Positions 1 through 64,000 of a stretch of 64,000 nucleotides of DNA are shown piece by piece. Numbering within the stretch: the stretch's first letter is position 1; each line of letters begins with the position of its first letter. The notes beneath the pieces are model-generated. The model had not been told where the DNA came from, ran no database searches, and saw nothing but the letters and a program-made list of their open reading frames with translations. The stretch lies in the NCBI RefSeq assembly GCF_012844345.1, contig NZ_CP051625.1, forward strand, positions 868,001 through 932,000, given 5' to 3'. This DNA comes from Pseudomonas sp. gcc21. GTDB lineage: Bacteria > Pseudomonadota > Gammaproteobacteria > Pseudomonadales > Pseudomonadaceae. The position numbers and the translations under genes are program-made.

Positions 1-250
1 CGGCGGGCTGCCCGCGCGATTCAACTTCTATCTTGTTTTTGCAGTCCGGCGTTGCCATCGTCACGCGGATGCCCTTGTAGTCCGGAATGCCCGCCTCACG
101 GTCCCATGCGACGAAAGCCAGATACCGCTTGCAGGTATCACGCTGCTTGCACCAATGGCCGTCTGGCAGTAGATCCATTCGGCCGGCGCAGCGGGATACT
201 TCATAAGGCAGCGTGACCATTTTGCGGGTCTCAGCAATATGGTCCGTCAT
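1..250 (-). CDS. Hypothetical phage protein, 3' part missing
   Basis: This leftward gene starts with ATG at 250 and is open to the window edge, giving at least 83 residues. The ATG overlaps the TGA of the preceding gene in an ATGA arrangement, which supports the start and suggests translational coupling. The visible part has four spaced cysteines (around RCAGRMD, HWCKQRDTC and TPDCKN), possibly metal-binding. I do not recognise a family. It belongs to the leftward early operon of small accessory phage genes. Confidence 0.7.
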   Translation of the reverse strand, partial: MTDHIAETRKMVTLPYEVSRCAGRMDLLPDGHWCKQRDTCKRYLAFVAWDREAGIPDYKGIRVTMATPDCKNKIEVESRGQPA

Positions 251-549
251 GGCTTGGCTCCCTGAATCGCCGCATCGATGGCCGACAAAAGCGCTGCAGC
301 GTCAGCACATGAATCACACTTGCAGTTTCCCTCTGGTGGATATACCCATTCCCTGCAGTTGATCAGCACCCGCCCCATATCCTCATTCCGCTGCGCTGTC
401 TCGCTTGCAAGCTTGTCAGTAGCGGCTAGAGCAGTGCGGAGTTCGTCGCGCTCTGCTGCCAGATCGAGCACCCATTGCGGGTCGCACTGCATTTCCATGT
501 GGCGCCGCTTTGCATTTGTCGCGAGGGTGATTAGCGGGTTATAGCTCAC
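247..549 (-). CDS. Hypothetical phage protein (100 aa)
   Basis: A GTG start at 549 is chosen because it overlaps the TGA of the upstream gene (GTGA), as at the other junctions here. The product has a helical middle rich in Ala, Glu and Leu (AAERDELRTALAATD) and a C-terminal pair CKCDSC that could bind a metal. A longer form starting upstream would overlap the Lar gene heavily and is unlikely. The family is not recognised; similar short coiled proteins with a CxC..C tail are common in leftward operons of Pseudomonas phages. Confidence 0.65.
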   Translation of the reverse strand: MSYNPLITLATNAKRRHMEMQCDPQWVLDLAAERDELRTALAATDKLASETAQRNEDMGRVLINCREWVYPPEGNCKCDSCADAAALLSAIDAAIQGAKP

Positions 550-875
550 TCCCCTGCCTCCCCATGCTTTGCCAGTGCTGCACGGGCGCCGTGGCATAGC
601 TGCGCGCAATGCTTGCTACGCTGACCGTTGAACTCAGGGTCGCAACCTGGGTTGCAAGGCTCCCAGTACGGTAGCGGCTCTGCCGGGGCTTGTTGGCGGC
701 GATTCCATGCATCAACCAATCCTTCCTTCTCGCCAAACACCACGCGGGAGCATGCATCGCAACTTGTGCAGACGATGGCGTCACCGTCAAAGTTCGCCTC
801 ATCGTCCAAAGTGATCCGTTTCGCCTCGCCACCGCAAAACGGGCACGGCTTCAATTCTTCCAGTTCCTTGCTCAT
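546..875 (-). CDS. Lar-family restriction alleviation protein
   Basis: The N-terminus reads LKPCPFCGGEAKRI, followed by a second pair CTSCDACS and the ending VDAWNRR. This CPFCG...WNRR pattern is the hallmark of the Lar restriction-alleviation family, small zinc-binding phage proteins named after Rac prophage Lar, which modulates EcoKI restriction and modification. At 109 residues it is longer than the core domain; the C-terminal half adds CNPGCD and HCAQLCHG, perhaps another metal site. ATG at 875 overlaps the TGA of the upstream gene. A role in protecting incoming phage DNA is inferred from the family. Confidence 0.8.
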   Translation of the reverse strand: MSKELEELKPCPFCGGEAKRITLDDEANFDGDAIVCTSCDACSRVVFGEKEGLVDAWNRRQQAPAEPLPYWEPCNPGCDPEFNGQRSKHCAQLCHGARAALAKHGEAGE

Positions 876-1234
876 ACATCACTCCTTTGCTTTGCCAGTG
901 CTGCGCGGAACTCATCGCGCAGTCGGCGTATTCGGTTCTCGCATGCCTGGGCGTAGTTCTTCTGGGGAATAACCTCATCCGAATCCCATTCGCCTGCCTC
1001 GCCTCCGCAGATGCTAATTGCTCTCTTTGCGAACAGTTCCAACGCCTGCTCAAACTGCGTCGTCTGCCTAACCAAGCTTTCGTAACTCGCAGCCAGAGCC
1101 TGATGCTCATTCATCAGCACCTTGTACTTCTCCCGCAATGATCCGGCATCCAGGCTATCCACGCTTTCCGCTATCGGTGCGGGTTCAATCATGTTCGGTG
1201 TCATGGGGTGGCGTCTCCCTGCGAAGGCGTTCAT
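872..1234 (-). CDS. Hypothetical coiled-coil phage protein (120 aa)
   Basis: ATG at 1234 overlaps the upstream stop (ATGA). Residues about 28-75 form a likely coiled coil (SLREKYKVLMNEHQAL, then VRQTTQFEQALELF). A basic C-terminal helix follows (ENRIRRLRDEFRAAL). No catalytic motif is visible. The gene is part of the tightly overlapping leftward operon, and no function can be assigned. Confidence 0.65.
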   Translation of the reverse strand: MNAFAGRRHPMTPNMIEPAPIAESVDSLDAGSLREKYKVLMNEHQALAASYESLVRQTTQFEQALELFAKRAISICGGEAGEWDSDEVIPQKNYAQACENRIRRLRDEFRAALAKQRSDV

Positions 1235-1545
1235 ACGCGGTTATGCCTGTCTTGAAGCGTTGCCTTTCGCTGCGCGATCAGCTGGCGCTCGCGTTCCTGT
1301 TCGGCTTCTTCATCCGCCACCGGGGCGGGTAGCGATGGCTTGCGCGGCTGGTAGTCCATGGCGAGGAAGGTGGGGCGCATGGCGCCGCCGCTGCTGGAGA
1401 AGATAGCGGCTTCGGTTTTCATCACCTGGACGACGACATCGGCAGCCTTGATGACGGCGCCGGCCTTGTCGATATCGATAGTGCCTTGCTCGATCTTGTC
1501 CATCAGACTCGCCATGCGATCAATGAGATCCGTTTGATTCTTCAC
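1231..1545 (-). CDS. Hypothetical phage protein (104 aa)
   Basis: The GTG at 1545 is taken as the start because an AGGAG sits 6 bases upstream on the minus strand. This puts the start inside the 3' end of the HNH gene, an overlap of 26 bases. The product begins VKNQTDLIDRMASLMDKIEQG and continues with an amphipathic helix and a proline-rich stretch followed by a charged Glu/Arg C-terminal helix. It resembles small phage accessory proteins found next to HNH genes, but I cannot name a family. Confidence 0.65.
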   Translation of the reverse strand: MKNQTDLIDRMASLMDKIEQGTIDIDKAGAVIKAADVVVQVMKTEAAIFSSSGGAMRPTFLAMDYQPRKPSLPAPVADEEAEQERERQLIAQRKATLQDRHNRV

Positions 1546-2194
1546 GTTGTTTCTCCTGTACTTTTCGTTTGAGCTTGGCCAGCTTGCGGATGACATGCTT
1601 GAGTTCGGGCGGGTAGCGGTGGATGGTGTTGCGCCGCGCGTTTTCGGCACGGCTGATCAACTCCAGCCGGTTTATTGTGATGTCGGTGTGGCGCGGGCCT
1701 TTGTCTGTGAACACAACGATATGGCCGGCGGGTATGGGGCCGTGCTGTTCTTCCCAGATAATGGAGTGAACCGACTTCCACCGCCGGTGGAGTGGCCCGT
1801 CGTCGCGGATCTTGCGTTGCAGGATGCCGTCCTTGGTGATGCGCTCATGCCCGACGGGTTTGTATAGGGCCTGCGCCCGGCCAGCCATTTCGCCTTTTTT
1901 GAACTGCGTTTCCGCCGCTCTGCCGCCTGCCTGCCATCCCTTTTTACCGGCGTTCCAGGGCGTCTGGCCTTTTTGAAACTGGCAGTTGGCGCCGCGCTTG
2001 TCGCCTGGTACCAGCCTGCCGCTTGCCGGGCTGGCGAGGTATTCAGCGCTGCGCTTGAGGCCCATGCCATAAGCTTTGGCGTAGATCGCCCGCTCGTTGC
2101 GCTGGAAGATGACTTCCAGGTGGCGCATGGGCGTGTTGGGGTAGAGCGTTTCAAGGCGGACCAGCTCGGGGCCGGTCCATGGCTTGCGGGTCAT
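1520..2194 (-). CDS. HNH endonuclease with N-terminal helix-turn-helix
   Basis: The 224-residue protein has an N-terminal SANT/HTH-like segment (residues about 1-48, TGPELVRLETLYPN then RNERAIYAKAYGMGLKRS). A linker with two basic GxxPWNAGKKG-type motifs follows (KGQTPWNAGKKG). The C-terminal half is an HNH_3-type fold with LHRRWKSVHSIIWEEQHG, PIPAGHIVVFTDKG and ITINRLELISRAEN. The family are phage endonucleases, often homing-like or acting near packaging sites. The ATG at 2194 lies 8 bases after the stop of the upstream methylase-like gene. Substrate and role are not deducible; family assignment is good. Confidence 0.82.
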   Translation of the reverse strand: MTRKPWTGPELVRLETLYPNTPMRHLEVIFQRNERAIYAKAYGMGLKRSAEYLASPASGRLVPGDKRGANCQFQKGQTPWNAGKKGWQAGGRAAETQFKKGEMAGRAQALYKPVGHERITKDGILQRKIRDDGPLHRRWKSVHSIIWEEQHGPIPAGHIVVFTDKGPRHTDITINRLELISRAENARRNTIHRYPPELKHVIRKLAKLKRKVQEKQREESNGSH

Positions 2195-2202
2195 GAATTA
2201 CC

Positions 2203-3036
2203 TCAGAACAAAGCGAACTGCGCTTCCTGGTTGTGCGTGGGCACGGGCAGCGGCAGTGCAGGGGTGGGTGGTTCCGGTAGCGCGGGTGCTGGCGCCGGCT
2301 CGGTCTGGTCCAGGGCGCTGCCGAGGGCGTAACCGCGGCGCAGCTTGTAATCCCACAGGCCAGTGACGTGCATCGGCGTGTACCAGTGCTCGAGCTCTTC
2401 GAGCAGCAGCGCGTTGCCGCGAATCACGACAGCGGGAATGCCCAGCAGGCTGAATTGCAGATAGGCCATGTGCACGGCGCGCGGGTCGATATCCACGGCC
2501 GTGACATGCAGATGCTGCTGGTAGTTGACGCGCCGGTCAGTCATGGTCTCGGCTATTGCGATCACCATGGCGCCGGCACCGCAGGCCGGCTCGCTGACTG
2601 TGATGAATCCGCGTTCCTCGATGCGCTGGCGCAGGTCCGGGGTATCGCCTACCTGCATGCGGGCCATCACCTGGCACACGCTGTACGGGGTGAAGAGCTG
2701 GCCCCGCGCTGCGTTGCTCAGCTCCAGCGAGTGGAACACCTGCCCCAGCACATCATCCGGCCCGCACTCCAGCGCACAGACCAGCTCACCCAGCATCTTC
2801 GGAAAGCGTGCGGCTTCCTCCTTGTTGTACGCCTTGATGATGTCCATATAGCGGGCTTCGCGCCGTGCCTGGTTGGCCAGGTCAACGCTGTTGCTGATCG
2901 CCAGGGCGGACATTTCCACAAAGTCGCGGAACACATCGAAAAGCTGGTGCCGGTGCGCGTTCTGCTCGAGCAGCTTGGTGAGGTTATTCTGATGCTGTGC
3001 GGGACTGCTGACGGGGGCTTTGACGCGTGCGTTCAT
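2203..3036 (-). CDS. N6-adenine methylase-like SAM-binding protein lacking a visible NPPY motif
   Basis: The start is ATG at 3036, giving 277 residues. Residues about 90-215 carry a type I-like methylase core: LELSNAARGQLFTPYSVCQVMARM (here in two parts, LELSNAARGQ and FTPYSVCQVMARM), then the SAM motif EPACGAGAMVIAIAE and motif II-like VTAVDIDPRAVHMAYLQ. The catalytic motif IV (N/D/S-P-P-Y/F/W) expected after GNALL is not there; the sequence runs into YTPMHVTGLWDYKLRR instead. A proline-rich tail follows. It may be a catalytically dead methylase homologue or use another motif. Phage relatives are annotated as DNA methylases; activity here is doubtful. Confidence 0.7.
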   Translation of the reverse strand: MNARVKAPVSSPAQHQNNLTKLLEQNAHRHQLFDVFRDFVEMSALAISNSVDLANQARREARYMDIIKAYNKEEAARFPKMLGELVCALECGPDDVLGQVFHSLELSNAARGQLFTPYSVCQVMARMQVGDTPDLRQRIEERGFITVSEPACGAGAMVIAIAETMTDRRVNYQQHLHVTAVDIDPRAVHMAYLQFSLLGIPAVVIRGNALLLEELEHWYTPMHVTGLWDYKLRRGYALGSALDQTEPAPAPALPEPPTPALPLPVPTHNQEAQFALF

Positions 3037-3056
3037 ATCGGCCTCGAAGGTCGGGA

Positions 3057-3248
3057 CTATCCAGCCCAGCGCGTGCGGTAGGTGCAGATGTCGCGCGCGG
3101 TGCTGATGCCGCAGTGATACTTGAGAGCAAGGCGACGGTAGCTGAGGCCGGCGGCGTGGTCTGCGCGCATGGCGGCTACCTGGGCACTGCTCAGCTTGGC
3201 CCGCTGATGGCATTCGCCAATCCGGTGCCCGGTGTGGTTTCTGGTCAT
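3057..3248 (-). CDS. Small helix-turn-helix phage protein (63 aa)
   Basis: The protein has the pattern LSSAQVAAMRADHAAGLSYRRLALKYHCGISTARDICTYRTRW (shown by its ends LSSAQVAAMRADHAAG and YHCGISTARDICTYR). This is a resolvase/Hin-like HTH in which a kinase-like A..G.S...LA..Y..S..T...I signature recognises DNA. It is only a DNA-binding domain, so likely a transcription factor or accessory DNA-binding protein. ATG at 3248 is isolated, with 32 bases to the upstream stop and 20 to the downstream start. The function is inferred from the HTH only. Confidence 0.6.
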   Translation of the reverse strand: MTRNHTGHRIGECHQRAKLSSAQVAAMRADHAAGLSYRRLALKYHCGISTARDICTYRTRWAG

Positions 3249-3280
3249 GGCTGCTTCTGGTGTGACGGTGCGGTGTGACG

Positions 3281-3532
3281 CTATGGGTTGCGCATGAAGT
3301 CGCGTAACTGTTCGTCGGTGAGGCGCGAGGCGTTGTGGATCAAACGCGTGACGGCATCCTGTTTCTCGTCCAGTTCACATGCAGTCATGATCCGCTCCAG
3401 GTGTTCGGCGGTCGCGTGATACACATCGGTCTGCATGCGGTAGGCGAGCAGGCGGCGCTGGCGCTCTTCTTCGCGCAGCTTGTCGCGGGCGCGTTTTTCG
3501 GCCATGCGCTGGGCGCTGGTTTTGGCGGTCAT
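3281..3532 (-). CDS. Hypothetical basic helical phage protein (83 aa)
   Basis: The ATG at 3532 overlaps the upstream TGA (ATGA). The N-terminal half is very basic and helical (RMAEKRARDKLREEERQRR), followed by YRMQTDVYHATAEHLERI and a C-terminal helix. The shape suggests a ribbon-helix-helix or nucleic-acid-binding protein, but no family is recognised. It is in the leftward operon between two HTH genes. Confidence 0.62.
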   Translation of the reverse strand: MTAKTSAQRMAEKRARDKLREEERQRRLLAYRMQTDVYHATAEHLERIMTACELDEKQDAVTRLIHNASRLTDEQLRDFMRNP

Positions 3533-4002
3533 GCGGGCTGCCTCCCGAACTGCAGGTTGTACTTCTTGCACCACCGGCTGAGCGTGCCGCGCGGCACGCC
3601 GAGTGCGTCGGCTGCCTTGCGCTGGGTGATGCCGGCCTTGGCGTCTTTGCGTAGCTGAGCCAGCTGTTCTGGCGTCGGGCCTTTATCCGCATGCTCGGTC
3701 GGGTTCAGGCCTTCTTCCTTGAGTATGGATTCAGCCAGCTCGCGGGAGCAGTCTGCGTGTGCGGCTATCTCGCTGAGCTTCAGCCGGTTGTTGAAGGCCT
3801 CTAGCACCTTGGCGCGGTACCGATCGCGGCGCGCCTTGTGGCGCTGGTGCGCGGCGAGGCCTGATGGGCTGTTCGGCTTGATGTTGGCGACGGTAACGCC
3901 TGTGTGCTCAATGCGGCCGCCGGCGGCGAAGAAGGCTTGCTTCAGGGCTTCAAGCTCTGCGGTGGCGGCGAGGTGTGAGGCGGGAATGGATTGCTCAAGC
4001 AT
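3529..4002 (-). CDS. Phage protein with two helix-turn-helix segments
   Basis: The 157-residue product has a basic central helix (RHKARRDRYRAKVLEAF), then an HTH (LKLSEIAAHADCSRELAESIL), and near the C-terminus a second HTH (AGITQRKAADALGVPRGTLSRW; key residues Q, A, LGV, TLSRW). Two DNA-binding units in one short protein suggest a regulator or a terminase-small-like DNA-binding factor. The gene is inside the leftward early operon, so an early regulatory role is more likely. The start ATG at 4002 lies 16 bases after the upstream stop. Confidence 0.65.
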   Translation of the reverse strand: MLEQSIPASHLAATAELEALKQAFFAAGGRIEHTGVTVANIKPNSPSGLAAHQRHKARRDRYRAKVLEAFNNRLKLSEIAAHADCSRELAESILKEEGLNPTEHADKGPTPEQLAQLRKDAKAGITQRKAADALGVPRGTLSRWCKKYNLQFGRQPA

Positions 4003-4018
4003 ACTGCGCTCCTGCTGC

Positions 4019-4435
4019 TTAGCGGTCGTGAAGGCGAATCGATGTCCAGTTCTTGGCGCTGGGTAGCTCGCGGGGCGAGCGGTACACGGGGATGCCCAGG
4101 CGGGCGGCTTCGGCTACCTCGGCCTCGGTACCGGCTGAGGTGTGGTAGCCGGGGCAGAGCAGGACCGCATCACAGCGGCGCATCAGCTCCATGGTTGCGG
4201 CCAGCCAGTAGTCATCGGGTATATCCGGCGCCGCTTCGTCCAGCCCGCCGGTGTTGGCGTGGGGTATCAGCGGGGACCAGCCCTTGCGCACTGTCTGCAT
4301 GCCCATGGCGCGGGCTGACTGGATGTTCAGCTCAACGCCGGCGCGGCTCTTGGCGCGGTAGGGGCCGGCGATGTACACCACCGGGATGCGCATAGGGGTT
4401 ATTGGCGTGCCCGCGGCGCGCGGCGTTGCGGTCAT
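4019..4435 (-). CDS. DUF4406 / nucleoside 2-deoxyribosyltransferase-like protein
   Basis: ATG at 4435 overlaps the upstream TGA. The core starts with IPVVYIAGPYRAKSRAGV, followed by N, an ARAMGMQTVRKGWSPLIPHA segment (key: G..P..PH), then DDYWLAATMELMRRCDAVLLCPGY and SAGTEAEVAEAARLGIPVY. This is the DUF4406 Rossmann-like fold related to nucleoside 2-deoxyribosyltransferases, in which the Tyr/Asp/Glu set handles nucleotides. Phages carry such proteins for nucleotide salvage or NAD-related chemistry. The specific substrate is unknown. Length 138 fits the family. Confidence 0.75.
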   Translation of the reverse strand: MTATPRAAGTPITPMRIPVVYIAGPYRAKSRAGVELNIQSARAMGMQTVRKGWSPLIPHANTGGLDEAAPDIPDDYWLAATMELMRRCDAVLLCPGYHTSAGTEAEVAEAARLGIPVYRSPRELPSAKNWTSIRLHDR

Positions 4436-4671
4436 GGCGCTATCTGCAAACATGGCGCGTGCTCCCGGGCGTTGGCGGCCAGCTCTGCAAGGCGCTGGCG
4501 CTGGTCGGGTGTGATGGTGCCGATCATCATCAGCGCGGTGAGGTAACCCTGGCACCAGGCGTGCTGGAAGTTGGCCCGCTCCGGATTGCGCTGGTCATGC
4601 AGATCATCCAGCCGGGCCAGCAGCGCTATCGTTGCGACGCTCAGGCTCAGGTCTTCAACTGGATTGGGCAT
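4432..4671 (-). CDS. Hypothetical phage protein (79 aa)
   Basis: The ATG at 4671 (MPNPVEDLSLSV) is chosen since it overlaps the upstream gene by only 17 bases; a longer form would bury that gene. The product is a helical protein with RLDDLHDQRNPERANFQHAW and a hydrophobic TALMMIGTITPDQ stretch. No known family is recognised. It couples to the DUF4406 gene by an ATGA overlap. Confidence 0.58.
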   Translation of the reverse strand: MPNPVEDLSLSVATIALLARLDDLHDQRNPERANFQHAWCQGYLTALMMIGTITPDQRQRLAELAANAREHAPCLQIAP

Positions 4672-4840
4672 GGCGGTTACTCCTTGCTGCTTCGTAGCGC
4701 TCGCGCTTGGCGACGGCGGCGGGATAACCCTCGGCCCAGCCGATAACGCGGCCGCCCATGGTGAGCTGCCACCAGGTGCCGCTTGGCTGTGTGGAGGGCA
4801 GTACGCGACGGCCTGCTGATTCAATGATGATCGGTTGCAT
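4655..4840 (-). CDS. Hypothetical phage protein (61 aa)
   Basis: An AAGGAAG lies 5-7 bases upstream of the ATG at 4840; a GTG at 4846 is in frame but sits inside that ribosome site. The protein is short with WWQLTMGGRVIGWAEGYPAAVAKRERYEAA, shown here as TWWQLTMGGRVIGWAEG plus a basic tail. It looks like a small single-domain beta-alpha protein. No family recognised. Confidence 0.55.
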   Translation of the reverse strand: MQPIIIESAGRRVLPSTQPSGTWWQLTMGGRVIGWAEGYPAAVAKRERYEAARSNRHAQSS

Positions 4841-4876
4841 GGTCACTTCCTTTTGTGGGTGCGGTAGGGCGGGTTG

Positions 4877-5062
4877 TCAGCTGGCTGGCGCGGCTTCGAT
4901 GTCAGCCTTGATGCGGTCGTACACTTCCTCGCGGTGAACCGGCACGTCGCGCGGTGCGTCGATTGCCAGCCGTACCTGTTGCCCGGCGACGCCGGTAACG
5001 GTGATGCGTACGTCATCGCCGACGAGGATGGTTTCGCCAATGCGGCGGGTGAGTATCAACAT
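4877..5062 (-). CDS. csrA: Phage-encoded CsrA/RsmA-family RNA-binding regulator
   Basis: The 61-residue protein begins [18 protein letters not shown] and ends in [16 protein letters not shown]4, R6 and R44, the RNA-contacting residues known from CsrA/RsmA dimers, are all present. CsrA proteins bind GGA hairpins in 5' leaders and repress or stabilise mRNAs. A prophage copy could retune host carbon storage, motility or biofilm genes, or regulate phage mRNAs. An AAAGG lies 6-7 bases before the ATG at 5062. It follows a small membrane-peptide gene by 10 bases. Identification is firm; target is unknown. It diverges from typical host RsmA at the C-terminus and around residues 19-36. Confidence 0.93.
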
Positions 5063-5072
5063 GGGGATTCCT

Positions 5073-5231
5073 TTAAAAGATGAAGACGGGGGCTGATGGA
5101 TCCTTGCCCGCCGCTCTGACGACGGTGGTATTGCGTGGCCTGGCTGGTCGACGGGCCATGGTGGAGCGGTCAAGCTCGCCGGCGACCAGGCACAGCACGA
5201 TTGCGAGAAGGATTGCTTCGAACGTTTTCAT
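5073..5231 (-). CDS. Small membrane peptide (52 aa)
   Basis: ATG at 5231 is preceded by AAGGAAGAG at 4-5 bases, a good ribosome site. The peptide begins [20 protein letters not shown], one hydrophobic helix, followed by a basic tail rich in Arg ([11 protein letters not shown]). It ends 10 bases before the csrA start, so the two are likely co-translated. The function is unknown; single-helix peptides of this kind are frequent in Pseudomonas phage early operons. Confidence 0.55.
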
Positions 5232-5382
5232 GATCTCTTCCTTGAGGTGCCGGGCTGATCGAGCGTTCGCCCAGGGTGAATAGGTGCCGGTCAGCCCCGG
5301 CTGCTCACCACTGCCCAGGTGACGGGCTTTGCGCTATGCTGCGCGCACCACACGACGCAGCTTGCAAAGGAGGGCAGACCGG

Positions 5383-5727
5383 ATGGCGGTCTCTGTTTTG
5401 GCGCGATTTATCGCCGATGAATGGTTCAAGATCATGATGATTCTGTGTTTTCTACTATTGTTTGCCGCGCTCACCTTCGAGCTGCAATTCGATAACCTGA
5501 CGGTCATATTGCTGTCGCTTGCCGGCACCCTGTGGGGTATCGGTGAGATGGCTTGCAGGCCTTACCGGGAAATCATTACCCAGGACACTGTTCTGCCCGG
5601 ATACGCCAAAATATCCGGTCGCCCCAGGCAGCTTAACGTTGCAGCTTTTTGCCTGTTTTCGATTGCAGTTGTGGTCGCGGCTATGGGTATCTATCGTTTG
5701 TGGCTGCTGATACCAGTACTGGAATAA
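5383..5727 (+). CDS. Three-helix membrane protein (114 aa), opposite strand to early operon
   Basis: The ATG at 5383 has AAAGGAGGG 8-9 bases upstream, a near-perfect ribosome site. Three hydrophobic segments are visible: IMMILCFLLLFAALTF, LTVILLSLAGTLWGI and VAAFCLFSIAVVVAAMGIY. It is on the plus strand within a leftward operon, so it has its own transcription and may be expressed in the lysogen (a moron). No family recognised. A role in lysogenic conversion or exclusion is only a guess from position. Confidence 0.7.
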   Translation: MAVSVLARFIADEWFKIMMILCFLLLFAALTFELQFDNLTVILLSLAGTLWGIGEMACRPYREIITQDTVLPGYAKISGRPRQLNVAAFCLFSIAVVVAAMGIYRLWLLIPVLE

Positions 5728-5910
5728 GTGGCCGCTTTCGCCCGGCCAGTCGCCTGTGTGGCGCCCGGCTCCAGGTGAGCCGTATGGGGAGCAAATATCC
5801 TGGCTGGCGGATTTAACCTTCGGTGCGCCTGCGCCGCCGTGTACAGCGCGTGCTTGAGGTAGGCAAGCGGCTAACAGTCGAGGCTGGCCCGATCCGTTGA
5901 CGGGTGGTTA
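5728..5910. other. Intergenic region, no gene seen
   Basis: These 183 bases separate the 3' ends of a rightward and a leftward gene. No strong U-tailed hairpin, open frame or operator copy is visible. Confidence 0.5.
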
Positions 5911-6150
5911 TCACCTGCCAGAGTTAAACAATGCGCAGGCGTAAACGACGTAGGCCGCGTATGCGATAGAAGCGGCGATGATCACCACGTCTAGCCAGTG
6001 CTCGAAGCGCTCGCCCCATATGAGCTGTTCCACGGTTACCTCAAGCATCTGTATGCCCAAGACGAACATGATGACAACGAACGTAGCGATGACCGGGTTG
6101 CCTTGCGTAGCGCTGGCGATCGTCATGGCCGATTTATGGATCAAGTCCAT
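5911..6150 (-). CDS. Two-helix membrane protein (79 aa)
   Basis: ATG at 6150 is preceded by GGAGAAAGGAA. Two hydrophobic segments, IATFVVIMFVLGIQMLEV and LDVVIIAASIAYAAYVVYA, bracket a short charged loop. It is the second gene of the leftward operon, after the membrane-anchored LuxR-type protein. The size and topology recall small phage exclusion or holin-like membrane proteins, but there is no positive match. Confidence 0.65.
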   Translation of the reverse strand: MDLIHKSAMTIASATQGNPVIATFVVIMFVLGIQMLEVTVEQLIWGERFEHWLDVVIIAASIAYAAYVVYACALFNSGR

Positions 6151-6236
6151 TTCCTTTCTCCTTGTGGTTTCCCGGATGACCCTCACCGAAGATCATCGAG
6201 GAAGCGCTTGTCTGGCGTTTCGATTAGTAAGCCCGC

Positions 6237-6620
6237 CTATACATAATCAAACGGGTTGTAGAGCAGGTCGTCCCGGGTGCCGGGTTTTGCGATTCTGGTT
6301 ATCCGGACTTTGCCTCTTGGGGCGCGTTCCAGATCGGGTGTGCCGCCGATTACTACCGTGCACACCATCAGCAGTATTGCGAGCGGGGCGATAATGCCGT
6401 TGCGGATGGCGTTGGCGATCAGCTGGGGCCGGTTCGAAGCCTTGAGCTTGAACATGGCCGATGCGATGCGCTTCTTAACGCTGTCGGGGGCCAAGCCGGC
6501 TTGCTTTGCTATTTCTTTGCCCGTCATGCCGGCGGCTACCATCAAGGTGAATTCCAGCTCTCTCAGGGCCAGGCCCATGTCGAGAAATCCTTTCCATTGG
6601 TTGTGAACAATTGCGTTCAT
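6237..6620 (-). CDS. LuxR-type HTH protein with C-terminal membrane segment
   Basis: ATG at 6620 opens a 127-residue frame. Residues 18-75 are a GerE/LuxR DNA-binding domain (ALRELEFTLMVAAGMTGKEI; AGLAPDSVKKRIASAMFKL). Residues 76-93 are a hydrophobic helix (IIAPLAILLMVCTVVIGG), then a basic 34-residue tail. There is no sensor domain in front of the HTH; the usual order is reversed, with the anchor at the C-terminal side. It is the promoter-proximal gene of the leftward operon, so it may act as a membrane-tethered early regulator. The frame continues far upstream over the promoter, but that extension is not believed. Confidence 0.75.
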   Translation of the reverse strand: MNAIVHNQWKGFLDMGLALRELEFTLMVAAGMTGKEIAKQAGLAPDSVKKRIASAMFKLKASNRPQLIANAIRNGIIAPLAILLMVCTVVIGGTPDLERAPRGKVRITRIAKPGTRDDLLYNPFDYV

Positions 6621-6882
6621 GTGTCTGCTCCTGCTTGCTGTTTCCCGATGCACCCGGTGACCAGGTGCATGAGGAAACTCTGTGCCTCCGTTAAACCACG
6701 GTGGGCTGGGCTGTGCCTTGGCACTCTCGGGGATCCTGAGGATCCAACAGCCGGTCACGCGCAGGCTACCGGCACTCTCTTTTCTCGATCGACGCTGCAC
6801 GAGCGGGGTGAGGCATCCCCTGTACCGGATTTGGGCTCCGGCTTGCTGCCCTGGGAAGCGGTGGTTTGCTTCGATGAAATAA
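6621..6882. other. Leader of the leftward operon
   Basis: About 260 bases between the leftward promoter and the first gene. It holds hairpin-forming repeats: TGCACC and GGTGCA around 6650-6671, and GGATCC with a second GGATCC around 6732-6745. In lambdoid phages this segment contains nut sites and early terminators; no clear boxA or N-like gene is visible. No open frame is convincing. Confidence 0.4.
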
Positions 6883-6911
6883 AGATTACCGTGAGGTAAT
6901 ACATTGGTCAA
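6883..6911 (-). promoter_or_regulatory. Leftward early promoter (PL-like)
   Basis: On the minus strand TTGACC (complement of 6906-6911) and TAATCT (complement of 6883-6888) are separated by 17 bases. One operator dyad overlaps each end (6885-6900 and 6910-6925), so the repressor would block both elements. It would drive the leftward operon starting at 6620. The -10 is a poor match to consensus; the operator overlap is the stronger argument. Confidence 0.6.
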
Positions 6912-6925
6912 TACCAATAGGTAAT
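6885..6925. promoter_or_regulatory. Operator cluster OL (two 16-bp dyads)
   Basis: Two dyads of form ATTACC-N4-GGTAAT are seen: 6885-6900 (ATTACCGTGAGGTAAT, perfect arms) and 6910-6925 (AATACCAATAGGTAAT, one mismatch), with starts 25 bases apart. The same dyad occurs beside the repressor gene at 10753-10792, about 3.9 kb away. Paired distant operators are the lambda OL/OR arrangement, which allows repressor-mediated looping. They are inferred to be repressor sites from this pairing and from overlap with promoters. Confidence 0.8.
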
Positions 6926-7034
6926 ATTTATCGGCATGGCGCTGGGAGGACCACGCCGGAAGACGCGGGGCAGGATCAAACCGCGATGCGATCCGGGATG
7001 GTAGAATGTTCTTTTTCTGAGGAAAAACAGGGAT

Positions 7035-7385
7035 ATGGATATCACACGGATGTTGCGTTACGGCCGTTTTTTGCTCCCGCCATTTATGGCTTTTCTCGCT
7101 GGCCTGGTGGTCATGGCCTGGGCTCAGCGCGGGCTGCAACAGTTCAGCCCTTACCTGGGACTGTCTGATCCGCTTACGCTGGTTTCCATATTCGCTGGCG
7201 CAGGGGTATCCATAGCAGGCGGCGGGTTGTTTGCCTGGAATGTGTACAGGTTGTATCGCCGGCATGCGGCCTTACGCGATGGGGAGTGCCTGAGCTGTCA
7301 TGGTGATATGCGTAGGCGAGATGGGTGGTACGGGGCGTATCGGGTATGTGACTTCTGTGGGGCAAAGCGGGAAGGGTGGAGGTAG
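7035..7385 (+). CDS. Membrane protein with C-terminal zinc ribbon
   Basis: The 116-residue product has two hydrophobic helices (FMAFLAGLVVMAWAQ and LVSIFAGAGVSIAGGGLFAW), a basic linker, and a C-terminal CLSCHGDMRRRDG...YRVCDFCGAKREG zinc-ribbon pair. It lies rightward between OL and the cassette, inside the immunity region, and has AGGG just before the ATG. A possible -10 TAGAAT is at 7002-7007. The gene is separate from early operons and may be expressed in the lysogen. Family not recognised. Confidence 0.68.
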   Translation: MDITRMLRYGRFLLPPFMAFLAGLVVMAWAQRGLQQFSPYLGLSDPLTLVSIFAGAGVSIAGGGLFAWNVYRLYRRHAALRDGECLSCHGDMRRRDGWYGAYRVCDFCGAKREGWR

Positions 7386-7538
7386 CTGACCACAGGGTAA
7401 GGGATTGCCCTAGCAGCGAAAGACACAGTGGCGGGAAGGGGGTGGAAGATGCAATGCGTGCTTGGAATGAGGCCGGGAGCCAGGCCCTTGTCTTAATAAT
7501 TCATTGTCTGCCGTCTCGGCACGAACTGACATTCTAGG

Positions 7539-8753
7539 CTAGGCGTAATACAGATACGCGGTACCTATGAGAGCGGGAATCCAGGCGAGTATCTGCAGTG
7601 CGGCCAATGTCCACTGTAATCGACACTCGTCCACTTTAAGGAATGTTTTCATTTTTTCAATGGAGACGCGCAAATCTTCAGGATACGAATCAGTCTTTCC
7701 GTCTATGGAATCAATGACGATATTTTTCGCTTGCTTGATGAGACTGAAATGCCGACGCTGATTATGGACAATTCCGCTGATGACAAGAGAAGCAAACGTT
7801 AGACCTAGAACCAGAAATATGCTTTCAAGCAAGTCATCAGACTTGGATAAGGCTATGAGTGCTGCGAAAGATACAGGGATTGCCAGCAATTTCCCTGTTA
7901 TATCTCCAAGGATCTTTGAGTATTGTGATGCGATGTCAAATTCCGCTTCTGCGACCTCTCTCTTGGCTTTGTGAAATGCAAAGCCACTGAAGTATGTATT
8001 AAGGTTAGCCTGGAATAGTTCGGAGAATTTAGTCCATCCAGAAAGAAGCCTTTTAAAGCTATCTTCTTTTGCGCTGGGTCCGCCCAGAAACTCTGATACG
8101 GTTGCATAAAAGACGCCCCTGCGGCTCGCATAGTGCGGATCCGATTCAGGTGCCGCCTGGGCTAGTTGCTCAAGAAGAGTAATGTCAATGTCGCGGCATA
8201 TCGAAATGATCTCTTCTGAAACCACGGTATTGATAAGTAACGGCTTTATTGATTGCGCGGAACCGGCATCGACGAATACGAGCTGAAGACAACCTGTCTC
8301 GCTCTTGCTGTCATGATAATGTGCAACCTTGGCGAGAAGGGAAACAGCTTTGCAGGCGGTGGAAATAGCCTCAACGGCCCAATGGGGTTCTATGTCTTCC
8401 GAATAGGCATCCAGTCCCACGATATAGTATTGAGATGGGCAGACGCCGCGAGAAATCTCTGAGCCGGAGGCGAGCAATGCGGTCAAGTTTTGGTGAAAGG
8501 TGGACAAACTCTGAGAGTGCGTGTGAATCCGAAAGGATATCTCGCAACCCTGGGAAGGGGCGTCTTCCATATAATCTGTGTCGACCGACACACCATCTAC
8601 CGTGAGATGATCAACTACTGCACTGCCACTGGTCGCGATTTCATCAATCATTCGCAGCCCGTTCTCGAAAGGAATAACCCCTGAAACGATACCTTCTTCG
8701 AAGGAAATTTTATGGCTTATTCTATAGAGTTGGACCAGCGAGCTTATATTCAT
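7539..8753 (-). CDS. Uncharacterised three-helix membrane protein of immunity-region cassette
   Basis: The 404-residue protein has a soluble N-terminal region (about 1-285) and three hydrophobic helices near the C-terminus: about 289-303 (LAIPVSFAALIAL), 310-328 (SIFLVLGLTFASLVISGIV) and 383-402 (LAALQILAWIPALIGTAYL). A short loop of about 50 residues lies between helices 2 and 3. No catalytic motif or known domain is recognised. It starts only 5 bases after the stop of the NdpA-like gene and has no good ribosome site, so it is probably translationally coupled. Base composition is more AT-rich than the phage structural genes. Position downstream of the repressor matches lambda rexB; a role in phage exclusion is inference only. 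Confidence 0.75.
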   Translation of the reverse strand: MNISSLVQLYRISHKISFEEGIVSGVIPFENGLRMIDEIATSGSAVVDHLTVDGVSVDTDYMEDAPSQGCEISFRIHTHSQSLSTFHQNLTALLASGSEISRGVCPSQYYIVGLDAYSEDIEPHWAVEAISTACKAVSLLAKVAHYHDSKSETGCLQLVFVDAGSAQSIKPLLINTVVSEEIISICRDIDITLLEQLAQAAPESDPHYASRRGVFYATVSEFLGGPSAKEDSFKRLLSGWTKFSELFQANLNTYFSGFAFHKAKREVAEAEFDIASQYSKILGDITGKLLAIPVSFAALIALSKSDDLLESIFLVLGLTFASLVISGIVHNQRRHFSLIKQAKNIVIDSIDGKTDSYPEDLRVSIEKMKTFLKVDECRLQWTLAALQILAWIPALIGTAYLYYA

Positions 8754-8758
8754 TCGTG

Positions 8759-9865
8759 CTAGCTACCAAGTTTGAGCTGAGCCTGTATTTCTGACAGCAG
8801 CTCTTCAGGAAGGTTCTTTAGTGTGATGGTTTGACTTTTACTGTTGTAGTATACGGTAGCGGCATCGCTTTTACCAAGCGCCATACGGTCGAATTCGAGG
8901 TTCCAGTTCTTTGTTTTCCCTTTGATATGTGTATTCTTCTTTAGCTCGCCAGCATGGACTGGGAACTCAACTGGAACGCCAATGTCCTCGCTATTAAGAT
9001 GTTTGGTCAGTTCTTCGACAATGGTCTCTGCTTGTTCCAAATATTTCGTCGGAATGCTCTTTCGGACAATTTCTCCAATGTCTGAAAGTCTTGCTGACTT
9101 CTCGTCTGCTTTCTGTTGGGAAAGATAATCCGTTAGCTCTTGTCTCAGTCTTTTAGTGTTTACTTTCCAGTCTGCTCGTTCGGTAAACCATTTCTCTGTC
9201 TCAGTTAGGACCCGCTTGGTGGCTTGAGAAGACGTAGATCCTTTCGAGCACCCGATTGCTGAGATAAAATAGCCGGAAGTGCCTTTGGATGAGCTCGGAC
9301 TGATGAAGCTGAGATAGTTTATCGATTGTTTTTGTTCTTCGCTCGCGCTTAAAAAAGCAGCGTATTTCGCTATGTTGATTTTTGCAGCTGAGGATATTCT
9401 ATCGAGCTCAAGCCGATCGAGTTCCTCAGGCTCAAGGTTCGGGCTTATGGTGATGCCAGGTGTTTTCTTGATCATTACCACGAGCAGAAAGCGCTCAGCA
9501 GCAATCACGTAATCAGCAAACATGAAATAACCGCCGGTTGACGCTGTGGCGATTTCTGCCAGGCGATACAGCTCACCCATAGCTATCTTACTAAGAGCGA
9601 TAAAATCGCCATCGCCTTGGGAGCTGTTGATGTAGGTTTTGTAGCCATCTGGAAACGGACCTCTATCATGGGTCGTCTTAAACGTCCCGTAATGAGCGCC
9701 GTTCATGCGGGTTCCATAGACCTTCGTCACGCCTTCAACTAATTTTTTAACCGTAGCATTTTGGCTGTTTAGCACGGTTTCTCGGATGTGTCTTTTGGAT
9801 ATGGACTTGTGCTGTTCTTTTACGATTTCGTGCACGATGACACGCGAGATGGCGATCTCTGCCAT
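8759..9865 (-). CDS. NdpA/YejK-like nucleoid-associated protein
   Basis: The 368-residue product resembles the 37-kDa nucleoid-associated protein family (YejK/NdpA). Matching features in order are an N-terminal IAISRVIVHEIVKEQHKS, DFIALSKIAMGELYRLAEIA, GGYFMFADYVIAAERFLLVVMI, NLEPEELDRLELDRISSAAKI, YLSFISPSSSKGTSGYFISA and the ending ATVYYNSKSQTITLKNLPEEL. YejK proteins bind DNA and co-purify with the nucleoid and topoisomerase IV. AAGGAAGGATCC just before the ATG is a good ribosome site. It is the first gene of a two-gene unit placed after the phage repressor on the same strand. The family match is by pattern memory; phage role is unknown. Confidence 0.78.
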   Translation of the reverse strand: MAEIAISRVIVHEIVKEQHKSISKRHIRETVLNSQNATVKKLVEGVTKVYGTRMNGAHYGTFKTTHDRGPFPDGYKTYINSSQGDGDFIALSKIAMGELYRLAEIATASTGGYFMFADYVIAAERFLLVVMIKKTPGITISPNLEPEELDRLELDRISSAAKINIAKYAAFLSASEEQKQSINYLSFISPSSSKGTSGYFISAIGCSKGSTSSQATKRVLTETEKWFTERADWKVNTKRLRQELTDYLSQQKADEKSARLSDIGEIVRKSIPTKYLEQAETIVEELTKHLNSEDIGVPVEFPVHAGELKKNTHIKGKTKNWNLEFDRMALGKSDAATVYYNSKSQTITLKNLPEELLSEIQAQLKLGS

Positions 9866-9898
9866 TGGATCCTTCCTTGAAGTTGAAGAGCGGTCGAT

Positions 9899-9957
9899 TT
9901 ATAAGTTACGAGCATTCCAAGCCAGCAGCATGCGCCCTAGTAGACACGTGCATAGAT
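9899..9957 (-). pseudogene. Remnant of a second repressor 3' end
   Basis: On the minus strand, codons ending at TAA 9899-9901 read R-M-L-L-A-W-N-A-R-N-L-stop. The intact repressor next to it ends R-V-L-L-V-W-N-A-K-K-L-stop. Eleven codons align without gaps, and differences are synonymous or conservative. Just upstream (9940-9957) another frame reads I-Y-A-R-V, matching V-H-A-R-V in the repressor, so a short insertion or frameshift separates the two pieces. It looks like the decayed C-terminus of a related repressor left by recombination when the neighbouring cassette was exchanged. Confidence 0.75.
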
Positions 9958-9965
9958 AGCCAGCT

Positions 9966-10739
9966 TCAAAGTTTTTTTGCGTTCCAAACCAGCAACACCC
10001 GTGCGTGTACCGTCACATCTGAGATGTTGATCACCTGATCCTTGTGCCGGGGGTTGTCGCTGATCATGTCGAAGTGGGTGGGGGAGTGCTTCTGCAGGCG
10101 TTTGACGTAGAGCAGGTTGTCCCAGGTCAGGACATAGATACCGTCACCAATGAACTGGTTGACGCCGCGGTCAACTATCAGCGGGTCGCCGTCGTTGATG
10201 GTGCCTTCCATGCTTTGGCCGAAGCCAGTGATGATGGCCAGATTATCGGCCTTGCTGAATGAGATGCCGCGCCCGGACAACAGAGACTCATGAACCGTCA
10301 CGTGCCGGATTGTCTCGATGTAGTCCGCAGGTATCTGGCCGTGGCCCAGGGCGCCGCGCACGTTGTACTGAGGGATGGATATCTCCCCGTCCTTGAGCTT
10401 GCCCTTGCTGGAGAAATCAGCAGCGATCACGTTGCTCTCCTTGTCTTTATTATTTTCTGGTTTTTTTATGTCTGCCGACGCGGCTATAGGGCGATCCAAG
10501 GCATAACAATCTAGCCCGAATGCCTTTTCAATCTCTCGCGCAAAATCCTCTCCGATCGTTTTCGACCCTGCGCGCTCAGGGGCCGCCAAGCAGCGGGAGA
10601 TAAAATTCTGTGGCTTTCCAAGTCTCTCCGCCAGGCGCGACTGCGCCCCACGAACTCCATTGAATTCGCGATCCATTAGCGACTTGAGGTTGCGTCTGCG
10701 CACTTCGCGTATGTCCATGTCTGAATAATCCATTTCCAT
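9966..10739 (-). CDS. CI-like S24 family phage repressor
   Basis: The 257-residue protein has an N-terminal HTH (about 12-60, with QSRLAERLGKPQNFISRCL), a linker of about 60 residues, and a C-terminal LexA/S24 peptidase-type domain. Catalytic Ser176 is in GFGQSMEGT and Lys213 in LLYVKRLQ. The usual Ala-Gly cleavage dipeptide is not obvious; GALGHGQ near residue 130 is the likely hinge. It maintains lysogeny by binding the dyads at 10753-10792 and 6885-6925 and is probably removed by RecA-stimulated self-cleavage. No good ribosome site precedes ATG 10739 (another ATG is at 10733), so a leaderless maintenance transcript, as for lambda cI, is possible. Confidence 0.92.
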   Translation of the reverse strand: MEMDYSDMDIREVRRRNLKSLMDREFNGVRGAQSRLAERLGKPQNFISRCLAAPERAGSKTIGEDFAREIEKAFGLDCYALDRPIAASADIKKPENNKDKESNVIAADFSSKGKLKDGEISIPQYNVRGALGHGQIPADYIETIRHVTVHESLLSGRGISFSKADNLAIITGFGQSMEGTINDGDPLIVDRGVNQFIGDGIYVLTWDNLLYVKRLQKHSPTHFDMISDNPRHKDQVINISDVTVHARVLLVWNAKKL

Positions 10740-10752
10740 TACTAGAAGGTAA

Positions 10753-10818
10753 ATGACCGGATGGTATTGATTTGTGATTACCGGACGGTAATAATGCTGG
10801 GCAATACCACCGGAGGTT
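10753..10818. promoter_or_regulatory. Operator cluster OR
   Basis: Two 16-bp dyads lie between the divergent repressor and Cro-like genes: 10753-10768 (ATGACCGGATGGTATT, imperfect) and 10777-10792 (ATTACCGGACGGTAAT, perfect arms). Starts are 24 bases apart. A left half-site AATACC at 10803-10808 lies another 26 bases on, next to the ribosome site of the Cro-like gene. They share the ATTACC-N4-GGTAAT form with OL, and cover the PR promoter. Binding by the S24 repressor and the Cro-like protein is inferred. Confidence 0.82.
10767..10795 (+). promoter_or_regulatory. Rightward early promoter (PR-like)
   Basis: TTGATT (10767-10772) and AATAAT (10790-10795) are 17 bases apart. The perfect operator 10777-10792 fills the spacer and touches the -10. 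It would drive the Cro-like gene 27 bases downstream and the replication operon beyond. Confidence 0.68.
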
Positions 10819-10821
10819 CAT

Positions 10822-11052
10822 ATGGGAATCCGACATAACGATCTGCTCGATTGGGTCAAGACGGCCACGGACGAGCAGGTTATCGCTACAGGTACCTCTC
10901 GCGGCTACCTGCGCCAGATCGGCTATGGGAACAAGGCTGCGTCCGCCGCAACTGCGGCTCGCATTGAGGTCGCGACCAATCGCCTTGTTACCCGCCAAGA
11001 GCTTCGCCCGAACGACTGGATGGTCGTCTGGCCTGAGCTGGCGGCTGCTTGA
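10822..11052 (+). CDS. YdaS/Cro-like DNA-binding protein
   Basis: The 76-residue protein is a small HTH of the YdaS (Cro-like) type: NDLLDWVKTATDEQVIATG, then SRGYLRQIGYGNKAASAATA and a RIEVATNRLVTRQELRP segment ending in W. It has the pattern of YdaS proteins in which helix 2-3 contacts DNA and the C-terminal arm follows. GGAGG at 10812-10816 is 5 bases before the ATG. It is first after PR and divergent from the repressor, so it most likely acts as Cro, lowering repressor transcription during lytic entry. Confidence 0.85.
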   Translation: MGIRHNDLLDWVKTATDEQVIATGTSRGYLRQIGYGNKAASAATAARIEVATNRLVTRQELRPNDWMVVWPELAAA

Positions 11053-11206
11053 CATAAACATTATCGATCAGCGGGACAAGGGAAGTAAGAACACTGCGGG
11101 GCCTGTTTAGTTATCCAGTAATTTTTTTCAGTGCAGACCATGGAAAAGAGGGGCTTTCCCTTTGCACTGATAGATGAGGACAACGGAACAGCTAAATCGC
11201 AGGCAC

Positions 11207-11233
11207 AAAAAAGCCCGGTGGCTAGACCGGGCT
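11207..11233 (-). terminator. Leftward intrinsic terminator
   Basis: AGCCCGG (11212-11218) pairs with CCGGGCT (11227-11233) around an 8-base loop. Six A residues on the plus strand (11207-11212) give a U-tail for leftward transcripts. It would stop antisense transcription entering the Cro-like gene and repressor region. The hairpin also lies in the leader of the Rha-like gene, where it could slow rightward polymerase. Confidence 0.6.
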
Positions 11234-11264
11234 CGATACAGCAGTAGCAATGAGGAAAGATTAT

Positions 11265-11978
11265 ATGAATACCATGATCAAGGCAACACACGACAGGGCG
11301 TCACGCAGTAGCATCACACTAAGCAGCAGCGAAATAGCTGGCCTGGTTGGAAAGCGGCACGACAATGTGAAGCGCACCATCGAAACACTGGCGGAGCAGG
11401 GCGTTATCACTTTTCCTCAGATTGAGGAAAAGCCCTCAACAGGCGGCAGGCCGTCGAGCCACTACCTGTTCACCGGTGACCAGGGCAAGCGCGACAGTAT
11501 CGTTGTTGTCGCCCAACTATCCCCCGAGTTCACAGCGCGTCTCGTTGACCGCTGGCAAGAGCTGGAAGCCAATCAGCTCCGCATCCCCCAAACCCTACCC
11601 GAAGCATTGCGCTTGGCTGCCGATCTGGCTGATGAGGTCACGTCACTACGCCTCGTCACACAAGAGCAGGCGCCGAAGATTGCCGCACTGAACCGTCTGG
11701 CCACTGCCCGGGGCACGCTGTGCATGACTGACGCGGCCAAGCACCTCGGCGTACAGCGCAAGGTGTTGTTGGAGTGGATGCAGGTGAACCGCTGGATCTA
11801 TCGCCGTGAAGGCTGCGCGCATTGGCTGGGTTATCAGCCGCGGCTGGCTGCTGGATTGCTCGAGCACAAGGTAACGGTCTTGGGCAGTGACGAAGGGTTA
11901 CAACGGCTTGCGTCACAGGTTCGCGTCACACCTAAAGGGCTGGCTGAGTTGGCGCTGAAAGTGGGAGGGCTGAGCTGA
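11265..11978 (+). CDS. Rha-type phage regulatory protein with KilA-C-like C-terminus
   Basis: ATG at 11265 is preferred over 11250 because AGGAAAG lies 5 bases before it. The N-terminal domain (about residues 15-95) carries LSSSEIAGLVGKRHDNVKRTI, STGGRPSSHYLFTGDQGKRDS and VAQLSPEFTARLVDRWQELE, the Rha signature. The C-terminal half has TLCMTDAAKHLGVQRKVLLEWM, WIYRREG and TPKGLAELA, the antirepressor KilAC pattern. Rha interferes with growth of temperate phage in some hosts and is regulated during development; this family usually acts as an early regulator or antirepressor. Its stop overlaps the next start (TGATG). Confidence 0.82.
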   Translation: MNTMIKATHDRASRSSITLSSSEIAGLVGKRHDNVKRTIETLAEQGVITFPQIEEKPSTGGRPSSHYLFTGDQGKRDSIVVVAQLSPEFTARLVDRWQELEANQLRIPQTLPEALRLAADLADEVTSLRLVTQEQAPKIAALNRLATARGTLCMTDAAKHLGVQRKVLLEWMQVNRWIYRREGCAHWLGYQPRLAAGLLEHKVTVLGSDEGLQRLASQVRVTPKGLAELALKVGGLS

Positions 11979-12727
11979 TGGCCGGCGAATGGATAAAGAT
12001 GCGCACGAACCTGTGGAATGACCCCCGTGTGTCGCGCCTGTGCGATATGACGGACCAGCCGGAGGCGATGGTAGTGGGTGGCCTGTACTGGCTGTGGGCG
12101 ATGGCTGACGAGCATTCAGAGGATGGCTTTTTGTCTGAGCTGACAGTGCGCGCCATTGACCGCAAAACCGGCGTGACCGGGCTTGGCCAAGCGCTGATTG
12201 ATATCGGCTGGATGATCAAGGCAGAAGGCGGTTTGCGTGTCGTAAACTTCGATGAACACAACGGTGCGTCCGCAAAACGGCGCAGCATGGACGCAAAGCG
12301 TAAGTCATGTGTCCGCAAAGTGTCCGCAAGCGATGCGGACAAAAAGCGGACACCTACCGGAGCTAGAGTTAGAACTAGAACTAAAGAAGATTTAAACCCC
12401 CCTCACACTCCGCATGCGACGCCTGACGATCTGCCAGCCGGTGTGATCGCCATGCACCTGGAGTGGCAACCCGACCCGAAGACCCTGGCGGCCTACGCCA
12501 AACGCGCCGGGCTGGATATCACCCTGTTCACCCCTGATGCCATCGGCCCGTTCGTGGTGCACCACAGCGCGAAGGCGACGGTGAAGCCCGAGACGGAGTT
12601 TGTGAGTGCGCTGATCAACTGGATCAAGCGCGACCAGGTGCAGGGTGCTCGTGTGGTGCCGCTGCGGGCCAGACAGGCCAATGGGGCGAACTTCGATGAC
12701 ACCGCCACCGGCTGGCTGGGAGAGTGA
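11978..12727 (+). CDS. Phage replication protein with DnaT-like DNA-binding C-terminus
   Basis: The N-terminal part (EWIKMRTNLWNDPRVSRLC, GLYWLWAMADEH, GLGQALIDIGWM) is a winged-helix domain typical of phage replication initiators. A basic, low-complexity linker follows. The C-terminal residues about 157-230 (LEWQPDPKTLAAYAKRAGLD, FVVHHSAK, EFVSALINWIKRDQV) match the DnaT DNA-binding domain found in primosome proteins. It is thus the likely lambda O or DnaT analogue that loads the host helicase together with the next gene product. An origin is not recognised inside it. Confidence 0.75.
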   Translation: MAGEWIKMRTNLWNDPRVSRLCDMTDQPEAMVVGGLYWLWAMADEHSEDGFLSELTVRAIDRKTGVTGLGQALIDIGWMIKAEGGLRVVNFDEHNGASAKRRSMDAKRKSCVRKVSASDADKKRTPTGARVRTRTKEDLNPPHTPHATPDDLPAGVIAMHLEWQPDPKTLAAYAKRAGLDITLFTPDAIGPFVVHHSAKATVKPETEFVSALINWIKRDQVQGARVVPLRARQANGANFDDTATGWLGE

Positions 12728-12729
12728 CC

Positions 12730-13416
12730 ATGAAAACCGTTAACCAACTGATTCCATCCGCCGGCAAGTTGCTTGCGTCGCCTGCTGCTCCCGCCGCGCC
12801 GGTGAAGGCCAAGGAACTGCCACCCGAGGTCAAGCGTGCCACCGAGAAGCTGATCAACGATCTGTTCGCCCGTCTGCGCTCGATCTATCCGGCGTGGAAG
12901 CAGGCGTGGAACAGCGAGGAGCTGTACCGGCTGACCAAGGCGGAGTGGACCCAGGCGCTGCTGGATGCGGGCATCACCGAGTGGGCGATGATCGAGCGCG
13001 GGCTGTCCCGCTGCCGACAGGAGCCGGGTGATTTCATTCCATCGGTGGGCAAGTTCATCGAGCGCTGCTGGCCAACCGCTGCGGAGCTGGGTGCGCCTGA
13101 TGCCGAGACGGCGTACTGGGAGGCGCAGCGCAACAGCCACCCGTCTGTGGCGGGGCATGAGCGCTGGAGCCATGTGGCGGTATTCCATGCGGCGATCCAG
13201 TGCAGCCGGCACAGCCTGCTGACCCTGCCTGCCGAGGTGGGGCGTTTGAAGTTTGCGGCCGCTTACGCCGAGGTGCTCAAGCGCGTGGCGCAGGGTGAGC
13301 AGCTGGCCGAACCGGCGCCGGCGTTGCCGCGTGATGTGCACCGCAAGGGCGACCCTGCCACCGCGAGGGCTGCACTGGCTGGGTTGCGTAATTCACTGAC
13401 TGGGGCGTGCGCGTGA
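12730..13416 (+). CDS. Phage replication protein P-like (helicase loader)
   Basis: ATG 12730 with GGGAG 8 bases upstream is preferred over GTG 12724. The 228-residue protein has KRATEKLINDLFARLRSIYPAW, then W..A....GI....I..GL..CR (AGITEWAMIERGLSRCRQ) and PGDFIPSVGKFIERCWP. This is the pattern of replication protein P family members, which load DnaB helicase at the phage origin. It follows the DnaT-like gene with a few bases overlap, the O-P order of lambda. Function is inferred from family and order. Confidence 0.8.
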   Translation: MKTVNQLIPSAGKLLASPAAPAAPVKAKELPPEVKRATEKLINDLFARLRSIYPAWKQAWNSEELYRLTKAEWTQALLDAGITEWAMIERGLSRCRQEPGDFIPSVGKFIERCWPTAAELGAPDAETAYWEAQRNSHPSVAGHERWSHVAVFHAAIQCSRHSLLTLPAEVGRLKFAAAYAEVLKRVAQGEQLAEPAPALPRDVHRKGDPATARAALAGLRNSLTGACA

Positions 13417-13541
13417 TGACGAAAAAGCTTGAGTACGTGGGCGTGGCGGGGCTGCGCATCCTTGGCCTGACGATGGTGCTGTGGGTGGGATTCGTTGGCG
13501 GGGTGATGCTGTGCGCGTGGCTGCTGGGGGGTACGCCATGA
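13416..13541 (+). CDS. Small single-helix membrane peptide (41 aa)
   Basis: ATG 13416 overlaps the preceding stop (TGATG), and its TGA overlaps the integrase ATG (ATGA). The peptide has basic MTKKLEYVG followed by a long hydrophobic stretch (LGLTMVLWVGFVGGVMLCAW). The tight overlaps on both sides support a real gene. Function unknown. Confidence 0.6.
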   Translation: MTKKLEYVGVAGLRILGLTMVLWVGFVGGVMLCAWLLGGTP

Positions 13542-14767
13542 GCTGCGCTGAGGTGCAGCTGAGCGAGGCGGAGATCAAGCGTCAGGCGGAGGGTGTTGCG
13601 GGTGATTTGCGGGACCCTCGCCACCCCGGGTTGCGGTTGCGCTTTCGACAGGACCGTACCGGCGCAAGCTGGTTTCTGATCCGGGCGAAGAAGTGGCACA
13701 AGGTCGGCACCTGGCCGGAGCTGTCAGCCAAGGCGGTGCTGGGGATGTTGCCTGAGTTGCGTGCGCGGTTGGCAGCGGATCCGGCTGCTGTGGTTGGCTC
13801 GGCCCAATGGAGCACTGTCGGCGAGTTGCTGGAATGGTACCGCGCCCGCGTGGAGCGTGATCGCAGCTTGAGCGCTAAGCGCCGGTCTGGCGTGGCATCG
13901 GCCATCAACTGCAATCTCGAGCCGTTGCTGGGTACTGTGCCGCTGCGAGAGGTTACCCGGGAAGTGATCGATCGCCGTCTGATGTGGCCCCTACAGGAGC
14001 GGCTGTCACTGAGCTATGTGCGGCAGAACCTGCGCATCCTGACGATGGCATTCAAGCAGGCGCACCGTCTGGAGCTGATCGGTGATAACCCGATGGCCAG
14101 CATGAAGTTCTGTGAGTTTGTACAGGCCCGCATTAAGCCCAAGGCAGCACGGCTTCATTCGATGGATGCCGAGGCACTGCTGCAGAAGCTCGCAGGTATC
14201 TGGGAGCAGGACGCAGCCCAGGCAATGCTCCCGCTGATGATGCTGTGTCACGGTACGCGGGTAGGGGAAACCCGTCAGGCCCGGTGGAGGCATATCAGCC
14301 TGAGCGACCGCGTGTGGATTATCCCGGCCGATGCAACCAAGACCCGCACTGAGCATGTGATGCCGCTAACCGAGCAGGTGTGCGCGCTGCTGGAGCGGTA
14401 TCGGGCGAGCCTGAATCTCAGGCACAAGGACAGCGCTTTTGTGTTCCCAGGCACACCCGGCAATGCGATGTCCGAGAAGGCGGCGAGCTACCTGTTCAAT
14501 CGCATCAGCGGCGGCGAATGGTCGAGCCATGACCTGCGCAAGCTGGCCCGTACCGGCTGGGCTGACCTTGGCGTGGATTACCTGATCGGGGAGTTGCTGC
14601 TGAACCATGCGATGGGCTTTGCAGCGCAGACCTACATTCACACCACGGCGGATGACCTCAAGCTGGATGCGCTCAAGCGCTGGCATGACTGGTTAGATGC
14701 AAGAGGCTTTGATGCAATCCACGGCTTGATCGACGGCGAAAAGGCGGTTTGCGCAAATGCCGCCTAA
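13538..14767 (+). CDS. int: Tyrosine recombinase (phage integrase)
   Basis: The 409-residue protein has an N-terminal arm-binding region with an L.LR...TG..WF...R pattern, a SAM-like core-binding domain (about 90-190) and a catalytic domain. Catalytic residues visible are Arg241 (HGTRVGE), His331 and Arg334 (HDLRKLARTG), His357 (LLNHAMG) and Tyr366 (QTYIH); a Lys near 268 completes the set. It should catalyse integration into and excision from tRNA-Val. Its place in the rightward replication operon, about 25 kb from attR, is unusual; lambda-type int is normally beside attP. ATG 13538 overlaps the previous stop. Confidence 0.93.
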   Translation: MSCAEVQLSEAEIKRQAEGVAGDLRDPRHPGLRLRFRQDRTGASWFLIRAKKWHKVGTWPELSAKAVLGMLPELRARLAADPAAVVGSAQWSTVGELLEWYRARVERDRSLSAKRRSGVASAINCNLEPLLGTVPLREVTREVIDRRLMWPLQERLSLSYVRQNLRILTMAFKQAHRLELIGDNPMASMKFCEFVQARIKPKAARLHSMDAEALLQKLAGIWEQDAAQAMLPLMMLCHGTRVGETRQARWRHISLSDRVWIIPADATKTRTEHVMPLTEQVCALLERYRASLNLRHKDSAFVFPGTPGNAMSEKAASYLFNRISGGEWSSHDLRKLARTGWADLGVDYLIGELLLNHAMGFAAQTYIHTTADDLKLDALKRWHDWLDARGFDAIHGLIDGEKAVCANAA

Positions 14768-14828
14768 GCCAGAGCGGGCGCGGGATGCAGCATTACCGGG
14801 GAACAGTAAAAAGAGAGGCAGCAATTCA

Positions 14829-15173
14829 ATGGAAAAGCAGCAAAAGCGGGATCACGGGCACTACAAGAAAGACGTGTCCCATCTGCGCATGGTCGATGTG
14901 TACCGGGTGGTTGAGCTGTTCGACGTTCCAGCAGGCCCCATCGATCACGCCGTTAAGAAGCTGCTTTGCGCTGGCATGCGGGGGCATAAGGATCTGGCCC
15001 ATGACATTCAGGATGTGATCGACAGCCTGGTGCGCTGGCAGGAGATGCGCGAAGAGGATAGCCGGGGCGTTGATCTCGATTTGCAGAACCTATGGACGGA
15101 AGGCGAGGCGCGCATGGAGCAGATCGGGCGCAACTCGAATGACGGCCTGCATTACACAGACCCGCACGGTTGA
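14829..15173 (+). CDS. DUF3310-like phage protein
   Basis: The product (114 residues from ATG 14829) has GHYKKDVSHLRMVDVYRVVELF, then IDHAVKKLLCAGMRGHKDLAHDIQDVIDSL, where H-A-V-K-L-L and G-K-D-D are the conserved positions of the DUF3310 family. Members are small phage proteins encoded near replication genes, sometimes called nucleotide kinase-like, with no proven activity. An alternative ATG at 14757 overlaps the integrase end but has no ribosome site. Confidence 0.6.
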   Translation: MEKQQKRDHGHYKKDVSHLRMVDVYRVVELFDVPAGPIDHAVKKLLCAGMRGHKDLAHDIQDVIDSLVRWQEMREEDSRGVDLDLQNLWTEGEARMEQIGRNSNDGLHYTDPHG

Positions 15174-15176
15174 TCT

Positions 15177-15383
15177 GTGGCGAGTGCTGGTTCGAAAGAG
15201 ACGACCCGTTCCACCAGGTGGACAAAGATTGCGCCGGACACCTGGGGCAACGGCAAGTACAGGCTGTACATCGCGCTGATGCCTCACCCGGTGTACTGGC
15301 TCAGCTCCAGCTCTGGGAAGAGGCCGCAGCGATTCAAGTCGATGGAAGCGGTAATAGAGAGGTGCAAGAAAAATGATAATTGA
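15177..15383 (+). CDS. Hypothetical phage protein (68 aa)
   Basis: The GTG at 15177 opens a frame with TWGNGKYRLYIALMPHPVYW, FKSMEAVIERCKKN near the end: a small beta-rich protein where strands and a final helix are clear. It overlaps the start of rusA by 11 bases. A competing frame starting at 15170 is about equally long but breaks into low-quality sequence after its first third, so this frame is preferred. No family recognised. Confidence 0.55.
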   Translation: MASAGSKETTRSTRWTKIAPDTWGNGKYRLYIALMPHPVYWLSSSSGKRPQRFKSMEAVIERCKKNDN

Positions 15384-15729
15384 TCTGCCATGGCCGCCCA
15401 AAGAGCTGTCACCCAACGCCCGCACACATTGGGCAGCGAAAGCCCGCATCGCCAAGCGCTACCGCTCCACCTGCCGCATTCTCGCCATGCAGGCGAAGCT
15501 GAAGGCCCCCGTCAGCGGACCGATCCCGATTGAGATTGTGTTCTATCCGCCTGACCGCCGCCATCGAGACGACGATAACTGTACCGGTGCGTTCAAGCCG
15601 GGCCGCGATGGCGTGGCGGACGCGCTGGGCGTCGATGATTCCCGCTTCCGCACGGCCCCGACGATCAGTGACACACCTATCAAGGGTGGCGTAGTGCGCT
15701 TGACCTTCCTGTCGGAGGGCGACCAATGA
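15373..15729 (+). CDS. rusA: RusA-family Holliday junction resolvase
   Basis: The 118-residue protein starts IIDLPWPPKELSPNARTHW, has IPIEIVFYPPDRRHRDDDNC in the middle, and then KPGRDGVADALGVDDSRF. The Asp cluster (RRHRDDDN and DALGVDD) is the metal-binding catalytic set of RusA enzymes, which cut four-way junctions symmetrically. In phages it resolves recombination and replication intermediates before packaging. It is in the late part of the early operon, the lambda NinG/Rap position. Stop overlaps the next start (ATGA). Confidence 0.93.
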   Translation: MIIDLPWPPKELSPNARTHWAAKARIAKRYRSTCRILAMQAKLKAPVSGPIPIEIVFYPPDRRHRDDDNCTGAFKPGRDGVADALGVDDSRFRTAPTISDTPIKGGVVRLTFLSEGDQ

Positions 15730-16025
15730 AGCGATCCGGACCTGATTTCATTCAGCCGCTGCGCATGCCGTGCCGCTGCCACGAGTGCAAGGGCAAGGGC
15801 CTCACCCGCGGGCTGTTTCATGAGCTCGACTGTGTCACCTGCGCTGGCGTGGGTTGGCTGCCCAGTGCAGGGCAGGACATCACCATTGAGCTGGGGCGGA
15901 TGCTGACCCATACGCTTGAGCGCGCACGGCAGCTGGAGCGGGCAGGGCAGCATGCATCAGGCCCTGAACGCGACTATCAAGACACTGGCCGAGGCGGTCA
16001 CCGTGGTCACTGGACAGGGGATTAA
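15726..16025 (+). CDS. Zinc-finger phage protein (DnaJ-type CxxC repeats)
   Basis: The 99-residue protein has RCHECKGKGLTRG and DCVTCAGVGW, two CxxCxGxG-type units that together form one DnaJ-like zinc site. The rest is a helical segment and a His/Gly-rich low-complexity tail. It overlaps rusA by 4 bases. Small proteins with this motif occur next to antiterminator genes in many lambdoid phages; role unknown. Confidence 0.62.
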   Translation: MKRSGPDFIQPLRMPCRCHECKGKGLTRGLFHELDCVTCAGVGWLPSAGQDITIELGRMLTHTLERARQLERAGQHASGPERDYQDTGRGGHRGHWTGD

Positions 16026-16027
16026 CT

Positions 16028-16387
16028 ATGTCGCGCACCGATGCCGAGAACCTGCTGGAGAACTGGGGCCGCTGGGTCTGGCAGCAATCTGGCGTGCCGG
16101 GCTACACCAGCCCACTGCATGCGTTGATGCGGGACAACGTGGCGACGGAATCAACCCCGGCTGCTGCGATTACCGACGATGAGGCGCTGATGATTGACGC
16201 CATTGTGGCCCGTATGTGGCGCCGTGATCCGCAAATGGCGGACTGCCTGCGCATCTACTATTGCACGGGGCGTACGATGCATGCAGTCGGGCGGATGCTG
16301 GGCCTGTCCAGACTCAAGGCGCGGGAGCTGTTAATAGCGGGTAGGGCATACGTCGAGGCAAATATAGACGTGCTGATGGCGGCATAG
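16028..16387 (+). CDS. Q-like late antitermination protein
   Basis: The 119-residue protein has AENLLENWGRWVWQQSG, then ITDDEALMIDAIVARM and YYCTGRTMHAVGRMLGLSRLKARELL, an HTH (sigma-region-4-like) seen in the phage 82-type Q family. Such proteins bind DNA at the late promoter, join paused polymerase, and let it read through terminators into lysis and structural genes. A late promoter and terminator follow at once (16411-16508), as expected for Q. It is the last gene of the early operon. Confidence 0.8.
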   Translation: MSRTDAENLLENWGRWVWQQSGVPGYTSPLHALMRDNVATESTPAAAITDDEALMIDAIVARMWRRDPQMADCLRIYYCTGRTMHAVGRMLGLSRLKARELLIAGRAYVEANIDVLMAA

Positions 16388-16410
16388 CACAACATATAGT
16401 GTTTTAAGTG

Positions 16411-16440
16411 TTGACTGTGTTAACACGAAACAGGTAGATT
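16411..16440 (+). promoter_or_regulatory. Late promoter (PR'-like)
   Basis: TTGACT (16411-16416) and TAGATT (16435-16440) with an 18-base spacer lie 24 bases after the Q-like gene. A strong terminator 33 bases downstream would make a short leader RNA unless Q is present. This is the PR'-tR' layout of lambdoid phages. Confidence 0.65.
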
Positions 16441-16472
16441 GTGCGCAGATTGCGGTTTTACCGCTTGAGAAT

Positions 16473-16508
16473 AAAGCCCTGGCCTTAACAGCCGGGGCTT
16501 TTTCGTTT
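16473..16508 (+). terminator. Leader terminator (tR'-like)
   Basis: AAAGCCCTGGC (16473-16483) pairs with GCCGGGGCTTT (16491-16501) with a 7-base loop and T residues to 16510. It lies between the late promoter and the lysis genes and is probably the terminator overcome by the Q-like protein. Confidence 0.8.
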
Positions 16509-16770
16509 TTGTCTGCGCTATCTGCGCACCTTTATAGCCGCCAAGCCTCTGGACGGATTGGGAGTCACCCGGTCGCCTCAAGCTCAAATCGTGCGGCTTT
16601 TTTTATTTCAGGCCCGGCCATTGCGCTGGGCCTTTCTGTTTCTGGCTCCCGTGCCTGCACCTTCGCTCCCCGGCAGGCAGCACGGTATCGCGGAGCCAGT
16701 CTTACACCGCTTGCCGATGAGGCAGGTTCTATTGTGCGGAGGGCGCTGATCCTCGGCTGGAGGAATCCCG
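16509..16770 (+). other. Late leader without genes
   Basis: No open frame with coding character is seen. A second possible terminator is AGGCCC (16610-16615) with GGGCCT (16628-16633) followed by TTCTGTTT. A run of seven T's lies at 16598-16604 after GTGCGGC. Serial terminators are consistent with Q control. The ribosome site GGAGG at 16758-16762 belongs to the holin. Confidence 0.5.
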
Positions 16771-16977
16771 ATGTCCAATACAGCTCAACTCGCCCATGAC
16801 GCCGCGCTGGGTGCCGCCAAGGCATCGCCCGGCATCGTCGTTGCTGCAACAGGGGCAACCGGCGCAGTTGACTGGTCCTCCATCGCGTACGCGACCACGG
16901 CGCTGTATATGGTGCTGCAGATCGTGCTGCTGGTTCCCAAATATCGGGAAATGATCCGGGGATGGGGCAAGAAATGA
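16771..16977 (+). CDS. Holin
   Basis: The 68-residue protein has an N-terminal amphipathic, Ala-rich helix (AQLAHDAALGAAKASPGIVV), a hydrophobic helix (IAYATTALYMVLQIVLLVP) and a charged end (KYREMIRGWGKK). Size, topology and place before the endolysin identify a small class II/III-type holin that makes membrane lesions and times lysis. GGAGG precedes the ATG by 8 bases. Confidence 0.8.
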   Translation: MSNTAQLAHDAALGAAKASPGIVVAATGATGAVDWSSIAYATTALYMVLQIVLLVPKYREMIRGWGKK

Positions 16978-17510
16978 ACATCGTCCAGAAGTCATTGATT
17001 GCTGGCTCAGCCGCCATTGCCGCGACCATCGTTGGCTATTTTGAAGGCCGCGAGCTGGTTGGGTATCTGGACCCGGTCGGCATCCCGACGGTGTGCTACG
17101 GGCACACAGCCACGGCTGAACTTGACCAGGTGATGACCGAGGCGGAGTGCGAAGCCTTGTTGCTCGCTGATCTGGGCCATGCACTGGCTACCGTTGATGC
17201 TCAGTTGCCCGGCTTGCCACCAGCGACACGCGCAGCGCTGGGCAGCTTTGTTTACAACGTGGGCAGCGGTGCGTTCCAGGGATCAACGCTGGTACGCAAG
17301 GCCCGCAATGGCGACCTGATCGGTGCGTGCAATGAGCTGCCGCGCTGGGTATACGCGGGAGGTCGCAAGCTGAACGGGCTTGTACGCCGGCGTGAAGCTG
17401 AACGCCAGCTGTGTCTTGAAGGGGTGCGCAATGAACCGAATCCTGTTGAGTCTGTGCGGCCTGCTGCTACTGGCAGCGCTGCTGCTGGGGTGGCGTCTCG
17501 ACCGCCATAG
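16974..17510 (+). CDS. SAR-type endolysin (GH24 lysozyme)
   Basis: ATG 16974 overlaps the holin stop (ATGA). Residues about 7-21 are a weakly hydrophobic N-terminal helix (SLIAGSAAIAATIVG), typical of a signal-anchor-release sequence as in P21 R. Catalytic triad positions Glu24 (YFEGRELVG), Asp33 (YLDPVG) and Thr39 (IPTVCYG) follow at T4-lysozyme spacing E-8-D-5-T. It cleaves MurNAc-GlcNAc bonds of peptidoglycan. The C-terminus is longer than usual, with a proline/alanine-rich end overlapping Rz by 80 bases. Firm assignment. Confidence 0.92.
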   Translation: MNIVQKSLIAGSAAIAATIVGYFEGRELVGYLDPVGIPTVCYGHTATAELDQVMTEAECEALLLADLGHALATVDAQLPGLPPATRAALGSFVYNVGSGAFQGSTLVRKARNGDLIGACNELPRWVYAGGRKLNGLVRRREAERQLCLEGVRNEPNPVESVRPAATGSAAAGVASRPP

Positions 17511-17892
17511 CGCAACGATAGCCAAGGTTACCGATCAGCTGTCGCGTGCCGAAGCAAAGGCCAACAGCCTGACCAACACGCTGCGCTTGCAGCGTGAACT
17601 GATCACTGATGCCGCGGCACTTGATGCCCGGCACACCCGGGAGTTGCACGATGCGCAGCGTGAGAATGATGAGCTCCGTGCCGCTGTTGTTGCTGGCACT
17701 GTCGGGCTGCGCGTCAACGCCAGCTGCCCCAGAGTGTCCGACACCCCCAGCACCACCAGCCTGGATGATGGAGCCGCCCCTGAACTCACAGCAGACGCTC
17801 GAGAGGCTTATCACACCCTACGAGCGCAACTGACAGCGGACCGCGCCAAGCTGACAGGCCTGCAAGACTACATCCGCGAGACCTGCAGATGA
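17431..17892 (+). CDS. Rz-like spanin, inner-membrane subunit
   Basis: The 153-residue protein has an N-terminal signal-anchor (ILLSLCGLLLLAALLLGW) followed by a long coiled coil (DQLSRAEAKANSLTNTL, HDAQRENDELRA). It starts within the end of the endolysin gene and contains the Rz1 gene in another frame. Together i-spanin and o-spanin fuse inner and outer membranes in the last step of lysis. Lys order holin-endolysin-Rz/Rz1 is standard. Confidence 0.87.
   Translation: MNRILLSLCGLLLLAALLLGWRLDRHSATIAKVTDQLSRAEAKANSLTNTLRLQRELITDAAALDARHTRELHDAQRENDELRAAVVAGTVGLRVNASCPRVSDTPSTTSLDDGAAPELTADAREAYHTLRAQLTADRAKLTGLQDYIRETCR
17651..17833 (+). CDS. Rz1-like outer-membrane spanin lipoprotein, nested in Rz
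   Basis: A 60-residue frame starting ATG 17651 lies entirely inside Rz in the +1 frame. The N-terminus is a lipoprotein signal (MMSSVPLLLLALSGC) with lipobox LSG-C, then a proline-rich stretch (CPTPPAPPAWMMEPP). These are the defining features of Rz1. Alternative ATG at 17666 is possible. Complete embedding in Rz is as in lambda. Confidence 0.88.
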   Translation: MRSVRMMSSVPLLLLALSGCASTPAAPECPTPPAPPAWMMEPPLNSQQTLERLITPYERN

Positions 17893-18623
17893 AAGCCAGC
17901 ATGAAGGTCACTGATCTGGATGACGCCATGCAGGCGCTCAACCAGCTGGGGCCCGCCCGATCCGGTCGCGCTCTTGCGCAGGCGCTGAACGAAACGGTCA
18001 AGGTCGCAGAGCAAGAGCTGCGCGGCCAGGCACAGAGCGTGTTCGACAGGCCCACGCCTTTCACGCTGAATGCATTCCGCATCACCTACGCCAAGCCATC
18101 CAACCCAGAAGCTGCGGTCTGGGTGAAGGACGAGAAGAGCGGCAGCAGTGGGGGGCAGGCGCCGGAGGATTGGTTTGCACCGCAGGTGTATGGAGGTCCG
18201 CGTGAGGTCAAGGCATCGGAGCGATGGTTGCGGCAGGCAGGGATACTGCCAGGCGGCAAGTTCATTGCGCCGGGGAAAGGCGCTCGGCTCGATGCGTACG
18301 GCAACATATCGCGCGGGCACATGATGCAGATCCTGTCCGGCCTCAGAGCAATGGACCGGGCTGGCTCTGACCACAACGCGACAGGCAGTCGACAGTCTTC
18401 GAAGAAGGGCCACGGCCAAGCGTTCTTTGTGCTGAGCCGGGGTGACGCACCGATAGGTATAGGAGAGCGGCGGGGCAGCTCAATGCAAGTGGTATTGCTG
18501 TTCGTTAGCGAGCCGGACTATGCGGCGCGCTTCGACTTTCACGGCACTGTACGCAAGGTCATCGAGAATGATGCATTGGTTGAAAGCGCTATCGACAGGG
18601 CTATTGCTGATGCTCTGGGCTGA
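17889..18623 (+). CDS. Putative tail completion / minor tail protein (gpZ-like)
   Basis: The 244-residue product begins with a coiled region (TDLDDAMQALNQLGPARSG, ALAQALNETVKVAEQELRG), then TPFTLNAFRITYAKP, a Gly-rich loop and a C-terminal beta domain with the ending VESAIDRAIADAL. The N-terminal A-x-A-x-N-x-T and F-x-x-R pattern recalls lambda gpZ-type proteins. Its place just before terminase, separated from other tail genes, is unusual. GpZ-like is the best guess, not a firm call. Confidence 0.5.
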   Translation: MKASMKVTDLDDAMQALNQLGPARSGRALAQALNETVKVAEQELRGQAQSVFDRPTPFTLNAFRITYAKPSNPEAAVWVKDEKSGSSGGQAPEDWFAPQVYGGPREVKASERWLRQAGILPGGKFIAPGKGARLDAYGNISRGHMMQILSGLRAMDRAGSDHNATGSRQSSKKGHGQAFFVLSRGDAPIGIGERRGSSMQVVLLFVSEPDYAARFDFHGTVRKVIENDALVESAIDRAIADALG

Positions 18624-18755
18624 TGGGGCCTGGCTCCGCGCCTGCCTCGCAAAATTTCAAAAGGTACTCCCGGGCCCCACCCCCACTGAGGGTTATTCGA
18701 GGCCCGGTGTCGAGCTTCATATGAGGTTTTTTCAGGACGAGGTTGTTGTTTCATC

Positions 18756-19298
18756 ATGGCCAAATCCGAACCGACCAAACAGCGCGGCTGGCTCAACAAG
18801 TCAGAGATGGCCGCAAGCCTGGGGATTTCCGTTCAGGCCTTCGACAAATGGCGGGTTGAGCCAGTAGCGCGCATCGGCCGCGAAGCGTTTTTCACCGCAC
18901 ATGCTGTCGTGGAAAACCGGCTGAGCCTGCAGAGCGAGAAGCACCAACCGACAGATCCGGAAGGCGACCTTGACCCCATGGCTGAGGCCAAGCTGGTGCA
19001 GGAGCGATTGCGCCTCACCTCTGCACAGGCCAAAGGCCAGGAATTGAAGAACGAAGTTTCCGAGCGCAAGTCGGTGCCGACCGGGTTTGCGACCTTCGTG
19101 TTGTCCCGCGTGGCAGCGGAGATCAGTTCGATTCTCGACACGCTGCCGCTCACTTTGAAGCGTCGCCACCCAGACCTTGAGGTCAGACACATCGAATCGG
19201 TCCAGCGCGAGCTGGCCAAGGCACGAAACCGGGCGGCGACCCTTGATGAACGCCTGCCCGGACTAATGGATGAATATCTCGAGTCAACAGATCACTGA
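18756..19298 (+). CDS. Terminase small subunit (Nu1/DUF1441 type)
   Basis: The 180-residue protein begins with a winged-helix DNA-binding segment (WLNKSEMAASLGISVQAFDKW) followed by AEAKLVQERLRLTSAQAKGQ and a long helical region (FVLSRVAAEISSILDTLPL, IESVQRELAKARNRA). These are the features of Nu1-like DUF1441 small terminases that recognise cos DNA and recruit the large subunit. It overlaps the GpA gene by 29 bases. No cos site was identified by eye. Confidence 0.85.
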   Translation: MAKSEPTKQRGWLNKSEMAASLGISVQAFDKWRVEPVARIGREAFFTAHAVVENRLSLQSEKHQPTDPEGDLDPMAEAKLVQERLRLTSAQAKGQELKNEVSERKSVPTGFATFVLSRVAAEISSILDTLPLTLKRRHPDLEVRHIESVQRELAKARNRAATLDERLPGLMDEYLESTDH

Positions 19299-21240
19299 GC
19301 TTGCCGGAGCAATTCGGACCGGGCTGACGCCGTTGTCGCGTCCAGTCCCGATGACGCCGGTGGAGTGGGCCGACGAGAACTTCTACCTGTCGAGCGAATC
19401 GAGCTACCAGGAAGGGCGGTGGGAGACCCTGCCGTTCCAGGTTGCCATTCTCAATTCGATGGGCAATGACGAGATCCGCACGGTCAACGTCATCAAGTCC
19501 GCCCGGGTTGGCTACTCCAAGATGCTGCTGGCAGCGTCCGCGTACCAGATCGAGCACAAGCGCCGGAACATCCTGCTGCTGTTGCCGACTGATGGCGCTG
19601 CGCAGGGCTTCATGAAGGCCCACGTTGAAACGATGATTCGCGACGTGCCGAGCATCTTTGCCCTGGCTCCATGGCACGGCAAGAAGCACCGCGACAACAC
19701 GCTGGACACCAAGCGATTCAGTCACTCCAAGCAGCTCTGGTGCCTGGGTGGCGCGGCCGCGAAGAACTACCGCGAAAAGTCCGTTGACACGATTATTTAT
19801 GACGAGCTGGCAGCGTTCGAGCCAGACGTAGAGAAAGAGGGCAGCCCGACCTTCCTGGGTGACAAGCGGATTGAAGGCTCGACCTTCCCCAAGTCCATTC
19901 GGGGCAGTACGCCCAAGATCAAAGGCACCTGCCAGATTGAGGCAGCCGCCAGCGAGTCGCCGCACTACTTCCGGTTGCACGTGCCGTGCCCGCACTGCCG
20001 GCAAGAGCAATACCTGAAGTGGGGCGGCAAGGATTGCGCCTACGGCATCAAGTGGGATCCCGAGCGGCCACAGAACGCCTGGTACGTGTGCGAGCACACC
20101 GGCTGCGTCATTCAGCAGCACGAAGTGCAGGACCAGCACGCCGCTGGCCGCTGGATCTGCGACAAGACCGGTATCTGGACGCGCGACGGGATCGATTACT
20201 TCGACACCGACGACCAGCCGATACCGACGCCCGACAGCATCACCTGGCACATCTGGACCGCCTACAGCCCGTTCACCACCTGGGGCCGTATCGTTCTCGA
20301 TTTCTACAAAGCCAAGGGCGACATCAGCAAGCTCAAGACCTTCACCAACACCACGCTGGGCGAGACCTGGGAAGAAGACCAGGGCGAGAAGGTCGAGTGG
20401 GAGCAGCTGTATGGTCGGCGCGAGAACTATCCGCAAGTGCCACTGCTGGCGGTAGCGCTTATGGGCGGCATCGATACGCAGGATGACCGCTACGAAGCCC
20501 GCGTCTGGGCATTCGGTCAGGGTGAGGAATGCTGGCTGGTGGATCGCTGGATTCTCAACGGCGACCCGGCAAGCGACGAGCTGCGCCGCAAGGTAGGGCT
20601 CAAGCTGCACCAGCTCTACACCCGCGCCGACGGCATCCAGATGAAGGTTGAACGCTGGTGCTGGGACTCAGGCGGTCACTACACCGACGAGGTCTACGCC
20701 GAAAGCCGCAAGCATGGCGTGCAATGGGTCGTCCCGATCAAGGGCGCCAACGTGTACGGCAAGCCCATTGCGAACTTCCCGCGCACCCGCACCAAGGGCA
20801 GCCGCGTGTACCTCACCGAGGTGGGCACCGACAACGCCAAGGAACTGATCTTCAACCGGCTCAAGCAGCAACCGGATATAGCGCTGCAGGCTGTGCCGCA
20901 ACCGGGCGTCATTCACCTGCCAGCCAATAACGAGATCTGCGACGAGGACGAGCTCAAACAGCTCACCGCCGAAACCAAGCGCCTGAAGATCGAGAAGGGC
21001 CAGCGGGTATATCGGTGGGACGCAGGCGGGCGGCGCAACGAAGCATTGGACTGTTTCGTGTACGCATTGGCAGCGCTGCGTATCAGTCAGCAACGCTTCG
21101 GGTTGGACCTTGATGCACTCGCACTGAGTGCCGCTAGGCCCGTTGAAGCCGAAGTGATCAGCAAAACCCCAACCCAAACAACACAGCAGCCAGCAGCAAG
21201 TGGCTGGCTGAAACTCGACAGTGGAAGCTCATGGCTATGA
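19270..21240 (+). CDS. Terminase large subunit (GpA family)
   Basis: The 656-residue protein carries a Walker A-like KSARVGYSK (about 76-84), Walker B TIIYDE (174-179), a Cys cluster (CPHCRQEQ and CEHTGC, about 238-276), and a C-terminal nuclease domain with GGIDTQDDRYEARVWAFG and RRNEALDCFVYALAAL. Length and motifs fit lambda GpA, the ATP-driven packaging motor and cos nuclease. Clear identification. Confidence 0.95.
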   Translation: MNISSQQITELAGAIRTGLTPLSRPVPMTPVEWADENFYLSSESSYQEGRWETLPFQVAILNSMGNDEIRTVNVIKSARVGYSKMLLAASAYQIEHKRRNILLLLPTDGAAQGFMKAHVETMIRDVPSIFALAPWHGKKHRDNTLDTKRFSHSKQLWCLGGAAAKNYREKSVDTIIYDELAAFEPDVEKEGSPTFLGDKRIEGSTFPKSIRGSTPKIKGTCQIEAAASESPHYFRLHVPCPHCRQEQYLKWGGKDCAYGIKWDPERPQNAWYVCEHTGCVIQQHEVQDQHAAGRWICDKTGIWTRDGIDYFDTDDQPIPTPDSITWHIWTAYSPFTTWGRIVLDFYKAKGDISKLKTFTNTTLGETWEEDQGEKVEWEQLYGRRENYPQVPLLAVALMGGIDTQDDRYEARVWAFGQGEECWLVDRWILNGDPASDELRRKVGLKLHQLYTRADGIQMKVERWCWDSGGHYTDEVYAESRKHGVQWVVPIKGANVYGKPIANFPRTRTKGSRVYLTEVGTDNAKELIFNRLKQQPDIALQAVPQPGVIHLPANNEICDEDELKQLTAETKRLKIEKGQRVYRWDAGGRRNEALDCFVYALAALRISQQRFGLDLDALALSAARPVEAEVISKTPTQTTQQPAASGWLKLDSGSSWL

Positions 21241-21449
21241 CCCAAGCGCAGCAGATGCTCAACAAATACATCGAGGCCGAAATGGCTGTGCTGGAAGGGC
21301 GCAGCGTCACCTTCGGCGGTCGGACATTGACCATGGCTGACCTAAACCAGATCCGCGATGGCCAGCAAGAGTGGGAGCGCCGCGTTGCATCCGAGACTGC
21401 AGCCACCAAAGGCGGGCGGTTCGGTTACTCCCTGGCGACGTTCGAATGA
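21237..21449 (+). CDS. gpW-like head-tail joining protein
   Basis: The 70-residue product (ATG 21237 overlapping the terminase stop; ATG 21231 also possible) contains QQMLNKYIEAEMAVLEGRSV, FGGRTLTMADLNQIRDG and a Gly-rich end. This helix-beta-hairpin-helix pattern is that of gpW, which plugs the portal and prepares it for tail joining. Position between GpA and the portal is as in lambda. Confidence 0.85.
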   Translation: MTQAQQMLNKYIEAEMAVLEGRSVTFGGRTLTMADLNQIRDGQQEWERRVASETAATKGGRFGYSLATFE

Positions 21450-23074
21450 AGAACCTAATCGATAGAATCATAGAGCCCTTCGCCCCTGGCGCGGTTGTCG
21501 CCCGGCTGGGTGCCCGCGAGGCGATCCGCGCCTACGAGGCAGCCCGTCCCAGCCGCACCCATAAAGCCAAGGGCGAGCCGCACAGTGCAGACCTTGCCAT
21601 CCAGTTGGCCGGCAAATCCTTGCGTGAGCAGGCCCGCTGGCTGGACGAGAACCACGACCTGGTCACTGGTCTGTTCGACCGGCTCGAAGAGCGGGTGGTG
21701 GGCGGTTCCGGCATCGGCGTTGAACCACTGCCGCTGGATATCGCCGGCGATGTACATCTGGAGTTCGCCGCGCAGATAAAAGCAGCCTGGTCGGAATGGT
21801 CGCTGCGCCCTGAAGCCTCCGGCGAACTGAGCCGCCCGCAAATGGAGCGGCTGGTCTGCCGCACCTGGTTGCGCGACGGTGAAGCCCTGGCACAGAAGCT
21901 GCGGGGCCGCATAGCCAACTACACGCACCTGACCAGCATCCCTTTTGCGCTGGAATTGCTTGAGCCAGATTACCTGCCGTTCGATTACAGCGAGATTTCG
22001 AAAGGGATTCTGCAGGGGGTCGAGCGCGACGCATGGCGGCGGGTGAGGGCGTATCACCTGTACAAGCAACACCCCGGCGACATGCAGGGCTACTGGATGG
22101 ACTCGACCACGACCAAGCGGGTCGAGTCGGACCGCGTCATTCACATTGCCCACCGCAAACGCATCGGCCAGAACCGCGGCGTTCCGCTACTGCATGCGGT
22201 GCTGATCCGCTTGGCCGAGATCAAGGATTACGAGGAATCGGAGCGGGTAGCCGCCCGCATCAGCGCCGCCCTGGCTATGTACATCAAGAAGGGCAACCCG
22301 GACGCCTACACGCCCGGCACGCAAGCAACGGACCGCACATTCCCGATCGGCCCCGGCATGGTGATCGACACCCTGTTGCCGGGCGAAGACATCGGCATGA
22401 TCGAAAGCAACCGGCCCAACCCCTTCCTTGAAGGCTTCCGCAACGGACAGCTCCGCGCCGTCGCAGCCGGTACCCGCGGCGCGTATTCGACCATCGCCCG
22501 CAGCTACGACGGCACCTACAGCGCGCAGCGCCAGGAGCTGGTCGAGGCGCATCTGGGTTACGACCTGCTGCAGCATGAATTTATCGACTATTGGTGCCGC
22601 CCGGTCTACCGCGAATGGCTGTCCATTGCCATCGCATCCAGACAGATCCAGGTGCCCGCCGACGTGGACCCGCGCACCATCTTTGGCGCTGTCTACCAGG
22701 GCCCGGTCATGCCATGGATCGATCCGAAGAAAGAGGCGGACGCCTGGGAGATTCTGGTGAAAGCAGGCTTCGCTGATGAAGCCGAAGTCGCCCGCGCACG
22801 CGGCCGCAACCCGCAGGAGCTCAAGCGCTCACGCGTGGCTGAGATCAAGACCAACCGGGCCGAGGATCTGGTGTTCAGTTCCGACGCCTACCACGCCGCA
22901 CGCAAGGAAGGCATGAGCCCCGTGGAAGCGGTGCAAAAGGTCTATCTCGGCGTCGGCAAGATGATCACACCGGAAGAGGCCCGCGCCCTGGTCAACCAGG
23001 CCGGCGGCAATCTGGCGGTACCGGGTCCGGAATTTTCCACAGAAGGAGGCGCCAATGCGCAAACTGAAGAGTGA
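21446..23074 (+). CDS. Portal protein (lambda gpB family)
   Basis: ATG 21446 overlaps the gpW stop. The 542-residue protein has ARSLREQARWLDENHDLVTG-like start (LREQARWLDENHDLVTGLF), VVGGSGIGVEP, WSEWSLRPEASG, RTWLRDGEALAQ, FALELLEPDYLPFDY and IAHRKRIGQNRGVPLLHAV, all typical of lambda-family portals. It forms the dodecameric DNA entry channel. Its C-terminus ends with an acidic, Gln/Glu-rich tail overlapping the next gene by 20 bases. Confidence 0.95.
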   Translation: MKNLIDRIIEPFAPGAVVARLGAREAIRAYEAARPSRTHKAKGEPHSADLAIQLAGKSLREQARWLDENHDLVTGLFDRLEERVVGGSGIGVEPLPLDIAGDVHLEFAAQIKAAWSEWSLRPEASGELSRPQMERLVCRTWLRDGEALAQKLRGRIANYTHLTSIPFALELLEPDYLPFDYSEISKGILQGVERDAWRRVRAYHLYKQHPGDMQGYWMDSTTTKRVESDRVIHIAHRKRIGQNRGVPLLHAVLIRLAEIKDYEESERVAARISAALAMYIKKGNPDAYTPGTQATDRTFPIGPGMVIDTLLPGEDIGMIESNRPNPFLEGFRNGQLRAVAAGTRGAYSTIARSYDGTYSAQRQELVEAHLGYDLLQHEFIDYWCRPVYREWLSIAIASRQIQVPADVDPRTIFGAVYQGPVMPWIDPKKEADAWEILVKAGFADEAEVARARGRNPQELKRSRVAEIKTNRAEDLVFSSDAYHAARKEGMSPVEAVQKVYLGVGKMITPEEARALVNQAGGNLAVPGPEFSTEGGANAQTEE

Positions 23075-25109
23075 GACGCTGCTGGCGCCAATGGCCGCGC
23101 TGACTGCAACCAACAAACCGCAGCAGAGCTGGTACAGCCTCAAGGCCATCGCCAAAGGGCAAGCCGAAGTGCTGCTGTATGACGAGATCGGTATGTGGGG
23201 TATCACCGCGCAGCAGTTCGCCCGGGACCTCAAGGCTCTGGGTGACCTGTCACTGATCAGCCTGCGCATCCACTCACCCGGCGGCGACGTGTTCGAAGGC
23301 ACCGCCATTTACAACCTGCTGAAGAATCACCCGGCCAAGGTTGAAGCGCACATCGACGGCCTGGCCGCTTCGATGGCCTCCGTTATTGCCATGGCTGCCG
23401 ACACCATCTACATGCCCGAAAACGCCATGATGATGGTGCACAAGCCCTGGGGCATTCAGGGCGGCGATGCGGACGATATGCGCCGCTACGCCGAGCTGCT
23501 GGATAAAGTCGAAAGCACGCTGATTTCTGCCTACGTCACCAAAACAGGAAAACCCGAAGAAGACATCAAGGCCTTGCTCAAGAGCGAGACCTGGATGACT
23601 GGCCGTGAGGCCGTCGAGGCCGGCTTTGCCGACCAAATCACCGAGCCGCTGCAAGCGGCTGCACAACTGTCCTCAAAACGCATGCAGGAGTTTGACCACA
23701 TGCCCGAAGCTCTAAAAGCCCTGATGCAGCCCCGCGCGCAAGGTAACACTACGCCACCGGCTGCCACCCCAACCCCTGCTGCGCCTGTTGCGCCCGCTAC
23801 CCAGACGCCGGCCGCTGCCGCATCTGAGGCGGACATCAAGGCACGCCTGCAGGCACAGGAAACCACCCGCCGCGAAGGCATCACCGCCGCGTTCGGCGGG
23901 TTCGGCACCAGCCATGCAGAATTGCTCAACGCCTGCCTGCTCGACATGAACGTCACCGCAGATCAAGCCAAGGACAAGCTGCTGGCCAAGCTGGGCGAGA
24001 ACACCACGCCCTCCGAAGCGTCGACCAACCCGAACGTGATCATTCACGCGGGCAACGGCAACATCATCGGCGACTCGGTACGCAACGCGATCGAAGCACG
24101 CGCCATGATGGCCACCCTGGAGTCGGGCAACCAGTTCTCCGGCATGAGCCTTGGCGAGCTCGCACGCGCTTCGCTGAGCCACCGCGGAATCGGCATCGCC
24201 GGTATGGATCGCCTTGGCGTGGTAGGCCTGGCATTCACTCACTCCAGCTCGGATTTCGGCAATTTGCTGGCAGACGTGGCGCATAAAGCCATGCTGAAAG
24301 GCTTCCTGGAATCGGCAGAGACTTTCACAGAGTGGACTGCCAAGGGCACGCTGACCGACTTCCGCGCCTCCAAGCGCGTGGATCTGTCCACCTTCCCGAG
24401 CCTCGACGTAGTGCCGGAGGGTGCTGAATACAAGTACGGCACTGTGGGCGATACTGGCGAGCAGATCATGCTGGCCACCTACGGCAAGCTGTTCAGCATC
24501 ACTCGTCAGGCGGTCATCAATGACGACCTGTCTGCACTGACGCGGATTCCGCAACTGATGGGCCGCGCGGCCATCCGCACCGTGGGCGATCTGGTCTATG
24601 CAGTCCTGACCGGCAACCCACAGATGGCCGACGGCAAAACGCTGTTCCATGCTGACCACAAGAACCAGCTGGCGGCTGCTGCGCTGTCTATCGCCAACAT
24701 TGGCGCGGGCATGCAGAAGATGCGCACCCAGAAGGACGGCAAGGCGACTCTGGACATCCGTCCCAAGTACTTGCTGACTCCAGTGGCGCTGGAGCCGACC
24801 GCCATTGCGCTACTGGCTGCCGAGTTTGACCCGGCCCTGGCTGATGCCAAGGTGCCGAACCCGGTGCGCAGCAAGCTGCAGGTTATCTCTGACCCACGTC
24901 TGGATGACCACAGCCCGACCACCAGCTACATGACGGCGGACCAGTCCATGTACGACACCATCGAGGTGGCGTATCTGGACGGTAACGACAAGCCGTACCT
25001 GGAGCAGACGCAGGGCTTCACCGTCGACGGCGCAGCGTTCAAGGTGCGCATCGATGCCGGCGTGGCACCGTTGAGCCACCGCACCATGCTCAAGATGCCC
25101 GGCGCGTAA
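23055..25109 (+). CDS. ClpP-like prohead protease fused to major capsid protein
   Basis: The 684-residue protein joins two units. Residues about 25-210 are an S14/ClpP-like protease: IHSPGGDVFEG, DGLAASMASV (Ser106) and MMMVHKPWG (His129). A linker about 235-275 is Ala/Pro-rich. The C-terminal about 330-684 is a capsid fold with TDFRASKRVDLSTFPSLD and LFHADHKNQLAAAAL, similar to Mu gpT-type capsid proteins. Fusions of this kind are known in phages; the protease probably frees the capsid subunit from the linker or scaffold during maturation. Internal ATGs in the linker could give scaffold-like or capsid-only products. Ends 20 bases before a terminator. Confidence 0.92.
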   Translation: MRKLKSETLLAPMAALTATNKPQQSWYSLKAIAKGQAEVLLYDEIGMWGITAQQFARDLKALGDLSLISLRIHSPGGDVFEGTAIYNLLKNHPAKVEAHIDGLAASMASVIAMAADTIYMPENAMMMVHKPWGIQGGDADDMRRYAELLDKVESTLISAYVTKTGKPEEDIKALLKSETWMTGREAVEAGFADQITEPLQAAAQLSSKRMQEFDHMPEALKALMQPRAQGNTTPPAATPTPAAPVAPATQTPAAAASEADIKARLQAQETTRREGITAAFGGFGTSHAELLNACLLDMNVTADQAKDKLLAKLGENTTPSEASTNPNVIIHAGNGNIIGDSVRNAIEARAMMATLESGNQFSGMSLGELARASLSHRGIGIAGMDRLGVVGLAFTHSSSDFGNLLADVAHKAMLKGFLESAETFTEWTAKGTLTDFRASKRVDLSTFPSLDVVPEGAEYKYGTVGDTGEQIMLATYGKLFSITRQAVINDDLSALTRIPQLMGRAAIRTVGDLVYAVLTGNPQMADGKTLFHADHKNQLAAAALSIANIGAGMQKMRTQKDGKATLDIRPKYLLTPVALEPTAIALLAAEFDPALADAKVPNPVRSKLQVISDPRLDDHSPTTSYMTADQSMYDTIEVAYLDGNDKPYLEQTQGFTVDGAAFKVRIDAGVAPLSHRTMLKMPGA

Positions 25110-25128
25110 TAGCCGCTTGACCTGATCA

Positions 25129-25151
25129 AACCCCGCTCCGGCGGGGTTTTC
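25129..25151 (+). terminator. Terminator-like hairpin after capsid gene
   Basis: AACCCCGC (25129-25136) pairs with GCGGGGTT (25141-25148) with TCCG loop and a short T-run (TTTTCTGTTT). It could reduce transcription after the highly expressed capsid gene. The same stem recurs at 28102 and 31874. Confidence 0.75.
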
Positions 25152-25179
25152 TGTTTATGCCAATCGAGGAATTCCCCAC

Positions 25180-25494
25180 ATGGCCAAGAATTACAAGCAG
25201 GACGGCAGCGTCCTAACCATGACCGCACCCGCTGGCGGCGTAATGTCTGGCGGCATCTATGCCATCGGCGCGCTGGTAGTCGTTGCCGTTGCAACCGCAG
25301 CCGCTGGCGAATCCTTCGCCGCTCATACTGGTGGTGTCTGGTCCGTCTCAGCCGCAACCGGCCTCACAGCCGGCGCTGCTGTAGGCTTGCTGGAAGGTGA
25401 AGTAGTCGCAGCGTCAACCGAAGGCGCAATCGCCTGCGGCAAGCTGGTTACCGCCGAAGCCAACGGCACCGCTGATCTGTTGCTGAGCAACTGA
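25180..25494 (+). CDS. DUF2190-type capsid cement (decoration) protein
   Basis: The 104-residue protein starts AKNYKQDGSVLTMTAPAGGV, continues with SGGIYAIGALVVVAVATAAAGE and FAAHTGGVWSVSAATG, and ends in the EGAIACGKLVTAEANGTADL-like strand set. This is the DUF2190 pattern, capsid decoration proteins that bind the outside of expanded heads. Position after the capsid gene fits lambda gpD order. Confidence 0.85.
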   Translation: MAKNYKQDGSVLTMTAPAGGVMSGGIYAIGALVVVAVATAAAGESFAAHTGGVWSVSAATGLTAGAAVGLLEGEVVAASTEGAIACGKLVTAEANGTADLLLSN

Positions 25495-25811
25495 TGCGCC
25501 CCCGCTTCGGTCGCGCCCTAGAGCGCCTGCACCGCGTCGGCAGCACACAGCTGGCCGATTCGGCTGGCACTTACGTTGACCGAAACGGGACCGTTCTGGC
25601 TGAGCAGCTGGCGCTGATGGTGGACCGGGACGTAGAGCGGATCGATATGGCCAGCGGCATGGTAGACCGTGCCGTGACCATCACCGTTCTGCGCAGCCTG
25701 GTGCAGCCATTGGACCGCAAGGGCGGCTTTATCGTGGATGGGGCAACACTGCACATCGACGGCATCGCCGCTGACGATGGCCACATGATCACCTTCTACG
25801 TCGTGCCATAG
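25494..25811 (+). CDS. Putative head-tail connector protein (gpFII-like position)
   Basis: The 105-residue protein is a small alpha-beta protein with a C-terminal beta region (GGFIVDGATLHIDGIAADDG, TFYVVP). It begins one base after the start of the previous stop (TGATG). By position between decoration and tail completion proteins it should be a head-tail joining protein; the sequence alone is not decisive. Confidence 0.6.
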   Translation: MRPRFGRALERLHRVGSTQLADSAGTYVDRNGTVLAEQLALMVDRDVERIDMASGMVDRAVTITVLRSLVQPLDRKGGFIVDGATLHIDGIAADDGHMITFYVVP

Positions 25812-25821
25812 GTGCCCTGAC

Positions 25822-26259
25822 ATGCCCACCGACATGCAACACCAGATCATCACCGACATTCTCGACCGCCTTGCAGCCGTGCCAGACTTTGGCGCGCTGG
25901 TGGAAGAGGACAACGTGATGCGCATCATCGATGCCGATGATACCTCGCTGCCTGATCGCTTCATTATTGTGCAGCCGGGCATTACCGAAGAGATCGAGCG
26001 GGCAGGGCAAGGGAGTGTTCGCGAGCGTCTGACGCTCAACATCACGCCCATCACCCGTACCCGGCATGCCGGCACGGCATTGCGTGGCGCGCGGCTGGCG
26101 ATCAAGTGCGCGCTGGCAGGCGTCAGTGCCGGCATCCGGATCAGCGGTGTACAGACCGCAGCCTTTCAGCCGGAAACCCCCATGCTGGCCGGCCCCGGTC
26201 AGCGCTGGTCCGCGCACGTCATGCCCCTGCAGATCACCTACATCCAACCCCTTAAATAA
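25822..26259 (+). CDS. Putative tail terminator / tail completion protein (gpU-like position)
   Basis: The 145-residue product has MQHQIITDILDRLAAVPDFG, RFIIVQPGITEEIERAGQGS, RLTLNITPITRTRHAGTALR and a final SAHVMPLQITYIQP. The I-x-x-I-L-D-R-L-A helix and terminal beta strand resemble tail-terminator proteins that cap the tail tube. Position before the tube gene supports this. Confidence 0.6.
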   Translation: MPTDMQHQIITDILDRLAAVPDFGALVEEDNVMRIIDADDTSLPDRFIIVQPGITEEIERAGQGSVRERLTLNITPITRTRHAGTALRGARLAIKCALAGVSAGIRISGVQTAAFQPETPMLAGPGQRWSAHVMPLQITYIQPLK

Positions 26260-26271
26260 CCGGAGGCAGTC

Positions 26272-26460
26272 ATGCCTAAACACAACGTAACCCAGGCGTT
26301 CAACTACGCCGCGGGCGGCACCACTGTGCACTACAAAAAGGGCGTGCAAGACCTGTCACCGGGTGCCGTCACTTTTGCCCAGGCCCACGGCTTTATCGCC
26401 AAGCCCAAGGCCGACAAACCCGCTGCCGAGCCTGCGCCGGCTGAAGCTAAAAGCAAGTAA
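26272..26460 (+). CDS. Small phage structural-region protein (62 aa)
   Basis: The protein has a short beta-rich N-terminal part (VTQAFNYAAGGTTVHYKKGV) and a Lys/Ala/Pro-rich tail. GGAGG precedes the ATG by 6 bases. Similar small proteins precede tail-tube genes in other siphoviruses. Function unknown. Confidence 0.6.
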   Translation: MPKHNVTQAFNYAAGGTTVHYKKGVQDLSPGAVTFAQAHGFIAKPKADKPAAEPAPAEAKSK

Positions 26461-26474
26461 AGGAGCTGCCACCC

Positions 26475-27233
26475 ATGGCACAGATCGACCGTTCGTTTGT
26501 CGGTGAGGGCACCATCTACGCCCGCACCTATCAATCCCAGGCTGCACTGCTGGATATCGGCAACTGCGACACCTTCAGCGTTTCGTACGCCACCAACCGC
26601 ACCACATTGCCGAACTACCGGGGCGGTGGCGGTAACCGCAACGTGCGCGAAAGCGTGACCGATGTCACCGCGACTATCGGCATGTATGACCTCACACCCA
26701 CCAACCTGGCCCGCGTCGTGCGCGGTACCATTCAGGTTACCGAAGCAGCCGCCATCACTGACGAGCCGCTGGTGTGTGAAGGCATCGCCGGCGAGCTGAT
26801 CCCCTTCGCCACGCTGCCCGATACTGACGAGACCGTCACCATCAATGCAGTGGGTGATCCTGTCGTGCCATTGGTTGCCGGCGTGGACTATCAGCTGGTG
26901 CCCCACGGCATCATCGTCAAGGATGCCAGCAAGTTCACTCCTGCAGGCGTAACGGCCAGCTACACCCCGTTGCCCGCCAGCGTGGTGCAGATGCTCACAG
27001 CCGGACAGGTAGAGCTGGAAATCTACGTAGCCGGCCTCAACGACGCGCAAAGCGGGGAGCCCTTCAGCGTCCGCGCCCGCCGCGCCAAGTTCGGCCTGAT
27101 CTCCGAGCTGCCGGTATTCGGTACCGAGTACCTGCGCCTCGAAGCACCCGTCGAACTGCTGGCCGATGACCTGGTCACTGACCCGGGCATCAGTAAGTTC
27201 TGCGCCATGGAGCTTGTGCACAAAGGCAGTTAA
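26475..27233 (+). CDS. Major tail tube protein (putative)
   Basis: The 252-residue protein has IDRSFVGEGTIYARTYQSQA, SVSYATNRTTLPNYRGGGGN, VTDVTATIGMYDLTPTNLAR and the closing FGTEYLRLEAPVELLADDL. Tail tube proteins of this type share N-terminal beta strands, a Gly-rich hairpin loop and an A-x-I-x-G strand order. Gene order (terminator, tube, tape measure) agrees. No Ig-like C-terminal extension is seen. No tail-assembly chaperone gene follows it, which is unusual. Confidence 0.7.
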   Translation: MAQIDRSFVGEGTIYARTYQSQAALLDIGNCDTFSVSYATNRTTLPNYRGGGGNRNVRESVTDVTATIGMYDLTPTNLARVVRGTIQVTEAAAITDEPLVCEGIAGELIPFATLPDTDETVTINAVGDPVVPLVAGVDYQLVPHGIIVKDASKFTPAGVTASYTPLPASVVQMLTAGQVELEIYVAGLNDAQSGEPFSVRARRAKFGLISELPVFGTEYLRLEAPVELLADDLVTDPGISKFCAMELVHKGS

Positions 27234-27289
27234 TCTGGCGCTGTGCCAGTAGGCAGGTTATGGTTCCCTTGCATGGACAGGAGGGAGCC

Positions 27290-27604
27290 ATGATTCCACT
27301 ACTTCGAAAGCTGAGCATTTCCCTGGCCACCGTATGCATCGGTCTGGCCTCGCAAGCTGCAGCAGCGCAAGACGCAGGCTGTATTAACTACAGCAGCTCT
27401 GACATTCGTACCTTTCAGATCAAACAGATCATCAAGGTGGGAATGAAAGCAGCGGACGTCCAGCGAGTGTGGGGCGAGCCCACAAAGATCCGTCAGCGCT
27501 ACCCAGGTGGCGATGAATGGGAATACTGGAATCCAGCAGGAGACCAGGTAGTGACGTTTGGTCAGCACGGGTGTGTGACTGGCTGGTATATAGCAAGGGA
27601 ATGA
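27290..27604 (+). CDS. Secreted protein with BamE/SmpA-like motif
   Basis: ATG 27290 opens 104 residues with signal peptide (LSISLATVCIGLASQAAAAQ). The mature part has IIKVGMKAADVQRVWGEPTK and GGDEWEYWNPAGD, a BamE/SmpA-like G-M-x-x-x-x-V-x-x-x-W-G-x-P pattern, then HGCVTGWY. The next gene shares the same pattern, so they are paralogues. GGAG lies before the ATG. Placed between tail tube and tape measure, it is not an obvious morphogenesis protein and may be a moron exported to the periplasm. Confidence 0.7.
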   Translation: MIPLLRKLSISLATVCIGLASQAAAAQDAGCINYSSSDIRTFQIKQIIKVGMKAADVQRVWGEPTKIRQRYPGGDEWEYWNPAGDQVVTFGQHGCVTGWYIARE

Positions 27605-28083
27605 TGAAGATGCTTCGAATTGCGGCGGTCGCTTTAGTGTTTTTCAGCAGCGGTGTTACGTCTCAGACAGTGTTTCGTTGCGAAGGACCAAACGGGCAAA
27701 CCATATTTAGTCAGCAGGCGTGTCCTGACGGATCTGTTGGCGGCAAGTTATCTGTCAGGAATGATCCTCCAAGCGGAGGAAGCGATTATGTACCGTGGGC
27801 CGATACGACCCGCTCGTCTGAGCAGGCGAAGCATCAGCTAAAAGATCGGGCTGCGGTTACGGTTGTCGGTGGAGGAAACGGCTGCAGCGCCGTAAGCGAT
27901 CAGACAGTTAGAACAGCGATCGTTAAGAAACAGATTTTCCCAGGCATGACAACCGATCAGGCAATCCGGTCGTGGGGCAAGCCTGTGAAAATCAATCGCA
28001 GTTCACATGGGGCAGACCAGTGGGTTTATCCTGGCCATCAATATCTATACGTTGAAGATGGCTGTGTAACCTCCTGGAATTAG
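27601..28083 (+). CDS. Secreted DUF4124-type protein with BamE-like C-terminus
   Basis: ATG 27601 overlaps the previous stop (ATGA). The 160-residue product has a signal peptide (MLRIAAVALVFFSSGVTSQ), an N-terminal DUF4124-like domain (TVFRCEGPNGQTIFSQQACP) and a C-terminal BamE-like segment (KQIFPGMTTDQAIRSWGKPV, ending EDGCVTSWN). The C-terminal half parallels the upstream protein. Its terminator follows at 28102. Base composition is a little lower in GC than flanking structural genes. Role unknown, likely periplasmic. Confidence 0.72.
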   Translation: MMKMLRIAAVALVFFSSGVTSQTVFRCEGPNGQTIFSQQACPDGSVGGKLSVRNDPPSGGSDYVPWADTTRSSEQAKHQLKDRAAVTVVGGGNGCSAVSDQTVRTAIVKKQIFPGMTTDQAIRSWGKPVKINRSSHGADQWVYPGHQYLYVEDGCVTSWN

Positions 28084-28101
28084 CATTCATGTGATTCAAC
28101 C

Positions 28102-28126
28102 AACCTCGCTCCGGCGGGGTTTTTTA
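28102..28126 (+). terminator. Terminator-like hairpin
   Basis: AACCTCGC (28102-28109) pairs with GCGGGGTT (28114-28121) with a loop of 4, followed by TTTTTATT. It ends the two-gene secreted cassette and repeats the stem seen at 25129. Confidence 0.75.
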
Positions 28127-28144
28127 TTGCCTGGAGTTCTTCGA

Positions 28145-31100
28145 ATGTCCATTAAAGACCGCCTGATTCAGTTTGTTCTACGCGGCAAGGACGAGCTGTC
28201 GCCCGAGGCGAAGAAGGCGGCAGAGGCCCTGCAAAAGGTCAGCGCCGAAGGCAAGGAGCTGACTGCAGCGTTGGACAACGCCAAAGGTGCGCAGGGGCTT
28301 GCGCTAGGGCTGAAGAACACCAGCGCCGCTGCCGAGCGGGCACAGACCACCCTTGACCGCACCGAAAAGCGCATCACCTCGTTGCAGGATGAGCTGGAAA
28401 AGAACCCTGCCAGCAAAGGCCTGACCGTATCGCTGCGCAGCGCAGAACGTGAAGCCGCAAAAGCTGCGCGTGAGCTGGACCGCCTGACCGCTCAGACCAA
28501 GGAGATGGAAGCGGCTGCGCAGGCCGCAGGCATAGACACCCGCAACCTGTCCGAAGAAGAGAAGCGCCTGGCCGCCGAAGTCGACAGGGCCAAGACCGCC
28601 GTAACCGGCAACACCAAGCAGCTCCGCGAACTGGAACGCCAGCAGCGTGCGGCTGGCCGCGCCGCTGCCGAGCACAAGACCCGCGTTGACTCCGCCAAGG
28701 AGGCGATGAATTCAGCCGGCAAGCGCGTGCTGGGTTTCGCTGCTGCCTATGTATCGCTGAACGCTGCCATGCGCCTGGTGCAGGGCGGGCTGAACCTGGT
28801 GCGTGACGGCATCCGCTCGATGCTTGAAACCGGCAGCGACTTCGAGCAGATGCAGTTGCGCATCACCGGCCTGATGGGCTCGGTCGCAGAGGGCGAGAAG
28901 GCCACGGCATGGATCAGTGACTTCGCCAAGCAGACCGGCCAGCTGATCCCGGATGTAACCGAAGCCTTCGCCTTGCTCAAGGCGTACGGCCTCGACCCCA
29001 TGGACGGCAGCCTGCAAGCCATTACGGATAAATCCGTACAGCTTGGCGGCGGCATGGAGCGCCTGCAGGGCATTACCGGCGCGCTCGGTCAGATGTGGGC
29101 CAAGGAAAAGATTCAGCAGGAAGAGGTGCTGCAGCTCACCGAACGCGGTGTGGTCGTCTGGCCGTTGCTGGAAAAGGCCATGGGCAAAACCACCGCTCAG
29201 CTGCAGGACATGGCAGCCAAGGGCTTGCTGGGCCGCGATGCCGTCAAGCTGCTGATTGACGAGATCGGCCGCACGGCTGATGGCGCAGCCGCTGCGGGGC
29301 TGGAAACGCTCACCGGCAAAATGAACCTGCTGCGCAACAGCGCCGCTGAATTCCTTGACCGCATTGCTGATTCCGGCGCCATGGATGAGGTCAAGGAGCG
29401 TATGACCGGTCTTGCCGATCAGATCGATCGCATGGATCAGGACGGCACGCTGGACAACCTGGCACAGGCGCTGAGCAATGCGTTTGTGCAGGGCATTGAG
29501 AAAGTCGAAGAGTTTGCCAAGGAACTGGGGGCGGTCGATTTCAAACAGCTGTCAGACGACAGTGCAGCCTGGCTGAATCAGTTCGGCACCAAGATCGACG
29601 AAACCCGCACCAGGGTGCAATTGTTCGTCGCCCCGTTCCGCACCCTGTTCAACGGCCTGACGGCTGGGATATCGGGCATCGGCGCTGCCTTCACCGGCAC
29701 CATGGGGCTGATGCTTGGCGCAGTCGAAGCCGTCTCCGCCAAGATCCCGGACTTGCTTGGCGGCGAGAAGATTCACGCGAGCGTGAAGAGCGCCCGCGAA
29801 GCGTTGAACGGTATGCGCGATGGGTTCGTAGCGCAGATCGAGCAAGATGGCCAGGACATCCGCAACGCCTGGGATATCACAGCCGATCACCAGAAGAAGA
29901 CCAGCAAAGCTGGCGCCGACGCCGCGAAGGATGCGGAACAGGAAAAACTGGCCGCAGCAGAAGCGACCGCCGCCAAGGTTGAAGAGCTCAACGCACGCTT
30001 CGCCAAAAGCGCAGTAGACGCTGCCGCTACCGGCAAGGCCGCGATTGTCGACATGGCTAACGCCATGAAGCTGATCGATGCCGCGGAAACGGTCGACCAG
30101 CTCGACGGCCTGAAAGATGCCCTGCACAAAGCCTACCGCGACGGCACCATCAGTCAGGAGGAATACAACACTGGCTTGATCCTAACCAACGACCGCATCA
30201 AGAAGCTTGGCACTTCATCGACCGCCGCCAACGTCGGTATCAATGAACTGGTTAAAAGCCTTGAAAGCTTCGCTGATGTGCAGAATGCGATTGGTACCGC
30301 GCAGACAGATGTTGATATCACCAAGCTGAGCTCTGCCATCCGCAAGATGTACGGCGACGGCAAGCTGACCGCCGATGAATACAAGCAGGCCCTGGCGGAG
30401 CTGGAAAAGCAGAAGGCCGAAGTCAAGAAGGCGACCGACGAGCATGGCAAGTCCGAGCGTTCACTGGCTGGCCAGATCGACTACGTCACCAAGGCGCTGA
30501 ACGAAAAGAAGGCCGCCGAGCAACAGGCGGCGAGCGAGGCCAGCGCGGCTGCCGCCGAACGCGCACAGGAAATGAACGCCTGGGGCGGCTACGTCGATTC
30601 AGTCATGACCGCAGCCCGCGAACCGCTGGCCGCGCTCAGCAAGCAAGCGCTGGCCGCGTTCGACTCGATGAACGATATCAGCAATGCGGATATGACCATC
30701 GACACCAGCGGCGTCGAGGCCACCCGCGAATCACTCAAGCATCTGGACGAAGCCATGGGCGAGACCCAGCGCGAGCTGGCCAACGTCATGCGCGGGCCGT
30801 GGGCCAAGTGGGCATCGGAGAACATCAGCCAGAGCCAGCAGATCCGCAAGGAATACCTGAAACAGAAACTGTCCCTGCAGGAGCTGATGGAGCGCTACGA
30901 AAGCGGCGCAACCAGCCTTGCTGGCTTCCGCACTCAGGCAATGTCGTTGAAAGGCAGTCTCGACCTGCTCGACCAGTCCGACCTGGGACAGCTTGATAGC
31001 GCCATCGCCAGCGCCGAACAGCGCATGAAGTCCTTGGGCGACAGTACGCGCAGCACCGTGGACAGTTTGCGCGATGAACTGGACAAGCTGCGCGGCAATG

Positions 31101-31453
31101 AAGAAGCGATCGAGCGCCGCCGCATGGCCAGCCGCCGGCGTGACCTGCAGGCCCAACTGGCCGAAGCCCGCGCCGCTGGGGACGGTAGCGCAGCATCCAA
31201 TATCAACGAAGCCTTGGTCCTGCTCAGATCCGTTGAATCGGAAACCGCGCGCGTACGGGAGCAGGAAGCCAGACAGAACCGACGCGAACCCACACAGGCC
31301 ACAGCGCCCGGCACCACAGCACCCACACCGGCACCCGCCACCATCATCCGCCTGGAGACAGCGCGGGGCAGTGCGGTCGATGTGAGCGTGCCGCCCGGGC
31401 AGGAAGACCAGCTGCTGAGCATTCTTGAACAATCCGGACTGAGGACCATTTGA
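28145..31453 (+). CDS. Tail tape measure protein
   Basis: ATG 28145 with GGAG 10 bases upstream gives 1102 residues. The N-terminus is long coiled coil (KKAAEALQKVSAEGKELTAA, TLDRTEKRITSLQDELEKN, EEKRLAAEVDRAKTAV), followed by a hydrophobic domain around 210-250 and 530-560 (FNGLTAGISGIGAAFTGTMG) and more coiled coil. These are typical tape-measure features. By the usual 1.5 angstrom per residue relation the tail would be about 165 nm. The C-terminal residues (VSVPPGQEDQLLSILEQSGL) contain the tail-tip binding end. Confidence 0.93.
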   Translation: MSIKDRLIQFVLRGKDELSPEAKKAAEALQKVSAEGKELTAALDNAKGAQGLALGLKNTSAAAERAQTTLDRTEKRITSLQDELEKNPASKGLTVSLRSAEREAAKAARELDRLTAQTKEMEAAAQAAGIDTRNLSEEEKRLAAEVDRAKTAVTGNTKQLRELERQQRAAGRAAAEHKTRVDSAKEAMNSAGKRVLGFAAAYVSLNAAMRLVQGGLNLVRDGIRSMLETGSDFEQMQLRITGLMGSVAEGEKATAWISDFAKQTGQLIPDVTEAFALLKAYGLDPMDGSLQAITDKSVQLGGGMERLQGITGALGQMWAKEKIQQEEVLQLTERGVVVWPLLEKAMGKTTAQLQDMAAKGLLGRDAVKLLIDEIGRTADGAAAAGLETLTGKMNLLRNSAAEFLDRIADSGAMDEVKERMTGLADQIDRMDQDGTLDNLAQALSNAFVQGIEKVEEFAKELGAVDFKQLSDDSAAWLNQFGTKIDETRTRVQLFVAPFRTLFNGLTAGISGIGAAFTGTMGLMLGAVEAVSAKIPDLLGGEKIHASVKSAREALNGMRDGFVAQIEQDGQDIRNAWDITADHQKKTSKAGADAAKDAEQEKLAAAEATAAKVEELNARFAKSAVDAAATGKAAIVDMANAMKLIDAAETVDQLDGLKDALHKAYRDGTISQEEYNTGLILTNDRIKKLGTSSTAANVGINELVKSLESFADVQNAIGTAQTDVDITKLSSAIRKMYGDGKLTADEYKQALAELEKQKAEVKKATDEHGKSERSLAGQIDYVTKALNEKKAAEQQAASEASAAAAERAQEMNAWGGYVDSVMTAAREPLAALSKQALAAFDSMNDISNADMTIDTSGVEATRESLKHLDEAMGETQRELANVMRGPWAKWASENISQSQQIRKEYLKQKLSLQELMERYESGATSLAGFRTQAMSLKGSLDLLDQSDLGQLDSAIASAEQRMKSLGDSTRSTVDSLRDELDKLRGNEEAIERRRMASRRRDLQAQLAEARAAGDGSAASNINEALVLLRSVESETARVREQEARQNRREPTQATAPGTTAPTPAPATIIRLETARGSAVDVSVPPGQEDQLLSILEQSGLRTI

Positions 31454-31872
31454 TGTACATCACCCTGGACGATGTGCAGCTGGACGATCAACTGCAGTGG
31501 GTCAACGAGTTCGACCATGACGCGGTGGCGCAGACACAGGAGCGCTCCATCACCGGGGCGCTGCTGGTGCAGCACGGCGTGAAGCTGCACGGCAGAGAGA
31601 TTGAGCTGCGCAGCAATGGCGGCGTCTGGACGCCCCTGTCAGTGGTTCGCCAGCTGGAGGCCATGCGCGACGAGCCGGGACGGATCATGCAGCTGACCCT
31701 GGCAGACGGCAGGCAGTTTCACGTGATCTTCAATCGCAGCAACGGCGCACCGCTGACAGCTGAGCCCCTGTTCCGCGAAGCGTACCCAACGCCCGACAGC
31801 GATTACCTGATCAATCTGCGACTGCTCACCGTGGCCCCGCCGCCCGAGCCCGAGCCCGACCCAGAACCCTGA
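31453..31872 (+). CDS. Minor tail protein (gpM-like position)
   Basis: ATG 31453 overlaps the tape-measure stop (TGATG). The 139-residue protein has YITLDDVQLDDQLQWVNEFD, GREIELRSNGGVWTPLSVV and FREAYPTPDSDYLINLRLLTV, ending in Pro/Glu repeats. It is a beta-rich tail protein just after the tape measure, where lambda has gpM, but it is not a close homologue by eye. Confidence 0.65.
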   Translation: MYITLDDVQLDDQLQWVNEFDHDAVAQTQERSITGALLVQHGVKLHGREIELRSNGGVWTPLSVVRQLEAMRDEPGRIMQLTLADGRQFHVIFNRSNGAPLTAEPLFREAYPTPDSDYLINLRLLTVAPPPEPEPDPEP

Positions 31873-31873
31873 G

Positions 31874-31898
31874 CCCCGCCACCGAGCGGGGTTTTTAA
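31874..31898 (+). terminator. Terminator-like hairpin
   Basis: CCCCGC (31874-31879) pairs with GCGGGG (31886-31891), followed by TTTTTAATG. It is the third copy of this GC stem in the late operon. Confidence 0.65.
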
Positions 31899-31913
31899 TG
31901 CCGGAGAGATTGC

Positions 31914-33923
31914 ATGACGATTAACGTCGAAGACGTAAAGCTGCTCAAATCCCAGCGCCTGACCGACGAGGAAGACGGTGGCGGCCGCGCCACCGGTGAC
32001 GCGGTAACCGATGGCGAAGTGAACAACCTGTTTCCCGATATCAGCCGCCTTGACCGCACCCTGGGTCGTATCAGCCTGCGCAAGACCTTCGCCGGCGTGA
32101 TGACTGATAACGCCGATCCTTATTTGGGCGTGCATTCGATCATCACCAAGGGCCCGGCTGACCCCCGCGTGTCGGTGCTGCTGTTCAACACGGGCAGCCA
32201 GACTGACGAGCGGGTGGATGCGCGGTCGGTGATCGAGGGCTATGTGGTGCCCAGCACCATTGCGCAGTTCGAGTTGCTGGGCGATCAATACGCGGGGCAG
32301 CGAACAATCACGGGGATCCAGAGACTTGAAGCGCGCCTGCCTGAAATTGGGGAGGTGTACCAGCTTGTGCATGGCTTAGTGAATCAGTATGTCCGCATCG
32401 GGTCGGTGGAAGGCAGTGAAGAGGAGTTCATCATTGATTACGGCGGCGGCAACTTCATTACTATCACCCGCCGCCGGCTGACTCTCGGCATCACTAGCCC
32501 GCTGACCACCCTCTATCCGGGCGGGCAGGTCACACCGGCCGGGACCTCGGAGAAGAACCTGTCTGGCGAGGACAAATCCAAGGTTCGAGCCACCGAAGTT
32601 GCCGACTCCGCGCGCTATTACGGCATCAGCCAATTGGCGCAGCCGGCGCTTTCGGGTGATATGACGGTCGTAGTGGATTCTGTGTACTCACAGCTAGTGC
32701 CCAGCGCCACGCGTGAAAGCGCGCTAACCAACCAGAGCGGCGGCGCCCGCGCCCGATATCTAGTACCCAGCACGCCTGATAGTCGTTCCCTGACGCTGAG
32801 CTTCACCCAGGTCACGTCTGGCCAAAGCCGGGCGTTTCTTACCACCGGAGCGTTTCAGTTATCGGTGGAGCTGAGCATCAGCGGCGGCATCTATGCTGAC
32901 GACGGCAAAGGTGAGCTGACGCACCGCAGCGGTAGCAACAGCTTCAGCCGCATCACCGTTGATTATGAGTCTGGCGAGATCAACGCCTTCCGCAGTTCGA
33001 CCTTTACCGGCAGCGCATCCGTAAACTATCGGCCGGCGACAGCCATCAGCGGCCAGGCCATCACTGGCGAGATCGATATCACACTGGGCAGCCGCGGCTT
33101 TGCCTACACGCTGAACCTGGCAAACGCCAAACCACGCCCCGGCACGCTGTCGGTCAGCTTCATGGCGCTGGGCAAATGGTACGAGCTACGCGACCAGGGG
33201 AACGGCGAACTGACAGGCGAGGGCAGTGGCACCGTGGACTTTGCCAGCGGCTCGGTCAGCGTCAGCTTGAACGCCTTGCCGGATGTCGGTACCAGCCTGA
33301 TTTACAGCTACATCGGCCAGCTGGATAACAACCTGCAAACCCATGTGGGCAGCGGTAGCGCACCGGAAATACGCGTTGAGCATCGCTTGCCGCACGACGG
33401 CATCCAGCCCGGAAGCCTTGCGACTACCGTCACCATGGGCGGCTCGGCCAAGCCATTGACGGATAACGGCGACGGAACACTGACCGGCGAGCCCGGTACC
33501 GGCCGAATCGTATATGCAACAGGTGAAGTCAGCCTGCTGCTAACTGCAACCCCGGACGCCGGCAGCACGGTCCAGTTTGCTTATGAACGCGCCGGGCATG
33601 ACATCGACACACCCATGACCGCCAGCCCGGACACCGGCGGCATCGTCAGCGGCACCATCGCCGGCGCGCCCCTGGAGCCCGGCAGCGTGAACATCCGCTG
33701 GCAGTGCCAGCGCACGGCGCTTGTTCCCTCTGCAGTGGGCACCAGTGGCGGTACTTATACCGGCACGGTCACCGTCGAGCATGAAGCCAATGACGACGGC
33801 GCCGGCAACTGGCAGGGCTACACCGGCAGTATCAACTACAGCACCGGCGCATTCAGCCTGAAGGTCGAGCAGCTGTACGACTACGCCGAATACGACGTCA
33901 AATACGATCTGATCGAGGTTTAA
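31914..33923 (+). CDS. Large tail-tip protein with repeated beta modules
   Basis: The 669-residue protein is beta-rich with an N-terminal structural domain (about 1-200) followed by repeated modules near residues 318-372, 408-467, 498-557 and 588-669. Each has PG(S/T)L, a G-x-G or GEG turn, then a (D/Y)-Y/F-x-x-G-x-(V/I) strand, e.g. GTVDFASGSVSVSLNALPDV and GRIVYATGEVSLLL. The repeats suggest a shaft or fibre built from stacked modules. The following gene has the same motif. Function as tail-tip or central fibre is inferred. Confidence 0.68.
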   Translation: MTINVEDVKLLKSQRLTDEEDGGGRATGDAVTDGEVNNLFPDISRLDRTLGRISLRKTFAGVMTDNADPYLGVHSIITKGPADPRVSVLLFNTGSQTDERVDARSVIEGYVVPSTIAQFELLGDQYAGQRTITGIQRLEARLPEIGEVYQLVHGLVNQYVRIGSVEGSEEEFIIDYGGGNFITITRRRLTLGITSPLTTLYPGGQVTPAGTSEKNLSGEDKSKVRATEVADSARYYGISQLAQPALSGDMTVVVDSVYSQLVPSATRESALTNQSGGARARYLVPSTPDSRSLTLSFTQVTSGQSRAFLTTGAFQLSVELSISGGIYADDGKGELTHRSGSNSFSRITVDYESGEINAFRSSTFTGSASVNYRPATAISGQAITGEIDITLGSRGFAYTLNLANAKPRPGTLSVSFMALGKWYELRDQGNGELTGEGSGTVDFASGSVSVSLNALPDVGTSLIYSYIGQLDNNLQTHVGSGSAPEIRVEHRLPHDGIQPGSLATTVTMGGSAKPLTDNGDGTLTGEPGTGRIVYATGEVSLLLTATPDAGSTVQFAYERAGHDIDTPMTASPDTGGIVSGTIAGAPLEPGSVNIRWQCQRTALVPSAVGTSGGTYTGTVTVEHEANDDGAGNWQGYTGSINYSTGAFSLKVEQLYDYAEYDVKYDLIEV

Positions 33924-33924
33924 C

Positions 33925-35499
33925 ATGGCCATAGTGGCAGGCAAGCAATACCGTTCAGTCCCGCGCACGGTCACGACGCCGGTTCAGCGACAGGAGATGT
34001 TCGGCGGCACGCTCATGGTCCGCGCGCAATCCGCCGGCGCGACCTACGAACCGCAAACCGACAGCGTCGCCGCGCCCCAGCTGCAGATCGATCTGCTGCC
34101 GGGCGTAGCAAACCCGATCGTGCCTGGTAGCCTGATATTCCAGTGGGGCGGCGAGACCTACATTGACCGCTCCGGCGTACTGTTCCGCGCGATCAGTACC
34201 GCGACCAACGCCGGTACCGCCGTGGGTGCGATTGACTACAGTACCGGCGTTGCCACGTTGCAAAGCTACCCTGCAGCGCAGGGCGGTGCGGTCAACCGTC
34301 TGGCGTGCCTGACAGAGGCGGGCGGATTCAGCACCACAGAGGTGGTCTTCCGCACACCCGGTGCGCCGCTGCGCCCGGCCAGCTTGCAGCTGACCGTAGT
34401 GCGCGCCGACAACAGCGCCATCGTTACCGGTACCGCTGACCTAAACGGCAACGTCACCGGCGGCGGCATCATCCACGGCACGGTGGATATCCAGAGCGGT
34501 ATCGTCCGCCTGCGCTTCACCACCGACCCGGAAGACATAACCGGCGCGGCATCCGTCCCGGTGATCGCCGTGCTGGTGACCTATAACGCCGTGGTGCAAA
34601 CCAGCCTGCCGATGTCCGCCGATTTGCTGGGCCTGGACCCGGTGCGCCTGCCAGCTGACGGCCGCGTGCCCATCTACCGTGACGGTGACGTGCTAGTGAT
34701 CCACCACACCACCGAAACCCAAGTGGTACCCGCAGCAGGGCAGACAGTACAGCTTGAGCGGGAATATCAGGCCGCTATCGAAGTGGTCGACGCCAACGGC
34801 ATCGCCATGCGCCCGGACCAATACACGACAGATCGCGAGCTCGGCACGCTCACCTGGGCAGATCCGGTACTGAGCGAAGACGCCGAAGGCAACCCGCTCA
34901 CGCCACCGCTGACCATCCGCGATCGGGTAGAACACATGACCGTCTGCACTGAAGTGCAGATCAGCGGCGCCATCAGCTTCGGCTCGCCACTGCCCTGGGA
35001 CTTGCCCGCCAACGAAACCTTCGTCAGCAGCGCTGTGACCTGGGGCGATCTGCAAGCGCGGGTGTATCGCTGGTTCACGCAATCCACCTGGAACCAGGGT
35101 TCCCCCAACTGGGGCGACACCCCGCTGGGCAACAGCACCACCGCGCAATACAACCAGCTGAACTACCCGCTGGAAATCACCAACATGGGCGCGATCGCCG
35201 GCAAATGGGCAATCATCTTTACCAGCGCAAGCAGCTTTAACGTTGTAGAAGAAAAGCTCGGCGTGATCACCACCGGCAACATCAGCACCGACTGCTCACC
35301 CATCAACCCCGCCACCAGCGTGCCGTACTTCGTTATTCGGGCTGCAGGCTGGGGCACCGGCTGGGCTTCGGGCAACGCCGTGCGGTTCAACACCGATGCA
35401 TGTTTGGGGCCACAGTGGATAGTACGCACCGTCGTCAGCGGCCAGGGCTCGGTGGATGACGACCAGTTCAAGATACAGATTCGCGGGGATGCAGACTGA
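33925..35499 (+). CDS. Tail-tip protein sharing the beta-module repeat
   Basis: The 524-residue product starts one base after the previous stop. It carries two copies of the module (about 66-115 with VPGSLIFQWGGETY and GAIDYSTGVATLQ; about 149-220 with RPASLQLTVV and GTVDIQSGIVRLRF). After residue 300 there is a different region with VCTEVQISGAISFGSPLPWD and a C-terminal receptor-like domain (GWGTGWASGNAVRFNTD). A structural tip or fibre protein is likely. Its stop overlaps the next start. Confidence 0.65.
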   Translation: MAIVAGKQYRSVPRTVTTPVQRQEMFGGTLMVRAQSAGATYEPQTDSVAAPQLQIDLLPGVANPIVPGSLIFQWGGETYIDRSGVLFRAISTATNAGTAVGAIDYSTGVATLQSYPAAQGGAVNRLACLTEAGGFSTTEVVFRTPGAPLRPASLQLTVVRADNSAIVTGTADLNGNVTGGGIIHGTVDIQSGIVRLRFTTDPEDITGAASVPVIAVLVTYNAVVQTSLPMSADLLGLDPVRLPADGRVPIYRDGDVLVIHHTTETQVVPAAGQTVQLEREYQAAIEVVDANGIAMRPDQYTTDRELGTLTWADPVLSEDAEGNPLTPPLTIRDRVEHMTVCTEVQISGAISFGSPLPWDLPANETFVSSAVTWGDLQARVYRWFTQSTWNQGSPNWGDTPLGNSTTAQYNQLNYPLEITNMGAIAGKWAIIFTSASSFNVVEEKLGVITTGNISTDCSPINPATSVPYFVIRAAGWGTGWASGNAVRFNTDACLGPQWIVRTVVSGQGSVDDDQFKIQIRGDAD

Positions 35500-36629
35500 T
35501 GGCTGAAACAGACCTGTGGTTCGGCACGCTAACAGCGACCGTTCGCGTAGAAGATCTCCCGGCATCGCGTCGGGTGGTGGCCATTGAGCTCCCGGCTGAT
35601 GGGGAGTGGCGGGTGTGTGGTGCAGGTGCAAGCAACGCCGAGGGTGTCGCCACGCTACCCATCACCGGCCTGCCAACCAGCCGCATCTATGCAGTGGCCA
35701 TAGACGATTGGGGTCGTCCTTTTGCACCAGGCATGGCGGTAGCCTACGGCGACCTCATCCGGCCAACTCAATTTGTAGGTTGGATGTACCAGGTTACCCA
35801 ACCGGGAGCGCTGCCCGCTGCCGAACCCGACTGGTGGAACGCCCGTGCCGGGATTCCGCAGCCGGTGGGCACGGCGATGCTGCAGGCGATCAGGCACTAC
35901 CAGCCGATAGCGCATGGGCCGGTAAGTGATATTGAGTGGGAGGAGAAGGAGTTTGATCCGCATTGGGATAACGTGGTGGCGTTGTTGCATTTTGACGAGG
36001 GTTTGAGCGACGAGAAGGGGCTAGCGTGGAGCTTTGATGGTGCTGCAAGTATAACAAGCGCCGGCCCAATCTACGGCAGTGGCAGCTTGTTATGCGATGG
36101 GCCGGATGACGGATGTAGCACCATTAATCCCATAAACGATCCCCTTGCACCGTTTACTATTGAAACAACAGTGATGTTTACGTCCCTTCCCGGGCCAGCC
36201 CGAGAGAGAAGCGCCTTATGGGGGCAGCCCTCCGATGGTTCCTACGGTGAATACGGGCTCAGTCTGCTAAATGGAACTAATATATGGCTTGATCTTCGTG
36301 GAGGACATAGTTCCCATCCGTCAGCTCAGTCTGACGATCTTCTTTTTGAACTCTTTACGAGATACCACCTAGCGCACACTTTTGATGGGGCTCACCATAG
36401 AGTATTCATTAATGGGTTAATGGTTATTGAGGTGGAGTTTTCGACTGGATGGAAAAACACATCCCAGCCTTTTTCCATTGGCATGATGTACATGCCTTCA
36501 TACAGATCTAGCAGGTGGGGCGCTTCCGCTAAGTTCGATGAATTCCGTATCACTAAAGGCATCGCTCGCTATACCGAAGACTTCACACCACAAACCGTAC
36601 CATTCCCCAACGTAGGCCCGCCTCTCTAA
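35499..36629 (+). CDS. Tail fibre-type protein with LamG/concanavalin-like domain
   Basis: The 376-residue protein has an N-terminal structural part (1-150) and a C-terminal LamG-like domain (about 158-375): VVALLHFDEGLSDEKG, AASITSAGPIYGSGSLLCDG, FTIETTVMFTSLPG, YHLAHTFDGAHHRVFINGLM and KFDEFRITKGIARYTEDF. This is the laminin-G-like jellyroll used by phage fibres to bind sugars or host surfaces. From about 35940 the DNA is visibly AT-richer than its neighbours, so the domain seems to have been swapped in. Confidence 0.75.
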   Translation: MAETDLWFGTLTATVRVEDLPASRRVVAIELPADGEWRVCGAGASNAEGVATLPITGLPTSRIYAVAIDDWGRPFAPGMAVAYGDLIRPTQFVGWMYQVTQPGALPAAEPDWWNARAGIPQPVGTAMLQAIRHYQPIAHGPVSDIEWEEKEFDPHWDNVVALLHFDEGLSDEKGLAWSFDGAASITSAGPIYGSGSLLCDGPDDGCSTINPINDPLAPFTIETTVMFTSLPGPARERSALWGQPSDGSYGEYGLSLLNGTNIWLDLRGGHSSHPSAQSDDLLFELFTRYHLAHTFDGAHHRVFINGLMVIEVEFSTGWKNTSQPFSIGMMYMPSYRSSRWGASAKFDEFRITKGIARYTEDFTPQTVPFPNVGPPL

Positions 36630-36644
36630 CCCAAGGAAGTCCCC

Positions 36645-38519
36645 ATGACCTACCAGCCTGGATCAGCCGACCTCCAGTTCGGTGGTGATGCCTACACGCC
36701 CCCATCCCCGCTGGCCTTCGACTCCGGCGGCACCCCGGCCAATATCCCAGCCCCACCGCCAGGGTTGATCATTGGCGTTAGCTCTGCCTGGTCGAAGACG
36801 CAGCAGCTGCAAGCCAAGGCCGCGCTGGCACTCTGGGGCGATGCACCGGCAAAGCAGGGCGCTACCGCATCGGCCTGGGGAGAAACGGTTGTCAGGGATC
36901 GCGGTAACCGCTTCGACTGGAGCGGCGTACCGGTCAAGGATACTCATCTGCAGCAGGGCTGGGAGCAGGCATCACCGGCTGACGGCGCAACCAGCAGCCA
37001 GTGGAACAACCTGACGCCGAAGGATTCAGGCACGGCGCAAGGTTGGGACGCAAGTATTCGCTCGACTGACTGGAAAGTCAGCATTGCTTACGACCCAGCC
37101 CCACCATTCAAAGACAGCACCGTTGGCACGCGCTATCGGCGCAGCAACGAGCACGGCAGGCGCGTACCGCGTGGCGATGACGCGCCCCTGCACCACCCAG
37201 GCGGGGCAGTCGCCTTTACATTCCGGGGCGGGCTTTATACACCGCTCACTGACGCTGCCGTGTTCTTCCACTTCTACGTACCGCCAGCCACACCCGGGCG
37301 CATCGGGCCGATCGATGCGTCCGGCTTTGTCCGCTGGGGTACATCGCGCCGGCTGGACCTGCGTTTGCGCTTGCCCTGGGGCAAGGCGCAAGTGTTGGAC
37401 GGCAAGATAACCGGCATCACCTACCCGGACTATGACGGCCCGGTGGTTATACCTGTTCCGGATCCTGACGAGCCGGACATACTGGAGACCTACATGATCG
37501 CCAACAGTGTATCGCTGGCAGTGCTGCCCGACCGCACACCGCTCGATGCCACCGGTATCCGCATCAACCTGGACATTGACAGCTTCGCCTGGACGCTGAG
37601 CGCGCAACTGTTCGGCCGCACATCGCTGGCACAGGTGCGCCCGGATGCCAACGGCCCCAAGGAAATCGAAGCCACCATCAACGGCCACACCTGGCTGTTT
37701 ATGGTCGAGCGCTATTCAGGCACCGGCAAGCTGGCAGACGAGCGTTACAGCATCACAGGCGTCAGTCGGTCTCAGCTGCTGGCCGAGCCTTACGCGCCCA
37801 AGCGCAGCCAGGTAAACACCGCGCCTATCAACGCGGAACAAGCCGCCGTGCTCGAACTCGAGTACACCGGTTTCACCCTCAACTGGGACACCTGGACCTT
37901 CGGCCCACCGGACTGGACCATGCCACCCGGTGCGTTCAGCTATCAGGACAAAACCGCCATGCAGGTGATAGCCACCCTAGCCGAAACCGTAGGCGGCGTC
38001 GTATCCCCAGCGCTGGCTACTGACGAGCTCACCATCCTGCCGCGCTACCGCGAACCAGTTTGGCAGTGGAGCAGCGCCATCATGGACCGCATCATCCCCG
38101 CCGCCATGGTCAGTGAGTGGGGCAGCGAATGGCAGCCACAGCCGGAATGGAACAGCTGCTACGTCAGCGGCACCACCCACGGCGTAGCCATGAAAGTGCG
38201 CCGCGCAGGCACAGCAGGCGAGCTGGAAGCGCCTGACGTGTACGCCGACTGGCTCACCGGCACCGACGCCGCCCGCCATCGCGGCATCGCGGAGATGTGC
38301 AAAGGCGGCAATCAGGAGATCGTCACCCTGAACATACCGCTGTTTCATGCCGAAACAGCACCGGGCCTGGTGCAGCCGGCCATGCTCTGCGAAGTGCGCG
38401 ACATCGACGAAACATGGCGCGGCCTGTGCCTGGCAACTGAAATCACAGCCGACGGCGTAGGAGCCAGCCGCGTCAAACAATCACTCAAACTCGAACGGCA
38501 TCACAGAGAGAGCGCATGA
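36645..38519 (+). CDS. Large tail-tip/hub protein (624 aa)
   Basis: The N-terminal 150 residues are Gly/Pro/Ala-rich with repeated short units of W-x-x-x and A-K-x-G (WSKTQQLQAKAALALWGDAP, DRGNRFDWSGVPVKD). The central part has RYRRSNEHGRRVPRGDDA, and residues about 280-624 resemble a tail hub or tip protein (ETYMIANSVSLAVLPDRTPL, SWTFGPPDWTMPPGAF-like region at FGPPDWTMPPGAFSYQD). No known domain is certain. It is last but one in the tail operon. Confidence 0.6.
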   Translation: MTYQPGSADLQFGGDAYTPPSPLAFDSGGTPANIPAPPPGLIIGVSSAWSKTQQLQAKAALALWGDAPAKQGATASAWGETVVRDRGNRFDWSGVPVKDTHLQQGWEQASPADGATSSQWNNLTPKDSGTAQGWDASIRSTDWKVSIAYDPAPPFKDSTVGTRYRRSNEHGRRVPRGDDAPLHHPGGAVAFTFRGGLYTPLTDAAVFFHFYVPPATPGRIGPIDASGFVRWGTSRRLDLRLRLPWGKAQVLDGKITGITYPDYDGPVVIPVPDPDEPDILETYMIANSVSLAVLPDRTPLDATGIRINLDIDSFAWTLSAQLFGRTSLAQVRPDANGPKEIEATINGHTWLFMVERYSGTGKLADERYSITGVSRSQLLAEPYAPKRSQVNTAPINAEQAAVLELEYTGFTLNWDTWTFGPPDWTMPPGAFSYQDKTAMQVIATLAETVGGVVSPALATDELTILPRYREPVWQWSSAIMDRIIPAAMVSEWGSEWQPQPEWNSCYVSGTTHGVAMKVRRAGTAGELEAPDVYADWLTGTDAARHRGIAEMCKGGNQEIVTLNIPLFHAETAPGLVQPAMLCEVRDIDETWRGLCLATEITADGVGASRVKQSLKLERHHRESA

Positions 38520-38752
38520 GCACAGTCAACCCGTGGAAACGCTTCATCGGCCTGCTGCCCGGCGGCGTCCGCACCGTCGGCACAGTCACCAGCATCAACA
38601 GCAACAACGGCACCAGCAACGTACAGCTGCGCAACGGCACCAGCGTGGCAGTGCAGGGAGTGAGCGTAGCGGTGGGGCTGATGGCATTCGTGGTGGACGG
38701 CAGGGTTGCGGGGCCCGCGCCGGCTTTGGATCAGTATGAGGTGGAGGTGTAA
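38516..38752 (+). CDS. Small tail protein (78 aa), OB-like
   Basis: ATG 38516 overlaps the previous stop. The 78-residue protein has RTVGTVTSINSNNGTSNVQL, GTSVAVQGVSVAVGLMAFV, VDGRVAGPAPALDQYEVEV-type strands, a five-strand beta barrel pattern. Similar small proteins follow hub genes in phages such as those with gp27/gp45-like tips. Role inferred from position. Confidence 0.55.
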   Translation: MSTVNPWKRFIGLLPGGVRTVGTVTSINSNNGTSNVQLRNGTSVAVQGVSVAVGLMAFVVDGRVAGPAPALDQYEVEV

Positions 38753-38814
38753 CTGTGTCATATTGCGCCCTACGACAAAGGAGCCATTATGGGTTGCCAC
38801 TTCAGGGAGCAGAA

Positions 38815-39459
38815 ATGAGCATGTTTCGTAAGTTTCGCGGTGCTTTATGGTTAGCCAGCACGCTGGGGTTAGAGAAAGGCGTTCACATAACCCGCTATTC
38901 GATGTATCGGCGCCTCGGATTTGTAGGCGAGGGTTTGCCAGTACGCGAGGGTAAGGTGCTCAGCATCAGTCACTCAAAGTCTTTAATTGATGTGCTTGGG
39001 CTCGACCCGTCTGAAGTCTTTGAAGCTAACTACCCAGAGCACAATATGTTGAGCCTGGACTTTGATGATAATACCTTTGATATTGTGTTGTCTGATCAAG
39101 TCTTAGAACATATTGAAGGCAATCCCCAGCAAGCCATAGATGAGTGCTTTAGGGTTCTTAAGCCTGGAGGCATTGCAATCCATACCACATGTTTCATCAA
39201 TCCTGTCCACGGACATCCGGGAGATTTTTGGCGATTCACCCCCGAGGCGCTGGTGTTACTGCATAAAGGATGGGCGGAAATCCTTGAGTCCGGCGGATGG
39301 GGTAATTTCGACGTTTGGGGCGTGGTTCGGAATCACCTCCGTTTTGCAGGCATTCCTCACGCAAAGTGGCACCCGCTTCATAAAACCGCTACTCGGAACG
39401 ATCCTCTATGGCCAGTGGTAACGTGGGTGATTGCTCGCAAGCAAAAAATGGACTTCTGA
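38815..39459 (+). CDS. Class I SAM-dependent methyltransferase
   Basis: ATG 38815 (GGGAG 6 bases before) gives 214 residues. It has SISHSKSLIDVLGLDPSEVF, NMLSLDFDDNTFDIVLSDQV, LEHIEGNPQQAIDECFRVLK and PGGIAIHTTCF, the Methyltransf_11 pattern of motif I-like region, acidic D-x-x-x-F-D, L-x-H and L-K-P-G-G. The glycine-rich motif I is weak. The gene is AT-richer than the phage core, is the last prophage gene before attR, and is not structural. It is probably a lysogenic conversion gene, perhaps modifying a surface sugar or lipid; substrate unknown. Confidence 0.75.
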   Translation: MSMFRKFRGALWLASTLGLEKGVHITRYSMYRRLGFVGEGLPVREGKVLSISHSKSLIDVLGLDPSEVFEANYPEHNMLSLDFDDNTFDIVLSDQVLEHIEGNPQQAIDECFRVLKPGGIAIHTTCFINPVHGHPGDFWRFTPEALVLLHKGWAEILESGGWGNFDVWGVVRNHLRFAGIPHAKWHPLHKTATRNDPLWPVVTWVIARKQKMDF

Positions 39460-39479
39460 CTATTTAATTCAAAATATAT

Positions 39480-39499
39480 ACCCGCCCGGCGGGTTCTAT
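39480..39499 (+). terminator. Possible terminator after methyltransferase gene
   Basis: ACCCGC (39480-39485) pairs with GCGGGT (39489-39494) around CCG, followed by TCTATG. The U-tail is poor, so confidence is modest. Confidence 0.4.
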
Positions 39500-39618
39500 G
39501 GGTAATCGGTTTAAGTGCTTGAGGGTTGGTAGTCAACCGCTGGGTCTGTCTGCGTGCGAGAAGCATATGATTCTGTGAATGGGATGTGATTTGCCCGGAC
39601 GGGCGGATGCGGGCAGAC

Positions 39619-39638
39619 CACTGTAGGAAAATACAGTG
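39619..39638. repeat. Perfect 7-bp inverted repeat near attR
   Basis: CACTGTA (39619-39625) and TACAGTG (39632-39638) flank GGAAAA. It lies two bases before the IHF-consensus site. It may be an integrase arm site or excisionase site; no second copy was recognised in this window. Confidence 0.6.
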
Positions 39639-39640
39639 TC

Positions 39641-39653
39641 TAAGTTATTGATT
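39641..39653. promoter_or_regulatory. IHF-consensus site in prophage attachment arm
   Basis: TAAGTTATTGATT matches the reverse complement of the IHF consensus WATCAANNNNTTR at every position. It lies 85 bases before the tRNA core, where bent DNA is needed by tyrosine recombinases. Binding is inferred from consensus only. Confidence 0.55.
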
Positions 39654-39738
39654 GTTATAGGGAGGTGTGCCGCTTTTCTGGGGCCTGAAAATAGAGCGGT
39701 TTCCTTTCAGCATCAAAGGGTTAACCCGGCTAGGCAGG

Positions 39739-39787
39739 CACCTTGACATGGTGGGGGTCAGCGGTTCGAATCCGCTCGTGCCTACCA
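39739..39787 (+). other. attR: displaced 3' part of tRNA-Val(GAC)
   Basis: The stretch reads as the anticodon arm (CACC-TTGACAT-GGTG with GAC at 39745-39747), variable loop, T arm (AGCGG-TTCGAAT-CCGCT) and acceptor end CGTGCCT-ACCA. The 5' half (which should begin AGGCACG) is missing; the upstream sequence is unrelated. So this is the fragment displaced by phage integration at the tRNA 3' half. The intact tRNA-Val should lie at the left end of the prophage outside this window. A factor-independent terminator follows. Confidence 0.88.
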
Positions 39788-39815
39788 AACAAGCCCGAAC
39801 TGCACGGGTAGAAAG

Positions 39816-39844
39816 AGGCGATCCGACAGGGTCGCCTTTTTTTT
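39816..39844 (+). terminator. Terminator of the tRNA-Val unit
   Basis: AGGCGATCC (39816-39824) pairs with GGGTCGCCT (39829-39837; one G-U) around GACA, followed by eight T's. It originally terminated the tRNA-Val transcript and is now separated from the intact gene. Confidence 0.85.
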
Positions 39845-39993
39845 CGTCTGCTTTTTGTGATGTTTTTGGAATCCTTGCCTGGTATGGCAGTCTGCTGTTA
39901 TCGAGACGGCGCCAGCCTTCCGAGGTGTGCGCTCCCGATCTCCAGATCAACGCTCATGCGTTTCCCTGAGCCAGACAGAGAAGGAAGCACGTT

Positions 39994-40344
39994 ATGAAGT
40001 TCTCAACCCTGCTCGCCACCACCTGCGCTTTCGCAAGCGTAGGGCTATCCGCACTACAGACTGCAGCTGTCGCAGCACCGCCTCCTGGAGATACCGCTAC
40101 TACATGTGAGCTGTCACGCAGCGTTTCGGAAAACTACATGCGTATGCGGCAGCAGGGCGTTGAGAAAGAAACGCTGATTTCGAACATGGAGGAGCAGCTT
40201 GGCGGCGAAATCGACCCCGATTCCCGGGCGATCATCAACAGCGCTTATGAAGAGCCCATCAACACGGACGATCCTCAGAAGGCTATTTCCGATTTCGCCC
40301 AGACGCAGCATGAGAAATGTGTGGAGACCAATGCCGGCACCTAG
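39994..40344 (+). CDS. Small secreted protein of unknown function
   Basis: The 116-residue product has a signal peptide (MKFSTLLATTCAFASVGLSA, cleavage about residue 27 after AVAA) and a mature part with CELSRSVSENYMRMRQQGV, ETLISNMEEQLGGEIDPDSR and QTQHEKCVETN. Two cysteines may form a disulfide. It is the first chromosomal gene after the prophage. No family recognised; a chromosomal, periplasmic protein is likely. Confidence 0.65.
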   Translation: MKFSTLLATTCAFASVGLSALQTAAVAAPPPGDTATTCELSRSVSENYMRMRQQGVEKETLISNMEEQLGGEIDPDSRAIINSAYEEPINTDDPQKAISDFAQTQHEKCVETNAGT

Positions 40345-40811
40345 TCCCCGGCAGCTTGTACCCTTGGCTGGGATCTTAACAGTCTGGGTGTGATGAGCTA
40401 TATGAACGGTGACAAGTTCGGAGTCCACAGCCCGCACAAACCAGCTCCCCTCTTTGAAAAAGTGGGGCTAGGGGAGATTTCGAGTTCAAGCTATTCACGC
40501 CAGCTAAGGCGCCGCGTGAACATCATAGGTCCATGCAGCCCGGCTTCCCTGACACAGCGATTAAGTTATTGATTCCATTGTGATAGAGTACCGCCTTTCC
40601 GGTGCTTCGCGCGTTGTTGATTCCCTTTGAAATCAGAGAGTTGCAGTTTCGAAGCATTGATAAAATCCCCCTTTGCGTCATTCGGCGCGTCCATGCAGCA
40701 ACCCCAAGGTTGCCGGCGATCGTTTGCCGGAGGAACTGCATCAGGCGAAGTCGGTTGGCAATTATCATCATGTGGCCTTGCGTAGGGGCCACCACTGAGA
40801 AGGAACGGCAC
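40345..40811 (+). other. thrS upstream region
   Basis: About 470 bases without a clear gene. Several short frames exist but none has coding character. The IHF-consensus site at 40562-40574 lies about 240 bases before the thrS ATG. A promoter cannot be assigned with certainty. No T-box or tRNA-like operator is obvious. Confidence 0.5.
40562..40574. promoter_or_regulatory. IHF-consensus site upstream of the thrS-ihfA operon
   Basis: TAAGTTATTGATT is identical to the site at 39641-39653 and matches WATCAANNNNTTR (reverse complement) at all fixed positions. The operon downstream encodes the IHF alpha subunit, so it could be an autoregulatory site. Binding is inferred only from sequence. Confidence 0.5.
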
Positions 40812-42737
40812 ATGCCTGTTATTACTCTTCCCGACGGCAGTCAGCGCAGCTTTGATCACCCGGTTTCGGTTGCCGAGGTCGCTCAATCCATTGGTGCCGG
40901 TCTTGCCAAGGCCACACTGGCTGGCAAGATCGACGGCCGCCTGGTCGACGCCTGTGACCTCATCGAGCAGGACGCTTCTCTCGAGATCATTACGCCGAAA
41001 AACGAGGAAGGGCTGGAGATCATTCGCCACTCCTGTGCTCACCTTGTGGGGCATGCGGTCAAGCAGTTGTATCCGACCGCCAGGATGGTCATCGGTCCGG
41101 TCATCGATGAAGGCTTTTATTACGATATTGCCTTCGAGCGTCCTTTTACGCCTGAGGATATGGCGGCGATCGAAACGCGGATGCGCGAGCTGATCAATAC
41201 CGAATACGACGTCATCAAAAAGGTTACGCCGCGCGACCAGGTGATTGAAGTGTTCGAGTCCCGCGGGGAGGAGTACAAGCTGCGTCTGGTTGAGGACATG
41301 CCGGACGAGCAGGCGATGGGTCTGTACTACCACGAAGAATATGTCGACATGTGCCGCGGTCCGCACGTACCCAATACGCGCTTTCTGAAAGCTTTCAAGT
41401 TGACGCGTATTTCTGGCGCCTACTGGCGCGGTGACGCCAAGAACGAACAGCTCCAGCGTATTTACGGCACTGCCTGGGCAGACAAGAAGCAGCTTGCGGC
41501 CTATATCCAGAGAATGGAAGAAGCCGAAAAACGCGACCATCGCAAGATCGGCAAGCGTCTGGGCTTGTTCCATACCCAGGAAGAAGCACCGGGCATGGTG
41601 TTTTGGCACCCGAATGGCTGGACTGTTTATCAGGTCCTTGAGCAGTACATGCGACAGGTACAGCGTGGGGCTTCCTATAAGGAAATCCGCACGCCGCAAG
41701 TGGTTGACCGCGTCCTCTGGGAGCGCTCCGGTCACTGGGAACATTACTCGGCGGCGATGTTTACCACTGAGTCCGAAAGTCGCGACTACGCGATCAAGCC
41801 GATGAACTGCCCGTGCCATATCCAGGTCTTCAATCAGGGCCTGAAAAGCTACCGCGAGCTGCCATTACGCCTTGCAGAATTTGGCTCCTGTCACCGTAAC
41901 GAGCCTTCGGGTTCGCTACACGGCCTGATGCGCGTGCGTGGTTTTACCCAGGATGACGCTCACATCTTCTGTACCGATGAGCAGGTGAAAGCCGAAGCCG
42001 CTGACTTCATCGCGCTGACACTCCAGGTGTACCGCGACTTCGGTTTCGATGATGTCGAGCTGAAGCTGTCTACCCGCCCGGAAAGCCGTGTCGGTGATGA
42101 TGCGCTGTGGGATCAGGCTGAAAAAGGCCTGGAAGATGCCTTGAACGAAGCAGGTCTGGACTGGGAGCTGCAGCCAGGCGAGGGCGCGTTCTACGGTCCG
42201 AAGATCGAATTCTCCCTGCGTGATTGCATCGGCCGTGTCTGGCAGTGCGGTACCTTGCAGCTTGATTTCATGCTTCCGGGCCGGCTGGGCGCGCAGTATG
42301 TAGCTGAAGATGGCTCGCGCAAAACGCCGGTCATGTTGCACCGTGCAATTCTGGGTTCTTTCGAGCGTTTTATCGGCATTCTCATTGAACATTACGCAGG
42401 CGATTTTCCGGCATGGCTGGCTCCGACTCAGGCTGCGGTTCTGAATATCACCGATAATCAGGCTGAATTCTGCTCCGAAGTGGAGAAAAAGCTGAATGAA
42501 ATGGGATATCGGGCCGTAGCGGACTTGAGAAACGAGAAGATCGGCTTTAAAATCCGGGAGCATACTTTGCACAAGACTCCTTACCTGCTGGTAGTAGGCG
42601 ATAGGGAAGTCGAATCGCACACTGTGGCCGTGCGCACGCGGGAGGGTAAAGATCTGGGTTCCATGACTGTTGCCGAGTTCTCCGAGTTCCTGTCCCGTGC
42701 CGTTGCACAGCGAGGCCGCCCGAATTCGGAGCTATAA
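40812..42737 (+). CDS. thrS: Threonyl-tRNA synthetase
   Basis: ATG 40812 is preceded by AAGGAA (40800-40804) and gives 641 residues, the normal ThrRS length. The upstream in-frame extension (from 40602) lacks coding character. The N-terminal TGS domain ([15 protein letters not shown]), the editing domain with [16 protein letters not shown], the class II core (motif 2 around [20 protein letters not shown], listed here as [10 protein letters not shown] and HGLMRVRGF; motif 3 [20 protein letters not shown]) and an anticodon-binding domain are clear. It charges tRNA-Thr. First gene of the translation operon; infC follows 2 bases after its stop. Confidence 0.98.
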
Positions 42738-42739
42738 AG

Positions 42740-43285
42740 ATTAAACGCGAGATGAGACAAGACAAAAGAGCCGCACAACGCCCGCCGATCAACGAAAACA
42801 TCACGGCGCGCGAAGTGCGCCTGATTGGCGCAGAAGGTGAACAAATCGGTATCGTGTCCATTCAGGAAGCCATGGCCGCCGCAGAGGAGGTCAAGCTCGA
42901 CCTGGTTGAAATCTCCCCCGACGCAGAGCCGCCAGTTTGTCGACTCATGGATTACGGCAAGCACATCTTTGAGAAGAAGAAACAGCAGGCTGTTGCACGG
43001 AAGAATCAGAAGCAGATTCAGATCAAAGAAATCAAATTTCGTCCAGGGACGGAAGAGGGAGACTATAAGGTCAAGTTGAAAAACCTGATACGTTTCCTGA
43101 GTGACGGGGATAAAGCCAAGGTTTCATTGCGATTCCGCGGCCGCGAAATGGCCCATCAGGAGCTGGGGATGGAACTGTTGAAACGGGTCGAACAGGACCT
43201 GCTTGAATACGGTACCGTCGAACAGCACCCGAAAATGGAAGGTCGTCAGCTGATGATGGTCATCGCTCCCAAGAAGAAAAAGTAA
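42740..43285 (+). CDS. infC: Translation initiation factor IF-3, predicted AUU start
   Basis: Reading from ATT at 42740 gives 181 residues (start residue, then [20 protein letters not shown]). GGAG (42728-42731) sits 8 bases before ATT, while the ATG at 42752 lacks a ribosome site. The AUU start is the known IF-3 autoregulation device in E. coli, and an upstream KREMR is conserved in Pseudomonas IF-3. Domains: N-terminal NEN..ARE..LIG, linker [11 protein letters not shown]-terminal [12 protein letters not shown]-3 prevents subunit joining and selects the start codon. Only 2 bases from thrS, so likely coupled. Confidence 0.9.
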
Positions 43286-43347
43286 TCTCCAGGGCAACGC
43301 CAGGCCTTGCGATTATCTTTATTAACGCTCTAAGCGGAGAAACGAAC

Positions 43348-43542
43348 ATGGCAAAGATGAAAACCAAAAGTGGTGCTGCGAAGCGCTTCAAGAAGACCGG
43401 AAGCGGCCTCAAGCACAAGCACGCATTCAAGAGCCACATCCTGACCAAGATGAGCACGAAGCGTAAGCGTCAGCTGCGTGGCACATCTCAGCTCAACGCT
43501 GCTGATGTCCAGAAAGTTGAACGCATGTTGCGTCTCCGTTAA
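43348..43542 (+). CDS. rpmI: 50S ribosomal protein L35
   Basis: The 64-residue, very basic protein has [20 protein letters not shown] and [20 protein letters not shown], the L35 signature. It binds 23S rRNA. It follows infC by 62 bases and precedes rplT by 24; in other bacteria L20 represses this pair by binding the leader. Confidence 0.97.
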
Positions 43543-43566
43543 GTCTAAGGTTAGAGGATCTAAAGA

Positions 43567-43923
43567 ATGGCTCGTGTTAAGCGTGGTGTAATGGCGCGTA
43601 AGCGTCACAAGAAAATTCTGAAACTCGCCAAAGGCTACTACGGTGCGCGTTCACGCGTATTCCGTGTTGCCAAGCAGGCGGTCATCAAGGCTGGTCAGTA
43701 TGCCTATCGTGACCGCAAGCAGCGCAAGCGTCAGTTTCGTGCTCTGTGGATTGCCCGTATCAATGCCGGCGCTCGTCAGAATGGCATGTCCTATAGCCGT
43801 CTGATTGCTGGCCTGAAGAAGGCTTCCGTAGAAATCGACCGCAAGGTTCTGGCCGATCTGGCTGTGAACGAAAAAGCGGCGTTTACCGCGATTGTCGAAA
43901 AAGCAAAGGCTAGCCTGGCTTAA
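43567..43923 (+). CDS. rplT: 50S ribosomal protein L20
   Basis: The 118-residue basic protein has [40 protein letters not shown] and [20 protein letters not shown], typical of L20. It is an early assembly protein of the large subunit and translational regulator of infC-rpmI-rplT. A strong terminator follows at 43975. Confidence 0.98.
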
Positions 43924-43941
43924 GCCCTCGTTACGACAATC

Positions 43942-43960
43942 ACCGGAGCCTGGCTCCGGT
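43942..43960 (+). repeat. Hairpin after rplT
   Basis: ACCGGAGC pairs with GCTCCGGT around a 4-base or 3-base loop. It has no T-run and lies just before the strong terminator. Confidence 0.55.
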
Positions 43961-43974
43961 TGGCAACGTCATTA

Positions 43975-44011
43975 ATAGGGGAAGAGCCTCATCGCTCTTC
44001 CCCTATTTTTG
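43975..44011 (+). terminator. Terminator or attenuator before pheS
   Basis: ATAGGGGAAGAGC (43975-43987) pairs perfectly with GCTCTTCCCCTAT (43994-44006), a 6-base loop and TTTTTG. It lies 16 bases before pheS. In E. coli pheST has an attenuator with a Phe-rich leader peptide; no such peptide is seen here, so it may simply lower pheST transcription from upstream. Confidence 0.85.
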
Positions 44012-44027
44012 TTTCTGGAGTGTGTGA

Positions 44028-45032
<1,005 letters not shown>

Positions 45033-45070
45033 TAGCCGCCACCCAAACTCTTTGAAAGCAGGAATAGATA

Positions 45071-47452
45071 ATGAAATTCAGTGAACAGTGGTTGCGTACC
45101 TGGGTTAATCCGCAGGTTAGCCGCGACGAACTGGTAGCCCGCCTGTCGATGGCCGGGCTTGAAGTCGACAGCGTAACGCCAGCCGCCGGCGAATTCAGCG
45201 GTGTTGTGGTGGGCGAGATCATCAGCGCCGAACAGCATCCGGACGCCGATAAGCTGCGTGTGTGCAGCGTTAGCAGCGGCAATGAGCAGTTCCAGGTGGT
45301 GTGCGGTGCGCCCAACGCGCGCCCCGGCATCAAGATTCCGTTCGCCATGGTCGGCGCCAAACTGGGTGTAGACTTCAAGATCAAAAAGGCCAAGCTGCGT
45401 GGCGTCGAATCCCACGGCATGCTCTGTTCTGCGGCTGAACTGAATCTGTCCGATGATCACGATGGATTGTACGAACTGCCCGCTGACGCAACGGTCGGCC
45501 AGGACCTGCGCGAATATCTGGGGTTGGACGACGCGATTATCGAAGTCGATTTGACACCGAACCGCGGTGATTGCCTGTCCATTGCAGGTTTGGCTCGTGA
45601 AGTTGCCGCCAACTATGGCGAGCAGGTGAGCCGCCCGCAGGTCGAAGCGATCGCCCCTGTACACGACGAAACCCGCCCCGTAGAGCTGCTCGCAAGCGAG
45701 GCATGCCCGCGCTATCTGGGCCGCGTAGTGCGCAATGTCGACCTGTCGCGTCCGAGCCCGTTATGGATGGTTGAGCGTCTGCGTCGCAGCGACATTCGCA
45801 GCATCGATGCAGTCGTGGATATCACCAACTATGTCATGCTCGAGCTGGGCCAGCCGCTGCATGCCTTCGACCTGGCAGAAATTCGCGGCGGCATCCGGGT
45901 TCGCATGGCAGATGAGGGCGAGAAGCTTGTGCTGCTCGACGGCCAGGAGATTGCACTGCGCGCCGACACGCTGGTTATCGCTGACCACGAACGGCCACTG
46001 GCTATGGCCGGCATCATGGGTGGTGAGCACAGCGGCGTCGGTGAGACAACCACTGATCTATTCCTTGAAAGTGCGTTCTTCGACACCATCGCTATCGCCG
46101 GCAAGGCACGCGGGTATGGTCTGCATACCGATTCATCGCATCGTTTCGAACGCGGCGTTGACTGGCGCTTGCAGCGTGAAGCCATCGAGCGCGCCACCGC
46201 GTTGATCCTTGAGATTGTCGGCGGTGAGCCGGGTCCGATTGTCGAAGCCGTAAATGAAAATGCCCTGCCCAAGCTCAGCCAGATCACACTGCGCAATGAA
46301 CGCATCACGCAGATGCTGGGTATGGAGCTGCCTGCGGACGATGTCGAGTCCTACCTGGGTGGTCTGGGTCTCGGCGTCAAAGCCAGCGGAACCGGTGAGT
46401 GGCAGGTTGACGTCCCCAGTTATCGCTTCGATATCTCGATCGAGGTTGATCTGATCGAAGAGCTGGCGCGCCTGTACGGCTATAACCGTTTGCCTGCTAC
46501 CGCACCCACTGCCTCACTGAACCTGGCAGCCAAGTCGGAATCCAGAGGCGAGCTGCCAGCGTTGCGTCGTCTGCTGGTCGCGCGCGGCTATCACGAAGCC
46601 ATCACTTACAGCTTCATCGAGCCGGGCCTGAACAAGCTGTTTGACCCTGAGATTGAACCTCTTGCGCTGGCCAACCCGATTTCGGCTGATATGGCAGTAA
46701 TGCGTACATCGCTGTGGCCAGGCCTTTGCAAAGCTGTGGAATACAACCTCAACCGTCAGCAGTCGCGCGTGCGTCTGTTTGAAAGTGGTCAACGCTTCCT
46801 GCCCCAGACCGATGGTTCACTGTTACAGCAGCCAGTGCTTGCCGGTATCGCCTGTGGCGCTCGGCAGCCTGAAGGCTGGGCCAACGGTAATGACAAACTG
46901 GATTTTCATGACGTCAAAGGTGATGTCGAGTCGATTCTGGGACAGGGCGGCTGCGGTTCGGCCTTTCGATTCGAGCCAGCGGAGCATCCAGCTTTGCACC
47001 CGGGTCAGACTGCGAAGATTACCCGTGATGGCCAAACGGTCGGTTGGCTGGGTGCTCTGCATCCATTGTTGGTTGATGAGCTTGATCTGCACGCCCCGGT
47101 CTTTGTCTTCGAACTGGAGCTCGCCGGTATCAGCGAAGGACGTTTGCCGGTCTTCGCCGAGCTATCGCGCTTTCCAGAGGTGCGCCGGGATATTGCACTG
47201 CTGGTCGATAAGGCTGTGGCGGCGGATGATTTGCTCAACAGGATCCGCGAAGTGGCCGGTCAGCACCTGAAAAACCTCAGACTGTTTGACGTTTACGAAG
47301 GTAAGGGCATTGATCCTCATAGCAAAAGCCTGGCCATTGGCTTGACGTTACAACATTCATCGCGCACTCTTACCGATGATGAGGTGAACGCTGTCATGGA
47401 CGAGGTGCTCGAGTCCCTGGAGCAAGGAATCAACGCCACACTAAGGAAATAG
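45071..47452 (+). CDS. pheT: Phenylalanyl-tRNA synthetase beta subunit
   Basis: The 793-residue protein starts MKFSEQWLRTWVNPQVSRDE and has the tRNA-binding domain (VVVGEIISAEQHPDADKLRV, QVVCGAPNARPGIKIPFAMV), the B3/B4 editing domain, catalytic-like domain (YHEAITYSFIEP, LANPISADMAVMRTSLWPGL) and the C-terminal FDX-ACB domain (ELSRFPEVRRDIALLVDKAV). Length is standard. It ends 3 bases before ihfA, the usual gamma-proteobacterial order. Confidence 0.98.
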   Translation: MKFSEQWLRTWVNPQVSRDELVARLSMAGLEVDSVTPAAGEFSGVVVGEIISAEQHPDADKLRVCSVSSGNEQFQVVCGAPNARPGIKIPFAMVGAKLGVDFKIKKAKLRGVESHGMLCSAAELNLSDDHDGLYELPADATVGQDLREYLGLDDAIIEVDLTPNRGDCLSIAGLAREVAANYGEQVSRPQVEAIAPVHDETRPVELLASEACPRYLGRVVRNVDLSRPSPLWMVERLRRSDIRSIDAVVDITNYVMLELGQPLHAFDLAEIRGGIRVRMADEGEKLVLLDGQEIALRADTLVIADHERPLAMAGIMGGEHSGVGETTTDLFLESAFFDTIAIAGKARGYGLHTDSSHRFERGVDWRLQREAIERATALILEIVGGEPGPIVEAVNENALPKLSQITLRNERITQMLGMELPADDVESYLGGLGLGVKASGTGEWQVDVPSYRFDISIEVDLIEELARLYGYNRLPATAPTASLNLAAKSESRGELPALRRLLVARGYHEAITYSFIEPGLNKLFDPEIEPLALANPISADMAVMRTSLWPGLCKAVEYNLNRQQSRVRLFESGQRFLPQTDGSLLQQPVLAGIACGARQPEGWANGNDKLDFHDVKGDVESILGQGGCGSAFRFEPAEHPALHPGQTAKITRDGQTVGWLGALHPLLVDELDLHAPVFVFELELAGISEGRLPVFAELSRFPEVRRDIALLVDKAVAADDLLNRIREVAGQHLKNLRLFDVYEGKGIDPHSKSLAIGLTLQHSSRTLTDDEVNAVMDEVLESLEQGINATLRK

Positions 47453-47455
47453 CCT

Positions 47456-47758
47456 ATGACGGCTCTGACAAAAGCGGAAATGGCAGAACGTCTTCACGAA
47501 GAACTTGGCTTCAACAAGCGTGAAGCCAAGGAACTGGTGGAGCTGTTTTTCGAAGAGATTCGCAACGCTCTTGAGAGCAACGAGCAGGTCAAACTGTCCG
47601 GATTCGGTAATTTTGACCTGCGCGACAAGCGTCAGAGACCTGGGCGAAACCCGAAAACAGGTGAAGAGATTCCTATAACTGCCCGTCGTGTGGTGACTTT
47701 TCGCCCGGGGCAAAAACTCAAGGCCCGAGTAGAAGCTTATGCTGGAACCCAGCCATAA
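47456..47758 (+). CDS. ihfA: Integration host factor alpha subunit
   Basis: The 100-residue protein has [60 protein letters not shown] and [13 protein letters not shown], the DNA-wrapping beta-arm with Pro-intercalation region ([10 protein letters not shown]) included. IHF bends DNA at WATCAANNNNTTR sites; one such site lies in the leader of this operon and another in the prophage arm. It overlaps the MerR-type gene by 20 bases. Confidence 0.98.
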
Positions 47759-48098
47759 CCAGGAACTGCCAGCCATACCTGGTAAACGCTACTTCACCAT
47801 TGGCGAAGTGAGCGAGCTTTGCGAAGTCAAACCGCACGTACTGCGGTACTGGGAACAGGAATTTCCGCAGCTCTCTCCGGTCAAGCGTCGGGGTAACCGT
47901 CGTTATTACCAGCGGCAGGACGTTCTGATGATTCGACAGATCCGTGCTTTGCTGTACGACCAGGGCTTCACTATCGGCGGCGCCCGCCAGCGCCTGTCCG
48001 GTGAAGAGGCCAAGGAAGACGTCACGCACTACAAGCAACTCATCCGCCAGACGATTTCAGAACTGGAAGAGGTGCTGCAGGTGCTCAAGACGCCGTAA
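47739..48098 (+). CDS. MerR-family transcriptional regulator
   Basis: The 119-residue product has [40 protein letters not shown] and [20 protein letters not shown], an N-terminal MerR winged-helix, then a coiled dimerisation helix. No metal-binding cysteines are visible in the short C-terminus. A regulator of this type always follows ihfA in Pseudomonas; its target is unknown. Confidence 0.93.
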
Positions 48099-48107
48099 CA
48101 TCGGTGG

Positions 48108-48146
48108 CTACCTGAAGATGAAAAAAACCTTTCTCATTTCAGGTAG
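48108..48146 (+). repeat. Long-loop inverted repeat between merR-type gene and tRNA-Pro
   Basis: CTACCTGAA (48108-48116) pairs with TTCAGGTAG (48138-48146) over a 21-base A/T-rich loop including seven A's. It could be a terminator of the operon on the leading strand or a regulator site overlapping the tRNA promoter region. Confidence 0.5.
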
Positions 48147-48152
48147 TTATTG

Positions 48153-48158
48153 TATGAT
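48153..48158 (+). promoter_or_regulatory. Possible -10 of tRNA-Pro promoter
   Basis: TATGAT is followed by GCGACCCGC, a GC-rich discriminator typical of stringently controlled stable RNA promoters. The -35 is weak (TTTCTC at 17 bases). A leader hairpin CTTCGAC/GTCGAAG (48167-48187) precedes the tRNA. Confidence 0.5.
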
Positions 48159-48192
48159 GCGACCCGCTTCGACAGACAACGTCGAAGCATCG

Positions 48193-48270
<78 letters not shown>

Positions 48271-48282
48271 ATATTGAACAGA

Positions 48283-48314
48283 AAGGCCGGTCAGAAATGA
48301 TCGGCCTTTTTTGT
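48283..48314 (+). terminator. Terminator of tRNA-Pro
   Basis: AAGGCCGGTC pairs with GATCGGCCTT (with one G-U) around an AGAAAT loop and is followed by six T's. Confidence 0.87.
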
Positions 48315-48630
48315 TTTCTGATTATGTTCTCTCCGAGTTCGCATTGTCTGCGCCGGCTTCGCAGGCGCGATCCCCGAAAGCGTACTCGTCATCCTGAAGC
48401 GTTATCGCTGCCTTCGCTAGTTCAGCTCAGTGGCGCGCCGGAGGCTTCTGGCAATGAACCTCAGCGCGCCAATATCGCTGCGTTCCGTCGGTCAATAGAA
48501 GCCGCTTTTTCCCTGAAATTGCTGGTGTTGAACTGGAAATTGATTTGGCGAGCAGGTTCGTCGGCTGCATACTGGCGGCTCAAGGCAACGTCGCCTTAGT
48601 GGGGTTCAGCCCCTTGCGAGAGGTATAGGA
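48315..48630. other. Intergenic region before kaiC-like gene
   Basis: About 315 bases with no convincing gene; a short frame running from inside tRNA-Pro has no coding character. The promoter of the kaiC-like operon probably lies here, but I cannot point to a good match. Confidence 0.45.
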
Positions 48631-50130
48631 ATGGTAAAAGCGCGCCCGATTGTCTCGTCTGGTAATACCGGGCTGGACTCAGTTCTTAACGGTGGATTGC
48701 CATGCAATCGGCTTTACCTTCTGGAGGGGACGCCCGGCTCGGGTAAGACAACGCTGGGCCTTCAGTTTCTGCTTGCAGGCGTGGCCGCAGGGGAGTCGGT
48801 TCTGTATATCACGCTCTCTGAGACTGCCGAAGAGCTGGAGAGTGTCGCTCACTCGCACGGTTGGTCGCTGGATGGGATCAATCTATTCGAGTTTGCGTCT
48901 ACCGCGGAAGTGCTGGGTGAGAGCTACGAGCAATCGATTCTGCATCCCTGGGAAGCCGAACTGGGTAACACCATCAAGCTGATCCAGGACCGCGTGGACG
49001 CGTTGCAACCCAAAAGGCTTGTCTTCGACAGTCTCTCCGAGATGCGGCTGCTCGCGCAGGATCCGTTGCGCTATCGGCGCCAGGTGCTTGCGCTGAAGCA
49101 GTACTTCGCGGGCCGCGATATTACCGTACTGTTATTGGACGATATGGTCGGCTCAGGCGGCGAATGTGATAACCATCTGCACAGTCTGTGTCATGGGGTG
49201 ATTACCCTGGCGCGACTCACTTTGGATTTTGGCGCCGCAAGGCGGCGATTACAGGTCCAGAAACTCCGCGGCGTCGATTTTGTTGCGGGCTACCATGATT
49301 TCGAAATCCGCAAGGGCGGGCTCGAGGTATATCCCCGCCTGATAGCCTCCAGTCATCATGTCCAGTTCACCGGCGAAGCGGCAAAAAGCGGCATCGATGA
49401 ACTGGACGATTTGCTCGCCGGCGGGCCGCTGAGAGGTACGAGCACGTTGATCACTGGCCCGGCGGGCGCGGGCAAGACCACATTGGCGTTGGTGTATCTT
49501 GCGGCCGCCTGTAGCCGGGGCGAGAGATGCGCGATCTATCAGTTCGACGAGCGGGTTGCTACGCTGATCAGTCGAGCGGACAGCATGGGGTTGGGGTTCA
49601 GCCAGTATATTGCGGACGGTCTATTGTTAATCCAGCAGATTAATCCTGCGGCAATTTCTCCTGGTGAGTTCGCTTGGCGGGTGCGCACCGAAGTGGAGGA
49701 ACGAGGCTGCAGAATGATTGTGGTTGATAGCCTCAACGGATACATGGCTGCGATGCCGCAGGAAAAACAGCTGGTCCTGCAGATGCATGAGCTGCTGTCG
49801 TATCTGAGTCAACTGGGCGTAGTGACCTTTCTGATCAATCCCCAGCATGGGCTCGTCGGGTCGATGGCTAGCAATCTGAATATTTCCTACGTGTCTGATT
49901 TGGTGATCCTGATTCGTTTCTTCGAAGCACAGGGGCGATTGCGCAAAGCGGTCTCGGTGTTGAAGCATCGCGGCGGTGCACACGAGGACGCTATTCGTGA
50001 GCTCCGGATCGATTCCAAAGGCGTGCGGGTTGGCGAGCCGCTGGTAAATTTCCGCGGTGTGTTAACCGGTACGCCAGAGTATTTCGGAGCAGATCGGCCC
50101 CTTATGGAAGAACGCCAGCGTGATGACTGA
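48631..50130 (+). CDS. KaiC-like double-domain ATPase
   Basis: The 499-residue protein has two RecA-type domains. Domain 1: Walker A GTPGSGKTT (about 35), VLYITLSETAEEL, Walker B RLVFDSLSEM. Domain 2: STLITGPAGAGKTTLALVYL, CAIYQFDERVATL and RMIVVDSLNG. This is the KaiC fold; kaiA and kaiB are absent here. Outside cyanobacteria such KaiC-like proteins are linked to stress response or signalling, often with a histidine kinase. The start ATG 48631 has GAGAGG near. Its stop overlaps the kinase gene by 8 bases, so both proteins probably work together. Role is inferred. Confidence 0.92.
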   Translation: MVKARPIVSSGNTGLDSVLNGGLPCNRLYLLEGTPGSGKTTLGLQFLLAGVAAGESVLYITLSETAEELESVAHSHGWSLDGINLFEFASTAEVLGESYEQSILHPWEAELGNTIKLIQDRVDALQPKRLVFDSLSEMRLLAQDPLRYRRQVLALKQYFAGRDITVLLLDDMVGSGGECDNHLHSLCHGVITLARLTLDFGAARRRLQVQKLRGVDFVAGYHDFEIRKGGLEVYPRLIASSHHVQFTGEAAKSGIDELDDLLAGGPLRGTSTLITGPAGAGKTTLALVYLAAACSRGERCAIYQFDERVATLISRADSMGLGFSQYIADGLLLIQQINPAAISPGEFAWRVRTEVEERGCRMIVVDSLNGYMAAMPQEKQLVLQMHELLSYLSQLGVVTFLINPQHGLVGSMASNLNISYVSDLVILIRFFEAQGRLRKAVSVLKHRGGAHEDAIRELRIDSKGVRVGEPLVNFRGVLTGTPEYFGADRPLMEERQRDD

Positions 50131-52228
50131 GCGACAGTCTGGAAACAGGACATTATCGATCGTTGCGCCGTTCAAGGCTGACACCCTGAGTTTGAGCAAA
50201 CTGTTCGGCGAGAAATATTCCGTTTCGGTTCACCAGAACCTTACCGAGCTGTCTTCGGCGTTAGGCGCCGAGACGGGCCTGGTCATTCTGACTGAAGAAG
50301 CGCTTCTGGGGAGCGTTGCAGCGCTTGACGAGGCGTTGAGTGAGCAACCGAGCTGGTCAGATATTCCGATCATTCTGCTGGCGTCGAACAATGGTCGGTC
50401 CGGGCGTGACACAGAAATAGCGCGCCGGCGGTTGCCGGCCTCGGCAGGCTACGTAATCGTGCTCGAACGTCCCCTCAGCTCCGCGTCACTGATCAGCGCA
50501 GTTGACGCCGCATGGGGTTCGCGCGAACGCCAGTTTGATATGCGCGACCGACTTGCCGAACTGGCTGAAGAACGAGGTCGTCTGCAGATTCTCTTGGAGA
50601 ACGTACCGGTTGGTATTTGCTTCATGGATGCTGCAGGCCGCGCAATAATCAGCAACCCGCTGTTTCGGGAGTATCTTCCGGAGGGCGTTATTCCCTCCCG
50701 GGAACCCGATATCGCTGCACGTTGGGTCGCCTCTGACGCGGCGGGCAGACAGCTCGAACCGAACATGTATCCCGGCGCCAGGGCGCTGAGAGGCGAGCCT
50801 GTCAACGGAATCGATTTCTGCCATTTGCGTGATGATGATCGCGAGTCCTGGATGCGAGTCAGCGCTGTACCCCTGTACGACGACGCTAGGGAGATTATCG
50901 GTGCCGCGTCGGTCATCCTCGATATAAGCGAGGAGAAACAGGCAGAACTGTCGTTGAGACGCTTTAACGAAGAATTGGAAGTTCAGGTGCAGGCACGCAC
51001 CCGGGAATTGAATGCCGCAATAGAGCGCCTGCGCACCGAAAGCGACGAAAGAGCACGCGCCGAAGAACAGCTCAGGCATTCGCTGAAAATGGAAGCAGTA
51101 GGCCAATTGACCGGTGGGATCGCGCACGATTTCAACAACATGCTGACTGGCGTCATCAGCGCGCTGGATCTGATCAAGATGCGTATTGCTAAGGGGAAGG
51201 TTGATGATGTCGCTCGGTTCATGGAAGCCGCGCGTACATCCGCCCAGCGGGCCGCAGGTCTGACCCAGCGCTTGCTGGCCTTTTCCCGGCGGCAGCCGTT
51301 GGATGCCAAACCATTGTCGATCAACCAGCTTGTTGCCGCCCTCAAGGACCTGCTTCAACGAACAGTCTCGGAGCGAATATCGCTGAGTCTTGATCTGTGC
51401 AGCGAAGACCCCTGGATATGCGCAGACGCCAACCAGCTTGAAAACGCTATCCTGAATCTGGTGATCAATGCACGTGACGCCATGCCCCATGGCGGTGATC
51501 TGTCAGTTCGTACCCGGCTCCTGAATAGCGCGGATGCTCCAGATGCGGTTGTTGCGTCGTCGCTGGGACAAGTCTGCATCGATGTCGAGGATACGGGCTA
51601 TGGCATTCCAGAAAATATGCTCGACAAGGTTATGGAGCCGTTCTTTACCACCAAACCCATAGGGCAGGGCACCGGGCTCGGACTATCGATGGTTTACGGA
51701 TTCGCCAAGCAAAGTGACGGGCGGCTGAGCATCCGTAGTGTGCCGGATGCTGGCACGACTGTTTCTATTTATCTGCCCGAGCATTCCAGGGTCGCGTCCG
51801 CCAGCCGGGTTGTGCCTGAGTCTGCGGCGTCCGGGCGGGGACAGTCGATCCTGCTTGTGGAGGATGATGATTCGGTGCGCCTGATCAACCAGGAAGTCCT
51901 GGAAGAACTCGGCTATCAGGTATGTGTAGCCTGTGATGCGGAAGAAGCGCTACGACGCTTTCATACGCTCGAGAAGGTTGATCTCCTGGTCACGGATGTC
52001 GGATTGCCCGGTATGAATGGCCGCCAGCTGGCTGAGGTGATCCAGCAGTTACAGCCGCGGTTACCCGTGTTGTTTCTGACGGGCTACGCGGAAAGCGCGA
52101 TGGCCCAGGGCGACTTCCTTGGCGCGCACATGCAGCTATTGACCAAGCCTTTGACGCTGGATGTGCTGGCAAGCCGGGTGGCGAGCATGCTTGCCAGTGA
52201 CACGATCACTAGCGAAATCGAGCTGTAG
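50123..52228 (+). CDS. Hybrid histidine kinase with N-terminal receiver-like domain
   Basis: The 701-residue protein has an N-terminal degenerate receiver-like domain (about 10-130, VAPFKADTLSLSKLFG, IPIILLASNNGRSG), a PAS domain (LLENVPVGICFMDAAGRAII), coiled coil, HisKA (GGIAHDFNNMLTGV, His about 337), HATPase (NQLENAILNLVINARDAMP; FFTTKPIGQGTGLGLSMVYG) and C-terminal receiver (LLVTDVGLPGMNG with phospho-Asp). The HisKA has the HDFNN box of the GHKL/hybrid type. No membrane segment, so cytoplasmic. It overlaps the kaiC-like gene; KaiC may feed its state into the kinase. Output is not encoded here. Confidence 0.9.
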   Translation: MTERQSGNRTLSIVAPFKADTLSLSKLFGEKYSVSVHQNLTELSSALGAETGLVILTEEALLGSVAALDEALSEQPSWSDIPIILLASNNGRSGRDTEIARRRLPASAGYVIVLERPLSSASLISAVDAAWGSRERQFDMRDRLAELAEERGRLQILLENVPVGICFMDAAGRAIISNPLFREYLPEGVIPSREPDIAARWVASDAAGRQLEPNMYPGARALRGEPVNGIDFCHLRDDDRESWMRVSAVPLYDDAREIIGAASVILDISEEKQAELSLRRFNEELEVQVQARTRELNAAIERLRTESDERARAEEQLRHSLKMEAVGQLTGGIAHDFNNMLTGVISALDLIKMRIAKGKVDDVARFMEAARTSAQRAAGLTQRLLAFSRRQPLDAKPLSINQLVAALKDLLQRTVSERISLSLDLCSEDPWICADANQLENAILNLVINARDAMPHGGDLSVRTRLLNSADAPDAVVASSLGQVCIDVEDTGYGIPENMLDKVMEPFFTTKPIGQGTGLGLSMVYGFAKQSDGRLSIRSVPDAGTTVSIYLPEHSRVASASRVVPESAASGRGQSILLVEDDDSVRLINQEVLEELGYQVCVACDAEEALRRFHTLEKVDLLVTDVGLPGMNGRQLAEVIQQLQPRLPVLFLTGYAESAMAQGDFLGAHMQLLTKPLTLDVLASRVASMLASDTITSEIEL

Positions 52229-52238
52229 TGCTGCGGTC

Positions 52239-52263
52239 AACCCGCCCGGTAATTGCGGGCGGG
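52239..52263. terminator. Possible terminator after the kinase gene
   Basis: CCCGCCC pairs with GGGCGGG around GGTAATTGC-type loop bases (52239-52263). There is no T-run, so it could be a Rho-independent weak stop or only a processing hairpin. Confidence 0.4.
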
Positions 52264-52696
52264 TAATGCCTCGTCTTGTCAGTTTTACCGATCACGCTTA
52301 GGACGCTTAGTAGGATAGAAACCCTTAGCTTCTTCCGGGCGATTGGAACAACACTCTGCCCAAAGATCTTGCTTTGGCAAGTTGGCGTTCTGGTCCGGCG
52401 TAGCGGCTGGTTAGCGCTTGCCGTTCGGCTTTCCGCAAAGCAACCCCTGTCGTTGCCAGCCAATGGAATCGTTACTGCCAGCGCGAAATGGAGCGCCGGA
52501 CATCAACATGCTCGTGGCAGATCAGGTCAAGCAGTACCTCTGCGGCACCGTCGCTTGCTTGAGCTCAATCAGGGCGGCTCTGTTAATGCTTTGCCGCGGC
52601 TTGGCTATCAGATTCATTGAGTTACAATGCCGGCGCGCCCGAAGGCGCGCATGTACGTGCGCATCGAGCGCCTCCTGACACCCACGATGTAGACAC
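52264..52696. other. Intergenic region, no convincing gene
   Basis: Some short frames are present on both strands but have no recognisable protein. A GC-rich inverted-repeat-like stretch GGCGCGCCCGAAGGCGCGC is found near 52632-52650. The acyltransferase start follows. Confidence 0.45.
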
Positions 52697-54745
52697 ATGA
52701 CGAAACCACATTCAGATCTAAAATACCGAGCCGATATTGACGGCTTGCGGGCCGTCGCCGTATTGGCTGTCGTACTTTTTCACGCCTTCCCCGTGCTCTT
52801 GCCTGGCGGGTTCATTGGTGTCGATATCTTCTTCGTCATTTCTGGGTATCTGATTTCAACCATCGTCTTCAAGGCGCTGCAGAGAGAACGATTCAGCTAC
52901 GCAGATTTCTACGCGCGCCGGATACGGCGTATCTTCCCGCCGCTGATCCTCATGATTGCCACCACGCTTGTGCTTGGGTGGCATGCGTTATTGCCTGTCG
53001 AGTATGCGCAACTGGCCAAGCATTCGCTTGGTGGTTTCGGTTTTGTCGCGAACATTCTGCTGTGGCAGGAGAGCGGGTACTTTGATACGGCTGCGGAATT
53101 CAAGCCGTTGTTGCATCTGTGGTCGCTCGGTGTCGAGGAGCAGTTTTACCTGTTCTGGCCGGTGCTTGCGGTAGTCGCGTGGCGACTCAAGTGTGTGGGC
53201 TGGTTTCTTGCAATCTCGATTGCAGGCTCGTTTTTGATCAACGTGCTTACAGTGGCGTCGAGCCCTGCTGCGGCGTACTTTCTGTTACCTGCGAGGGCGT
53301 GGGAGCTGCTCGCCGGCGCAGCACTGGCCTGGGTCCAGTTTCGGCACCCGGCGCGGTTACAGGTTTCGTCGCATAGTGCCTTATTGCTGGCAGCGTTGGG
53401 CATCACTCTTATCAGCGCGGGCTTGGCGCTTATTGACCAACACAACGCATTCCCGGGTTGGTGGGCGCTTTTGCCTGTGGGCGGTGCCGTCAGTCTGATC
53501 GCAGCCGGACCCGCTAATCCGATCAACCGCTACCTGCTATCCAACAGGGTAATGGTTAGCGTCGGGCTAATCAGCTTTGCTCTGTATCTTTGGCACTGGC
53601 CTCTGTTGTCGCTGCTTCGCATCGTCAAGGGTACAGATGTCACCGCCTCTATGGTCGTTAGTGCAGTGGCAATAGCATTCTTGCTGTCCTGGCTCAGTTA
53701 TCGCTTTATCGAAACACCCGTCCGGTCGCGTAAAGGATGGGTGCCGGTGGCCAGTCTTGTCACGCTATGCGTTGTGCTTATGGGGGCGTCTTCCAATATC
53801 TTTGTACGTGACGGTTTGAGCTTCCGGCTGAAAGACGCGCAGACAAAGATCGAATCGCGTGCGCTTGAGTGGCCCGATAGTCTGAACCGCGGCGATGAGT
53901 GTAAGGGAATGCTCTCCGACGATATCGATCTGGACTGCCTTGTCGCTGACCCCGATCGGCGACCGACTGCAATCATTCTTGGCGATAGCCACGCCAATCA
54001 CTATTACTGGGGGATGGCGGAACAGCTAGCGCCGCTCGGAGTGAATCTGATGCAACTGGCAGAGGGCGGGTGTATGCCGTTGTACGGCGTCGCTGTCAGC
54101 GATGAAGGCGTGCTTGATGACTGCCGGCAGCCCATGGGTGCGGCGCTCGATCACGCAATCTCGGACGACGCGATCGAGACTATCTTTCTCGGTGGACGAT
54201 GGATGAGTTACATCTCCGGTCGGGAGCTCAAGGATGGACCGGATTATGTGTCCGATGAAACCCTGCAGCTTCCCGATGACCCAGAGGCACAGGGGCTGGA
54301 TCGTGAAGCTGTATTCAGCAAAGCCATGAGCGCTACGCTGGACCGGCTGGTCGCATCGGGTAAACAGGTTGTGTTCATGCATGCAGTGCCCGAACTGCCG
54401 TTCCACACTCGCGAGTGCATCAGCTGGAGCCCCAACCGCTTCGTCAGCCGCGTTCCAAGGACCACCTGCGCGGTTGATTACGACGTGATTCGCGAGAGGG
54501 CTGAGGAGTACCGGCCTTTACTGAACGGGCTACTGTCCCGATATCCGACTCTGCGTATATTTGATCCCACGCCTTTGCTATGCGATCGCACGCAGTGCAC
54601 TGCGCGGGCGGACGGGATCCTGCTTTACCGCGATGACGATCATCTCTCGCTGGATGGGACACGCTGGCTCGGTAAAGAGGGTGCCGAAGAGCTTAAGGCT
54701 GTCTTGGCAGAGCACGCTACTGAGAGTCTTTCTGCCGCGCGCTGA
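52697..54745 (+). CDS. OafA-type acyltransferase with C-terminal SGNH domain
   Basis: The 682-residue protein has an acyltransferase-3 membrane domain (about 1-350): [40 protein letters not shown] and [15 protein letters not shown]. The C-terminal periplasmic SGNH domain follows with [18 protein letters not shown], and [14 protein letters not shown] near the end. The family O-acetylates lipopolysaccharide or other sugars with acyl donor passed across the membrane. The substrate is unknown; LPS O-antigen is the best guess. ATG 52697 has no strong ribosome site. Transcribed alone. Confidence 0.92.
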
Positions 54746-54840
54746 GCCTAATATGTCTCAAGCAGTGGCCTCATAGTGGCATTCCGGCCGCTATCAGCGC
54801 ACAATTCGCGTCAACAGAATTGCAGTTTGGAGTCTTTACC

Positions 54841-55305
54841 ATGCAGGGCCATCAGGATGTCATTAGCTGTCTCATCGAGTTGCTGCGTGGGGAGCTCGGC
54901 GCACGCGATCAGTATTTTCTGCACTCGCGTCTGTATGAGGACATGGGGTACAGCAAGCTGTACGAGCGTATCAATCATGAGATGGAAGAGGAAACCGAAC
55001 ACGCCGATGCGATTCTGAAGCGCATCCTGTTTCTTCAGGGCAAGCCGGATATGACGCCGACGGCGATCCACCCGGGCTTTACCGTTCCCGACATGCTGGC
55101 TGCTGATCTCAGGTTGGAATACGAGGTACGGGCCAATCTCGTCAACGCGATCGCTCTGTGTGAGAAGCATCGCGACTACGGCACTCGCGATATTCTCATA
55201 GTCCAGCTCAAGGATACCGAAGAAGACCATGCCTACTGGCTTGAGCAGCAGTTGCGGTTGATCAAGTTGATTGGCCTGGAAAACTATCTACAGGCGCAGA
55301 TGTAA
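54841..55305 (+). CDS. ftnA: Bacterial ferritin FtnA (heme-free bacterioferritin-like)
   Basis: ATG 54841 with GGAG upstream gives 154 residues. Ferroxidase ligands are Glu18 ([10 protein letters not shown]), Glu51 and His54 (EEETEHAD), with the Glu94, Glu127 and His130 region in [11 protein letters not shown] and [10 protein letters not shown]. At position 52, where bacterioferritins have the heme-ligand Met, there is Thr. This matches Pseudomonas FtnA, which stores iron in a 24-mer without its own heme. Cytoplasmic. An upstream TTG start at 54820 is unlikely. Confidence 0.92.
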
Positions 55306-55368
55306 GTCATCGGGCCTGTGCCATTCGGCATTGGGCTGGGCGGCGAGCACCGTACAGCCCGATGTTCT

Positions 55369-56373
55369 TCAATGTGAATCTCCCATCCTGTCCAGCGCTG
55401 CAATGCGCCGCGCTTCGTTTTCGTTGAATAGCCGGTCTCGTAGGCGAGCAAGTGTTGCGTCACGCTCCTCCTCACTTAGCCGATCGGCCTCCAGCATTGC
55501 GTCACGTTCGCGTTGATAGTCCTTAACACGTTCAGCCCAGTCAGCTCTGACCTGATCGAGTTCGGCGAGGCGCTGCGCCGCTTCATATCCCACCTGCTGT
55601 TCACGCATCTGCTGGATGGCGTTCAGGGAGGCTCCCGCTGAGCGAAGGCTTGCGGTTTCCTGATGCAAGCGGGTGACGGCTGTAGCCTGACGCCGTGATT
55701 CCTGTAGGTGCGGGGGCAGGTTTTCTTCGAGTTCTGCGTACAGCGCTTCGCGTTCGGCCTGGTTGAGTTGAGTGTCGGTGGCGATACGTCTCTGCGCCAG
55801 GATTATCTGCTCCAGTGCTTCCTCATCACCGAAGAATGCAGCAGCCAGCGTTGTACCCAGCAGGCTGCGCCGCAGGCCGAACAGTACGTCAAAGGTGCGC
55901 TCCAGATCCTCCGCTTCGTAGCTGTTCAGCTCGACCAGCTCGGCCTCCCGCAGGTATTCGACGTATTGATCAAATGCCTGCAGCGCTTGTTCGCGGGGTG
56001 GCGGCTCAATAGCTGCCGATTGCATGTGTTGGTTCAGTGCTTCGCGCGCTGCGTGTATACGTTCCGACGATCCCGCCATTCCAAGGAAGTGGTCGAACAG
56101 ATGCCGCAGTTGCAGGTTGTATTGCAGGCCGCCGTCTGGATACAAGGTAATGCCATTGATCACGTCGACACCTTCGAGCAACGCTGCGCCAGGAAGCGCA
56201 TCAGGCGAGGGTGTTAGCTGCTTATGAGCGAGGGGAGGGACGTCAGCCGCCTGCGTATTGTCCGGTGCGGAGGGTCTTGTTGTCTCCGTCCCGGATAGCT
56301 TCCAGCTTCCCACAGCCACAACCAGGGCGACAGCGCTGGCCGCAGTCAGCGTCAGAATGATTCTGTTGCTCAT
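55369..56373 (-). CDS. lif: Lipase-specific foldase (Lif)
   Basis: ATG 56373 (CGGAGA-like site just upstream) gives 334 residues; an upstream in-frame start at 56415 is less likely. An N-terminal anchor (IILTLTAASAVALVVAVGSW) is followed by a Pro-rich linker and a helical domain. The Lif signature near residue 95 reads LRHLFDHFLGMAG, a variant of the usual R-x-x-F-D-Y-(F/C)-L-(S/T)-A motif with H and G replacing Y and S. Lif folds LipA in the periplasm before type II secretion. It lies 43 bases downstream of lipA on the same strand. Confidence 0.92.
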   Translation of the reverse strand: MSNRIILTLTAASAVALVVAVGSWKLSGTETTRPSAPDNTQAADVPPLAHKQLTPSPDALPGAALLEGVDVINGITLYPDGGLQYNLQLRHLFDHFLGMAGSSERIHAAREALNQHMQSAAIEPPPREQALQAFDQYVEYLREAELVELNSYEAEDLERTFDVLFGLRRSLLGTTLAAAFFGDEEALEQIILAQRRIATDTQLNQAEREALYAELEENLPPHLQESRRQATAVTRLHQETASLRSAGASLNAIQQMREQQVGYEAAQRLAELDQVRADWAERVKDYQRERDAMLEADRLSEEERDATLARLRDRLFNENEARRIAALDRMGDSH

Positions 56374-56416
56374 GATTGAATCTCCGAGAAGGGCACCGTT
56401 GCCGGTGCCCGGCATT

Positions 56417-57346
56417 TCAAAGACCTGCGTTGCGCAGACGGTTTGCGTGCTGACGCCAAACGGTCAGCGGATGCGGTAAGCTCAGCCCGACCAGTCCCGC
56501 AACCTGGTTATTCACATCCAGGTGGTTCATCGGGTAATTGACGCTGATAATCTGCCCGAGCTTCTGACTGCACACAGAAACCACACCGTCGCTGGGCTCA
56601 CCGAACCACTGGCCAGTGACCAGCAGCATGCTGTCGGTGAGATCCAGCGCATTGGTCAGCAATCGATCTCCGCCCCAGGAGTAATAACGCACTCCGTCAA
56701 CCTCATGGGCACCGTCATCAGCGCAGTAGCGGGAGGGCACTCCAGCGGGAAAGTCGCGATTGAATACCAGTGCGCCCGCCGTGGACATTTGCCTCGCGGC
56801 AGCTTGTGCGTCCTGCTTGTAACCGCCACCTGACAACGCATCGATGATCGAAGAAAACGCGTTGACCAAAGCCATGGTTGCGCGGCTGGAACCCAGCACG
56901 TCAGCCATGGCGCTACCCCAGTTAACGCCGCCCGCAGAGGTTACCGAGGCGACCAGTTCCGGACGAACACCGGCAACATAGCGCGCGGTCATGGAGCCGT
57001 GACTATGACCGATCAGGTTGACCTTTTCCGCGCCAGTGACGGCGAGAATGTCTTCAACTTGTTCGAGCAGCTGCTCGCCACGGGTTTCTGTGCTATTGGA
57101 AGCTGCGACCTGAACTACGTGCACTGACGCGCCATAGCGCTCGAGCGTCTCGGGTATTCCATTGAAATACTGGATAAGAGGACCGATGTTGTCGTAACCC
57201 GCCAGACCATGAACCAGTACCAGGGGATAGCGTGTTTCGGTGTAACCCCGGGATTCTGTCTGCGCTGTTGCCGGAAGGGACGTCACCGCCGCCAGAGTGA
57301 GCGCGACCAGTCCAGGTACCAACCCGGTTTTTGTTTTCGCTTGCAT
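56417..57346 (-). CDS. lipA: Triacylglycerol lipase, family I.1/I.2 (LipA-like)
   Basis: ATG 57346 (GGAGACAT just before) gives 309 residues with a signal peptide (LVPGLVALTLAAVTSLPATA). Mature features: RYPLVLVHGLAGYDNIG, catalytic Ser in IGHSHGSMTARYVAG, Asp in EPSDGVVSV and His in MNHLDVN. Cysteines in PSRYCADDG and VSVCSQK can form the conserved disulfide. It requires Lif encoded next to it and is probably secreted by the type II system. An AraC-type gene is divergent 248 bases away and may control it. Confidence 0.95.
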   Translation of the reverse strand: MQAKTKTGLVPGLVALTLAAVTSLPATAQTESRGYTETRYPLVLVHGLAGYDNIGPLIQYFNGIPETLERYGASVHVVQVAASNSTETRGEQLLEQVEDILAVTGAEKVNLIGHSHGSMTARYVAGVRPELVASVTSAGGVNWGSAMADVLGSSRATMALVNAFSSIIDALSGGGYKQDAQAAARQMSTAGALVFNRDFPAGVPSRYCADDGAHEVDGVRYYSWGGDRLLTNALDLTDSMLLVTGQWFGEPSDGVVSVCSQKLGQIISVNYPMNHLDVNNQVAGLVGLSLPHPLTVWRQHANRLRNAGL

Positions 57347-57594
57347 TGGATGTCTCCTGCTGAGGCTCCGGCGCGTGCGGAAGGAGCCATGCAGTCTCCT
57401 CCAAGTCGGGCGAAGCATTATTGTTGTGATCTACGACCAGAACTGCAGATATAGGCCGAGCGCCTTGTTCTACGCGGTTGTAGTCTTCAGGCAGAACAGG
57501 CGCCGGAGTCGATAATTGACCCGATGCATTGCCAAGGATTGTATGCACTTGCGCTGAACAATGGATTCGGTCATGGCAATGCGGGGAATGAGAC
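57347..57594. promoter_or_regulatory. Divergent lipA / araC-type intergenic region
   Basis: The 248 bases between the divergent starts must contain both promoters and probably the regulator's binding site. No strong -35/-10 pair could be assigned by eye. Confidence 0.5.
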
Positions 57595-58527
57595 GTGCGT
57601 CACATACATCAGGGGTTGAGCGCGCTGGACCCACAAGACATTCGCCCGTTCGGGCATCTCGCGCACATCCTGAAGGATCAGTTGTACTGGCTTGAACGCG
57701 GTCATTTGTTTACCAGCCCGTGCGTGTCTGTCGGCATCACCCAACGTTTCTACGTCATGCTCCTGATGACAGCCTGTGGGACGCCCTTTCGATTGAAGTG
57801 TGGGGAGTTTGACCAAACCGTGCAGGCGGTTGCGATCGCGCCCGGGGAATTGCGCAGTGTGCATGCGCCGGGGATCAAGTTGGTGAGCGTGCATCTGAAT
57901 CCTCTGCACGACGCCTTTCCGGCTTTTGCATCGCTGCACGCGAGCGGACCGCTGCCGCTGGACCGTGACGCTTTTGTACATCTGGACGCGACGATGGATG
58001 CGGCCTACCTTGGCGAACTTTCTGCTGAAACGGCAACACAATTGCATGACGAAATGGCTTCGATTGCTGCGCAATTGATGCCGGCAGCCAAGAAGCTGGA
58101 TGCCCGGATCAACAGCGCCATGGTCATGCTCAGAGAGGAGGGCGATATTGCCCTGGATGAGCTGAGCAGCCGGCTTGGCCTTTCATACCATTGGATGTCC
58201 CGCCTGTTTTCGGACACGGTTGGTCTGCCGCTGCGGACCTACTGTCACTGGCTCAAGCTCCACCGCGCGACGCAGCTACTACTGAATTCCCCTGCCTTGG
58301 TTGAACAGGTGCACCGTCATGGTTACCTGGGAGCCGGAGGCGGGCCTACGGTGTCACTGACCGAACTGGCACATGACGCAGGTTTTACCGACTCCGCGCA
58401 TATGGCGCATACCATCAGCGAATTATGCGGCGGGCCACTCTCACACTTCCTGTTCAGCGGTAATGTGCGCTTGCATCTGCCTGGCAAGCCGTGCAGTGCG
58501 ATCAATAATGTGAATGGCTATTCATAG
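57595..58527 (+). CDS. AraC-family transcriptional regulator
   Basis: GTG 57595 with GGGGA 7 bases before gives 310 residues. The N-terminal domain (1-190) is a cupin-like sensing region (FDQTVQAVAIAPGELRSVHA, KLVSVHLNPLHDAF). The C-terminal domain has two HTHs: DIALDELSSRLGLSYHWMSR with LFSDTVGLPLRTYCHWLKLH, and VSLTELAHDAGFTDSAHMAH with HTISELCGGPLSHFL. Divergent from lipA-lif, so a likely lipase regulator; the ligand is unknown. Confidence 0.85.
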   Translation: MRHIHQGLSALDPQDIRPFGHLAHILKDQLYWLERGHLFTSPCVSVGITQRFYVMLLMTACGTPFRLKCGEFDQTVQAVAIAPGELRSVHAPGIKLVSVHLNPLHDAFPAFASLHASGPLPLDRDAFVHLDATMDAAYLGELSAETATQLHDEMASIAAQLMPAAKKLDARINSAMVMLREEGDIALDELSSRLGLSYHWMSRLFSDTVGLPLRTYCHWLKLHRATQLLLNSPALVEQVHRHGYLGAGGGPTVSLTELAHDAGFTDSAHMAHTISELCGGPLSHFLFSGNVRLHLPGKPCSAINNVNGYS

Positions 58528-58877
58528 TCCAGGCGCCTGAGTCTCGTCCGCGGCTTTAGTTGTCTCGCGCACCGCCATTTCAGACTTGCGGCCAGGGCTG
58601 CAAGCTCGCACTGAAGCCACGGCACGACCATCAATGCGTGAGCCGAACGCCAGCCAAATAAAATTACCACCGAGCCATTATCGCTGACCGTCTCCCTTGC
58701 ACCCCATGCCTCATCTTTAGACACCCCCACAATCGTACGGATTCCAGCCCTGGCGAGCACACAAAGCGCACCTATTCTCTCTATCGAGTTGCCGTGGCCG
58801 AGCCGTAGGCGGGGAGCGTTTCATCCTTGCTCGCAAGCCGCGCTACTACTCTACAAAAACAATAATTGGAGGTATGT
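58528..58877. other. Intergenic region, no gene seen
   Basis: About 350 bases between the AraC gene and the esterase. Short minus-strand frames lack coding character. The GGAGG at 58868-58872 is the ribosome site of the esterase. Confidence 0.5.
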
Positions 58878-60884
58878 ATGCACCACTTCAGGGTACCCAG
58901 GTCTACTCGTCAGGCATTGTTTGCCGTCTCCTTATTGCCATTTGTATTGCCCTTGGCAGGTTGTCTTGACGGCTCATCAGATTCTGATGACGACGAAGAT
59001 GTGACCAACCGTACCGGCGTCTTTGTTGACAGTGCCGTAGCCGGGCTGGATTACAGCGGCGAAACGACCGGCGAAGGTATGACCAACCAGCGGGGAGAGT
59101 TTTCCTTCGTGGACGGGGAAATATTGACCTTTTCAATAGGCGACCTCGAGCTGGGCTCGGCGACGGGAAGCGATGTCCTGACGCCACTCAGCATCGTCGA
59201 AGGCGCAACGGCTGCCGAGGATCAGCGTGTGACCAATATGCTGGTTTTGCTGCAGTCACTGGACGCTGACGGCAATCTCAATAATGGCATCGAGCTCAGC
59301 GAGCCCATCAGGGGGGAGGTCTCGTTGAGTGCTGGCAACATTCAATTGGATCAATCTCCGGAAGACTTCAGCGCTGCGCTGGCTCCGATACTGGCCCGGC
59401 TCGAAGCCGCCGGCGTGTTTTCGGATACTGACCCGCGGCCGCGCAAGGCGGCGTCCATGGCTGACGCGCTAGAGCATTTTGCGCGTTCAACCAGCCCGCG
59501 GAAGATAGTCGAAACAACCAGCGGGCAATTGCGTGGCTTCGAGGCTGACGAATCGGCCTGGCAATTTCTCGGCGTGCCCTATGCGCAGCCACCTCTGGGC
59601 GATTTGCGCTGGAAAGCTCCGCAGCCCGTTATTGGCTGGGAGGGAGTCCGCGAGGCGGTCAGCTGGAGCGATCAGGCGGCACAAAATCCCGGCCTGGAGC
59701 GTTTCGGGGAAGGCGGTATGAGCGAAGACTCGCTATACCTGAACATTACCGCCCCGAAGGAAGCCAATGGCCTTCCGGTTATGGTCTGGTTTCATGGCGG
59801 CGGGTTTACCTCGTTAACCAGTAACACCAAGCCGTTTAACAATCCCTTGGCTGTCGCCAGCAAGGGTGTGGTTCAGGTGTCAGTCAATCAGCGGCTCGGG
59901 CCATTTGGGTATATCGCGCACCCGGAACTCAGCGCCGAAAGCGGTTACGGCGGGTCCGGCAATTACGGACAGATGGACCTGATCATGGCGCTGGAGTGGG
60001 TGCAGGATAATATCGCTGCATTTGGAGGCGATCCATCCAACGTGACGATTTTCGGAGAGTCCGGAGGAGGGCGCAAGGTGCTTTCGCTGATGGCGTCGCC
60101 TAAGGCTGCCGGCTTGTTTCATAAGGCGATCAGCCAGAGCGGCACACTGATACCCGACACTCGCAGTCTGGATGCGGCAGAAGCCATTGGCACTCGATTA
60201 CAAACCCAGCTGGACGCAGCGTCGCTGGAGGAAATGCGCTCTCGCAGTTGGCTGGAAGTGGTTGAAGCTGCGGCAAATCTTATTCCTTATACCAACGTTG
60301 ATAATCACTACCTGCCGACCAGCGAGCGTGTCAGCTTCGAGACTGACATGGATAATGATGTTCCCTTCATGTTCACCATCAATACGAACGACACGCCGGA
60401 TCCTACCAATACGGTGATAGAGGTATTCCCGTGGATGGCCCCGCTCAACAGTGAACCAACCTACGCCACGCTGTTCTCTCATCAACCGGCTGGCTGGAAG
60501 GCGCGCGGGGTGCAGGCCTATCACGGAGCGGAACTGGCCTATATGTTCAACATGCCTGAAAGCGTGATTACTCATTATCTGCTTGGTCTGGTTATAGACC
60601 CGGCGACGGGCGAGTCATTGGTGATTGGAGATCTCAACGGTAATGGTGTGCCGGGATCGAAAGGCGACCCTGCGGATATCTTTGCGTCAGCCGGATTTGA
60701 CGAAACGGATGCCCAGGTTATCGACCGGATGCTCACCATCTGGACGAATTTTGCCAAGACGGGTAATCCGGGCATTCCGGGCGAGTTGGATTTTCCGGAG
60801 TATGACGCCCAGACCCAGCAGTATGTCGAGCTGAGCGATGCAGCCGAGGTGAAGTCCGGTATCGGCGAGGTGTTTGCAGACTGA
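58878..60884 (+). CDS. Lipoprotein carboxylesterase (type B)
   Basis: ATG 58878 with GGAGG 5 bases before gives 668 residues. A lipoprotein signal with lipobox (LPFVLPLAGC) and an acidic linker (DGSSDSDDDEDV) precede an N-terminal domain with GVFVDSAVAGLDYSGETTGE. The carboxylesterase core starts about residue 210 (GQLRGFEADESAWQFLGVPY), has DSLYLNITAPK, VMVWFHGGGF, FGGDPSNVTIFGESGGG (catalytic Ser, with GESGG in place of the usual GESAG) and HGAELAYMF (likely His). It is probably anchored in the outer membrane; substrate unknown. Neighbouring lipase genes suggest use of lipids or esters. Confidence 0.92.
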   Translation: MHHFRVPRSTRQALFAVSLLPFVLPLAGCLDGSSDSDDDEDVTNRTGVFVDSAVAGLDYSGETTGEGMTNQRGEFSFVDGEILTFSIGDLELGSATGSDVLTPLSIVEGATAAEDQRVTNMLVLLQSLDADGNLNNGIELSEPIRGEVSLSAGNIQLDQSPEDFSAALAPILARLEAAGVFSDTDPRPRKAASMADALEHFARSTSPRKIVETTSGQLRGFEADESAWQFLGVPYAQPPLGDLRWKAPQPVIGWEGVREAVSWSDQAAQNPGLERFGEGGMSEDSLYLNITAPKEANGLPVMVWFHGGGFTSLTSNTKPFNNPLAVASKGVVQVSVNQRLGPFGYIAHPELSAESGYGGSGNYGQMDLIMALEWVQDNIAAFGGDPSNVTIFGESGGGRKVLSLMASPKAAGLFHKAISQSGTLIPDTRSLDAAEAIGTRLQTQLDAASLEEMRSRSWLEVVEAAANLIPYTNVDNHYLPTSERVSFETDMDNDVPFMFTINTNDTPDPTNTVIEVFPWMAPLNSEPTYATLFSHQPAGWKARGVQAYHGAELAYMFNMPESVITHYLLGLVIDPATGESLVIGDLNGNGVPGSKGDPADIFASAGFDETDAQVIDRMLTIWTNFAKTGNPGIPGELDFPEYDAQTQQYVELSDAAEVKSGIGEVFAD

Positions 60885-60995
60885 TCGTTAAGACCGAGCG
60901 TTAGATCCTGGAGGGCGCACTGTTTCCCTGGACGGGCAGGTGGTGCGCTCTCCCGGCTCGCGTTTCGTAAGCGCAGCCATACCGGCGCTTGAATG

Positions 60996-61304
60996 TTAGT
61001 TAACAGCCCAGCCATCTTCGCAGAGTGCGAGTAGCCGCCGACGTCTCGGCAGGTATTCTTCAAAGGTCGCATCAAATGCCTCTTGGCCGCTATCAAGCCC
61101 AAGCCTCGAAGCAATGCTGTGGAGTCTGTGTTTCTCCGATTCGGACGATTGCTCTGATGAGTCGCCAGCCCGGCTGAATTGAACGAAGTTGTCGATGCTG
61201 CTGCGCAATTCCTTGGTGATGCCTTTGAGCGTCCCGGAGTCGTCAAGGCTGAGAAGAAACACTGTGTCAGCAAGCAGTAGTATCCCCGTGCTGAATACCG
61301 TCAC
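60996..61304 (-). CDS. Hypothetical protein (102 aa)
   Basis: GTG 61304 is the only start in the frame. The product has a hydrophobic start (VFSTGILLLADTVFLLS), then a charged region with HRLHSIASRLGLDSGQEAFD and EEYLPRRRRLLALCEDG. No family recognised. The gene is between convergent neighbours. Doubtful. Confidence 0.35.
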   Translation of the reverse strand: MTVFSTGILLLADTVFLLSLDDSGTLKGITKELRSSIDNFVQFSRAGDSSEQSSESEKHRLHSIASRLGLDSGQEAFDATFEEYLPRRRRLLALCEDGWAVN

Positions 61305-61552
61305 TTACTGATCACAAAGGGTTACGCCAGCAATCAGGGTGGCCAATAAAACGAGTGCGATTTCCACAGTTACCTGTCTTATAAGGGGCTCTTTTTGTGA
61401 CTACACGGGCGGCACTGCGTTCGGTATGTTGTGTACCGGAGCTTGTTCCCGATTAAAGCCCGCTGCTCACCGGAATTGAACCTGCTTCGCTCGAGTCCTG
61501 TCCCAAGCTATGTGTCAGTTACTGGCCCCCTTCCCGAAAGAGGAGTATCTCA
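61305..61552. other. Intergenic region, no gene seen
   Basis: Nothing but the ribosome site of the next gene (AAAGAGGAG at about 61537-61545) was recognised. Confidence 0.45.
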
Positions 61553-61882
61553 ATGACCAACAGCATGTATGAAGCTTGTATTCAGGCGTGCCTGAAGTGC
61601 GCGGTTGCCTGTGACACCTGCGCTGCGTCCTGCCTGCGTGAAGACGACGTGAAGATGATGGCGCGGTGTATCCAGACCGATATGGACTGTGCTGACGTCT
61701 GCCGTACTGCAGCAGCGCTCATGGCACGGGATAGCGAATTTGCGAAGGCTTTCTGCAGGGTTTGCGCGCAGGTATGCCGCGCCTGTGGCGAGGAGTGCAG
61801 GAAGCACGAGGCGGATCATTGCCAGCGCTGCGCTGACGCCTGCATGGCGTGCGCAGAGGAGTGTGAGCGCATGGCGGCATAG
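61553..61882 (+). CDS. Four-helix bundle copper-binding protein (Csp3-like, DUF326)
   Basis: The 109-residue protein has 19 cysteines (for example ACIQACLKCAVACDTCAASC, FCRVCAQVCRACGEEC, HCQRCADACMACAEEC), arranged as CxxxC or CxxC along four helices. This is the copper storage protein pattern, in which Cys thiolates inside the bundle bind many Cu(I) ions. There is no signal peptide, so it is cytosolic like Csp3. GAGGAG lies before the ATG. It probably buffers copper. Confidence 0.92.
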   Translation: MTNSMYEACIQACLKCAVACDTCAASCLREDDVKMMARCIQTDMDCADVCRTAAALMARDSEFAKAFCRVCAQVCRACGEECRKHEADHCQRCADACMACAEECERMAA

Positions 61883-61894
61883 GCGCGCTCGATA

Positions 61895-61926
61895 AGGCGA
61901 AACAGCCCGGGCCGGCTGTTTCGCCT
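61895..61926. terminator. Long perfect hairpin after the copper-storage gene
   Basis: AGGCGAAACAGCC (61895-61907) pairs perfectly with GGCTGTTTCGCCT (61914-61926) over a 6-base loop. No T-run follows; it may be a bidirectional stop or an mRNA stabiliser. Confidence 0.6.
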
Positions 61927-62175
61927 GTATGTCACATTGTTTCCCGGTATGTTTCCCGGATGTTCCAACTGAGACGGCCCCGAATTGCAGGGTTCACAGA
62001 TGAGTCATAAATCTCGGTACTCGTACCGGGGTAACGGAACGGATCGAAGCAACTGAGCGTCACAAGCGCATCGTTCGATATTTTTCGGCGCCGAAAGTTG
62101 ATTCTCTGAGAGCCGCTCTGTTATGAAGAACCTCCGTTTTTGTCTCGCTTTTTCCTGTCATGAACACCTGGCTGG
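61927..62175. other. Intergenic region before the acyltransferase
   Basis: About 250 bases without a recognisable gene. The acyltransferase ATG is at 62176, with GGCTGG upstream only. Confidence 0.4.
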
Positions 62176-63462
62176 ATGATGCGCAGCCGTACCGAGCACT
62201 TTATCGGGTTGGAATGGCTGCGGTTTTCGCTGGGCTTGTACATTGTCATATTTCATACTCTGCACAATTACCCTGAGCAGAAACTTCCGCTGATCAAGCA
62301 GCTCAGCGGGGTGGGGTTCTTTGCCACCAGTACCTTCTTCGTTCTGTCCGGATTTCTGCTGGCGCATGTGTATTGTCGTAACGGTCAATTGCGCGAGCCG
62401 GCCGGGAGTTTCCTCTTCAAGCGTTTCGCCAATCTGTATCCGTTGCATCTGTTCTCATTGGCGCTGACGGTCATCGTGATCTTTGTTATCAGCCATCTAG
62501 CGATACCGCCTGACGATCTCAAAGCCAGTGTGCGTTTCGTGGTGTATGACACTAACGAAGACCTGGCTGGCGCTTCGCGTAGCGTGCTCGAGCATTGGAT
62601 GAGCGATACAGAGCTGCTGATCAATTCGGCATTGCAGTTACTGATGCTGCAGGCCTGGAATCCTTATTACCTGACGTTCAATCCGCCGCTGTGGTCGATA
62701 TCCGCGCTGTTTTTCTTCTATATAACGTTCCCGTTTCTTGCGCCGCGATTGATGACTCTGAAAAACAGGTATTTGTGGCTCGCAGTGCTCACGTTGCTGT
62801 ACCTGGTGCCACCGGCCTGGGTGATATATCAGCAGGAACTGGGAATGCCCTATACCGGTATGCTGCATCGGATGCCGCTGTTGCGCTTGCCCGAATTCCT
62901 TGCCGGCATTGTGTTGTACAGCCTGTTTCGTCAGATGCAGGATGCAGGACGCACGCCGGGACTGAAGGGCAAAGCGACACTGGGGGTTTTTGTGCTGTGC
63001 AGCTTTCTCGGTGCTGCCAGGTTGGTGCAGGGTGAACAGTTCTGGTACTTCTTGCTCCACAATGGCCTCATGCTGCCCGCGCAGCTTGCGCTGATCTACC
63101 TTTGCGCCCTGGTGGCCGCGCCGGATAGCGACTGGCTTAGAACCTGGTCTCAACGTCTGGGTACAGCTTCGCTGCCTTTGTTTGTCTTGCATGTACCGGC
63201 ATTCACGCTGTTTTCCCGTTCAGAAAAAATACTCAGCGTTGCCTCTCATGACTGCTTCAGCGATTGGCCGGCGTGTGCCGTGGCGGCGGGAAACCAGATG
63301 CTTTCGATTGGATACTATCCGCTGTTTCTGGCGCTGACCGTATTGCTTTGTCTGCGTGTGCAGGAGCGGGCGGTCGTGCCGGTTCGGCAATATCTGGTTG
63401 CGAAATACCAGGCGACCGGCAGCCCGGTACCGGTGAACGAAAGCAAATCATCCGCATCTTAG
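62176..63462 (+). CDS. Acyltransferase-3 family membrane protein
   Basis: The 428-residue protein has an N-terminal HFIGLEWLRFSLGLYIVIFH, then GVGFFATSTFFVLSGFLLAHVYC and FKRFANLYPLHLFSLALTVI, followed by further hydrophobic segments. This is the acyltransferase-3 (OafA-like) fold with the conserved His in IVIFH and R-F-x-R/F-L-x-P-x-x. The family transfers acetyl or succinyl groups to cell-surface sugars. It is upstream of opgG by 56 bases on the same strand, so it may decorate periplasmic glucans as OpgC does, but sequence similarity to OpgC is not obvious. Confidence 0.9.
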   Translation: MMRSRTEHFIGLEWLRFSLGLYIVIFHTLHNYPEQKLPLIKQLSGVGFFATSTFFVLSGFLLAHVYCRNGQLREPAGSFLFKRFANLYPLHLFSLALTVIVIFVISHLAIPPDDLKASVRFVVYDTNEDLAGASRSVLEHWMSDTELLINSALQLLMLQAWNPYYLTFNPPLWSISALFFFYITFPFLAPRLMTLKNRYLWLAVLTLLYLVPPAWVIYQQELGMPYTGMLHRMPLLRLPEFLAGIVLYSLFRQMQDAGRTPGLKGKATLGVFVLCSFLGAARLVQGEQFWYFLLHNGLMLPAQLALIYLCALVAAPDSDWLRTWSQRLGTASLPLFVLHVPAFTLFSRSEKILSVASHDCFSDWPACAVAAGNQMLSIGYYPLFLALTVLLCLRVQERAVVPVRQYLVAKYQATGSPVPVNESKSSAS

Positions 63463-63518
63463 TCAGCGCCGGACTCATAGCTCGGGTCGGCTTTATTTTC
63501 CACAGTTGGGGGACAACC

Positions 63519-64000
63519 GTGATGCTCTTACGCACCAAGGTTGCTGTGCGCAGCAGACCTTTTTCCTATTTATTCTGGCTGGCTTCGGCCTCGCTGTTTG
63601 TTCCTTTCGAGGTCTACGCGTTTTCTCTGGATGAGGTTGCCGCTGAAGCCAGAGCATTGGTAAATGAACCCTATGTCGAGCCGGTAAGCAACTTGCCACC
63701 TGAATTCAGCGAGATGGAGTTTGCGGATTACCAGAAAATGCAACCCAAGCCTGAAAAGTTCGAATGGAGGGAGCAGGACACACCATTCAAGCTTGCTTTT
63801 TATCATCAGGGGATGCATTTCAACACGCCGGTAAGGATCAACGAGATCGTTGGCTCGCGTGTTGAGGAAATCAAATACGATCCGGAAAGCTTCGACTTCG
63901 GCGATATGCGTTTCGACAGGCAGACCACCAGCCAGCTCGGCTACGCAGGCGTGCGGATCCTTTATCCGATCAACGAGAAAGGCAAGGAGGATGAAGTGAT
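63519..64000 (+). CDS. opgG: Periplasmic glucan biosynthesis protein OpgG, N-terminal part
   Basis: The frame opens at GTG 63519 or ATG 63522 and is cut by the window edge. After a signal peptide (FSYLFWLASASLFVPFEVYA) the sequence reads FSLDEVAAEARALVNEPYVE, NLPPEFSEMEFADYQKMQPK, TPFKLAFYHQGMHFNTPVRI and FGDMRFDRQTTSQLGYAG, which match OpgG/MdoG. OpgG works with OpgH to make osmoregulated periplasmic glucans. GGGGGA lies 6-9 bases before the start codon. opgH is expected downstream. Confidence 0.93.
   Translation, partial: MMLLRTKVAVRSRPFSYLFWLASASLFVPFEVYAFSLDEVAAEARALVNEPYVEPVSNLPPEFSEMEFADYQKMQPKPEKFEWREQDTPFKLAFYHQGMHFNTPVRINEIVGSRVEEIKYDPESFDFGDMRFDRQTTSQLGYAGVRILYPINEKGKEDEV

Follow-up and report, generated by a model that had tools for sequence, protein, structure and literature searches.

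What do two adjacent genes do that occupy, in a Pseudomonas prophage, the interval between the repressor gene and the left operator? The genes lie in a 64,000-nucleotide stretch of the chromosome of Pseudomonas sp. gcc21, which was analysed as a whole and is called the window below. Gene A (8759..9865, minus strand) encodes an NA37/YejK-family, NdpA-like protein of 368 amino acids, the probable DNA-binding component, and gene B (7539..8753, minus strand) encodes a protein of 404 amino acids whose N-terminal part is a soluble domain and whose C-terminal part contains three membrane helices. An initial annotation of this DNA had proposed a defence role for the pair. We consider it quite probable that the two genes form a prophage-borne anti-phage operon of the DS-1 superfamily, on a branch of its own, which is carried as a swappable cassette between repressor and left operator and acts in the lysogen; that the pair is expressed in the lysogen and protects it is what we infer.

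Position of the gene pair in the prophage

The ORF list places both genes at 7539..9865, on the strand of the repressor and with 5 bases between them, exactly as first annotated. Upstream of the pair is an S24/CI-like prophage repressor gene (9966..10739, minus strand; PF00717, E 1.8e-19; phrog_4, E 8.7e-34), and divergent from the repressor is a gene for a small YdaS/cro-like regulator (10822..11052, plus strand), which matches phrog_35 with an E-value of 8.8e-10 and PF15943 with 23.7 bits, below the cut-off of 30. The candidate operator word TTACCGNNNGGTAAT has 17 matches in the window when up to two mismatches are allowed, compared with a mean of 2.0 in shuffled sequence. Matches without any mismatch occur in the window only at 6886-6900 and at 10777-10792, one in each of two clusters: an OL-like left cluster (6885..6925), which has this one exact site and near matches, and an OR-like right cluster in the interval that separates the repressor from the cro-like gene (10738..10792), where the word is exact on both strands and is again accompanied by near matches. 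Because exact sites are found in both flanking clusters, we place the A-B pair between the repressor and OL, the position of rexAB in lambda, in agreement with the initial annotation. That annotation was also right that the pair is AT-richer than the phage core: its GC content is 0.46-0.47, as against 0.545 for the repressor, 0.616 for positions 11250-13400 and 0.585 for the window.

Where the slot borders on OL, and separate from the pair, lies an ORF of 116 codons for a small membrane-protein-like product (7035..7385, plus strand) with no strong family. Elsewhere in the prophage, the left arm carries a CsrA/RsmA-family gene (4877-5173, minus strand; PF02599, E 2.6e-24), and a phage integrase gene (PF00589; 13481-14767, plus strand) is located to the right of the repressor and early genes, away from the prophage end. 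The host genome appears to restart within 40602-48270, where pheT (45071-47452) and tRNA-Pro (48194-48270) are found and where, as a guess from ORF order, thrS, infC, rplT, pheS and ihfA would also lie; in that case, the right end of the prophage should be near 40.5 kb.

Protein families of A and B

Gene A belongs to the NA37 family (PF04245, E 8.2e-50, 170.5 bits against a cut-off of 24.6), which bears out its first description as NdpA-like. Two additional Pfam matches fall below cut-off, and the structure model has the YejK fold. Against NF001557, the equivalog model of housekeeping YejK, gene A scores 135.5 bits and does not reach the cut-off of 341, whereas the core YejK of the host (G000:C1:3557224-3558177, locus L002), a member of the same Pfam family, passes with 410 bits. 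This core copy further differs from gene A in that it has no B neighbour and groups with stand-alone phage copies. For YejK, binding to double-stranded DNA and an action on gyrase and topoisomerase IV have been reported (PMC10053502 and PMC10561277, in the text available).

Gene B matches no family in the Pfam scan. The initial description of its product as a membrane protein of no known family has nevertheless to be revised, since it is a member of phrog_5023 (E 9.5e-45) and a distant relative of NF053869. The three hydrophobic helices in that description hold up, since mean hydropathy across an alignment of 87 rows supports them, as does a confident model (pLDDT 91.7); they span about residues 285-303, 311-329 and 383-401. 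The stretch between the second and third helix comprises 52 residues, 10 of them lysine or arginine, and the loop between the first and second comprises 7 residues with one such charge. Conservation is highest at residues 241-304 (0.69-0.72, versus 0.40-0.55 elsewhere). The nearest database protein to gene A is P0084 (69% identity) and the nearest to gene B is P0002 (67% identity); both are recorded on contigs of equal length, so that these two probably constitute one pair.

Lambda RexAB is likewise encoded by two genes, one of them for a membrane protein, and these are placed and oriented with respect to repressor and OL in the same way as the window pair. It differs in its families: A is an NA37 protein and B belongs to phrog_5023, and no RexA- or RexB-named family is among the family matches of either, in libraries that presumably include RexA and RexB models. 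An abortive infection mechanism like that of RexAB, with A as the sensor of phage DNA or of a replication intermediate and B as a membrane pore whose opening would depolarise or kill the infected cell, could draw on the rexAB position, on the membrane component supplied by gene B and on the membership of A in a DNA-binding family (PMC10053502, PMC10561277, as far as their text was available). We judge it unlikely, though a serious contender.

Conservation of the pair

The two genes recur together in other genomes and mobile elements. When genome and viral contig databases were searched with gene B, NA37 was encoded immediately upstream, and in the same orientation, at all 13 loci found. Broader profiles, applied to phages, plasmids, E. 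coli and whole genomes, yielded 54 non-self loci with a B relative, a number in which near-copies count as separate entries (e.g. L009/L010 and L025/L065); most were reached through B or DS1_2 queries, and L040 and L041 through A. NA37 is directly upstream of B on the same strand in 51 of them, and the three exceptions are a contig edge (L026), a plasmid stretch with transposases (L044) and a plasmid match at the end of its record (L045). The NA37 profile behind this count was built from alignment A2 together with L002, L018, L019, L021, L023, L024, L025 and L030; loci L007, L010, L017, L022, L040, L041, L043 and L046-L068 were outside its training set.

The distance between A and B in these relatives ranges from -44 to +15 bases, apart from a single gap of 365 bases (L018), in a locus whose B match has an internal stop. 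So tight a two-gene order, with ends that overlap or nearly do so, would also suit a toxin-antitoxin-like addiction pair that stabilises the prophage and protects against phages as a by-product. However, the genes encode proteins of about 370 and 400 amino acids, and no toxin or antitoxin family is among the matches of A and B, so that we give this explanation very little credence.

Sequence identities of A and B are correlated (r 0.93 over 48 pairs; none of 2000 permutations gave an equally high value). In trees of 47 B rows and 51 A rows, from which the near-copy L010 and pairs with members outside the set lengths were excluded, the window pair falls in a branch of 19 B rows with support of 100/99, and DS-1 proper occupies a separate deep branch. 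The stand-alone NA37 proteins examined (the host core YejK and those of F116, PseuP_222 and L042) form a single clade in the A tree (100/100), which falls among the paired branches under the root used for drawing.

The pair occurs in Alcaligenes, Halomonadaceae, Desulfomicrobium, Pseudoalteromonas, Enterovibrio and Psychromonas, and on mobile elements in Klebsiella phage P7641, one P. putida plasmid and one Xanthomonas plasmid. A search for genes like B in the other 36 same-genus and 21 same-order genomes gave none (the one positive genome of 58 being the window's own), and direct tblastn with gene B found it in 2 of 50,697 phage records and 4 of 72,556 plasmid records. Among 5,426 complete E. 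coli genomes, 39 contain DNA that matches the Klebsiella phage pair, in no case over more than 80% of its length; the matches listed cover 69% of the query at 66.6% identity. The one E. coli pair inspected among these 39, WP_120130707.1 and WP_046657265.1 at locus L030, is in a prophage, beside antiterminator Q. Highly diverged NA37-B pairs were also seen in Sinorhizobium phage phi2LM21 (L041:628-2806), where B is annotated as hypothetical, and in Klebsiella phage Kp4865-4 (L040:2480-4679), whose record has no annotation.

Among phage records, 20 have an NA37 match, and the seven inspected comprise four with the pair and three without B. NA37 lacks a B neighbour in phage F116, where it is found among DNA-metabolism genes, and in phage PseuP_222. 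These unpaired copies, like NdpA2, which acts with TprA as a regulator on the integrative element ICE PAPI-1 (PMC8565334, in its available part), would fit a regulatory pair whose function is other than defence, with A as a nucleoid-type regulator of prophage or host genes and B as an accessory membrane protein. We find this improbable, however, given that A and B stay together across phages, plasmids and chromosomes, that the pair has relatives named as anti-phage proteins (DS1_1 and DS1_2), and that the stand-alone NA37s examined are a separate clade.

Kinship with DS-1

The initial annotation knew of no named defence system with such a pairing. This claim is out of date, because NCBIfam release 20.0 (June 2026) names such a pair, DS1_1 (NF053868, 'nucleoid-associated anti-phage protein') and DS1_2 (NF053869, 'anti-phage protein'), and because PMC13092281, in the text available, lists the YejK nucleoid-associated domain among domains newly validated in defence. 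According to the same source, 94 units were cloned, of which 42 gave protection in E. coli MG1655. The NCBIfam families would correspond to the DS-1 of this DefensePredictor paper; its available text yielded no description of DS-1 itself or of its mechanism.

Both proteins of the window pair are homologous to these models. Gene A matches NF053868 with an E-value of 1.7e-24 and 86.5 bits, the curated cut-off being 330 and the host core YejK matching the same model with 90 bits. Gene B matches NF053869 over residues 67-351 with an E-value of 1.7e-23 and 83.4 bits, the curated cut-off being 315. As these scores, about a quarter of the curated equivalog cut-offs, both lie under them, we call the window pair DS-1-like and not DS-1.

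Kinship is also apparent from the opposite direction. A profile of B relatives that contained no locus above the DS1_2 cut-off recovered three loci that are above it (L046-L048), with E-values of 5.4e-33 to 9.9e-38, and NA37 is upstream in all three. Thus the two-gene composition, an NA37/YejK protein followed by a DS1_2-type protein, and the gene order are common to the window pair and to the loci above cut-off (n=3), but the window pair is only about 16-18% identical to these loci and belongs to another deep branch of both trees. In one other family, 26 of 295 genomes have a DS1_2 match, three of them above cut-off, and the pair is kept in all three; among 398 genomes sampled phylum-wide, 10 have a match and none is above cut-off. 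Judged by sequence, the window pair resembles a remote offshoot of an anti-phage system that has received its name only recently, in the same superfamily as DS-1.

The repressor-OL slot in related prophages

A relative of the window's repressor is present in 7 of 37 same-genus genomes, including the window's own. The content of the slot was inspected in five of the six others (L077-L081, from G028, G021, G012, G008 and G036, respectively), and ten of their slot ORFs were run against Pfam and PADLOC; the repressor relative in G031 is outside this count, and a second, distant repressor of G028 at a contig end (L082) was inspected and is uncounted. In four of the five relatives, the slot behind the repressor holds defence- or restriction-like genes instead of the NA37 pair. 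L077 has a PD-Lambda-5_A-like protein (E 2.8e-15, N-terminal part) and a second gene without a match, L078 has PDC-M63A (E 3.4e-34) and PDC-M63B (E 2.1e-57), L079 has a C5 methyltransferase, a PDC-S15/FRG protein and a GmrSD_N/NsnA-like protein, and L080 has an HSDR_N protein (Pfam E 3.7e-12; PADLOC match weak). The L081 slot gave no defence match in Pfam or PADLOC. In L078 and L079 the slot genes are likewise followed by short opposite-strand ORFs with predicted transmembrane segments, comparable to 7035-7385 of the window.

Left-arm DNA is common to the window and L078-L080; L077 and L081 share the repressor only. In L078 the exact operator word stands before the repressor match and again after the slot, where DNA like that of the window's OL region begins. 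Beyond the genus, a CI-type repressor precedes the pair in Salinicola (L006) and, separated from it by another possible ORF, in viral contig L014; these assignments are based on ten neighbouring ORFs from L004-L006 and L013-L016, compared with PHROGs. Ten ORFs flanking other pairs were run through PADLOC, and two of them matched, a Septu PtuA (L012) and an RTasSbcB-like protein (L011), each within a few kb of the pair. The differing cargo behind the repressors of L077-L081 makes this interval a potential hotspot for defence genes in the phage group.

Between the repressor and gene A, we noticed a diverged second copy of the repressor's last 11 codons and stop (9899..9934, minus strand). This scar reads RMLLAWNARNL-stop, compared with RVLLVWNAKKL-stop at the repressor end, with 7 of 11 residues identical and a BLOSUM score of 41. 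Among the 2,409 stop-ended 11-mers of the window, the runner-up scores 14, and none of 17,957 stop-ended 11-mers from other loci scores as high as the scar. Repressor ends within the genus resemble it, with LLAWNARKL in L080 and LLAWNAKRL in L078. The scar probably dates from an exchange of cassettes at the 3′ end of the repressor gene. On the simplest reading, the cassette would have come from the equivalent slot of another phage, still attached to the 3′ end of that donor's repressor gene, which belonged to this family as well.

A defence role for the pair is supported by its kinship, its gene order and the content of the slot. On sequence comparison, the role first proposed is likely, with both genes distant relatives of DS1_1 and DS1_2 and the slot defence- or restriction-like in four of five relatives.

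A possible mechanism

The initial annotation cast the NdpA-like protein as sensor and the membrane protein as effector, a scheme carried over from RexAB that the present data do not support. Kiwa, which resembles the window pair in that a membrane protein and a DNA-binding protein are encoded by adjacent genes, is described as working in the opposite direction, with the membrane partner recruiting the DNA-binding partner, which blocks replication and late transcription (PMC12904381, in the text available). The likeness does not extend to sequence. KwaB (PF16162) has no match in the Pfam scan of A and B, comparison of the NA37 and KwaB profiles (hhalign) gives a probability of 0.2% and hence no sequence kinship, and the fold resemblance between gene A and KwaB is within noise.

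For the proposed anti-phage operon, we tentatively favour a Kiwa-like block by a membrane-tethered DNA-binding protein. Gene B would be an inner-membrane anchor, almost the whole mass of which lies on the cytosolic side, and would hold the YejK-fold, DNA-binding protein A at the membrane. On infection, A might bind incoming or replicating phage DNA, or act on a phage topoisomerase, and might then halt replication or late transcription in the manner of KwaB. The coupling part could be the strongly conserved helix of B that leads up to the first membrane helix and continues into it (about residues 241-304).

A wider proposal, which as a whole we regard as less likely than not, joins two ideas. 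One is that the NA37-membrane pairs, from this branch through the intermediate ones to DS-1, might be an independent second invention of the Kiwa principle, derived from housekeeping YejK, in which a membrane scaffold pins a nucleoid-type DNA-binding protein at the site of entry and smothers phage DNA without cutting it. The other is that the repressor-OL interval of this lambdoid phage group might be reserved for defence, with recombination at the repressor 3′ end exchanging one cassette for another and the leftover repressor tail as its record. To our knowledge, nucleoid proteins with a housekeeping role are rarely regarded as immune effectors.

YejK-plus-membrane pairs make up a large and diverse superfamily in phages, plasmids and chromosomes, of which we found only the DS-1 branch to be named. 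Since a related pair exists in E. coli, the mechanism can be studied in laboratory strains of that species, and the slot behind the repressor may be a guide to more prophage defence cassettes in this phage group.
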